A DNA stretch of 35,140 bases, taken from a virus. Below the pieces are notes generated by a model, which saw only the letters and a list, made by a program, of their open reading frames with translations, ran no database searches and was not told where the DNA came from. The DNA lies in IMG/VR virus record IMGVR_UViG_3300025264_000047, positions 1 to 35,140 of that record; one strand, 5' to 3'. Both the position numbers and the translations under genes were made by a program. This document shows positions 1 through 35,140 of this stretch, piece after piece. The number at the start of each line of letters is the position of its first letter. The stretch's first letter is position 1.

Positions 1-136
1 GCGTGGTATTAGCCTTGGATAATTTCCCCTTTATCTGATGGGTGATGAAGTTCCAGATAAAATAAATCATATACAGCAAGCCCATTGTTGCAACGATTGG
101 AAAGCCGTATTCGCTGACAACATTTGCAATGTTCAT
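1..136 (-). CDS. Holin-like small membrane protein, 3' end outside window
   Basis: This gene is read from an ATG at 136 to the left edge, 45 codons without a stop. It begins MNIANVVSEYGFPIVAT and continues with one strong hydrophobic segment (about residues 11-31, containing LLYMIYFIW), then a basic stretch. Its start overlaps the stop of the upstream gene by one base (TGATG), a normal coupling arrangement. The N-terminus resembles that of the gene just upstream: both have an E/DxGFPI motif followed by a transmembrane helix, so the two are probably diverged paralogues. One N-terminal span followed by a polar tail is the layout of BhlA/UviB-type holin-like proteins. Holin function is inferred from topology and position only, and the C-terminal half cannot be seen. 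Confidence 0.7.
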   Translation of the reverse strand, partial: MNIANVVSEYGFPIVATMGLLYMIYFIWNFITHQIKGKLSKANTT

Positions 137-417
137 CAGTCACGCCGTGCGTCTTCCTTGCCATTGGCTCTGGCGATCCTTCCCAAATCGGGCCTGATTC
201 CAAGCACCGCGCACATAGTGCAATCAAGTCTGACAATATCATGGTTCATGGTTTTCACGCGATTATCTAAGGCTTGAACAATTCCATGTATGCCATTCAC
301 CTGACCAATAACGCTTTCAAGAATATATTTTATGGTCAGAAAAATAAAAAACCCTGCAATCAGGGCGATTGCTATTGGAAAGCCAACATCTGCTATTAAT
401 GTGAACGCTTCGTTCAC
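136..417 (-). CDS. UviB/BhlA-like putative holin
   Basis: This 93-residue protein starts at GTG 417; the upstream stop TAG shares its last base with this GTG. Residues about 11-34 form one transmembrane helix (DVGFPIAIALIAGFFIFLTI). A polar, probably coiled-coil tail follows, with QALDNRVKTMNHDIVRLD, and the end is charged (RIARANGKEDARRD). N-terminal anchor plus short cytoplasmic coiled coil is typical of the BhlA/UviB holin-like family, which phages and bacteriocin loci use to permeabilise the inner membrane. It lies between a two-span membrane protein and a second E/DxGFPI protein, forming a membrane-protein cluster about 19 kb from the lysozyme. Family assignment is moderately sure; the lytic role is inferred. 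Confidence 0.75.
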   Translation of the reverse strand: MNEAFTLIADVGFPIAIALIAGFFIFLTIKYILESVIGQVNGIHGIVQALDNRVKTMNHDIVRLDCTMCAVLGIRPDLGRIARANGKEDARRD

Positions 418-800
418 TAATTCTCACCCTTGAACTTTTTCGACTGTCCTGCCGTTCCGGCATATATTCCAAAGACGACCCCCATAGCCCCAACGATTAT
501 GCTCACCAAACCTGCCTGTTCGAGATTAGGTTCTCCGAGAGTCATAAACCATAGAACAACCTCATAGACCAGATAGATATACACGCCTACAAATACCCGT
601 GGAAATATGCGCCATGCATCAATGGTCTTCGCTAAGTGTATCCATTTCTGATACGGGTTAACTTTCTCTGCTTTCTCTGGCCCTTGCAATTCACGGATCT
701 TATCCTTGAGATCAGAGTTGTCCTTCATAATTTCCAGAAATTTACTGAGATCCATCTCGACCTCATTTCTGGATAAGTCACCGCTGAATTGATCGCTCAT
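417..800 (-). CDS. Two-span membrane protein, possible holin
   Basis: The 127-residue product has a soluble, charged N-terminal half (residues 1-60, helical, rich in Asp/Glu/Lys) and two hydrophobic segments. The first is about residues 66-86 (PRVFVGVYIYLVYEVVLWF). The second is about 96-116 (GLVSIIVGAMGVVFGIYAG). The end is short and basic (KKFKGEN). Two helices separated by a short turn match a class II holin or a small accessory membrane protein. Its stop overlaps the GTG of the next holin-like gene, so the two are probably translated together. An AAGGAAG sequence precedes the start, somewhat far from the ATG. Function is inferred from topology and neighbours; it could instead be a virion or superinfection membrane protein. 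Confidence 0.75.
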   Translation of the reverse strand: MSDQFSGDLSRNEVEMDLSKFLEIMKDNSDLKDKIRELQGPEKAEKVNPYQKWIHLAKTIDAWRIFPRVFVGVYIYLVYEVVLWFMTLGEPNLEQAGLVSIIVGAMGVVFGIYAGTAGQSKKFKGEN

Positions 801-821
801 CTCTTCTACTTCCTTTCATGG

Positions 822-1097
822 TTAATGAATAGTTGCAGACTCACGCAAATGATCTAATTCAAAAAGAGGAAAAAAATTATATCCCATATCAATCAATATT
901 TTTTGAAAATTCAAAGCATCATTTAGCTGAAAAATATGGCTAGTAATTTCTGATCCTATATATGCAGTTGAATCAGAAACTGATCCATCATCAGATGAAA
1001 TAGCCTCATCCACCCATACAAAATCATCAGAGCCAAGCCTGAACTCTATAAAATGCCCCTCGCTCGTAAACAAACCTTCGTGCAGTTCTATTTCCAT
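822..1097 (-). CDS. Small acidic protein of unknown function
   Basis: I do not recognise this 91-residue protein. It is acidic (several Asp/Glu clusters such as DDFVWVDEAISSDDGS), has no transmembrane segment, and ends LRESATIH. The ATG at 1097 has a clear AGGA ribosome site about eight bases upstream. It follows the giant polyvalent gene after 25 bases that contain a run of six T on the coding strand, and precedes the membrane-protein cluster. By eye the DNA is more A+T-rich than that of its neighbours. It could be a small regulator or a virion-associated factor; nothing in the sequence decides. Confidence 0.6.
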   Translation of the reverse strand: MEIELHEGLFTSEGHFIEFRLGSDDFVWVDEAISSDDGSVSDSTAYIGSEITSHIFQLNDALNFQKILIDMGYNFFPLFELDHLRESATIH

Positions 1098-1122
1098 TAA
1101 TTATCCTGCATACAAAAAACAG

Positions 1123-4100
1123 TTAACGTAATGGTGAGCCAAATGCTGGCAGTTTTGCCCGCCTCATTAACTCAGGTATATTATGCAAAACCTTGTTGAT
1201 CTCCGAATCTACGTCCCGTTTAACTTCAGCCTTATGTTCAGCATCAAAATAATCAGAACTTAAAATAGAATTTTTGTATTTACGTAAATCAGAAATACGT
1301 TTATCCAAAGAATCCACATCACGCGTTACATCAAACATATAGGATCGACTTTTAATAAATGCTTGGTATTCAGGAATACGCTCTTTCTTAGCAAGGTCTC
1401 GTAATGTGGATGTAAATTGATTAGTTTCCTTCTTCAACTCATAGTATTGTTCTTGTAACCCGCGACCTTCCTTGCTAGAAAAAAAGCGTTTCACTACTGG
1501 ATATTCATAAATTTCTTTTTTCGGCAAAACAGGCTGATCAAGTGAATGCCTAAGTGTTGAATCAATCATAGATAACGCATAAGTACCAAGTGTTCCAGTG
1601 TATCCTGAAACCATATGTTCAATCTTTAACGGGCTAATATTTAATGTTTCTCCAATCGAACGGGCTAACGCATTGGTTTGAGAAGTAGATTGAAATCCCG
1701 GTGCAATGTCGCCTTGCATCCATATCGGCACAATGGCCTGACCCGTATATGCGTTTTTATTAGTATAAGCCTGTAAAAACGGACCCCACAAAGCGGTGTT
1801 GTACAGAGGGTCCATCGCAAGGGTGTTCTTCACGGCTCTCTCCATCGACTGCCTTAATTGCCTTGGAGTAGTGCTGCCATGTAAATAATCCAATATTCTT
1901 TCAGGGATAACTTTAAATATGATGCCTACTTCAAATGGAATTGGCACTCTAAAAGCAGGAGAATCCTTACCAAAGAGCTTCGGGAATAACCAATAATTAT
2001 CACGTTCATGCTGACTGGCTTTTTTATATTCATCGTCATCACTGATCATTGTCCAGTACAAAGCTGTTAATCCCGTTAAATAAACACCTCTTGTCATCGC
2101 TGTTAAAATTATCTTTTTCTTGGAAACTTCTTGTTTAGCACTATAACTTCCTTTTATAAAAGCCCGATATAAAACATCGAGTCCCTGAATTCTTGCATTA
2201 AGAAATGGGGTTGCAGCAAAAACATGCCTAAGAAAAACATTGCCACCCCTTCTTGAAAAATTAATAATTTCCAGTGCCTGAAAAGCAGCTTCAGCTTCAT
2301 TACCTGTACGCGCCAAGACATCGTTATAAACCGCATTACGAGTAGCCACATCAGATCTCGTCGAAGCCTGACCGCTCAGATGCCAAGCCTGCTTGAACAA
2401 TTTTAATCCGGGCAATTCAAACAATTCTTCAGCTTTACCCAGCTTGCCGGATTTAATGCCTCGTCTGCGTGATTCCCTAGTAAAATATTTCACTATATCA
2501 AGAGGATCATCCTTGAAATCATAACCCCCGGCAACGCCATATGATTCCAGTGTTTCCATACCATCAGTGAATCCACGTAAGGTATCTAAACCCGGCATAA
2601 AATCAGAACCACTTGTTACATATGCTGATAAAGTATCTCTCATCATATTGGCAATAATAAATCCGGGTTCGCGAGTAACCATTGCACGCAATAAAGTGGA
2701 AGGACCACCAAGAATAGCAGAGGCAACAGGACCAAGACCGGTATCTGATAATGTTCTCAAAGAGTTATACAACAATGGATCATCGAAAATAAATCTTCGA
2801 GACTGACCATTCACCCTGAAATGAATAATATGATCTTCACCAGTAGTTGATATTCCTTCTGCATCCCTTGCTATACCAATAGCTGCTGCATCCCGAACAA
2901 CACGCTGATTTGCAACATTCCTCATGCCTAGATTAATAGCCGTAGACAAATTTTGAGTAATAGCATTAAGCATTGGCACATCAATAGGCTTTGCCGAGTC
3001 TTGGGATTTACCTACAGCAGCGAACAAATTGATCTTTTTACTATGATCTTGTTTATAGAACGGGTAATAATCTGAATGCTGCATCCAATGATCACCTTGT
3101 GCATCACTCAATACCCCCGTATCTTTCAAGAATTTTACTGTTTGTTGGTTATATGCCTGCCATACCTCGTACCATTCTTCAACGATGGGCCTACCGGTCT
3201 CGGGATTAAGGTATTTTTTTATTTCAGCATCGATGTATTCTTTATCTGCTTGTTGGTCTTCAGGTTTTTGCGGGGTTATCTTGCCTTGATTGTTTAACCT
3301 TCCAGCTCTGCGGCTTATGGCATACATCTGCGCCAGTTCTTCCAGATTCTCACTGGATGGAAGTTTATATAACTGGGCCATAACATCAATCAAACCACGA
3401 TATTGTTTACCGTTATGCACAAACGGACGTACCCTGGTAACACCATTTTGATAAGTAACTACGCCAAATTTCAAAGCAGCCGCTAATGTTCCTCTGGAGC
3501 GATCTGCAAATAATACACTCGCAATCGAACTGCTATCAGCTAATAATCCTTTAAACAGTTTGTGTTGATTCATTTTTTCAATAGCAGCATATTGATTAAC
3601 CGCAGCCGCACGAAAACGCAGCATCATTCGATTGAAAGTACCGGAAAATATTCCTTCTGTTGCTTCAATATATGTTTCACCGGGAGTAACATCTTTTTCG
3701 CCTTTCCCTCCAATCAGGCGATCTCTGATATCTTCGCCAGCCTTACCTAAAGGAACTACGTTAGCCCGAGAGAACTTACTGCGTAAATTCTCAGGCAGTG
3801 TTATTCCTTTTTCAGGATTCTGTCCAATGTATTGCGCTTCTTGAGAGGCTTTCTCACTAAACCTTGAGACAGCTCCCGGTTTTGTATCGGCCCGCTCTTT
3901 TTTTACAGCCTCAACTGCAGCAGCTACCCCTTCTTCAGGGAGTGGCGTAAAGTCAGAGGTTATAGGAAAGCCAAGAAGATTGGCTATTGTTGGTCTTTGG
4001 TCGTTTTTCGGGATGAACTCAAGCCTTGTGGCTTCTTTTTTATAGGCGTCCCAGATTGGTTGATAAAGTGTATCGTTGATCCGCTCGTATAGATCGGATC

Positions 4101-7100
4101 GTCGGGTGGTAATTCCTTGATCCCGTATTTTCGCAATGCCTTTTTGATAATCTCTTGCTTCGATAAGGTCGCCATTTTGTTGATACGCCCCCGTTATTAA
4201 GTCCAAAGATGCAGGCAATTTAGATGTCAGATTAGTATAAAATTGATCAAGCGGAGAATCAACCCCCTCATCAGGTTCGACAAAATAATCCTTATCCCAG
4301 TATTGACGGGAGTCCATGAAAATAGCTGTATCAGGTTCGGTTTGACTAAAATTCAACCCATCAGGGTCATGCTCTGGATTCACACTTTCTGCAAGGGTTA
4401 CGAGTTCATCCTCAGTAAACGCCTCACCATTGGCTTTCCTGACAGCATATCCCACTTTATCTCCTGTGGGAGATGGCTGCATTATAACGGCAGAATCCTG
4501 CAGCAAAGCATCACCTAAAACACTGGCTGCCATAGATGTCTGATCCAGATTACCACCTAATAATTTGACAGAAATACCCGGAACCAAACCCGAATCATAC
4601 GTACCATATGTTAGCTTCACCTCATGCGGAATACCCATCATCCGAAGGGTTGGAATCTGCCCGTCAGCATCTATTATTTTTTCACGAACCTCCTTATTAA
4701 AATCTACCTTTGCTTTTAGCGTAACCCCTGCAGGAAATCCATATCCTCTTTTACTTCCGGGGGCAGCCTCGACTCGAATCTCGGGCGCCAGCTTTCTGGC
4801 TTCTTCAGTTAATCTAGGCCGGACATCTTCAAGTGGTATTTCTTTCTTCCCTGATTTGCGAACATATTTGATGCCTTCAGCTAATGCTGGTGTTAACGCC
4901 TCATTTTTATTAAAAATTCCCTGTTCAACCTGCGCTTCTATAGCCATCCTGTCTTTTTCAGTGTACTTATAAGCAGATTCCCAAGTACCAGTAAACCGAT
5001 TTTGTTTACCAATCGGTGATAAGTATTTTTTCCCATAAAACCATAATGCAGCCTGCATTTGATCTGGAGTGATATTATTTTCTGCTGCCAACTTGCTCGT
5101 TAAATATTCAGCATATTGATAGGCTTGATCTGACGTTGGCATCTTCGCGTCATCTACAATTCTCTTTCCTTTCTTCTTTTTTTGACGATGCCCAAAAACC
5201 CGCGCCATATGCACATCTTGAACAGAATATGGACTGAAAACATTAGCCGCCCGATCACGGGTCAGTCTCCCATATGTCGTCGCCTTAAAGGCACCCGTGC
5301 TAACAATACCTTCCTTGTACATACGAATAATTCGATCTATTTGATTCTCATTAGAAAATATTTTTCTACCATTAGGCTTTTCCTTTTTCACCGCTTTCTT
5401 GAATCCTTCAGAATCCTCTACAGGATTAATCTCTCTGGCAGTACGCATGATGTGATAAGTATCTGAAAGATTTTGTTCCGGAGGTTGTTGTTGTGATGTA
5501 ATGCCAAAAATAACAGATGCTTCCTCCATATTTGCAGTCCCGACAACATCCTCAATACCCAAGCCATATCGGTTGTACCAATATAACTCTCCACTCGTTG
5601 GTCCCAGTTGTGGTCCTACCATCTTTAAGCCCACTTGAGCCATTCTCCGCAAGCTACTCATAGATGTTGCGCTCACATCTCTATGAAGAGTATTTCTTAA
5701 TTTCGGAGTTTTTTTCGGGGCACCATCAATATTTGCAAGCTGTTTACTGCTTGGATTATTGTTGGTTCTTTGCATAAGAGCATCCAGCGCCTTGGCGGTC
5801 TTAGTCCCCGGATATATTATTGGTGCTCTTGATTCTCTTGGTGTAAGTGATGGTTCAAGGAAATCAGGTCTTTCTTGTATTACCCGCGCAACAGGTTTAC
5901 CTTCATAGGCTTCTTCTTCAGCAGTAAGAGGACGACCAATATCCCGTTCAGGAACAACACCTACTTCAGCTTCAGTAGCTCTTAATGTTCTTATTTCTCC
6001 ACGCCCTCTACCCCCAACTTCACCTAAATTGACACGACTGATAATGTCATTAAATGACTGGAATCCAGTCCCGTTCATGGAGCTGCCAAGACGTTCCATA
6101 AAATCATATATTCGCTGAAGAAGACTTCTCGGCTTTCCGGTAATAATAGTATTGTCCTGACGCGCATGCCTGAACATTTCTGCAATGGCTTCCTCCATTT
6201 GCCCTACTGGCGTTAGCACCTCTCCACGACGAGGATCACCATAAAGTTCAGCCGCTGATTCGACATAAGTCGTACCTGTTTCTTTATTAATTTTTCTTCG
6301 TGCAAGGTTTTCAAGCAATAACCATTCTTTGGCAGTCCATAAATCCAACATCCGCATAGCATGAACCATCTCATGGTCCATAATGCTGGCAACAGCATCT
6401 TCACGCTGCGACGGAGTGGCGCCTTCTGCCATCCTTACATTATCCAAGCCCAGAAAAATCGTTTTCAGTGCAGGTGCATAATGACCTTGTGTAGATTGAT
6501 AGGGACCTTCTTCATCAGGAGATACAATTTCATGGATAGGATTGCCGTCATTATCAAAACTTTGCATTGTCAATTCTTTATCTAAACGCAAAGAGATATC
6601 TTTCAGGCCAATTCGATCAAGCGCATCTCGCAAACGTATGCGAAGTTCTGTCAAACCGTTATCAGGCGCAGGCAATAATCCTGCAATAACAGGCGCTTCT
6701 TCTGCAACAGGCGCTGTTTCTGCTTCGGTTTTTCTTGCATTCAATTCTCTTTGAGACAAGCCTTGACGAGATAAGTCCTGCTTGATCTTACGCAGTTTAG
6801 TTTTACCGCCTCTCTCTTCGAGAGAGATATTTGTTGCTGCAGAAATAACCTCAATACTGGCATCATTCTCCTGTTCAACAGCAGTAACCGCCCTTGCGAA
6901 TTCCTCGCGAGTATAAGGTTTGATCTCAAACACAGGCAGTTTGCTTAATACAGAAAGTCTCGGCATTGAAACCAAACGATTAAATAATAGCCGCAACTCT
7001 CCCTTATCCATCTTGTTGATATTGGGTTTACCAACAAACGCTTTCATCAAAGCTTTCATCTCTTGGGAATCAATCTCTGAAGAAATGTTCTTTGTTTCAA

Positions 7101-8919
7101 GCACATGCTTGATTTTTTCAATTGAAATCGGAATATCTGTTAATTCAACAAGGGTGCCTTTCTCGGCAAGCCTTGCTGATATTTCAGCGGCAAGTCCAGA
7201 CAAGCGTGGATCTGATGAAGGCGGCGTCGGGGTATACAGACCAAGTTTGCCAAAATTTTCTTTAAGGGCTAACCGTGCTTCACCGACAGTAAAGGAATCT
7301 TGTTCCGAAAGACCTTGATTCAGCCGCTTCTTATTTATTTTCTGGGCAGCAGTAAGTTTCTTACCGCCTTCTATGGCCTCTACGGCAGAAAGACCTTCCT
7401 CATAGCCTTCGGCTATCGTTGTATTTGCTGCCTGATTGATTGCGGCACTACTAAAAGTATTGAAATCAGGATGCAGGGTACGCAATCCATACCTATATAA
7501 TTCCTCGGCTTGTTCTACGGTATTATAAATATGAGGAGAAACATGCAGAATAGTTTTAACCCCCTCACGAATATTATGATCGATGAGTTGGTTGTCTAGG
7601 GAATAAGCAAGTAAAGCCGCATTGTTATAGGTAAGCTGTGGTGTACCGTATTGCGTATCAGCCGAATCAGTAACAATAAATCTTGCTTCTCCATCAACAG
7701 TTCTGCCATCTTTTACAGCGAAATTAGTATTATTTGGGAACGCCGACCCCATAGTTTTCGCAATAAGTCTGCCGTAATCATCAGCGATGTCATTAACGGC
7801 ATCAGATGGGGTTGACGAATCATTAAATGCCTGCTCATCAGGATTACTTATCTGTGTAGGATTAATTCTATTTTGTGCTTCTATTGTTTCTTCTACTACA
7901 TCGGCAGGAGTACCTTCTTCATCCAACCCTGATATAAACTCAGCAACTTGCTTATCTTCGCGTTTACGCAATTCGCTTTCTTTTTCTCTTTCAACGGCTG
8001 TTGTTGTTGTGCGTCTGCGCCCAGCGGCTGCATTAAGAACTAAATCTGCAGCAAAACCTACCGCACCACCCACAGTAAAATCATCCCATAATGACTCACC
8101 TTCAGGTAAATTCTCGTTATAAACACCCGCCTCTATAGCATTTTGTGCCCAGGCAGCGGTTACTTCCTGTACCGCTTCAACACCACCCTGTTTAATAGCC
8201 TGATAAAGTTTTTCTTTAAAAGGCTTACTGGCATTTTTCCCGATGTTTTTCAATAACCGCTCAACAGGAAGTAATTCAGACAAGCCGACAAAAGCACCAG
8301 CAATAATTGCTCCTGTCTCTTGGGCATCACTGATATGAATGCCCTGCGCCCGGGCCATTTCAATTCTACGTGCCTGATCCCCGGCGCCACCGCCAACAGC
8401 AATACCAGCAGGGACACCCTTCCCAACTCCAACCGCCAACTTGCCAGTCAATCCAAGAAGTTTAACGGCGCCGGCAGGAGTAAAAAAACTGAGAAATGAA
8501 CCCAGACCTTCACCAAACTTGGTCATCCACTTTTCTCGGTAGGCAGAATCAGCCCCAATCAATTGATTTGTCCGATCTCTGCCGGCCCGTGATTTTTCAA
8601 TGAGCCAGTTCTCATCTCCGGAATCGATTGCATCTTCAAGACCAATAGAATCGGTGACTGTATCAGCCAACGCAGCAAGACCTTCGCCGGCAGACATGAA
8701 ACTATTAACAAACCCACGAGGGATCGCCTTGGCTGTTTCGTATATTTGGCCGCCAATAGTTGTTTCTTCTTCTGAATCTGTGGTCAAAGGGGCAGCAACG
8801 CTTGGTTCACGCGCTTGGCTGCTTTGTAAAGCATTGATAATAGCTTGGGTTTCTACCTCATTAGGAATATCGCCTTCAATTTCAACTCTTCCTAAACCTT
8901 CTACTTCTATGATTGGCAT
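1123..8919 (-). CDS. Giant polyvalent virion protein with zincin metallopeptidase motif and LPD38-like C-terminus
   Basis: This is a 2598-residue multidomain protein, starting MPIIEVEGLGRVEIEG. Hydrophobic, Gly/Ala-rich stretches lie near residues 136-180, 201-216 and 282-300 and could interact with membranes. A zinc peptidase motif H849-E850-M-V-H853 follows a typical strand (GHYAPALKTIFLG, about 812). Glutamates at 909, 910 and 914 (MEEAIAEMF) are candidate third ligands, so a gluzincin-like fold is likely. A block at about 1088-1330 (GELYWYNRYGLGIEDVVG onwards) resembles a conserved phage polyvalent domain, possibly DUF7178. Residues about 1940-2500, with FIIANMMRDTLSAYV and RVPIPFEVGIIFK, look like large polyvalent protein-associated domain 38. 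Such proteins are known in phages as factors injected with the DNA. It is the last and largest gene of the ejection-type block. The peptidase motif is seen; ejection and target are inferred. Confidence 0.9.
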   Translation of the reverse strand: MPIIEVEGLGRVEIEGDIPNEVETQAIINALQSSQAREPSVAAPLTTDSEEETTIGGQIYETAKAIPRGFVNSFMSAGEGLAALADTVTDSIGLEDAIDSGDENWLIEKSRAGRDRTNQLIGADSAYREKWMTKFGEGLGSFLSFFTPAGAVKLLGLTGKLAVGVGKGVPAGIAVGGGAGDQARRIEMARAQGIHISDAQETGAIIAGAFVGLSELLPVERLLKNIGKNASKPFKEKLYQAIKQGGVEAVQEVTAAWAQNAIEAGVYNENLPEGESLWDDFTVGGAVGFAADLVLNAAAGRRRTTTTAVEREKESELRKREDKQVAEFISGLDEEGTPADVVEETIEAQNRINPTQISNPDEQAFNDSSTPSDAVNDIADDYGRLIAKTMGSAFPNNTNFAVKDGRTVDGEARFIVTDSADTQYGTPQLTYNNAALLAYSLDNQLIDHNIREGVKTILHVSPHIYNTVEQAEELYRYGLRTLHPDFNTFSSAAINQAANTTIAEGYEEGLSAVEAIEGGKKLTAAQKINKKRLNQGLSEQDSFTVGEARLALKENFGKLGLYTPTPPSSDPRLSGLAAEISARLAEKGTLVELTDIPISIEKIKHVLETKNISSEIDSQEMKALMKAFVGKPNINKMDKGELRLLFNRLVSMPRLSVLSKLPVFEIKPYTREEFARAVTAVEQENDASIEVISAATNISLEERGGKTKLRKIKQDLSRQGLSQRELNARKTEAETAPVAEEAPVIAGLLPAPDNGLTELRIRLRDALDRIGLKDISLRLDKELTMQSFDNDGNPIHEIVSPDEEGPYQSTQGHYAPALKTIFLGLDNVRMAEGATPSQREDAVASIMDHEMVHAMRMLDLWTAKEWLLLENLARRKINKETGTTYVESAAELYGDPRRGEVLTPVGQMEEAIAEMFRHARQDNTIITGKPRSLLQRIYDFMERLGSSMNGTGFQSFNDIISRVNLGEVGGRGRGEIRTLRATEAEVGVVPERDIGRPLTAEEEAYEGKPVARVIQERPDFLEPSLTPRESRAPIIYPGTKTAKALDALMQRTNNNPSSKQLANIDGAPKKTPKLRNTLHRDVSATSMSSLRRMAQVGLKMVGPQLGPTSGELYWYNRYGLGIEDVVGTANMEEASVIFGITSQQQPPEQNLSDTYHIMRTAREINPVEDSEGFKKAVKKEKPNGRKIFSNENQIDRIIRMYKEGIVSTGAFKATTYGRLTRDRAANVFSPYSVQDVHMARVFGHRQKKKKGKRIVDDAKMPTSDQAYQYAEYLTSKLAAENNITPDQMQAALWFYGKKYLSPIGKQNRFTGTWESAYKYTEKDRMAIEAQVEQGIFNKNEALTPALAEGIKYVRKSGKKEIPLEDVRPRLTEEARKLAPEIRVEAAPGSKRGYGFPAGVTLKAKVDFNKEVREKIIDADGQIPTLRMMGIPHEVKLTYGTYDSGLVPGISVKLLGGNLDQTSMAASVLGDALLQDSAVIMQPSPTGDKVGYAVRKANGEAFTEDELVTLAESVNPEHDPDGLNFSQTEPDTAIFMDSRQYWDKDYFVEPDEGVDSPLDQFYTNLTSKLPASLDLITGAYQQNGDLIEARDYQKGIAKIRDQGITTRRSDLYERINDTLYQPIWDAYKKEATRLEFIPKNDQRPTIANLLGFPITSDFTPLPEEGVAAAVEAVKKERADTKPGAVSRFSEKASQEAQYIGQNPEKGITLPENLRSKFSRANVVPLGKAGEDIRDRLIGGKGEKDVTPGETYIEATEGIFSGTFNRMMLRFRAAAVNQYAAIEKMNQHKLFKGLLADSSSIASVLFADRSRGTLAAALKFGVVTYQNGVTRVRPFVHNGKQYRGLIDVMAQLYKLPSSENLEELAQMYAISRRAGRLNNQGKITPQKPEDQQADKEYIDAEIKKYLNPETGRPIVEEWYEVWQAYNQQTVKFLKDTGVLSDAQGDHWMQHSDYYPFYKQDHSKKINLFAAVGKSQDSAKPIDVPMLNAITQNLSTAINLGMRNVANQRVVRDAAAIGIARDAEGISTTGEDHIIHFRVNGQSRRFIFDDPLLYNSLRTLSDTGLGPVASAILGGPSTLLRAMVTREPGFIIANMMRDTLSAYVTSGSDFMPGLDTLRGFTDGMETLESYGVAGGYDFKDDPLDIVKYFTRESRRRGIKSGKLGKAEELFELPGLKLFKQAWHLSGQASTRSDVATRNAVYNDVLARTGNEAEAAFQALEIINFSRRGGNVFLRHVFAATPFLNARIQGLDVLYRAFIKGSYSAKQEVSKKKIILTAMTRGVYLTGLTALYWTMISDDDEYKKASQHERDNYWLFPKLFGKDSPAFRVPIPFEVGIIFKVIPERILDYLHGSTTPRQLRQSMERAVKNTLAMDPLYNTALWGPFLQAYTNKNAYTGQAIVPIWMQGDIAPGFQSTSQTNALARSIGETLNISPLKIEHMVSGYTGTLGTYALSMIDSTLRHSLDQPVLPKKEIYEYPVVKRFFSSKEGRGLQEQYYELKKETNQFTSTLRDLAKKERIPEYQAFIKSRSYMFDVTRDVDSLDKRISDLRKYKNSILSSDYFDAEHKAEVKRDVDSEINKVLHNIPELMRRAKLPAFGSPLR

Positions 8920-8921
8920 GA

Positions 8922-10847
8922 CTAGTTAACAGCCCGGTAAACCCCGTCAGGTCCCTTAACCAAGCCACCACCGCCGCTAACCGCTCTACCTCCAGAAGAA
9001 CCGGGGAGACCATGAATTTCCTCAAGGTTAACCCAAACCGATGGCGGAGCACCCAAGTCCTTCAATGCTTTAGTATATATTTGCCCATAAGTAGCATCCG
9101 GATAACGCTCCGTGATTTCTGAAGTCATTTTAGATAAAGTCAATTGCTGCTTTAGAATGTCCTGAAAAAATCGCATATATTCATTTTCTTGGACACCCTT
9201 TGCTTTCAACAAGGTTCCCGCAACAGTTAGTGTTTCCAATTCTCTGGAATATTGTTCCTTTTCTTGGACTGAATCAGCCTCAAGCATTTTCATTCGATAT
9301 GACTCAGAAAGACGCTCTTCTTCTCTTGAAATTCCTCTGCCTTCTTTTAGAATTTCTGCTTGCGCCTTACCGGCTTCACTAATACCACCTGCTAAATCAC
9401 CTCGACCAATACCGGCAGCTAATTGAATAATGGCTTGAGTACCTGCATCATATTTAGCCTGCTTTCTGGCTTCAGCCGACCTCCCCTCAGAACGGGTAAT
9501 AAATTCTTCAAGCCCCTTATAAGGATGAGTGAACTTTGTCTTTCGTAAGGCATAAATTTCTTTCATCAAATCATTAATATTTGTGGGAATGCTACCATCA
9601 GTAGCAATGCCACCAGTAGTAATGCCACCAGTAGTAATGCCAGCAGCAGGACCAGGAACAACAGCATCAGGGATCACATTATTTCCATTAGTCCCATTAG
9701 TCCCATTGGTTCCATTGGTTCCATTGGTTCCATTGGTTCCATTATTAGCATCAATTAGTTTGATTCTTCTATCCATGATTCCATCAGGTTCGCTAAGTCT
9801 TTCTAGATAGTTACTACGCTTATCCCTTAAATTCTCCCTCCATTTTTTAATGGACCCCCACATATCACCAGCAGTTGGTCCTTGATAAGATCGCCCATAA
9901 GTATTATCCGATAATTGGTCTTTTAGGCCTCTCTCAAAAACTCTTTTTTCCAATGCGCCTTCTCTTTCCCCAATTCTGCTTTGTATAGTACCTTCTCTTT
10001 CCCTAATCGATTCTTCTTGCCCATCAATTAAATCAGGATCAATATCTGATATTGTTTCAACAACTCCAACTTCGTCATTATCTTCTAACTCATTAGAAAC
10101 AAGTCCCATACGTTCCAAATATGGTCGAAAAGCACCTCTGTTTAATTGTAATAAAGTATCAATAGTAGCTCCTTCATCTATCGCCCTTCTTATTGTTTCC
10201 TCTATTGAATCTCCACTAGAAAATGTTTCTCCATAAGGCAGAGTACTACCCCCCTGCATCTTTACGATACCGCCATAAGCCATCGGCACAACGGACGGAA
10301 TACCCATATTGACAGGTTGAGCCATAGACATTTCCGTAGACGAAATATCACCAAGACTTGCTTGGTTAAACTTGTTCCCATCTTCAATAAACACATTGGG
10401 AATACTTTGCATTTGACGAATTTTTTCTCGAGCCAACCCCGGAAATGTTCCTCCATTTTGCATCCCTACAACACCACCCTGATAAGCCATTTGAGTCGGA
10501 GGTTGCTGCGGAGGACCAGCCATAGGCGGAGGACCAGCCATAGGCGGAGGACCACCATTCATCGGTGGTTGCATTGGCGGAGGACCGCCATTCATAGCTT
10601 GCTGAATTTCCGGAGGTGGTGGCGCTACACCAGTAATACCTTCCTGCATGATCTGTTCAGCAACGGTCGGTTCCGCTTGCTGCATTTGAAGCTGATAACG
10701 CTTACGCATATCAGTCCTGCGCTGAACCTCCGAGATCAATAAAAATTGCGGTAATTGCCCGCTGGGCTGTTGCGCTTCTTGCAGCAACACATCATCCGGA
10801 AGACCTTTTGCCATATCTTCCTGTTCAATTAAATTTCCAATTGCCAT
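8922..10847 (-). CDS. Low-complexity virion protein with NGT repeats, probable internal/ejection protein
   Basis: The 641-residue protein begins MAIGNLIEQEDMAKGLPDDV. Residues 73-118 are Pro/Met-rich (PPPM and GGPPPM units). Two copies of a GG[VI]V-x-MQ-x-GG motif follow, at about 122-133 and 191-200. Residues 270-345 are charged and probably coiled coil. Residues 369-386 are six NGT tripeptides, and residues 401-418 carry GGITTGGI units. The C-terminal third (430-605) is helical, with an Ala/Gly-rich centre (IIQLAAGIGRGDLAGG), and the end is Gly-rich. The start overlaps the upstream stop by one base and has GGGGA upstream. It sits between the 738-residue repeat protein and the giant polyvalent protein, as internal virion proteins do in podoviruses. 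No enzymatic motif is visible; the role is inferred from position and composition. Confidence 0.85.
   Translation of the reverse strand: MAIGNLIEQEDMAKGLPDDVLLQEAQQPSGQLPQFLLISEVQRRTDMRKRYQLQMQQAEPTVAEQIMQEGITGVAPPPPEIQQAMNGGPPPMQPPMNGGPPPMAGPPPMAGPPQQPPTQMAYQGGVVGMQNGGTFPGLAREKIRQMQSIPNVFIEDGNKFNQASLGDISSTEMSMAQPVNMGIPSVVPMAYGGIVKMQGGSTLPYGETFSSGDSIEETIRRAIDEGATIDTLLQLNRGAFRPYLERMGLVSNELEDNDEVGVVETISDIDPDLIDGQEESIREREGTIQSRIGEREGALEKRVFERGLKDQLSDNTYGRSYQGPTAGDMWGSIKKWRENLRDKRSNYLERLSEPDGIMDRRIKLIDANNGTNGTNGTNGTNGTNGTNGNNVIPDAVVPGPAAGITTGGITTGGIATDGSIPTNINDLMKEIYALRKTKFTHPYKGLEEFITRSEGRSAEARKQAKYDAGTQAIIQLAAGIGRGDLAGGISEAGKAQAEILKEGRGISREEERLSESYRMKMLEADSVQEKEQYSRELETLTVAGTLLKAKGVQENEYMRFFQDILKQQLTLSKMTSEITERYPDATYGQIYTKALKDLGAPPSVWVNLEEIHGLPGSSGGRAVSGGGGLVKGPDGVYRAVN
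9690..9743 (-). repeat. 9-bp minisatellite encoding (Asn-Gly-Thr)6
   Basis: Six tandem 9-base units encode NGT within the 641-residue virion protein (residues 369-386). Four units are identical at the DNA level and two differ by a synonymous change. The unit length is a multiple of three, so copy-number change would keep the frame. Confidence 0.9.
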
Positions 10848-13063
10848 CAGAATCCCCTCAATGCTCTGTGCAGTCCAACGCCTGCTACCCCGGGAACTCG
10901 ACCACCAGCAGCAGCACCCATTGCTCCTCTATACAAACCTATAGCCCCACCAAGTCCGCCTAATGCTTGCTGCCATCCGCTTGGACCGCCTCGTGTAACC
11001 CCTTGATACTGACCTGTCGGACTTATCGGTAATCCCTGAAGCAATTGACTCATTAAACCTAACTGCTGTTGTGGATATGCCCGTTGTCGCAAGAAATCCT
11101 CATATCCCATAGTCAGACCTTGCTGACCTAATTGACGTCGACCAGCACCCATTGCCTCTAAATAACGTGCTCGTTCAAAGCCCATCCGCTGTTGCTGACC
11201 GCCTAACTGACCTAACTGCGCAGCCGCTGCTAATCGCTGTTGGCGCCCCGCACGATCTTCACCAAGACCAGTCATACCTAACTGAGCCTGCCTGTAGCCC
11301 TGATCCACATTAAACTGCTGTGCCTGCATATATGCCTGATTAGCAGCCTGACGACCCCGTTCCTGAATCTCCTGCGCTGATAATCCAAGCCGTCCGGCCT
11401 CCTGCATGGCTTGCTGTTGAGCTTGATATGCCACCACATTAGCCTGCTGTTGAGCTTGTCGCATCTGTTCGTTCTGACCAAATTGCGACTGACCAAACTG
11501 TTCTTGCGCCTGACGAGCAGCATCTTCCGCCTGTTGAGCGGTCATACCCATAGCCGCAGCTTGTTGTCTCGCCTGCTCTCCAAACTGATACGCTTGTTGA
11601 GCAAATTGTTCCTGCTGACTCAATCCTTGCTGCGTCTGACCAAAAGCACCTTGACGATGTTGTTCCATTGCCTGACGAGCAGCATCATCTGCTTGCTGGG
11701 CAGTCATACCCATCGCAGCAGCTTGCTGTCTGGCCTGTTCTCCAAACTGATAAGATTGTTGTGCAAACTGTTCTTGTTGTGCTTGTCCTTCCATAGTCTG
11801 ACCAAAAGCACCTTGACGCCATTGCTCTTGTGCTTGACGACCGGCTTCAGCAGCCTGTTGAGCAGTCATGCCCATTGCTCCGGCTTGCTGTCTGGCTTGT
11901 TCTCCAGCCTGAAAAGCCGCCGTTTGCATCTGTTGCTGGGCTTGGCGAGCCGACTCGGATGTACCAAAAGCACTCTGACGGTATTGTTCTGCCTGTTGCA
12001 GCGCCTGTTCCCTTGCTTGGCCTGTTTGTAAGCCCAATTGACCAGCCTGCAATCTTGCAGCCCTGTCCGCCTCAAAGGCTTGTTGGGCTTGTTGGAAGGC
12101 CGCCTGACCTCCACGCATTTCGATATCACCCATCTGCTGCGAAAGATTACGCTCTCGTTCAGCCTGCATGATAGCTTCCCGATAACCGCCTAAACCACCG
12201 GCCTGAGCCGCCTGCTCCGCTGTACCGGACGCTTGAATATCAGATTGACGCTGCGCCTCCCGCTTTTCAATATCGGTAACCATTCGCTGATAAGGATTCA
12301 TATACTGCTGAATAGTTTCTGAATCAGCCATCGTTCCAGCTTCAAATCCCGGACCAAACTGTGCCCCATCGGGCGCACCTGTCCCAGTGTATTGTGCTGC
12401 TAATTCTCTGGCGGTGTAATCCTGACCTAACTCACGGGCTGCATAGCCGGGATCAAATTGCCCAGCCTCATAACCGCTAACAGAAGGAGCCGCTTTAAAT
12501 TGAGATTGCCTAAGTCGAGCTTCATAGCCCGGATCAAATTGCCCAGCCTCATAACCGCTAACAGAAGGATCTGCCTGAAATTGAGATCCCCTGAGTTGAG
12601 CTTCATAACCGGGATCAAATGGTCCGGCCTGATAACCCATACCACGCTGACCAGCCCGATAGCCCTGCCCTAACTGACCTGCCCGATAGCCGGGGTCCAT
12701 ATATGCCGCCCTATAGCCAGACCTGACTTGTTGCGGCTGGAATCCACGGGCAACATCCATTCCGGATATTTGCGGCCCATATCCGATTTGTGATGCAATA
12801 TCTGAAGCCATCCCTATTTCAGAAGGTGCTCCGGAAGCCGCCATTTGAGAGACCATCGCTTGACTAGCCAACTCCGATGGATCGAAGTCCGCGATTCTCT
12901 GCCCGGGATACGCTTCGTAAGGTCGTAGCGTTTCATATGCAGCCCTACCCATCATCTCCTGATAATAAGGTTTAGCAAATGCAGGAAGATTACTGGTTTC
13001 TGTATATACTTTTTGAACCGGAGGTTGTTGTTGTCCGCCGCCGCCACCGCCGCCTTTACTCAT
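10847..13063 (-). CDS. Gln/Ala-rich repeat virion protein, probable internal/ejection protein
   Basis: The 738-residue protein begins MSKGGGGGGGQQQPP. It has a conserved-looking head (residues 17-110, FAKPYYQEMMGRAAYE), then two repeat arrays. Residues 117-225 carry an aromatic residue every nine positions (GYxA units). Residues about 383-590 carry four 54-residue helical units, each with GMTAQQA or a variant. Arg, Gln and Ala dominate and hydrophobic membrane spans are absent until the Gly/Ala-rich tail (700-738). The start overlaps the upstream stop (ATGAGTAA). By order and composition it is comparable to internal or ejection proteins of T7- and P22-like viruses, but there is no direct sequence match I can name. 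Mechanical or structural use of the helical repeat is inferred. Confidence 0.85.
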   Translation of the reverse strand: MSKGGGGGGGQQQPPVQKVYTETSNLPAFAKPYYQEMMGRAAYETLRPYEAYPGQRIADFDPSELASQAMVSQMAASGAPSEIGMASDIASQIGYGPQISGMDVARGFQPQQVRSGYRAAYMDPGYRAGQLGQGYRAGQRGMGYQAGPFDPGYEAQLRGSQFQADPSVSGYEAGQFDPGYEARLRQSQFKAAPSVSGYEAGQFDPGYAARELGQDYTARELAAQYTGTGAPDGAQFGPGFEAGTMADSETIQQYMNPYQRMVTDIEKREAQRQSDIQASGTAEQAAQAGGLGGYREAIMQAERERNLSQQMGDIEMRGGQAAFQQAQQAFEADRAARLQAGQLGLQTGQAREQALQQAEQYRQSAFGTSESARQAQQQMQTAAFQAGEQARQQAGAMGMTAQQAAEAGRQAQEQWRQGAFGQTMEGQAQQEQFAQQSYQFGEQARQQAAAMGMTAQQADDAARQAMEQHRQGAFGQTQQGLSQQEQFAQQAYQFGEQARQQAAAMGMTAQQAEDAARQAQEQFGQSQFGQNEQMRQAQQQANVVAYQAQQQAMQEAGRLGLSAQEIQERGRQAANQAYMQAQQFNVDQGYRQAQLGMTGLGEDRAGRQQRLAAAAQLGQLGGQQQRMGFERARYLEAMGAGRRQLGQQGLTMGYEDFLRQRAYPQQQLGLMSQLLQGLPISPTGQYQGVTRGGPSGWQQALGGLGGAIGLYRGAMGAAAGGRVPGVAGVGLHRALRGF
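11294..11917 (-). repeat. 54-residue (162-bp) tandem repeats
   Basis: Four helical units have anchors T400, T454, T508 and S562 exactly 54 residues apart (GMTAQQA, GMTAQQA, GMTAQQA, GLSAQEI). The first three also share FGEQARQQA-like and QGAFGQT-like segments. The fourth unit is diverged. Confidence 0.85.
12380..12721 (-). repeat. 27-bp repeats giving an exact 9-residue aromatic period
   Basis: Tyr or Phe falls at residues 117, 126, 135, 144, 153, 162, 171, 180, 189, 198, 207, 216 and 225 of the 738-residue protein, thirteen positions at a strict spacing of nine, mostly as G-Y-x-A. Longer 27-residue higher-order copies (VSGYEAGQFDPGYEARL) are also visible. Confidence 0.9.
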
Positions 13064-13574
13064 GATTATCTAACCTCTTTTCATAGACTGTATAAGTGCG
13101 ATTAAACCCATCCTGCTCCAGCCATTTCCAAAATCCATGCCTGCCCGTCACTTCAATACCAGCACAGCTATTATCAGCAGCCCAACCATTAAACCGATCA
13201 AGCATATCCCAGACCCAATCATTAAATTTCGAGCCTCCTAAAAACTGCACCGCCAACATTTGCTGGCATGGGTAACGCACTATCTCAGTTGTTCCTACAC
13301 CGTCAATCTGATTGTCTTTATCAAAAGCCAGCCACAAATGTTGCTGCCCATTCGCAATGGCCGCATACAAATACTCCAAATTCCAACGCCCATTAGACCT
13401 GTCAATAGCCGGAGCCAAATGATCCCGCACATCAAACCACAGCGAACTAATATAGTTCGGCGGCACCAAAGCAATCGTGTGAGTAATATCACGAGACTCA
13501 TTCTGCGACCTGACTAAAGGCTCCTTGGCAGTCTCACTTAGATCGACTAACGCTAGTTGTGCTAATTCAGTCAT
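13056..13574 (-). CDS. GNAT-like protein, possible internal virion protein A counterpart
   Basis: The 172-residue protein has a GNAT-type layout: N-terminal strand and helix (residues 30-75), a central strand with QHLWLAFDKDNQIDGVGTTE, then GIEVTGRHGFWKWLEQDGF near residues 140-160, which matches the end of the acetyltransferase fold. The usual acetyl-CoA loop (Q/RxxGxG/A) is not clear, so catalysis is doubtful. Podoviruses of the T7 kind encode a small GNAT-fold internal virion protein (gp13) just before their large internal proteins, and the position here is similar. The start overlaps the upstream stop (ATGA) and the end overlaps the next start by eight bases. The fold call is moderately sure and the virion role is inferred. 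Confidence 0.75.
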   Translation of the reverse strand: MTELAQLALVDLSETAKEPLVRSQNESRDITHTIALVPPNYISSLWFDVRDHLAPAIDRSNGRWNLEYLYAAIANGQQHLWLAFDKDNQIDGVGTTEIVRYPCQQMLAVQFLGGSKFNDWVWDMLDRFNGWAADNSCAGIEVTGRHGFWKWLEQDGFNRTYTVYEKRLDNHE

Positions 13575-16000
13575 ATTGGCAGAACCCTATTACTAATCCG
13601 TCTTGGCTGCATAATACCGCCTGTCTTAGCCATTCTCACATTGTTCATCATGGAATCGAGTTTGTCTGCCCCTGCATCGCTACTACCATCCCCAAGGCCG
13701 CTCACCACATCAGCCGGGACAATAAACTCACCGGGTGAAACCGCCACAGGCTGCTGGTTACCAATCATGCCTTGAATTTGGTCATCCATCCCTCCGCCCG
13801 GACCTTCAAGCATGCCTTGAGTCTGAGCATTTGGAACAGCCATCTGTAATGCTTGTTCACGCAGCATTTGAAAGGCTTCTTCGCCAAATTCATCAATAAA
13901 GCGAGCAATAACAATTTCAGCCTGCTCTGGAGGTAACTCACCCAACACAGCCATCATAGTTTGTTCAATCAATTGATTAGCAGCCTCATTTTCTATCGGA
14001 GCTTCAGACTCAATAGGAACTTCCGGTGGCAACATATCAGCATCAGTCGGTATATCGGTTATACCTCCTTCTTGAAAATATCCAAACATCGATGGATCAA
14101 TAGGCTCAAATTCCTCTTCATACATTGATATTGCCTTCTTCTTAGCTTTCTTCTTAGATTTCTTCTTAGCTTTCTTCTTAGATTTCTTCTTAGATTTCTT
14201 TTTAGTTATACGCTGCCCTAACACCGATACTGATGGTACTACTGCTGGTGGTAGTGCTGGTGGTAGTGCTGCTGATGGTGGTGCTATCGGAGCTACCACT
14301 GTCGATGGTGCCGCTGCAATCGAAGGCATTGATCCAATTAATTCAGAATCAGCACCATAACGAGCAATCAAATCTTCCAAATTATCAAGACCCGATATTG
14401 CTGGCGGGGCTACTGGTGGTGCTACTGGTGGTGCTACTGGCGGAGCTACTGGTGGTGCTACTGGTGGTGCTACTAGTGGTGGTACTGGTGGTGGTACTGG
14501 TGGTGGTACTACTGCTGGAGCTGGTACTCCTGAAGTATCACCATAATAGGGATCAATTGGCTCAAATCCGCCCATAAAATCTAGTGCTCCTCCTGCTGGT
14601 GCTACTGGCGGTCCTCCTACTGGTGCTCCTCCTACTGGTGCTCCTCCTGCTGGTGCTATTGCTGGAGCGCCTGCAACATAATTAGCAGCAGAATCAATAG
14701 CATCCGATGCTGCTTGATTGTTAATTATGTCCGGATAATCTTCTGAAATGAGTGTCTCTGCCTGAGCTTGTGCAGATGGAGATCCCGTCAAATATCTATC
14801 TAATCCGCCGGAAGAACCACCTTTGCTGCTGCCATAACTACCACCATAATTCACACCACGTCCAAGGCCATAATAAGGATCAATAGGCTCAAATTGAGCA
14901 TCACCTTCACCAAGTCCTAAGAATTCAGATCCATAGCCCAAATTACCTCCTTGTCCTGGGCGCGTAGAATAATCCGGCAGAATTCCCGGCAGCCTTGGAC
15001 CTCCGCCTTCGATGGGATCAGGAGCAACACCAACCCTGCTAGGCTTGAAGTATGTGATTTCAGGCCCGAATCCGGGACGCCCTGCCGCAGCTAGTTCTTC
15101 TGGGGTAATAACTCTGGGACCACGCAACCTAGCTTGTCTTTTTGCTGCCGTACCACCAGCCTGCATACGCACCGGATTACCAACTAACGCATTAAATCCA
15201 TTGCGACGTCTGGCATAATTCTCTGGATTGATTGAAACAATACCACCACGATTAGCATATTGTGGATAATCAATATAACTTTGCTCAAACCCTTCCTGCA
15301 TCTGCCTTTCCGCTCTCCTGTCTTCTTCCTCGTCCCCGGTTGCTCTTTGCTGTGCCAATCTCTCCATCGATTCATTGAACTCGGCTTGAGCAAGTCCTGC
15401 AGACCCTATCTGCATTGGTAATAAAGTCCCAGCCTTTAAAGCCTCTGTTCCCATTGCTCTAAAGCCTTCAGTCGTAAAAGGAGCAGCAAGCCTTTGCCCG
15501 AAAGTAGATGGAGCAGTAGCAGCAGCTTTAGCAGCAGCATCCCCAACAACAGAACTCGCTCTCAAAGTGTCAGGTAACTTACTGTATAATTCTTGTGATA
15601 CAACACTTTTACCAACTTCTCCGGCACCTTTAGCAGTACCAGCACCAGCACCGAAAATCTTACCAAGCCCTGCTCCCAAAATACCGGACGTCAAGCCTTT
15701 CTTAAAAGATCCTGTTGTCGCCCAAGTGGCAAGACCTGATCCAATCGCACCAGCAGCCCATGCAGGCAATGAACTAAGAGCAGCGGTGCCCAACATGCTT
15801 CCCAATATCGGAGCCAAGAAGGGTAGAAACGCCTCCTGCTGGCCTGTGACTGGATTAATGGTTAATTGTCCAGTTGGAGATAACGCTGCAATACCCTGAA
15901 GCTCTGCTGGATTCATATGAACCAGCATGGAATCTCCATACCGTCCGTGTTGAGCTAAATTCTCAGCCACTCCCTGTAAGGGTGCATAATTATTCATCAT
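13571..16000 (-). CDS. Large low-complexity virion protein with Pro- and Lys-rich tracts
   Basis: The 809-residue protein begins with two ATGs (16000 and 15997); the second is better spaced from AGGA. Residues 57-125 are hydrophobic and Gly/Ala-rich (FLAPILGSMLG, LPAWAAGAIGSGL) and could insert into membrane. A GGIV motif is at 252-255. FEPIDP occurs three times (370, 479, 631), twice as FEPIDPYYG. Residues 493-534 are a Pro/Val/Ala tract (PPVA units) and residues 600-623 a Lys tract (KKKS/KKKA units). The ordered C-terminal region (660-790) includes GEFIVPADVVSGLGDGSSDAG, which I recognise as recurring in aquatic phage virion proteins. It lies between tail and ejection-type genes. The role as an internal or tail-associated virion protein is inferred; no enzymatic motif is seen. 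Confidence 0.85.
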   Translation of the reverse strand: MMNNYAPLQGVAENLAQHGRYGDSMLVHMNPAELQGIAALSPTGQLTINPVTGQQEAFLPFLAPILGSMLGTAALSSLPAWAAGAIGSGLATWATTGSFKKGLTSGILGAGLGKIFGAGAGTAKGAGEVGKSVVSQELYSKLPDTLRASSVVGDAAAKAAATAPSTFGQRLAAPFTTEGFRAMGTEALKAGTLLPMQIGSAGLAQAEFNESMERLAQQRATGDEEEDRRAERQMQEGFEQSYIDYPQYANRGGIVSINPENYARRRNGFNALVGNPVRMQAGGTAAKRQARLRGPRVITPEELAAAGRPGFGPEITYFKPSRVGVAPDPIEGGGPRLPGILPDYSTRPGQGGNLGYGSEFLGLGEGDAQFEPIDPYYGLGRGVNYGGSYGSSKGGSSGGLDRYLTGSPSAQAQAETLISEDYPDIINNQAASDAIDSAANYVAGAPAIAPAGGAPVGGAPVGGPPVAPAGGALDFMGGFEPIDPYYGDTSGVPAPAVVPPPVPPPVPPLVAPPVAPPVAPPVAPPVAPPVAPPAISGLDNLEDLIARYGADSELIGSMPSIAAAPSTVVAPIAPPSAALPPALPPAVVPSVSVLGQRITKKKSKKKSKKKAKKKSKKKAKKKAISMYEEEFEPIDPSMFGYFQEGGITDIPTDADMLPPEVPIESEAPIENEAANQLIEQTMMAVLGELPPEQAEIVIARFIDEFGEEAFQMLREQALQMAVPNAQTQGMLEGPGGGMDDQIQGMIGNQQPVAVSPGEFIVPADVVSGLGDGSSDAGADKLDSMMNNVRMAKTGGIMQPRRISNRVLPI
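14132..14203 (-). repeat. 12-bp repeats encoding KKKS/KKKA lysine tract
   Basis: Six tandem four-residue units (KKKS or KKKA) at residues 600-623 of the 809-residue protein form a highly basic segment that could bind DNA or membranes. Confidence 0.9.
14399..14524 (-). repeat. 12-bp repeats encoding Pro/Val/Ala tract
   Basis: The tract covers residues 493-534 of the 809-residue protein. It has PPVP units followed by several identical PPVA units, coded by near-identical 12-base units. It probably forms an extended, stiff polyproline linker. Confidence 0.88.
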
Positions 16001-16006
16001 AAAATC

Positions 16007-16336
16007 CTATTTTGTTTCTACCCCAAATAAAGTAAAACTCATATTTGCAGAACTGGCATATGTCTTCATAACATCTGCCTGACCTAAACACATGCCAATA
16101 ACCGCTGTGAAAGTCGTATTCGCTGCAACAGACTTGCCATAGTAAAGAAACTGCTTATCATCATCGCCGGCACCAGCAACATTGATACGCAGTCTAAACG
16201 TGATGGCGCTTCCGGTTCTGTTACAAGCCAGAAACGAACTAACCGTCGTCTGCGTAAGGTCAGGAACCGTGTACAGGGTCTCTTGTGTCGTTGCTGCTGC
16301 ATCAAGCTGCCCCAGTACCTTAATAATATCACTCAC
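16007..16336 (-). CDS. Small beta-rich structural protein
   Basis: The 109-residue protein is read from GTG 16336 (GTGA overlap with the upstream stop). It is rich in Thr, Val and Phe, with alternating hydrophobic strands (SFLACNRTGSAITFRLRI, TFTAVIGMCLG), suggesting a compact beta fold and no membrane span. Small beta proteins of this kind occur beside the tail hub in aquatic phages. It lies between the 65-residue helical protein and the 809-residue virion protein and is probably a tail or neck component. I cannot name the family. Confidence 0.75.
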   Translation of the reverse strand: MSDIIKVLGQLDAAATTQETLYTVPDLTQTTVSSFLACNRTGSAITFRLRINVAGAGDDDKQFLYYGKSVAANTTFTAVIGMCLGQADVMKTYASSANMSFTLFGVETK

Positions 16337-16530
16337 GAAGCCCCCATCAACAAGAACTGAAATCGTCGCATTGCCAAAGAGCCATCCTTATCAGCCTGAG
16401 TCTTAGCTAACAACACATCGTTCTCAATGCTCTGTAATGCAAATTCAACCGTTCTACGCATGGTTTGTTCATTTTCTTGATCATACTCATCGCTAGGAGA
16501 AGGTAATGGATTTGTTCGTAATGAAGCCAT
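16333..16530 (-). CDS. Small helical protein of unknown function
   Basis: The 65-residue protein is mostly one predicted amphipathic helix (residues 16-62, ENEQTMRRTVEFALQSIEND then LLAKTQADKDGSLAMRRF). Its start overlaps the stop of the P22 gp10-like gene by one base, and its stop overlaps the GTG of the next gene, so it is translated as part of the tail operon. There is no signal or membrane span. It may be a small assembly factor; the function is unknown. Confidence 0.75.
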   Translation of the reverse strand: MASLRTNPLPSPSDEYDQENEQTMRRTVEFALQSIENDVLLAKTQADKDGSLAMRRFQFLLMGAS

Positions 16531-18383
16531 CAGCGTCTTCCATCCTGTCTCATTTCAAACCTCAAATCACCCAAACGCCAGCCAAATCCCAAACCGCTAC
16601 TCTCTATCCTGACAACCGACTCTCTCGCTCTGGTGCGTAAGAAATTCTGCTCGGTACTGCTTGTAACTGTCGCTGTCGCCAGCGTCGAAAGGCTCTCCAG
16701 CGGGAATCTCTTGCCCTTAATAGTGACATCCACAGACACACTTCCAGTATCACCACTGAACCTGAAATCCGGAATCATCCGACTCAGGAACATAAATCTT
16801 CCACCCTCATCCAGTTCCACATCGCCCGATTCGATATAGGCTGTCATCGCAGAGCCGTCATCGTCGTAACCGGTCTCGTGCCTGTATATATAATTATTAT
16901 CATCAGAAGTGATAACCGTACTGGCAAGGGGATAATTCCGTGTCCCGGCCTCAATCCACATTCCTCTCACCAAAGTACCCACCGACCATACATTCTCCGC
17001 ATAATTGAAAGTTACATAGTTGGTGATATCGGTATTTCCTTCGCCGACGGGGTAATACCAAGTGACTTCAGAAAAATCCACATTGGTCGCTGCATAAACC
17101 TTGTATCCCTGACTCAAATTAATATTGGAAAATACATGGTCCTTGACTGAACAAGACACCGGCTGCACTGCACCGTTGTACACAAAGAACCCACCTCTAT
17201 CCATGAAATACACAGAACCACGGGCATTAGCTGCTGCGTTCGGAGAGATCATCGAGATATTATGGCTCAATAAATTAAATTGAAAAATAAATGGTGATCC
17301 TATAAATCGCATTGAATGGACACTGGTATCCGTCCAAATCAGGATTTCCTGTCTGGTCTGCAACGCACCGATAATCTTTGAGCCTTCATTAATTCGTACA
17401 CCGCCAGCGGTATTGATCGCCGTTGGTGTCCAGTCTGCTGCTGATTGCTGATCTGACCAGCGAACCAACAATGGATCGATAACGCTTGAGCCAATATCAT
17501 TTACACCGAAGCAAATAACATGCTGATCCACATCAGAAATCATAATTTGCAATGCCACGGTAGGCGTAGCGGAAGCGCCACCAATCGTACTGATATCGAC
17601 GGCTCTTGTGCCAGTACCGCTGCTGGTATCCCAATAATAAACGCCACCGCCACGAACATTGGCAATTAAATCTTCTCCAAAATTATCCTGACTCCAAAGA
17701 CGCAATTGATTACCACTGGCAACACTGCTGGAACTGCCAAATGTCCCTTCATTCCACGCATTAGCACCCCAGCCTGTACCATCCACATAAACATTCAGAC
17801 CGGTTTTAATCTGATATGCGCCAACGACAGACGATCCGCCATTGCCTGAATCACTTGAATTTGCAGTAATTTCATCGCCTGAAGTATCTTTGGCTGTGAA
17901 GGTAAAGGTACTGGTACTTGGAACTGTGGCGATCTGGTATTCCTGATTCAATGCATCTGCTATAACCAAGCCGCCCAGAGTTGCTGCGCCGGAAAATGTG
18001 ACGAAATCATTAACTCTTGCTCCATGTGCTGAATCCGTTGCAGTGATGGTGGATGAGCCATTGGTTGCTGCAAATGTGACATCTCCTGCCGAAGTTGTTG
18101 AACGGATAGGAGTTACATCATAAAAACTCGTTCCTTCCGCAACATACAGTTTCAAATGCGTACCAATACCCAAAAACTTTGTAGATTCCAAATCAGCCCA
18201 GTCATGTATCGACCGGGACACACCAAGAAAAGCACTGGCAGAAAACTTCTCCCAGCCGCCTATCTTTTCAGGGCGTCCCTTTCTGAAACGAACTTTATCC
18301 GAGTCAAACCAACCAGAGCCTGCACTGTATTCAGTACCTTCTTTGTTAACTCCCGGCTGAAATTGTAATTTACGCAGCGGCAT
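16530..18383 (-). CDS. P22 gp10-like tail hub / stabilisation protein
   Basis: The 617-residue protein starts MPLRKLQFQPGVNKEGTEYS and ends RFEMRQDGRR. The opening (FQPGVNKEGTEYSAGSGWFD, DKVRFRKGRPEKIGGWE) and central blocks (VRWSDQQSAADWTPTA, GSVYFMDRGGFFVYNG) fit the phage stabilisation family of which P22 gp10 is the type. P22 gp10 closes the DNA channel after packaging and forms the tail hub. Residues about 104-200 look like an inserted beta domain, with Ser/Thr-rich strands. The length is somewhat greater than that of P22 gp10 (472 residues), consistent with that insertion. A GAGGGTG sequence lies upstream of the ATG. Confidence in the family is good; the exact hub role is inferred. Confidence 0.85.
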   Translation of the reverse strand: MPLRKLQFQPGVNKEGTEYSAGSGWFDSDKVRFRKGRPEKIGGWEKFSASAFLGVSRSIHDWADLESTKFLGIGTHLKLYVAEGTSFYDVTPIRSTTSAGDVTFAATNGSSTITATDSAHGARVNDFVTFSGAATLGGLVIADALNQEYQIATVPSTSTFTFTAKDTSGDEITANSSDSGNGGSSVVGAYQIKTGLNVYVDGTGWGANAWNEGTFGSSSSVASGNQLRLWSQDNFGEDLIANVRGGGVYYWDTSSGTGTRAVDISTIGGASATPTVALQIMISDVDQHVICFGVNDIGSSVIDPLLVRWSDQQSAADWTPTAINTAGGVRINEGSKIIGALQTRQEILIWTDTSVHSMRFIGSPFIFQFNLLSHNISMISPNAAANARGSVYFMDRGGFFVYNGAVQPVSCSVKDHVFSNINLSQGYKVYAATNVDFSEVTWYYPVGEGNTDITNYVTFNYAENVWSVGTLVRGMWIEAGTRNYPLASTVITSDDNNYIYRHETGYDDDGSAMTAYIESGDVELDEGGRFMFLSRMIPDFRFSGDTGSVSVDVTIKGKRFPLESLSTLATATVTSSTEQNFLRTRARESVVRIESSGLGFGWRLGDLRFEMRQDGRR

Positions 18384-18385
18384 CG

Positions 18386-19243
18386 TTAACGCACCCTCCC
18401 TCTGGGAATTCCAACTATCCCGCCGTTAGCTCTCAATTCAATGGCTTGACCATAATTTCCCAGAGAGTAATTACCAAATTGATTCTCATAACTAGGTCTA
18501 ACCTGATTAAAATATCCACGCCCACTGCTTACGCCTGCTCCCCAATTACTTCGCTGTGCTGGAGTCCACCTTGACCAAAGAGATTGAGATTTAGGTCCAG
18601 GATCGCCCGCATAGCCGGGTATCTGAAAAGTCTGATTTTGCGGGATTGCGGTTTGTCCGGTTTGAGCAATCTGATCGGCCTGCCCAGTTTGTACGGTTTG
18701 ATCAGCTTGACCTTCAGCTTGAACTTCAGCTTGTTGCTGCTGCTGCGGTGGAGTCGATCCGTGCAAATAAGCTCGATCAGATATCCGACTATCTAGCGGA
18801 TTTCTCATCGGAGGTCTGAAAGGAGGCAGGTAACTCATGTCAGGAAGAGCACCGTAGCCACTAAATCGCTGCGGTGAATACTGCATCTGCCCATAACCAC
18901 TGGGAATCCAAGGCTGTCTGTAGGATGAGCCAGGCATAAAAATAGGATTGGTTGCAGGTGACCACGGGGATTGACCACCCTTGCCCGGACTTCTCATGGG
19001 AGGTCTGAAAGGAGGCGGCCCCCACACAGGCGGATCTCTAAAATAGGGTGGCCTTATCGGTCCGGGAGATCTGAAAGAAGGCGGTCTCTGATGGTAAAAC
19101 GATTGAGATTGACCACCAAACGGTGTTTGCTGACCTGCCGTGCCACCACCCTTGTTAGGTCCACCCTGGAACTGTTGAGGCTGTCCAAATCCGCCTCCTC
19201 CAACCCCTCCTTGAAATGCTTGATTCGGACGAGCCATACCCAT
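18386..19243 (-). CDS. Pro/Gln/Gly-rich virion-associated protein
   Basis: The 285-residue protein is of low complexity. It is Gly/Gln/Pro-rich at the start (QAFQGGVGGGGFGQPQQFQG), has Arg/Pro units with F-R-P-P in the middle (residues 50-150), and Gln/Ala/Thr repeats at about 168-205 (AEVQAEGQADQ, QTGQADQIAQTGQT). A short ordered C-terminus ends ANGGIVGIPRGRVR. The GGIV motif is shared with neighbouring virion proteins. The ATG at 19243 has AGGAG well spaced upstream. It lies between the lysozyme and the tail hub. It is probably a virion or tail-assembly protein; no known domain is visible. Confidence 0.7.
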   Translation of the reverse strand: MGMARPNQAFQGGVGGGGFGQPQQFQGGPNKGGGTAGQQTPFGGQSQSFYHQRPPSFRSPGPIRPPYFRDPPVWGPPPFRPPMRSPGKGGQSPWSPATNPIFMPGSSYRQPWIPSGYGQMQYSPQRFSGYGALPDMSYLPPFRPPMRNPLDSRISDRAYLHGSTPPQQQQQAEVQAEGQADQTVQTGQADQIAQTGQTAIPQNQTFQIPGYAGDPGPKSQSLWSRWTPAQRSNWGAGVSSGRGYFNQVRPSYENQFGNYSLGNYGQAIELRANGGIVGIPRGRVR

Positions 19244-19259
19244 ATCTATCTCCTATTAT

Positions 19260-19293
19260 AAAAAACTAATTCAGATACTCACCTGTCCGAATT
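19260..19293 (-). terminator. Candidate intrinsic terminator after lysozyme
   Basis: On the minus strand an 8-bp stem (AATTCGGA with TCTGAATT, one G-T pair) and a 10-base loop are followed by AG and six T. The hairpin overlaps the last codons of the lysozyme gene and lies just upstream of the ribosome site of the next gene. The stem is A+T-rich, so termination may be partial. Confidence 0.5.
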
Positions 19294-19706
19294 ATTTCTG
19301 CCAATTCTTTAGACCTGTTACCAACCTGACTGGCCCACCGACTATCAAGAAATTGCTTACCAGCCTCTTCCCAGTCACCTGATTCCATCGCCTCCAATGC
19401 CTTTCTGAACCCTCTCAACCTTGTCTGTCCAAGATTAAAGCTGATATCAACCATCGCATCGGAGCGTGCTTGATTCAGTCCTGCAAACCACGCATATTCA
19501 CCATCCAGTTCTTGCATCACTCGATCAATATCGTTCTGTAACAAATAATCAACCTCGTCATCCGACAACCCCAATCCTCTTGCACGACCGTTATCACCGG
19601 CATCGATATTCCTGCCCACGCCGATAGTCGTGAAGTTCTGACTGCATAAATAAGCGTGACTTTCCACGCCTTCATGGCGACGCAACATTTCGGTTAATTT
19701 ACTCAT
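19266..19706 (-). CDS. Endolysin, GH24 (T4-type) lysozyme
   Basis: The 146-residue protein is a T4-type lysozyme that cleaves the N-acetylmuramic acid to N-acetylglucosamine bond of peptidoglycan. The catalytic block reads RRHEGVESHAYL-C-SQNFTTIGVG. E12, C21 and T27 align with E11, D20 and T26 of T4 lysozyme, matching the E-8-D/C-5-T pattern known in this family, here with Cys in the middle. The C-terminal lobe shows DISFNLGQTRLRGFRKAL and RWASQVGNRSKELAEII, also typical. There is no signal peptide or anchor, so release needs a holin. The start overlaps the lipoprotein stop (ATGA). It closes the lysis cassette. Confidence 0.93.
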   Translation of the reverse strand: MSKLTEMLRRHEGVESHAYLCSQNFTTIGVGRNIDAGDNGRARGLGLSDDEVDYLLQNDIDRVMQELDGEYAWFAGLNQARSDAMVDISFNLGQTRLRGFRKALEAMESGDWEEAGKQFLDSRWASQVGNRSKELAEIIRTGEYLN

Positions 19707-20092
19707 TCTTCTATATGTTGTTCTTTATCCTCTTTTTGCCGTTCTTTATCAACATCCCGGTAATATTCAATTATCGATAAAACTTGTCTGATATACCGTT
19801 GAATCTGTGCCATGTTATTACTAATATTCTCGTATCCTTTAGTGGTTAGAGAATACCACGCATTAACTGGAGCTTCGCCAGCCTTCAAATCCTCCAAATA
19901 CTCTTCCATCGTGTCCGGTGTCAAAATCTTCCATTCGACCGGCATACTCTTGATTCTGGGTGGAAGCGGCGGGTGATACATCGGAGCCGGTTTCTCGATG
20001 GTTACCACTTCCACTGGCCTCACCTCCGGCGGACGAAACGCCGTTGTGCAACCACTGCAAATTAATAGCAGAACCAGAACCAAGACTTTCAT
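19703..20092 (-). CDS. Small lipoprotein, o-spanin-like
   Basis: The 129-residue protein begins MKVLVLVLLLICSGC-TT. This is a short lipoprotein signal peptide with C15 as the probable lipidated residue, although Cys at position -3 is less usual than Leu or Val. Residues 19-47 are Pro-rich (EKPAPMYHPPLPPR), as in outer-membrane spanin subunits. The rest is helical and charged (EEYLEDLKAGEAPVNAWYSL, then MAQIQRYIRQ), ending acidic. It lies two bases after a membrane-anchored coiled-coil protein and overlaps the lysozyme start. This order (inner-membrane coiled coil, lipoprotein, lysozyme) suggests a spanin pair that disrupts the outer membrane at lysis. The lipoprotein call is firm and the spanin role is inferred; it is longer than most Rz1-type proteins. 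Confidence 0.8.
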   Translation of the reverse strand: MKVLVLVLLLICSGCTTAFRPPEVRPVEVVTIEKPAPMYHPPLPPRIKSMPVEWKILTPDTMEEYLEDLKAGEAPVNAWYSLTTKGYENISNNMAQIQRYIRQVLSIIEYYRDVDKERQKEDKEQHIEE

Positions 20093-20094
20093 GT

Positions 20095-20517
20095 TTAACC
20101 TTCTGTTTTCTCATCAAACTGACCCGGATTCGTTAAATCTTCAAGTTCTTTAAAAACAGTTGCCGTACCACGATTAACAAGTTTTTCTACTAATCCTGGC
20201 TTACGCAACGACAACATATCAAGATCATGCCGTGCAAATTTCTCGCGTAATTCATCGATCTTTTCAGTTGCCTCATTATTAGAAACAGTCAACAATTCAA
20301 TACGTGCATCGGATGTCTTTTTATTTTCAATCGCTTTCTCAATTTGCTTATTCTGAGTATCAATTGCATTCTCAAGACGTAACTGATTATCCATTGATGT
20401 CTGCAACTGCATTGCTATAGCCATTTTCTCCGCTTCTGACTTGTCATAGTAGAGTTTAAAAGCTCCCGACAACATCACTAAAGCAATTCCTAGCACAATA
20501 GATAATTTAAACCCCAT
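20095..20517 (-). CDS. Membrane-anchored coiled-coil protein, i-spanin-like
   Basis: The 140-residue protein has an N-terminal transmembrane helix (residues 4-22, KLSIVLGIALVMLSGAFKL). A long coiled coil follows (about 28-95), rich in Gln, Glu, Lys and Asp. The C-terminus (KPGLVEKLVNRGTATVFKEL) is predicted to be helical. N-in anchor plus periplasmic coiled coil is the layout of inner-membrane spanin subunits (Rz type). The next gene encodes a lipoprotein that could be its partner. A weak GGGAAA site lies upstream. Topology is seen; pairing and the lysis role are inferred. Confidence 0.8.
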   Translation of the reverse strand: MGFKLSIVLGIALVMLSGAFKLYYDKSEAEKMAIAMQLQTSMDNQLRLENAIDTQNKQIEKAIENKKTSDARIELLTVSNNEATEKIDELREKFARHDLDMLSLRKPGLVEKLVNRGTATVFKELEDLTNPGQFDEKTEG

Positions 20518-20529
20518 TAACTCATTTCC

Positions 20530-20751
20530 CTATGTATTCTTATCGCCATCAATTACCCATGCCTCATCTTCTGGGGTATCGGGATCATCGCCAAGATAAC
20601 GCCCCTTGCTATCCCTGGCTCTGTAACGATCACTCTCCTTATTTTCAACATCCACTACCTTCAATGGAGGCTGTTCTGTTGTTTTCTTTTCTTTCTCAGT
20701 CGTACCAAAAAATTTACTCAGGCTGAGTCTAAGTTTTTCAAAAAAATCCAT
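20530..20751 (-). CDS. Small hydrophilic protein of unknown function in lysis cassette
   Basis: The 73-residue protein starts with an amphipathic segment (MDFFEKLRLSLSKFFG) that could lie on a membrane surface. It then becomes highly charged (KEKKTTEQPPLKVVDVENK) and carries YRARDSKGRYLGDDPDTPED near the end. There is no transmembrane span. It starts three bases after the stop of the 57-residue membrane protein and precedes the spanin-like pair, so it belongs to the lysis cassette by position. It could be a holin partner or antiholin; nothing proves it. Confidence 0.65.
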   Translation of the reverse strand: MDFFEKLRLSLSKFFGTTEKEKKTTEQPPLKVVDVENKESDRYRARDSKGRYLGDDPDTPEDEAWVIDGDKNT

Positions 20752-20754
20752 GAC

Positions 20755-20928
20755 TTAATTACTCTTTTGCTTGGCCTTACCAATGTTCAAAGCCAAAACA
20801 TCAACCAGCTTATACAATTTCCCAATCCATACATCGTCTTTAGGTGTTGGAGTTACAGCAGCAATAAAGCTAGCGCAACATACAATCCCTGTAACAACTG
20901 ATACTAATGTAATTATGAAATCAAACAT
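20755..20928 (-). CDS. 57-residue membrane protein, putative holin
   Basis: This short gene is read from ATG 20928 with AGAGGTG about eight bases upstream and ends in TAA. The product begins MFDFIITLVSVVTGIVCC, a hydrophobic helix through about residue 25. It continues with TPTPKDDVWIGKLYKLVDVL and ends NIGKAKQKSN. One N-terminal span plus a conserved-looking TPTPKDD and basic tail is a layout I recognise from small membrane proteins next to lysis genes in aquatic phages. It is the first gene of the lysis cassette, so a pore-forming role is a reasonable inference. Alternatives are a pinholin or a virion membrane factor. Confidence 0.75.
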   Translation of the reverse strand: MFDFIITLVSVVTGIVCCASFIAAVTPTPKDDVWIGKLYKLVDVLALNIGKAKQKSN

Positions 20929-20938
20929 TGTTCACCTC

Positions 20939-21628
20939 TTAATTAACAACTTTTTTGTCGATATCTTGAACATTCCAAACATTTAGATTAGCCGCCACAG
21001 TGCGACGCTCACCATCTCCTTCAAATGGATATACAGAATGCTGAAGCCATGACGGAAACATAAGAAACTTTCCAACTTCAGGCTTAATCACAAAGCTCTG
21101 AGGAGGCCGTAATCTCTCAACATCAATTACAGAATTAATTCCATAATTAAATGCCAAGCAACCATCGGCATTTCCACTAGCGTTATACAGAGAATACTCC
21201 GGGCTTCCTGCTGTAGGCTGATCTAATATCTGCTGAGGCACTTTCGTCCATGCAGTACATGAAACGCCCATCAGTGTTTTAGTGCCATGATCATGGATGG
21301 GATTATAATCACGTTCATAAGAATGTACTGACCATAATTCATCGATCTCGATTTGACGCTCACCACTCAGTGGATTATCAGTAATTTGACTAAAATGCTT
21401 CACATAATCCGCTGCTAAAACTCCGGTCATTTCACAAAAAGCAGCCAGTCTTGAATCCTTATGATCCATCGTCAACTGCTGCCCATGACCAATTTGACCC
21501 ACCAATGTACCAGCGTGGGAAACACGATCATCCTTCTCCATTAACTCATCTAAATACGCATTGAGTCCTTGCACCATATCTTCTGGCATCCATGTTTCTA
21601 AAAGAAACACCGATGGAACCGTGTGCAT
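20939..21628 (-). CDS. 2OG-Fe(II) oxygenase-like protein
   Basis: The protein is 229 residues from ATG 21628, preceded by AGGA. A GTG at 21649, overlapping the upstream stop, would add seven residues. It has the double-stranded beta-helix layout of iron/2-oxoglutarate oxygenases: a metal-binding stretch NPIHDHG (H112, D113, H114), a Gly/Ser strand, and a distal LQHSVYPF with H197, followed by GERRTVAANL whose Arg (208/209) would bind 2-oxoglutarate. This resembles the phage family Pfam 2OG-FeII_Oxy_5. The acid normally two residues after the first His is replaced by His, or shifted. The substrate is unknown; it could hydroxylate a phage or host protein. It follows the tail-fibre and small-protein genes and precedes the lysis cassette. 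Confidence 0.8.
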   Translation of the reverse strand: MHTVPSVFLLETWMPEDMVQGLNAYLDELMEKDDRVSHAGTLVGQIGHGQQLTMDHKDSRLAAFCEMTGVLAADYVKHFSQITDNPLSGERQIEIDELWSVHSYERDYNPIHDHGTKTLMGVSCTAWTKVPQQILDQPTAGSPEYSLYNASGNADGCLAFNYGINSVIDVERLRPPQSFVIKPEVGKFLMFPSWLQHSVYPFEGDGERRTVAANLNVWNVQDIDKKVVN

Positions 21629-21645
21629 TTTGTATTCCTGTTTTA

Positions 21646-21963
21646 TCACGAAGGCACTGCAAAAGCTTTATCAGGAACTGGCTGCACTACAGGACTGGTA
21701 ATCACTGAAGCTACTTGGCTCGCAAATATAACGTCCCAATGTGAAACAGGACAGAGAGCGACTAAATTTGCATTACTAAATGTACCTTTGGCAGCTTTGC
21801 TAAAATCTCCATCATCTGCAACTGCTATATGAGTAAAAATACTTGTGTAGTAAGTAGAATCACCTTCGCTATCATTCTCATACTTCATTTCAATTTCCCA
21901 TTTCTCCACTCTGTTAGATTTAACATAAGGAATCGTTTTTACTAACGCTTTTGTGACAGCCAT
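21646..21963 (-). CDS. Small protein of unknown function after tail fibre
   Basis: The 105-residue protein begins MAVTKALVKTIPYVKSNRVEKWEIEMKY-like and appears to be mostly beta strands (YYTSIFTHIAVADDGDFSKAA, LVALCPVSHWDVIFASQV). There is no signal peptide or membrane span. The start directly abuts the tail-fibre stop (TAG then ATG), so it is co-translated with the fibre. Small genes in this place often encode fibre-assembly or adaptor proteins; I cannot name the family. Confidence 0.75.
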   Translation of the reverse strand: MAVTKALVKTIPYVKSNRVEKWEIEMKYENDSEGDSTYYTSIFTHIAVADDGDFSKAAKGTFSNANLVALCPVSHWDVIFASQVASVITSPVVQPVPDKAFAVPS

Positions 21964-24837
21964 CTACTTATCCTCATTTCCACATTTGTTATGCGATTTA
22001 CTTTCTAATTCTTTAACTTTTTCTGAAAGTTCTTGGATTGCTTTCACTAAGATAGGTACAAACTTACTATACTGTAAACCGTACTGTTTGCCGTCTTCTG
22101 TAAGATGCGTAGTAAGATTTGTTTTATCAGAAATGACATATCCTGCCTCTTTCTCTAAAGCCTCAACCGCTTGAGCTTTAAAGCCCACGTCTAACCAATC
22201 TTCTTTATGAGTGCCGTCGTGCGTGATTGCATCTAAATCATCGCCCTTTTCAGCGTACTTAGAACGCTTATCCCACTTATATGTAACAGGCTCAAGAGCT
22301 TTTACAAAGTCTAAACCGAGATTTAAGGCTGTAAAATCTGTCTTGTCTCGTTCATCAGAAGCGACTGTCCAGTCAACCTGGATATGAGCATTGGCGATAT
22401 TTTCATCACCAAGACAAATTTGATTGTCTCCTGTAGTAACAGCACCACCTGGAGAGTTTGCAATTCCTGCATCTCTTCCCAAACAAAGATTATTATCGCC
22501 TGAACTAATCACATTACCAGCAGAAATCCCTACACCCGTATTAAATATTCCAGCGACAACACCATTAAGTGCGCCCTGACCGACAGCCGTGTTTGAGCCT
22601 CCGGTGGCATTTTGCAGTGCATCAGCACCGATAGCAGTAGAAGAATTAGCATCAACCATCGCAACTAGCGCACCAGAACCTACAGCCGTATTACTTGCTC
22701 CATCTACATTTACTCCTAGTGCATTGTCACCAAAAGCAGTGTTGTTGCTCGCTGTCGTATTAGCATCGAGAGCATTTGCGCCCACAGCTACGTTATTCGT
22801 TCCAGTTGTATTGGCAGCAAGCGCACTTACTCCTACCGCTACATTATTGGCTGCTGTCGTATTCGCGGTCAGGGCTGCATAACCAACAGCAGTATTGCCG
22901 CCACCAGTACAAGCCTCTAAAGAAGATTGTCCGACAGCGGTGTTACTATTTACATCTACAGACACAACAAGAGCATTATAGCCAACAGCAACATTCCCTG
23001 TTCCGGTCGTGTTTGCACCGAGAGCTGCATAACCTACAGCAACATTATTGCTAGCGGTGCTATTGACGTCTAAAGCTAGGTAGCCAACAGCCGTATTGCT
23101 ATCACCAGTATTTGCTGCTAATGCGCCTTTACCAAGAGCCGTATTATTTGATCCCGTACTAACAGTGCTAAGAGTATCAACGCCCATTGCGACGTTGTAA
23201 TTACCTGTGGTAATTGATGTTCCTGCAGAACTTCCAATAACAGTATTTTGTGCGCCCGTAGAATTTGCCAACAAAGCAGCAGAGCCAACCGCCGTGTTAT
23301 AACTTGCTGTTGTCGTTGCCCCACCAGCATTGTCACCTATAAAAGTGTTATCAGCTCCAGTGGTGACTGCATCTCCTGCCGCGTTTCCAACCAACGTATT
23401 ATCAGTCCCTGTGCTGACCGCAACTCCGGATTGATAACCGACTGCTGTATTATTGTTGCCCGTAGCAACTTTTAATGCTTCAAATCCAACTGCTGTTCCT
23501 GTCGTTCCGGTGGACATAGTAAGTAAAGCACTTGCTCCAACGGCAGTATGACCTGACGCAGTAGTTACTGCCCCGCCCGAATTAAGCCCAACGAAAGTGT
23601 TATTCGATCCGGTTGTTACTGCATCGCCAGAAGTGGCTCCAAGCAAAGTATTTCCAGCACCCGTGCTGACAGCCAAACCTGCACGATAACCAACTCCACT
23701 ATTATTATTTCCAGTTGCAGCTTTAAGTGCTTCAAATCCAACTGCTGTCCCATTCGTTCCTGTGGTAATAGTTTGTAAAGCAGCAGAACCTACTGCTGTA
23801 TGACTTGATGCAGTGGTTATTGCCCCGCCAGCGTTATCTCCGATTAAAGTATTGCTGGCACCAGTCGTTACAGCATCTCCGGCTTCGTTTCCTATTATCG
23901 TATTCTCTGTCCCTGTGCTAACGGCCACACCTGACTGATAACCGAGTGCTGTGTTGTTATTGCCTGTCGCTACCTTAAGTGATTCAAATCCAACCGCTGT
24001 TCCTGACGTACCGGTACTTATAGTAAGCAGGGCACTCGACCCAACTGCGGTATGTCCTGAAGCCGTAGAAACCGCTCCTCCAGCATTGTCTCCGACAAAG
24101 GTATTATCAGCACCAGTCGTGACTGCATCGCCTGCTGCATAACCGATAGCTGTGTTATCTGTTCCGGTCGAATTGGCTTTAAGAGTATCAGTTCCGACTG
24201 CCGTATTATCAGCAGCGGTCGTCGCTACAAGTAAAGCCGCAGAGCCTATCGCAACACTATTGCTGCCAGTTGTTAATGCACCTGCTGCATTGTCTCCGAC
24301 AGCCGTGTTGTCTGATCCAGAAGTGACTGCATCAAGCGATGCCTCACCTATGGCTACATTATCTGTTCCAGTGGTTATGGCTGTTCCTAAGTTACCAGAA
24401 CCAAGTCCTACATTGCCTGTCCCACCAGTTAAATCTAATACATCAGTAACTGCTGCACCTGCACCTGCACCATCAGCAACAATCATCTTAATGCCACCAT
24501 TAGGAATGACGACATTTGCACCTGTGCCTTGAGATATAGATACAGCATACCCTGCTGAATTTTGGATGATCCAAGTCTTGTTAACTGTGTTTGGAGCAAG
24601 CGTTACGGTATTAAGGGCAGTAGTGCTTCCCGTTAGAGTCATTACCATCGCTCTGGCAGCATCTGATGCACCATCAGCCATCGTAATCGTATGTGTGGTT
24701 CCCGTGATGCCTTCTGAACCACTACCAAAGGCTTCGCCTATCAATTCTAAGTTGGTATTGGTGCTAGTGCCCCAGGTTCCTGACTCATCGCCAGTTGCGA
24801 TTTCTTTCAGTCTTAAATCATTTACATATGTCGCCAT
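21964..24837 (-). CDS. Tail fibre with S74 intramolecular chaperone domain
   Basis: The 957-residue protein has an N-terminal region (1-140, MATYVNDLRLKEIATGDE) likely used for attachment. A long array of 14-16 residue units follows (about 144-810), with the pattern TG-x-N-T-A-V-G, similar to trimeric adhesin head repeats. Inside it an 84-residue unit is repeated three times exactly in register (from H262, H346, H430). The C-terminus from S827 is a peptidase S74 endosialidase-type chaperone (SDERDKTDFTALNLGLDFVK, GFKAQAVEALE), which in known fibres cuts itself off before the Ser of SDxRxK after trimer folding. AAGGT lies upstream. It recognises the host surface by inference; the receptor is unknown. 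Confidence 0.92.
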   Translation of the reverse strand: MATYVNDLRLKEIATGDESGTWGTSTNTNLELIGEAFGSGSEGITGTTHTITMADGASDAARAMVMTLTGSTTALNTVTLAPNTVNKTWIIQNSAGYAVSISQGTGANVVIPNGGIKMIVADGAGAGAAVTDVLDLTGGTGNVGLGSGNLGTAITTGTDNVAIGEASLDAVTSGSDNTAVGDNAAGALTTGSNSVAIGSAALLVATTAADNTAVGTDTLKANSTGTDNTAIGYAAGDAVTTGADNTFVGDNAGGAVSTASGHTAVGSSALLTISTGTSGTAVGFESLKVATGNNNTALGYQSGVAVSTGTENTIIGNEAGDAVTTGASNTLIGDNAGGAITTASSHTAVGSAALQTITTGTNGTAVGFEALKAATGNNNSGVGYRAGLAVSTGAGNTLLGATSGDAVTTGSNNTFVGLNSGGAVTTASGHTAVGASALLTMSTGTTGTAVGFEALKVATGNNNTAVGYQSGVAVSTGTDNTLVGNAAGDAVTTGADNTFIGDNAGGATTTASYNTAVGSAALLANSTGAQNTVIGSSAGTSITTGNYNVAMGVDTLSTVSTGSNNTALGKGALAANTGDSNTAVGYLALDVNSTASNNVAVGYAALGANTTGTGNVAVGYNALVVSVDVNSNTAVGQSSLEACTGGGNTAVGYAALTANTTAANNVAVGVSALAANTTGTNNVAVGANALDANTTASNNTAFGDNALGVNVDGASNTAVGSGALVAMVDANSSTAIGADALQNATGGSNTAVGQGALNGVVAGIFNTGVGISAGNVISSGDNNLCLGRDAGIANSPGGAVTTGDNQICLGDENIANAHIQVDWTVASDERDKTDFTALNLGLDFVKALEPVTYKWDKRSKYAEKGDDLDAITHDGTHKEDWLDVGFKAQAVEALEKEAGYVISDKTNLTTHLTEDGKQYGLQYSKFVPILVKAIQELSEKVKELESKSHNKCGNEDK
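22357..22359 (-). other. Predicted S74 self-cleavage point (codon of Ser827)
   Basis: This is the Ser codon of the SDERDK motif in the tail fibre. In the S74 family the chain is cut immediately before this Ser, which would release a 131-residue chaperone and leave an 826-residue mature fibre. Confidence 0.7.
23299..24054 (-). repeat. Three 252-bp tandem units in the tail fibre
   Basis: The units start at residues 262, 346 and 430, each 84 residues long with no indel; a fourth partial unit begins at 514. Each unit contains HTAVGSSALL, GTAVGFEALK, ATGNNNT, YQSGVAVSTG and IGDNAGGA-type blocks. Confidence 0.9.
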
Positions 24838-24838
24838 T

Positions 24839-25603
24839 TTAAGCTACCTTTTTCCATTCAGGAGTCTGGTCACTATCTACCGAACTCCAACTTGGTGTTT
24901 GTGTTGTTGATACCGATGACCAAGAAGGGTCTTGAGTGGTTGAAACAGCAGACCAACTTGGTGTCTGGCTGCTGCTGACAGCACTCCAATTCGGGGTCTG
25001 ATCCGTATCCACAAGTCCCCATACCAAAACTTGCGTGATTGCACCGGTTCCTGCCAGACCTTCGAGCGTAACACCTGAAGCACCTGTAACCGTAACCGAC
25101 CCAACCTGTCCTGTAGCCACTCCCAGATCAGTGAGACTAATAATATTGTTGGTAACCAGCGAGAGGCTACCCAGCGCCGAAGTCCCTGCCACGCCTGTCG
25201 GATAGACATTCGCATCACCGGTAACCGTTTCATCGCCCAACCCAACCGTAGATGCCGTACCGCTGACGCCAGTAATGGCATAGCCCGCTGCCAGTAACGT
25301 GCCAACAGCAGCGGTACCAGCAAGGCCAGTGACCGCAACATTGGCTGCAGCAGCGATACTGACTGAGCCAACCGCGCCCGTACCTGCCAACCCCGTAACC
25401 GCAACATTGGCAACACCCGTGGCAACCACCGTACCGACAGCGCCGGTACCTGCAAGGCCCGTGACAGCGACATTCGCCGCAGAACTGACACTAACCGAGC
25501 CAAGCGCCGACGTACCGGCAAGACCGGTAAGATCGACAGAAATAGGCTCACCCCATGTGCCCGATCCCCATGTGCTACGACCCCAACCATTGATGTTTGC
25601 CAC
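24839..25603 (-). CDS. Repetitive structural protein with 22- and 11-residue repeats
   Basis: The 254-residue protein starts at GTG 25603 (MANINGWGRSTWGSGTWGE). Residues 23-110 are four 22-residue units with the core TGLAGTGAVG (anchors T26, T48, T70, T92), and diverged copies continue to about 190. Residues 199-252 are five 11-residue units with QTPSWSAVS (Gln at 202, 213, 224, 235, 246). The first array is hydrophobic and Gly/Ala/Val-rich, typical of beta-solenoid or fibre proteins. The second carries a Trp every 11 residues. Its stop is two bases before the tail-fibre ATG. It is probably a virion fibre or appendage protein; the exact role is inferred from position. Confidence 0.8.
   Translation of the reverse strand: MANINGWGRSTWGSGTWGEPISVDLTGLAGTSALGSVSVSSAANVAVTGLAGTGAVGTVVATGVANVAVTGLAGTGAVGSVSIAAAANVAVTGLAGTAAVGTLLAAGYAITGVSGTASTVGLGDETVTGDANVYPTGVAGTSALGSLSLVTNNIISLTDLGVATGQVGSVTVTGASGVTLEGLAGTGAITQVLVWGLVDTDQTPNWSAVSSSQTPSWSAVSTTQDPSWSSVSTTQTPSWSSVDSDQTPEWKKVA
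24848..25009 (-). repeat. 33-bp repeats (11-residue Trp units)
   Basis: Five units have the pattern QTPxWSxVx, with Gln at residues 202, 213, 224, 235 and 246, at the C-terminal end of the 254-residue protein. Confidence 0.9.
25274..25537 (-). repeat. 66-bp repeats (22-residue TGLAGTGAVG units)
   Basis: Four units are in exact 22-residue register (T26, T48, T70, T92) in the N-terminal half of the 254-residue structural protein. Confidence 0.9.
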
Positions 25604-25613
25604 ATTGCTCTCA

Positions 25614-26045
25614 CTACGCTATGCGAATAACCGCATTACTGGCGTCCGCTGTTGGAAACGTAATCGTGAAACTTCCAGCAGTAGATGTCTTATCACCGCC
25701 AAAATCGAACACCGCCACCGCCGGATCACCGGATGCTGAGTCGTTAAAAATCATGCAGCCTCGCGCCGTGATCGTGCAAGTACCGAAAGTTAAATCAGCG
25801 AAATCCGTGAACGCAGTGGTTCCAGATGTTGACGGATCAATCCGCGTCAATGAATTTCCTTTCGCTGTATAATTTGTTCCACTTGCTTCTTGATTCGTAG
25901 AATATGCAGTTGTAGCAGCCGACATAGTGGCTGAACTGGTATATAACGCCAGCCGAAAGGTATTACCTCCCGAAAGCAAAAAATTGTGTTTTGCCTCCAT
26001 CAGTTCTTTCTTGAAGCTGGTACACATTGCTTGGGTGATTGCCAT
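25614..26045 (-). CDS. Structural protein, beta-rich, tail or appendage type
   Basis: The 143-residue protein starts MAITQAMCTSFKKELMEAKHNF with AGGAG upstream. A helical head (residues 1-22) is followed by beta strands rich in Thr, Ser and Ala, with TFRLALYTSSATMS, GNSLTRIDPSTSGTTAF and AVAVFDFGGDKTS. I recognise this style of protein (short helix, then LALYTSSA) from the structural modules of many aquatic and other phages, where it is uncharacterised. It sits between a small helical protein and the repeat protein, next to the fibre. It is probably a virion component; no enzymatic motif is seen. Confidence 0.8.
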   Translation of the reverse strand: MAITQAMCTSFKKELMEAKHNFLLSGGNTFRLALYTSSATMSAATTAYSTNQEASGTNYTAKGNSLTRIDPSTSGTTAFTDFADLTFGTCTITARGCMIFNDSASGDPAVAVFDFGGDKTSTAGSFTITFPTADASNAVIRIA

Positions 26046-26336
26046 TTAAAGTCTCCTAATAATTTCGGCCATATCACTGTGACCTTTTTGTTCCAAAATA
26101 TTGCCTACCGTACAGATATGGCTTGCAATCGCTTTGTGCATGTAATCAGCCAATACCGCTTCTACCTGTTGCTTAAACACATGCGCCTGCTGTTTAATAG
26201 GTTCGGGAGCCGTGTTACTGATACCCACAATTCTATTGGCCGCCATCTGTGCCCATTCTTCCGGAGTGTGCCCCCGATAATGGGTCGTTTCAACGCCCAA
26301 ATTACCTACCGATGTATCCAATTCTACTTGCAGCAT
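26046..26336 (-). CDS. Small helical protein of unknown function
   Basis: The protein is 96 residues from ATG 26336, which shares a base with the upstream TGA; a TTG one codon earlier is also possible. It is mainly helical (APEPIKQQAHVFKQQVEAVL, LEQKGHSDMAEIIRRL) with a conserved-looking HYRGHTPEEWAQMAANRIVG segment. There is no membrane span or signal. It lies between the Rossmann-like protein and a structural protein and is translationally coupled to the first. It may be a tail-assembly chaperone or small virion protein; the function is unknown. Confidence 0.75.
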   Translation of the reverse strand: MLQVELDTSVGNLGVETTHYRGHTPEEWAQMAANRIVGISNTAPEPIKQQAHVFKQQVEAVLADYMHKAIASHICTVGNILEQKGHSDMAEIIRRL

Positions 26337-27073
26337 CAATAACTCGCTGGCTCAACAGCCTGTAATCCAGACCCTTTAACAAGCCGTATATTATCCTGGC
26401 GACCAGAATATCCTTTCACCGGCTCATCCATCTCAACTTCCGAATACTTAGTTAATTTCAAATCTCCGTCCTCATCCAAATACACCACCGGTGGATTCTC
26501 CAACCGATGATATCCATATAGTTTCTGATTTTCTGGAATATTGGTATCTAGTAGTGAAGACCGTGGTGCAATAGACACCTCCATTCCAGCAGTAATACAG
26601 CGAGACAACCAGAATTCACAACAGGCACGACCTAATTCGCCAAAATAAACATTGGTTGTATAACTGAAATCCGCACCGAACAAACTGAGTTTCTTCACTT
26701 TCATCCACAAAGCATAAGCAATCGCATAAGAAATGGTATTGTTGAAATAACCACACCCCAGTTCCTGCACAATCTTCTCTAGCGGATATAGTTCTATTGA
26801 CGGCACCCGTTTATCATATTCACACGAATACACCGGACAGGTCAGTTTAGGTAAGGTCTTACGCATCACTTCTGTCTGTGCTCCGGCATGTTTAGTCTCG
26901 AAAAACCGTGAAGCGGGGTCCATCATAAATACGCGGTCGGCATCAACCACCGCACACATTGAATTCACCGCCCATACTTCGTCATATTCCACACTGTGCG
27001 TTAGCGACAAGTGGTAATCCAACTGGCTTTGTCCCAGTCCAAGCAATGCTACATGATTAAGTTTCTTAGTCAT
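26336..27073 (-). CDS. Rossmann-like protein resembling MptE/DUF115 family
   Basis: The protein is 245 residues from ATG 27073 (a GTG one codon earlier overlaps the upstream stop; GAGGG lies upstream of the ATG). It opens with a strand and Gly-rich turn (HVALLGLGQSQLDYHL), then DEVWAVNSM, DRVFMMDP and the block YFNNTISYAIAYALWM followed by KLSLFGADFSY (residues about 130-138). This order of strands and the FGAD motif resemble DUF115/MptE-like proteins, a family linked to pterin diphosphokinase and to glycan/motility-accessory enzymes. The C-terminal 60 residues are not part of that core. It lies within the connector genes. An enzyme role such as sugar or nucleotide transfer is inferred and uncertain. 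Confidence 0.75.
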   Translation of the reverse strand: MTKKLNHVALLGLGQSQLDYHLSLTHSVEYDEVWAVNSMCAVVDADRVFMMDPASRFFETKHAGAQTEVMRKTLPKLTCPVYSCEYDKRVPSIELYPLEKIVQELGCGYFNNTISYAIAYALWMKVKKLSLFGADFSYTTNVYFGELGRACCEFWLSRCITAGMEVSIAPRSSLLDTNIPENQKLYGYHRLENPPVVYLDEDGDLKLTKYSEVEMDEPVKGYSGRQDNIRLVKGSGLQAVEPASY

Positions 27074-27714
27074 CACGCCCTCATCGCCCTGACAGAGCCA
27101 CCTCGGTAACTATCCGTAGTGTTATATCCTTCACCTAAAATCTTCAATTGTTGTACCGCTTCCTGATACCGTCCTTCATACATCTGCATCAAATCGGCTT
27201 CACCTTTCAAAAAACTATAGGATTCAACCAAAGATGCGTACAGCAATGCCAACTCAGCATTGTCACCGAGCCAACTGGTACCGCTGCTGGCTGCCGTAAT
27301 AGACTCCGGCTTGTAAAAATAATGCAATTCAACGGCGTAACCGCTACCCGGAGTCGGGCCGAGAATAAATGAGTCGTCATCAAACAAACCGTAATATTTC
27401 GGAACACCAGTTGTAGATGACACTGGATAAGCAGCCCGAATAAAGTTCACGTCTTTAAAAATTAGATATTCATAACCGCTATTGTCCAGTGCCAGTGAAT
27501 AGGGCGCTAGAAAATCACTCGGCGTTGCCAGATACGCATTACTCGAAGTCATCGTACCAGTCGTATTCTTACGAAAATCAGGTAATTGAACTGTTTTCAG
27601 AATACGATTCTCCGCTTGAGTGATAATCGTACCGAGATCATTAACAAATGTGGTCTCGGTTGTTTCCAAGTAGTCTTGGAGAGCAGATTTCAGCGTTGTA
27701 TATGTCCAAGCCAT
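27073..27714 (-). CDS. SU10-type adaptor (head-tail connector) candidate
   Basis: The 213-residue protein starts MAWTYTTLKSALQDYLETTE; its ATG shares a base with the upstream stop. Helical ends (residues 1-45 and 165-195, YASLVESYSFLKGEADLMQ) flank a beta region (FRKNTTGTMTSSNAYLATPS, PKYYGLFDDDSFILGPTPG). The layout and phrases such as ALQDYLE and ENRILKTVQLPDFRK match a widespread phage family for which SU10 adaptor is the named example. Such adaptors join the portal ring to the tail. Its position between small structural genes fits. I am fairly sure of the family and less of the exact ring. Confidence 0.75.
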   Translation of the reverse strand: MAWTYTTLKSALQDYLETTETTFVNDLGTIITQAENRILKTVQLPDFRKNTTGTMTSSNAYLATPSDFLAPYSLALDNSGYEYLIFKDVNFIRAAYPVSSTTGVPKYYGLFDDDSFILGPTPGSGYAVELHYFYKPESITAASSGTSWLGDNAELALLYASLVESYSFLKGEADLMQMYEGRYQEAVQQLKILGEGYNTTDSYRGGSVRAMRA

Positions 27715-28055
27715 CAGCCTGTACTCACCTTTAGTTTGCCAACCTGACCGTGCATCGTCAGCCCTACCGTGCGACTACCCAAGGCGCTGTTACCACCACC
27801 AATCGGGTCCCAAGCATAGACCCGACGACTTTCAGCCAAAGTAGAATCCGGTCTGGCATTGCGTAATGCTTCGGGATCATTGGTATTAAAACGACCCAAC
27901 TGAAGCTGTGGCTGATCTTTATCCACCACGTCTCTGCCTACACGCATTCCAGTTGGCCTTCCGCCTTCATATTGTTCAACCATGTCTCTCAGCTTATAGC
28001 GAAAGCCGGTGCGGTCACAGTAGCCAAAAGCATATTTACCGTTCGCATAACTCAT
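27714..28055 (-). CDS. Small conserved structural protein
   Basis: The 113-residue protein starts MSYANGKYAFGYCDRTGFRY. A CDRTGFRY block with GRPTGMRVGRDVVDKDQPQ follows, then AYAWDP-like text and GSRTVGLTMHGQVG near the end. I recognise this style (CDRTGFRYxLxDxVxE, then GxxTGMRVGxDV) from structural regions of aquatic phages, where it has no assigned role. It overlaps both neighbours by one to four bases (ATGA at 28055), so it is made together with the connector proteins. It is likely a small neck or tail component. One CxxTG motif and a few His are not enough to call metal binding. Confidence 0.75.
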   Translation of the reverse strand: MSYANGKYAFGYCDRTGFRYKLRDMVEQYEGGRPTGMRVGRDVVDKDQPQLQLGRFNTNDPEALRNARPDSTLAESRRVYAWDPIGGGNSALGSRTVGLTMHGQVGKLKVSTG

Positions 28056-28747
28056 GGGAATCGATAGCCTCCCGGCGTTACCCGAAATGACGCTTTCTCT
28101 CTGTCGGCATCAGCCGCCAGATTCCATTGCTCTTCATATTCAGACTTCAGCATGGGTGCTCTTTCTGAGACTTCAGGCCGCTTGAGACTGATCTGATACG
28201 CCAGCCCTGATACCAAGCACGGCAGATACCGAGATGGCACATCCATGTTATTTGACCCTGGTGATCCGGAATCTTCGACACGCTGCATATAATAATAGCC
28301 CAGCGTATAGGTTTCAGCACTGTCCGGCACAGGCCACAGATTCACCGCAATCGCAGATGGATCTTTCTCAAGCCAATACTGCAACGGCTTCGCCTCATTC
28401 AACTTATTGGATAAATGCGAATACTGACTAATCGAAACCCGCGTCAGCACTTGATCAAACTGTTTGCTGCTATCGCCTGAATCGGTACGAATATAGGCTT
28501 CGATAATATCGACGATATCGCTGGATAGTGCATAACGGGCTGTACCTGCGGTGATTGACGTCGTGCCTTCCTGTATGGTCCACAGATTCAAGCCACGGTT
28601 CTGCCATTCCAGCATCAATAAATCGATACTTCTTCTGGCGGTACGAAAATCATAACCAGTGCGTAATTCCAGTCCCGCCCGCTCGAATGACTCTTCAATC
28701 ATATCTGCCAGATCGAGAGTAAAAGCGTAAGTGCCGCTGGTTGCCAT
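28052..28747 (-). CDS. P22 gp4-like tail accessory / connector candidate
   Basis: The 231-residue protein starts MATSGTYAFTLDLADMIEES. Its helical N-terminal half shows FERAGLELRTGYDFRTARRS and LMLEWQNRGLNLWT. A beta region follows (GTARYALSSDIVDIIEAYI, SAIAVNLWPVPDSAETYTL), then a helical C-terminus (YEEQWNLAADADREKASFR). This arrangement is found in the phage family that includes P22 tail accessory factor gp4, which binds the portal and extends the connector. The P22 gp10-like hub elsewhere in the window supports a P22-type tail. The assignment is moderately sure; it could be another adaptor ring. Confidence 0.7.
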   Translation of the reverse strand: MATSGTYAFTLDLADMIEESFERAGLELRTGYDFRTARRSIDLLMLEWQNRGLNLWTIQEGTTSITAGTARYALSSDIVDIIEAYIRTDSGDSSKQFDQVLTRVSISQYSHLSNKLNEAKPLQYWLEKDPSAIAVNLWPVPDSAETYTLGYYYMQRVEDSGSPGSNNMDVPSRYLPCLVSGLAYQISLKRPEVSERAPMLKSEYEEQWNLAADADREKASFRVTPGGYRFP

Positions 28748-29049
28748 TAACGCTTCCTAGATGGTTTTTTCTTAGCTTTAGCTTTTTTAGCTGCCTTTTT
28801 AACAGCCGGTTTTTTCTTCACTGCTGCCTTGACTTCTGGCTTAGCTGCTGCCTTGACTGCTGGCTTTGCTTTAGGAGCTTTTGGCTGCATTTCAGCCAAT
28901 CGCGCCTGGGCTTCCTTCTTGCTCATCCCATCGAATACAACGATATCGTATTCACCATCTGCGTTCTTTTTGCCTATCTGATAAACAGGCTCTCCTATCC
29001 TATCAGGATGAAGAGATGTCCCATTCTGAAAAATCTCAAGACTACTCAT
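28747..29049 (-). CDS. Small protein with Lys/Ala-rich histone-like tail
   Basis: The 100-residue protein starts at ATG 29049 with GGAGG upstream. Residues 1-55 are an ordered-looking domain (LEIFQNGTSLHPDRIGEPVY, DIVVFDGMSKKEAQARLAEM). Residues about 57-100 are almost only Lys, Ala, Pro and Arg, ending KKKPSRKR. Such tails resemble those of histone H1-like proteins and bind nucleic acid or acidic partners. Its stop shares a base with the next ATG. DNA condensation or virion packing is possible, but the domain is unknown and the function is inferred from composition. Confidence 0.75.
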   Translation of the reverse strand: MSSLEIFQNGTSLHPDRIGEPVYQIGKKNADGEYDIVVFDGMSKKEAQARLAEMQPKAPKAKPAVKAAAKPEVKAAVKKKPAVKKAAKKAKAKKKPSRKR

Positions 29050-29058
29050 TATTGCCTC

Positions 29059-29466
29059 CTAAGAATAATGCTTCACCATTTTCAAAACAACGGTATAAGC
29101 ATCTCCTGAACTATGTCCAACTGTCGTGAGCATGATATCGCCCGTTACACCCGTGCCAGCGTTGTTGTTTAAACCACTAAATTCACTCATGTCCAACGTG
29201 TCCGCATAATCTGCCGGTAAATGCAGTGCCAACACATCAGCATCAGCATCCCAAAGCAGTTTTACACTCATGCCCAAGGTCGAAAACCATACCGACTGAA
29301 TAGCCACGGTGCTACAAGCACTACCCGTAACAGGGTCAGAACCCAGCGCCGAGACATCCACTTTTTTGACCGCAGATTCTCCGGTGCCATCACTGACATT
29401 GGTAAAACTCATCACCACATGACGGGCACCATCTTGAATTGTTTGGCTTGTTACAGCATCAGCCAT
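29059..29466 (-). CDS. Structural protein, beta-rich, unknown family
   Basis: The 135-residue protein is read from ATG 29466, chosen because AGGAG stands well spaced upstream. An ATG at 29520 is open but would run through a strong hairpin. The protein (MADAVTSQTIQDGARHVVMSF) is rich in Val, Thr, Ser and Gly, with KLLWDADADVLALHLPADYA and GTGVTGDIMLTTVGHSSGD. Alternating hydrophobic residues suggest a beta sandwich. I recognise the opening (QxIxDGxRxxVMxFTNVSDGTG) from phage structural modules. It lies between a fibre-like gene and the basic-tail gene and is probably a head or neck virion protein. Confidence 0.8.
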   Translation of the reverse strand: MADAVTSQTIQDGARHVVMSFTNVSDGTGESAVKKVDVSALGSDPVTGSACSTVAIQSVWFSTLGMSVKLLWDADADVLALHLPADYADTLDMSEFSGLNNNAGTGVTGDIMLTTVGHSSGDAYTVVLKMVKHYS

Positions 29467-29488
29467 TTCATTTCTCCTGTATGAATAA

Positions 29489-29514
29489 TTGGGTGAGGCC
29501 GAAGCCCCACCCAA
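29489..29514 (-). terminator. Strong UUCG hairpin, candidate terminator
   Basis: On the minus strand an 11-bp stem (one G-T pair, otherwise perfect, mostly G+C) closes a C(TTCG)G tetraloop and is followed by T-rich TTATTC. It lies between the stop of the fibre-like gene (29528) and the ribosome site of the next gene. It could terminate part of the transcripts or protect the upstream mRNA end. Confidence 0.7.
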
Positions 29515-29527
29515 AATCAATCAACTA

Positions 29528-30112
29528 TTAGCTATCAACAAATGGTGTGGCTAATGTTCCATCACCCATCAGGAATGCCTCAACCCACCAAGTGGTAGTG
29601 TTAACGCCAGTAAGTAATATCCATCCACCTGTTAACCAGCCTTGCTCCACCTCACCTAGATCAATAATGTCGTTAGAGGATGCCGGATGAAAATTATCTG
29701 TTTCGCCAATCTCGCCTGTATCAAACAGGAACGCCGTACCTAGAAACCCATCGGTTCCATCAGTCGTCGCTGTTTTGATCTGTCCCGCCCCAGTAAAGGT
29801 TGTTTCAACGAGAAATTTGTAAACGATTCCCGCTGCCGGAGTAGGCAACGTAACCACGATACCACCCGCTCTGTTAAAACCAAAAACGGTTCCAGTATCG
29901 GCTGATGTCAGAGTTTTTGTTGCTGCTGTGATTGACTCATAGTCAGAGAGGATGTTCGCCGCTCCGGTTAGCTTCAACGTACCCGAACCAGATACATTTC
30001 CGCTTGAGTCGATGTCGAAATTGTTTGTGACCGTGCCGGTTCCAGCAGCTTTACTGATTTGCTCAAAGCCGCCTTCAGACCTAACTGGGCCGTTAAAAGT
30101 TGTGTTAGCCAT
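29528..30112 (-). CDS. Fibre-like structural protein downstream of capsid
   Basis: The 194-residue protein starts MANTTFNGPVRSEGGFEQIS with AGGAG upstream. The opening (TTFNGPVRSEGGF, then TNNFDIDSSGNVSGSGTLKL) resembles the start of phage fibre and head-fibre proteins. Residues 60-190 are beta-rich (TGTVFGFNRAGGIVVTLPTP, GWILLTGVNTTTWWVEAF). There is no membrane segment. It is the first gene after the major capsid protein and is bounded on both sides by RNA hairpins. It is probably a capsid- or neck-attached fibre; the role is inferred from the N-terminal style. Confidence 0.8.
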   Translation of the reverse strand: MANTTFNGPVRSEGGFEQISKAAGTGTVTNNFDIDSSGNVSGSGTLKLTGAANILSDYESITAATKTLTSADTGTVFGFNRAGGIVVTLPTPAAGIVYKFLVETTFTGAGQIKTATTDGTDGFLGTAFLFDTGEIGETDNFHPASSNDIIDLGEVEQGWLTGGWILLTGVNTTTWWVEAFLMGDGTLATPFVDS

Positions 30113-30137
30113 GTCTTTCTCCTGTCTTGGCTAGTGT

Positions 30138-30157
30138 CTGCCGCATTATTGCGACAG
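30138..30157 (-). other. 8-bp hairpin upstream of fibre-like gene
   Basis: On the minus strand CTGTCGCA-ATAA-TGCGGCAG forms an 8-bp stem with one G-T pair and a four-base loop. It lies 18 bases before the AGGAG of the next gene and is not followed by a T run, so it looks more like an RNA stability, processing or regulatory element than a terminator. Confidence 0.6.
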
Positions 30158-30161
30158 TCAG

Positions 30162-30214
30162 GAAAAAGAGAGCGATAACTTACAAGTTATATCATATCAA
30201 GCAAGTACCGCTCC
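30162..30214 (-). terminator. Weak terminator-like structure after the major capsid gene
   Basis: On the minus strand GGAGCG (30214-30209) can pair with CGCTCT (30174-30169), enclosing an A+T palindrome (30175-30190, ATAACTTACAAGTTAT), and is followed by CTTTTTCC. The composite structure lies within the 118 bases between the capsid gene and the next gene. The long loop makes termination uncertain, and the inner palindrome could instead be a protein-binding site. Confidence 0.35.
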
Positions 30215-30230
30215 CCATATTCCGAGCTAA

Positions 30231-31166
30231 TTACGCACCCGGCGATCCGTACATTCCCAATGGATCACTCACCCCGAATGAGTACCTTTCTCTGGCTTTG
30301 TATCTCACATTGCCAGTATCGAAGTCACCGTCCATTGAAGTTTCCAACGCGGTACGCTCGAAGTGGCGCATACCATTTGGTACATCAGTAACGATGAACC
30401 AGGCATCCGAATCAGTCAGGTAATGATTGACCGAATAACCTTCAGGTACTGCTCCAAGACTACGCACAGCATTGATGTCATTATCAGCCGTAGCAACTCT
30501 TTGATCTGACTCAAGCAGTCGCGTAGCTGTAAACATCAAGGCCGGTGGCACCAACAACCGTTTCGGACGAGCCGCGATCAGAAGTCCACGCTCATCGGTC
30601 ACGGCAGCGATTGTTACGATTGCTGCCTCCAATGAGGTTTCGTTGAGATCTGCCGCCGTTGACGGACGGTTATCGTTCGTGCCTCCGCTGACGAGCGGAT
30701 GCCCGCCACCGCCGGTTACACCGTCACCGGACGCAGTGAAGAAATTAACTCCATCACCTGTCTGATAACTATTAGTGAAACCGTTGTTAAGCGGATTGAC
30801 AGCCTTAACCTGCTTCGTGTACGACATTGCACGAGCGAGTGCCTTGGTATAGCGAGCAGATAGCGAGTCATAAAGATTATCTTCCATCGCCTCCTCTGTA
30901 ATCGCGAATCCCATTGCAATCGTTTCGTGGTTGTATCGTGCCGTAAAGGCTTCCTGCGCTGAATCATATGAGATACCAGCACCTTCATCCTTCACCGGAG
31001 CAGCGTCAAACCCACTCAACTTCACTTCTTCTTCAAAAGAACGCTCAGATGAGTCCGTGTCATAAATGACAGTGTGCTCATCAGAGTACTTCTCATACTC
31101 CAGGCCAAAAAGGGCGTTAAGCCCCGGCAGGAGTTCTTTGAGCATCTGTGCTCTTGAAATAGCCAT
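30231..31166 (-). CDS. Major capsid protein
   Basis: The 311-residue protein starts MAISRAQMLKELLPGLNALFG with AAGGAG upstream. It resembles HK97-fold major head proteins of the Mu gpT-like type. An N-terminal arm precedes YDTDSSERSFEEEVKLSGFD and the conserved run FTARYNHETIAMGFAITEEA. Further blocks are DSLSARYTKALARAMSYTKQ, a Gly-rich loop (TASGDGVTGGGGHPL), an A-domain-like stretch (AAIVTIAAVTDERGLLIAAR, LLVPPALMFTATRLLESDQ) and the end RYKARERYSFGVSDPLGMYG. It follows scaffold and probable decoration genes, as in many phages. Assignment is strong. No N-terminal cleavable delta domain is evident; the separate scaffold gene fits that. Confidence 0.92.
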   Translation of the reverse strand: MAISRAQMLKELLPGLNALFGLEYEKYSDEHTVIYDTDSSERSFEEEVKLSGFDAAPVKDEGAGISYDSAQEAFTARYNHETIAMGFAITEEAMEDNLYDSLSARYTKALARAMSYTKQVKAVNPLNNGFTNSYQTGDGVNFFTASGDGVTGGGGHPLVSGGTNDNRPSTAADLNETSLEAAIVTIAAVTDERGLLIAARPKRLLVPPALMFTATRLLESDQRVATADNDINAVRSLGAVPEGYSVNHYLTDSDAWFIVTDVPNGMRHFERTALETSMDGDFDTGNVRYKARERYSFGVSDPLGMYGSPGA

Positions 31167-31178
31167 GCTAAGTTCTCC

Positions 31179-31757
31179 TTATATGCCTGTAGTATTGGTT
31201 AACTGATGCCCCGCATTAAAGCGGAAAATGCCATCAGTGTAGGTGTCACCAACCGTACTTTTCGGGCCGTCAACAAAATCGACGAGCCGAATCGGGAAGG
31301 TGTTGGTGGTTGCAACTGTCGAAGCATCACAAGCGTTCTTGCTCCTGCCAATGGTCGTTGATCCCGCCGTCTGAATGACGGAGAAATTAGCGCCCAAGCC
31401 AGTCTGAGCAATAGTAGCATCGCCCTGCATTTTGAACAGGACATCCGGGTCAATCAGCACATAACCTGCTGCGTCTGAAGCTGCCATTGAGGCAGGCCAA
31501 GTCTGATTAAACGTCAGTTGAGATGTACTCGAATCAGTATATTTACAACCTAGAAATATTCCTATAGAAGTTAGTGCAGAGGTTCCGGTATCCAATTCAA
31601 TCGTACCGGCTGTAACCAGCTTCACAAAATCTCCATAGAAAATAGCGGTGCCATACGCACTGGCAATCTTGATATGAACAACTTTTCCTGTAAAGGAGCC
31701 GCTGCTTGAACAAGTACCAACAGGTTCCGCACCATTTGGTGTCGCACTTGTAGCCAT
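31179..31757 (-). CDS. Probable capsid decoration protein
   Basis: The 192-residue protein starts MATSATPNGAEPVGTCSSSG with AGGAG upstream. It is rich in Thr, Ser, Gly and Ala, with beta-type stretches (GKVVHIKIASAYGTAIFYGD, GIFLGCKYTDSSTSQLTFNQ) and DPDVLFKMQGDATIAQTGLG in the middle. The order scaffold, small protein, this protein, major capsid protein fits a head-decoration protein. Its stop is 12 bases before the capsid gene ATG. The role is inferred from position and composition. Confidence 0.8.
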   Translation of the reverse strand: MATSATPNGAEPVGTCSSSGSFTGKVVHIKIASAYGTAIFYGDFVKLVTAGTIELDTGTSALTSIGIFLGCKYTDSSTSQLTFNQTWPASMAASDAAGYVLIDPDVLFKMQGDATIAQTGLGANFSVIQTAGSTTIGRSKNACDASTVATTNTFPIRLVDFVDGPKSTVGDTYTDGIFRFNAGHQLTNTTGI

Positions 31758-31790
31758 TTTGATTTCTCCTAATTGCTACTGTTAATATTA

Positions 31791-31806
31791 AAAGGCGTTA
31801 GCCTTT
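31791..31806 (-). terminator. Short hairpin with T run before decoration gene
   Basis: On the minus strand AAAGGC-TAAC-GCCTTT forms a 6-bp stem whose loop contains the TAA stop of the upstream gene; the T run continues for one more base and then AATATT. The short stem suggests weak or partial termination, or an mRNA end signal, between the 149-residue protein and the decoration gene. Confidence 0.45.
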
Positions 31807-32247
31807 CCCAAAGGTGGTGCGCGTACTTTTCTCCGGTCTCAACAAAGGCATACGCGGGTCGTTCTCTCTCATGTAGTTACTGTCCACAGATTCCATTTGT
31901 CTTCGTGCCACCTCATTAAAATGTTTTGTGCGTGCCTTCATTTTCTCTTCGGGCGCTTTGCACAAAAGTAACCCGCCCTGCTCAATATTCCCTTCAAACT
32001 GGGAATTGATATCAGAGGTAATTTTCAGTTCCGGATGATCATCCCTTTTTACGGGGACCCATCCTTCCCTGAATTTCCTAGATACGTTGGTATCATCAGT
32101 TTGGCCCAGCGTACTGGTTCTAATCCATCTGAATCTCCAACCATTCTGCGGATCTGGAGTCGGTAACACAGAAGATGGAATCCAAGAGTCATCCTCTCGG
32201 ACAAAATCTTCACGAGTATCGTGAGACCTATCGGTGCGCTCATCCAT
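31798..32247 (-). CDS. Small head-region protein of unknown function
   Basis: The protein is 149 residues from ATG 32247, which has AAGGAG at the right distance; an upstream ATG at 32277 lies inside the scaffold gene without a ribosome site. It starts MDERTDRSHDTREDFVRED and is very rich in Arg, Asp and Pro. SWIPSSVLPTPDPQNGWRFR and GGLLLCKAPEEKMKARTKHF mark the middle. The end has NYMRENDPRMPLLRPEKSTR. I recognise the style from genes between scaffold and capsid in aquatic phages, where no role is known. It overlaps the scaffold stop by eight bases. It could be a head assembly factor or minor capsid protein. Confidence 0.75.
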   Translation of the reverse strand: MDERTDRSHDTREDFVREDDSWIPSSVLPTPDPQNGWRFRWIRTSTLGQTDDTNVSRKFREGWVPVKRDDHPELKITSDINSQFEGNIEQGGLLLCKAPEEKMKARTKHFNEVARRQMESVDSNYMRENDPRMPLLRPEKSTRTTFGKG

Positions 32248-33349
32248 TTGCCATCTCCTTTGCAAGTTGTTTGGCATACTGATTATTCGTTAACCCCAGT
32301 CTCTTAGCGAGGGAGACTTGAGTGGACGTCAACCGCACTTTGCGTGGCCTTGCACCGTTATTCCTTGCGGACGGTGCAACAACCGACGTTGCCGAAGCTC
32401 TCCTGGTCGTCGCGGTCGCGGATTGTCCAGTTCCACCTTGATCCGACCAAGAGTAATTGGGAAATTGTTTCCGCATTCCCGTGTTAATGTAATCATAATA
32501 CTCATCCGATTTCAGATCCATATGAAGGTCGCCCTTTGCCGTTTCATGTAAGGCATAAGCAACCGCACTCATCAACTTTTCTTTAGGATCACCAAACCAT
32601 TTATTTTCCTCAGCCCACACTTTTTGCTTCTCATCAAGCTGCGGAGGCTTCTGGGCAGCAGCCTGCTGCTGAAGCTGTTGCTGATATGCAGCTTGTTGCT
32701 GTTGCTGATATGCAATTTGTTGCTGTTGCTGATAAGCCGCCTGCTGTTGCGCAAGCTGATTAGGGTCAGGTAAATTTCTTTCGTATTGCTCGGCTTCATT
32801 AAGCTCCGACTGCGCTCTGATCATATTCTCCTGCGCATCAACCACGTTATCAGTGTTGCCTTCTTCATAAGCCTTTCGATAACTTGATTTAGCTTTATCA
32901 ACTGCCAGTTTAGCCCGTTCTTTTACTTGCGTAATTAACGCACCTTCACCGCGCTGAATAAGAGCTTCCATCTCCTGATTTCTGCCAACCTGCTGTTGAG
33001 CGAAATTAACCGCTTCATCACGCAACCGTTGAGCTTCTTCCTTCTGACGACGCTCCTCATGCTGTGCAAAGCGCAGCTTATCAATACGCTTTTGAACTTT
33101 CTTGCTGTAACCATCCAGTTCCTTATCATCAGTATCCCCATAATCATCGCTATCAACAGACTTACTAGTCCTGGGGAAAGGACGATCTTCAAGAGGACGA
33201 TCATCCACAATCTCAATATCAAACTCGGACTTATTTTCGGTTTGATCTTCAGACCGCTTACCTATCTTCGTACGCACCCCAAAGAATTTTTCTTCTGCTG
33301 AATGCGTACCTTGTGCGCCGCTCTCAACGACATTTTCTGATTCGCTCAT
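32240..33349 (-). CDS. Scaffolding protein (capsid assembly)
   Basis: The 369-residue protein starts MSESENVVESGAQGTHSAEE and is very acidic through residue 80. A coiled coil follows (82-190, KVQKRIDKLRFAQHEERRQK), then a Gln/Ala/Tyr tract (199-233, AAYQQQQQ units). The next block is WAEENKWFGDPKEKLMSAVA (245-264) and the basic end KVRLTSTQVSLAKRLGLTNN can form a helix-turn-helix-like hook. Acidic head, coiled coil and small basic C-terminus match phage scaffolds, whose C-terminal hook binds the capsid protein. It lies between the GroES-like gene and the head genes, and its start overlaps the upstream stop (ATGA). The assignment is good but made without an alignment. Confidence 0.82.
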   Translation of the reverse strand: MSESENVVESGAQGTHSAEEKFFGVRTKIGKRSEDQTENKSEFDIEIVDDRPLEDRPFPRTSKSVDSDDYGDTDDKELDGYSKKVQKRIDKLRFAQHEERRQKEEAQRLRDEAVNFAQQQVGRNQEMEALIQRGEGALITQVKERAKLAVDKAKSSYRKAYEEGNTDNVVDAQENMIRAQSELNEAEQYERNLPDPNQLAQQQAAYQQQQQIAYQQQQQAAYQQQLQQQAAAQKPPQLDEKQKVWAEENKWFGDPKEKLMSAVAYALHETAKGDLHMDLKSDEYYDYINTGMRKQFPNYSWSDQGGTGQSATATTRRASATSVVAPSARNNGARPRKVRLTSTQVSLAKRLGLTNNQYAKQLAKEMANG

Positions 33350-33744
33350 ACCTTTACGATACCTCGCGGGTCTTCAACTACAGCTTCCACACTGTCATCA
33401 TTAATCAACCGAAATTCCTTGCCATGAACCATAAACCGCGTACCTGAATACGCACGCATCACGATCCAATCGCCCTTTTCACAAAACGGACCTGACGGGA
33501 AACGCTCGGCGTTTTTATAAGCATCCGGCCCCATAGCAATAACAAAGCCCACAATAGATCCCACCTCTTCGGTATGAATCGTTTGTTTCGCTTTAATAAT
33601 ACCGCCATCGGTTTTCTCATCTGGTTCGGGTAAGGCAATCAGTATCTTGTAACCTTTCGGCTTCGGCATCTGACTGGCTTTACGAGCACTTGCTTCATCA
33701 ATATCTATCGGCTCGGTTTTTACTGTTGCTAATGAACTAGCCAT
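33346..33744 (-). CDS. Phage GroES-like co-chaperonin
   Basis: The protein is 132 residues from ATG 33744, preceded by AAGGT; an ATG at 33792 is open but has no ribosome site. After a 30-residue lead it shows the GroES layout: KGYKILIALPEPDEKTDGGI (31-49), then a loop (KAKQTIHTEE) equivalent to the GroEL-binding mobile loop, VGSIVGFVIAMGPDAYKN, CEKGDWIVMRAYSGTRFMVH and FRLINDDSVEAVVEDP. Co-chaperonins cap the GroEL ring; T4 gp31 is the classic phage example needed for capsid folding. Its place next to scaffold and capsid genes supports the same use. Upstream are 63 bases with a short CCGC-ATAA-GCGG hairpin (33792-33803). Confidence in the family is high; the client is inferred. Confidence 0.88.
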   Translation of the reverse strand: MASSLATVKTEPIDIDEASARKASQMPKPKGYKILIALPEPDEKTDGGIIKAKQTIHTEEVGSIVGFVIAMGPDAYKNAERFPSGPFCEKGDWIVMRAYSGTRFMVHGKEFRLINDDSVEAVVEDPRGIVKV

Positions 33745-33807
33745 TAATAAAAAGACCTTGCACTGGAAAACGGCGTCCAGAGTCGCCTGCACCGCTTATG
33801 CGGAGAA

Positions 33808-34029
33808 TCATGTCCGCTCCAACCTTTCTTCGAGGTCAAGCAATTCCCGTTCCGCGAGGGCCAGTCCTTCAACCACTCCGCAACAACGGGCATATTCACT
33901 GTAATCCTTGCAAGCACCTGTACTCAGATGATCGCTACTTTCATTCATCATGCGCCGTAATTGCATCCGTAAATAGGCCAGCGTGTTATCCGGCGCTGGA
34001 TCAAGACGTTTAACAGCAGCATCATTCAT
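33808..34029 (-). CDS. Small helical protein after portal
   Basis: The 73-residue protein starts MNDAAVKRLDPAPDNTLAYL, overlapping the portal stop by eight bases (ATGAATGA). It is almost fully helical (LAYLRMQLRRMMNESSDHLS, VVEGLALAERELLDLEERLE) with two adjacent Cys (ARCCG). There is no membrane span. Small helical proteins in this place in phages may assist portal or packaging; the function is unknown. Confidence 0.75.
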   Translation of the reverse strand: MNDAAVKRLDPAPDNTLAYLRMQLRRMMNESSDHLSTGACKDYSEYARCCGVVEGLALAERELLDLEERLERT

Positions 34030-35140
34030 TCATTAAGTCCTTGGCAATATTCACGCCTACTTTCGCGCCCTCAATTTCCGACTTGGCAGCAATCTTTCTA
34101 CTTTCCAGTTCTTCCTTGGAATTCTCTGCCGCAATCTTCACACCCAGTTTTGCACGATCGGTACGTTCCTGTAAATCCAGTCTGGCACGTTCCAACTCAT
34201 CCTTACTTGCCGCTTTTTGGATATCAAGGTTAATTTTTGCCATTTCAGCTTGCGCCTTAGCCTGCGCTTCTTGTTGTTTAATTTCAAGTTCTTGGCGTTG
34301 CATTTGTAAAATCGGATCTTCCGCTTGTTCTTGCTGTTTTTGCATTTCAGCTTCTTTTTGGTCCTTACCAAGCAGTTGCTCAGCCGCTGGAGCCACTAAT
34401 TGCGACAACCGGTACTCAATATCATCAGGCAATGGTTCTTCTGGTGATGGTAATGGCACACCGAGTTCTTTTTCAATCTCACGGCGGTACTGGAAGGCCA
34501 CATGCTCGGAAATATGCGCTGACATCGCCGCCTCAGTCGCTTGAGCAGTCGGACTTTGACCGATCAACTCCAAAATCTTGGGATCTTGCACCAAAGAGAT
34601 GTGCGCCTGGATATGAGCTTCATGATCTTGATAAATAAAGGCTTTTACCGGCTCACCATTGATAATATGCATGTTTTCGGTGATAGGATCACTCGGATTA
34701 ATGACATCTTCATCAGGAATGATGTCTTCGGTGTCCCGAATACCCAAAACTTCCAGCATTTGCCGGTGTAACAGCGGTAAATCGTACATTTGCGGTGCCT
34801 GAGCAGCCAATTGTAACGCCGCCTGATATTGCATAATGCGTTGCGCCAGTGTTCCGGCGTTCGGATCGCTCACCGGAATGATATCAACGCGATCATCGAA
34901 GTCTTCGGTGGTCAATTCATCACCGATCAACTCATACGGGTACTCGGTGGGACCAAAATCACGAACAATGCCCGATAAAATGCGCAATTCCTTACGCATT
35001 GAGGCGTGTAAGCGGGCCTGCACCGCGCTCATCACCTTCATCGAGCGTTCTAAAATGGCTAATGTGGTGCCAACGGGTGCTTCGGCGTTCATATCCGCGA
35101 CTTTTACGTCCGCTGCGGAAGCAAACCGGCGTCCTTCCTC
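34022..35140 (-). CDS. Portal protein, C-terminal part (start outside window)
   Basis: The reading frame is open to the right edge (372 residues visible), so the gene starts beyond 35140 and the ATG at 35092 is internal. Visible blocks are EGRRFASAADVKVADMNAEA, PVGTTLAILERSMKVMSAVQ and ARLHASMRKELRILSGIVRD, which match portal proteins of P22-like and aquatic podoviruses. Residues after about 250 form a long coiled coil (QQQEQAEDPILQMQRQELEI and following Lys/Ala/Glu helices), usual for the portal barrel and C-terminal extension. The portal forms the 12-subunit ring through which DNA is packaged and leaves. Terminase genes probably lie just upstream, outside the window. The stop overlaps the next start. 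Confidence 0.88.
   Translation of the reverse strand, partial: EEGRRFASAADVKVADMNAEAPVGTTLAILERSMKVMSAVQARLHASMRKELRILSGIVRDFGPTEYPYELIGDELTTEDFDDRVDIIPVSDPNAGTLAQRIMQYQAALQLAAQAPQMYDLPLLHRQMLEVLGIRDTEDIIPDEDVINPSDPITENMHIINGEPVKAFIYQDHEAHIQAHISLVQDPKILELIGQSPTAQATEAAMSAHISEHVAFQYRREIEKELGVPLPSPEEPLPDDIEYRLSQLVAPAAEQLLGKDQKEAEMQKQQEQAEDPILQMQRQELEIKQQEAQAKAQAEMAKINLDIQKAASKDELERARLDLQERTDRAKLGVKIAAENSKEELESRKIAAKSEIEGAKVGVNIAKDLMNE

Follow-up and report, generated by a model that had tools for sequence, protein, structure and literature searches.

A giant phage polyvalent protein with a conserved chassis, a predicted zincin peptidase and an exchangeable cargo slot

A single giant gene of an uncultivated virus codes for a polyvalent protein that, like its relatives in IMG/VR, is built as a fixed chassis (modules N and M, a peptidase P, S, LPD38 and U) around a cargo slot, at residues ~1004-1690, whose content is swapped between relatives. 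Our computational analysis shows the gene, its conserved site, a predicted zincin-like fold, the plan of chassis and cargo, a linker motif and the co-occurrence of these parts. We propose that the protein is borne in the virion, that the chassis serves delivery and that the zincin frees the exchangeable cargo at Ser-Arg (SR) linkers, and we put the probability of this reading at roughly 55%. Zincins and LPD38 are already known from polyvalent proteins; the fixed slot, the peptidase-tied linker motif and the DNA-glycosylase-like cargo appear to be new, as far as the literature was searched.

The gene takes up 22% of the window, by which we mean the whole 35,140-base stretch that was analysed, and runs from 8919 down to 1123.

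1123..8919, minus strand: whole gene, 2598 codons (2598 aa, 288 kDa), ATG start

One gene of 2598 residues filling about a fifth of the window had been predicted originally, and this is what we find, on the minus strand; a plus-strand reading of the same interval was dropped owing to stops throughout. The window also codes for portal, capsid, tail spike, lysozyme and Rz proteins. Within it the giant gene is the last in a run of large same-strand genes and is followed by three small ones on the same strand (136-1097). The order is stable among relatives: homologues of the 641-aa and 738-aa genes lie upstream of the giant on the same strand in 56/56 and 67/67 of the relatives having them, and those of the 172-, 809- and 617-aa genes in 35/35, 64/64 and 22/22. 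The gene was also thought to end a block of ejection-type genes; its place at the end of the large same-strand run stands, but the upstream quartet could not be assigned to known ejection proteins. Elsewhere on the minus strand, a lysozyme (146 aa) and an Rz-like spanin (140 aa) at 19266-20517 lie inside the block of virion genes, ahead of the giant gene rather than behind it. A 2OG-Fe(II) oxygenase (20939-21649; phrog_81, E 3e-21) sits between the spanin-like and tail spike genes, and the 957-aa tail spike (21964-24837) contains nine stretches matching phrog_4636, i.e. it is repeated or mosaic. Downstream of the giant, the C-terminal half of the small gene at 417-800 matches phrog_10198, a family of unknown function.

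The chassis modules were defined by profiles in 45 non-redundant giants.

8020..8778, minus strand: N module, residues 48-300, Gly/Ala-rich and amphipathic, common to 33/45 non-redundant giants
6715..7797, minus strand: M module, residues 375-735, missing in L004, L026 and L050, which keep the peptidase
5905..6690, minus strand: P module, residues 744-1005, metallopeptidase domain, zincin-like by conservation and model fold
2080..3852, minus strand: S module, residues 1690-2280, conserved C-terminal chassis, present also in PTXU04, phiARM81mr and Vibrio phage 1.232
1492..2037, minus strand: LPD38 (T module), residues 2295-2476, E 1.1e-32, in 41/45 non-redundant giants
1126..1479, minus strand: U module, residues 2481-2598, defined by profile

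The LPD38 (PF18857) match scores 114.2 bits against a curated cut-off of 27, which confirms the predicted LPD38-like end, and the presence of LPD38, a zincin and cargo domains in one chain bears out the designation as a polyvalent protein. The roughly 2000 residues for which no function could originally be named can now be divided into five modules of the chassis and a single swapped cargo. Weak matches link the N module to phrog_10691, to virion structural families and to the N-terminal region of the N4 virion RNA polymerase; when a T7-type RNA polymerase domain was looked for in the giant, no polymerase match was obtained, the N4 likeness being weak and N-terminal (residues 190-367). Hydrophobic Gly/Ala stretches are present as predicted, at 139-157, 161-179, 205-223 and 281-299, but their Kyte-Doolittle means reach only 1.26-1.48, so that the membrane contact deduced from them is weakly supported. 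Such hydropathy is too low for true transmembrane helices, a candidate that we dropped, and the stretches look amphipathic or glycine-zipper-like rather than clearly membrane-spanning.

Evidence for the slot comes from comparing relatives segment by segment. A search with residues 1004-1680 matched one other giant of the set (L050), whereas the flanks matched dozens; among 42 giants compared pairwise, P matches in all 861 pairs, the C-terminal part in 493 and the cargo in 163. Between L004 and L050, identity is 68-70% in P as well as in the C-terminal part, with no cargo match, whereas L004 and L027 share 62% identity in the cargo as against 36% in P and 36-50% in the chassis; judged from the sequences, this is the pattern of cassette exchange. 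Pfam domains found in the relatives' slot comprise ART-PolyVal (8), DUF7178 (8), NUDIX, HATPase, methyltransferase and ASCH, and a literature search for DUF7178 returned no papers. That ADP-ribosyltransferases, NUDIX and other enzymes occupy the same slot supports the earlier suggestion of a multi-effector. P adjoins the swapped slot in every giant that carries P.

The peptidase itself is marked by the sole HExxH of the giant, of which about 0.03 would be expected by chance, with E909, E910 and E914 downstream.

6361..6375, minus strand: HEMVH, residues 849-853, predicted zinc ligands H849 and H853 and predicted general base E850
6178..6195, minus strand: EEAIAE, residues 909-914, in the next-but-one helix, model pLDDT about 93-96

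H849, E850, H853, R856, D859, E865, E909, E910 and A913 are invariant in 47/47 non-redundant P domains, and E914 is kept in 44/47. Because this set was fetched partly by HExxH itself, those fetched with the N module or the cargo weigh more: HExxH occurs in 48/48 P domains of the former and in 10/10 of the cargo-fetched giants with a full P domain, while cargo-fetched giants on another chassis have an HExxH of a different type, unless the ORF is cut. The model of residues 744-1005 (pLDDT 80, pTM 0.77) has a helix at its N-terminus, beta strands, and separate helices for HEMVH and for the glutamates. Foldseek of this model against the PDB gave nothing at E <= 0.001, its first ten rows all being one and the same zincin. 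In a structural realignment to the PDB (VIA, where a Z below 8 is middling), lethal factor came top with Z 6.8 over 154 residues, a likeness of fold only at 13% identity; PPEP-1, PPEP-3, IrrE/PprI and SPRTN were also matched, and nearly all top rows were zincins or carried a zincin-like domain. The conserved site and the fold matches together make it very likely that P is a zincin. Zinc would be held by H849, H853 and probably E910, which we infer to be the likeliest third ligand, with E850 acting as general base. The claim that HEMVH and the glutamates at 909-914 support a working metallopeptidase is supported, in that the predicted site is intact and strictly conserved and that the model around 849-914 is zincin-like rather than a fold devoid of a zinc site. 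As to family, no curated Pfam peptidase model matches the window protein, and the relatives' matches (BSP, SprT-like, Zincin_1, M76 and Mx1) are all sub-threshold. The widespread phage MPTase clade described by Iyer 2017 (PMC5512222) has a conserved His ending strand 2 and an Asp three residues after HExxH; in P, position +3 is the invariant R856, the Asp lies at +6 (D859) and no further His is invariant. One relative, L094, has a second HExxH (HESLH) at residue 1230, inside its cargo, so that a putative peptidase can also occur as a cassette.

The cargo slot of the window protein is flanked by two candidate linkers.

5824..5835, minus strand: E1029-S-R-A1032, candidate upstream cassette linker, a weaker SR variant outside the tested motif class
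3763..3774, minus strand: F1716-S-R-A1719, downstream cassette linker, of the form [FY]SR[RKAS]

In 32 giants [FY]SR[RKAS] occurs 22 times in the cargo, where shuffles expect 2.2, 13 times within 60 residues of the start of S, and never in N, M or P; permuted motifs, two overlapping ones aside, give 0-5 in the cargo and 0-4 at the S boundary. Twelve of the 13 sites deep in S belong to a single conserved segment, INFSRRG, which had inflated the expectation in S and was counted apart, and clustering by flanks reduces 35 motif sites to 13 groups. Cassette breakpoints fall within 10 aa of a motif in 18/114 cases against 5.0 expected; between L018 and L048, homology resumes exactly at residue 1219/1454, with the motif in both. 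Motif and breakpoint counts alike are drawn from related proteins, which renders the P values optimistic. An independent set of seven giants has five sites in the cargo, five at the boundary and none before, with controls at ~0.2-0.3. The tested form is missing in 12/32 of the peptidase-bearing giants.

Could the motif be a mere flexible linker or cassette seam, in a protein that stays whole? The coincidence of breakpoints with the motif would fit, as would its surroundings, which are linker-like in composition, and the N4 virion RNA polymerase, which according to PMC5512222 has an MPTase yet is packaged uncut. However, the 50 sites comprise 45 distinct 12-mers and use every one of the six Ser and six Arg codons; because the codons vary in this way, the motif is kept at the level of the protein, and a seam of shared DNA was dropped as an explanation. 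Moreover, a plain linker needs no F/Y-S-R in register, and we therefore regard this alternative as unlikely.

Relatives that lack the peptidase serve as a natural control. In eight contigs (four non-redundant) N, M and LPD38 are present; P, HExxH and the motif are absent, and there is no room for cargo, the ORFs being closed at about 1,900 aa, with one cut. The motif is found in 25/39 P-bearing and in 0/4 P-less giants (p = 0.025). Six giants of isolated phages that share S, LPD38 and U without a full P contain one motif site in total, and a general occurrence of the motif in published LPD38 giants was dropped on this count. In the sequences compared, peptidase, cargo and motif thus tend to be either all present or all missing, for which reason P is better regarded as a processing enzyme built into the protein and tied to its exchangeable cargo. 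The peptidase had originally been left with an unknown target and a possible role as an injected protease; of these views, a free effector is now less favored and processing linked to the cargo is the better reading.

These data bear on two further alternatives. First, the zincin may itself be the effector and, once injected, cleave a protein of the host, with the cargo joined by mosaic recombination and not released by P. Both uses are allowed for by Iyer 2017 (PMC5512222), the nearest solved folds include secreted effector proteases, and the strict conservation of P extends to giants that have hardly any cargo (L031, L038 and L058). L038 and L058, whose cargo amounts to only ~100 aa, retain both P and the boundary motif, so that the cargo is not the only thing for which P is kept. 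Nevertheless, the position of P beside the slot wherever it occurs, its constancy while cargo and hosts change, and the lack of cargo and motif in the P-less relatives render this explanation quite improbable. Second, the SR linkers may be cut by the phage prohead protease or by a host protease, P doing something else. There is precedent in phage P1, whose prohead protease Pro trims DarA during assembly (PMC12810830), and F-S-R-R, being basic, could be attacked by many proteases. Yet the P-less giants, which should share the head protease, are devoid of the motif, and the isolated-phage LPD38 giants without P have it only once in six proteins, so that we consider an outside protease very unlikely.

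Returning to self-processing by P, the proposed course of events is as follows. The giant of this tailed phage would most likely travel inside the virion and enter the cell together with the DNA; we infer this because the LPD38 protein gp69 of phage JC1 is found in virions, because the upstream genes are syntenic and because the N module weakly resembles the N4 polymerase. N, M, S, LPD38 and U would form the conserved delivery chassis, with P directly before the cargo slot. In keeping with the autoprocessing put forward for polyvalent MPTases in general by Iyer 2017 (PMC5512222), on which this step is based, P would cut at the SR linkers after assembly or once inside the cell, at FSRA 1716 and perhaps at ESRA 1029. 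Such cuts would yield pieces of about 112, 77 and 99 kDa and free the cargo, which in the window is predicted to be an HhH-GPD-like, possibly DNA-repair or DNA-modification, domain plus an alpha/beta domain, and the freed cargo may act early on DNA or host defence. A bolder version, which we advance tentatively and would not bet on, extends this to a whole clade of uncultivated tailed phages: an injected self-processing polyprotein with a standard cargo slot, in which a dedicated zincin would read a linker code of the type [FY]SR|[RKAS] and free swapped effectors one by one in the cell.

The window's own cargo is a 640-aa cassette that recurs in 21 other viral contigs, nine of them with the same chassis and P and others with different giants.

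3877..5808, minus strand: cargo cassette C, residues 1038-1681
4900..5808, minus strand: C1, residues 1038-1340, HhH-GPD-like predicted fold, invariant K1212 and D1235
3970..4899, minus strand: C2, residues 1341-1650, predicted alpha/beta (ferredoxin-like), weak fold matches

C1 was likened to HhH-GPD glycosylases by its ordered invariant Lys and Asp before any model existed. In the cassette model (pLDDT 82.5), which includes the stretch 1080-1350 singled out in the original prediction, it takes on an HhH-GPD-like fold with low to moderate support. Realigned to the PDB with VIA, C1 matches AGOG with Z 7.3 over 197 residues, followed by PUGT (6.9), MutY (6.8), MagIII (6.6) and EndoIII (6.2); all Z are under 8, and no other fold in the realignment list covers C1. 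Foldseek of the cassette model against the PDB gave nothing at E <= 0.001. K1212 and D1235 are invariant in 22 sequences and lie at helix starts, as do their putative counterparts in EndoIII. At the level of sequence, a PF00730 search of C1 and the window gave no match, a search for EndoIII relatives in viral contigs found none, and an HhH-GPD profile compared with C1 by hhalign scored 19.5 (P 0.064, not significant; controls 10-16), its best local match falling on the expected Asp motif. Going by the model, C1 probably has the HhH-GPD fold; that it also has DNA glycosylase activity is rather doubtful. C2 matches phage SAM lyases (Svi3-3, T3 SAMase) weakly, with Z 5.3-5.9 over 112-125 residues, and AcrB porter domains score as high. 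At cassette position 409 (window residue ~1446) the relatives' C2 has a near-invariant Glu in an E-P motif, a candidate equivalent of Glu69 of the SAM lyases, where the window has Val, and the second cargo domain may accordingly be altered in the window protein. DUF7178 did not match the window cargo at E 10; three homologues match it weakly (best E 0.21). In L104 and L105, the profile of window-type C1 is split by an insert of ~90 residues.

How does this family compare with known systems? The polyvalent proteins of Iyer 2017 (PMC5512222) are likewise giant and multidomain, with LPD38, a zincin-like MPTase, ART and other enzymes, and are coded beside virion genes, as is the window giant. The present family differs in its fixed chassis, its single defined cargo slot, its recurrent SR linker motif and the DNA-glycosylase-like cargo; the text of that paper accessible to search mentions no cleavage motif, cut site or test, and the word "glycosylase" is absent from it. 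The DarB-like antirestriction protein gp69 of Burkholderia phage JC1 / Bcep22-like phages (4515 aa; 51 unique peptides from purified virions) also has LPD38 near its C-terminus and is the last large gene of its virion block, but it contains transglycosylase, methylase-helicase and LPD3 domains, and a zincin of the window type is not reported there (PMC9144972). It thus shares the LPD38 end with the window giant and, as far as tested, not the peptidase. In Escherichia phage PTXU04, Aeromonas phage phiARM81mr and Vibrio phage 1.232, the giants have S, LPD38 and U in common with the window protein but no full P, no HExxH and almost no SR motif; phiARM81mr alone has a partial P match (E 1e-4). DarA, DarB and DdrB of P1 are internal proteins co-ejected with the DNA, and DdrB, which contains an MPTase, undergoes processing (PMC5512222; PMC12810830); in contrast to the window giant they are several separate proteins, and DarA is cut by the prohead protease (PMC12810830). 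Finally, C1 resembles the HhH-GPD glycosylases AGOG, MutY, EndoIII and MagIII and the phage amino acid:DNA transferase PUGT in predicted fold and in the order of Lys and Asp; sequence profiles do not support the likeness.

The idea that a zincin cuts the polyvalent protein that contains it (Iyer 2017) now becomes directly testable, with a residue motif, a peptidase, fragment sizes and a peptidase-less control at hand. The slot could in addition guide the search for phage anti-defence enzymes, in that whatever lies between P and S is probably an effector of early infection, most of them unnamed. An injected DNA-glycosylase-like cargo, if true, would be an unusual weapon or shield, and a linker code, if true, would give polyvalent proteins their first cleavage code, allowing cassettes such as ADP-ribosyltransferases, NUDIX and glycosylase-like domains to be freely swapped.

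As to distribution, IMG/VR yielded four whole-protein relatives, 80/368 confirmed matches for the peptidase profile, 21 for the cargo and 80/101 for the N module. The C-terminal third of the giant matches 51 of 50,697 annotated phage genomes, among which the N-terminal 1006 residues have no relative even at E 0.01, and a PDB sequence search with the whole protein and with profiles of the peptidase and the cargo returned nothing credible. Only seven relatives, mostly distant and in alphaproteobacteria, came out of one scan of 84,980 prokaryote genomes; so low a number indicates that the giants come mainly from non-integrated phages. Distant peptidase relatives (L110-L115) lie on Rhodobacteraceae and Sphingopyxis contigs, probably as prophages, and hint at alphaproteobacterial hosts. 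The 3209-aa giant of L002/L003 resembles the window's in M and P and is unrelated in its N and C-terminal parts; it contains three ART-PolyVal stretches with I-RESR linkers between them.
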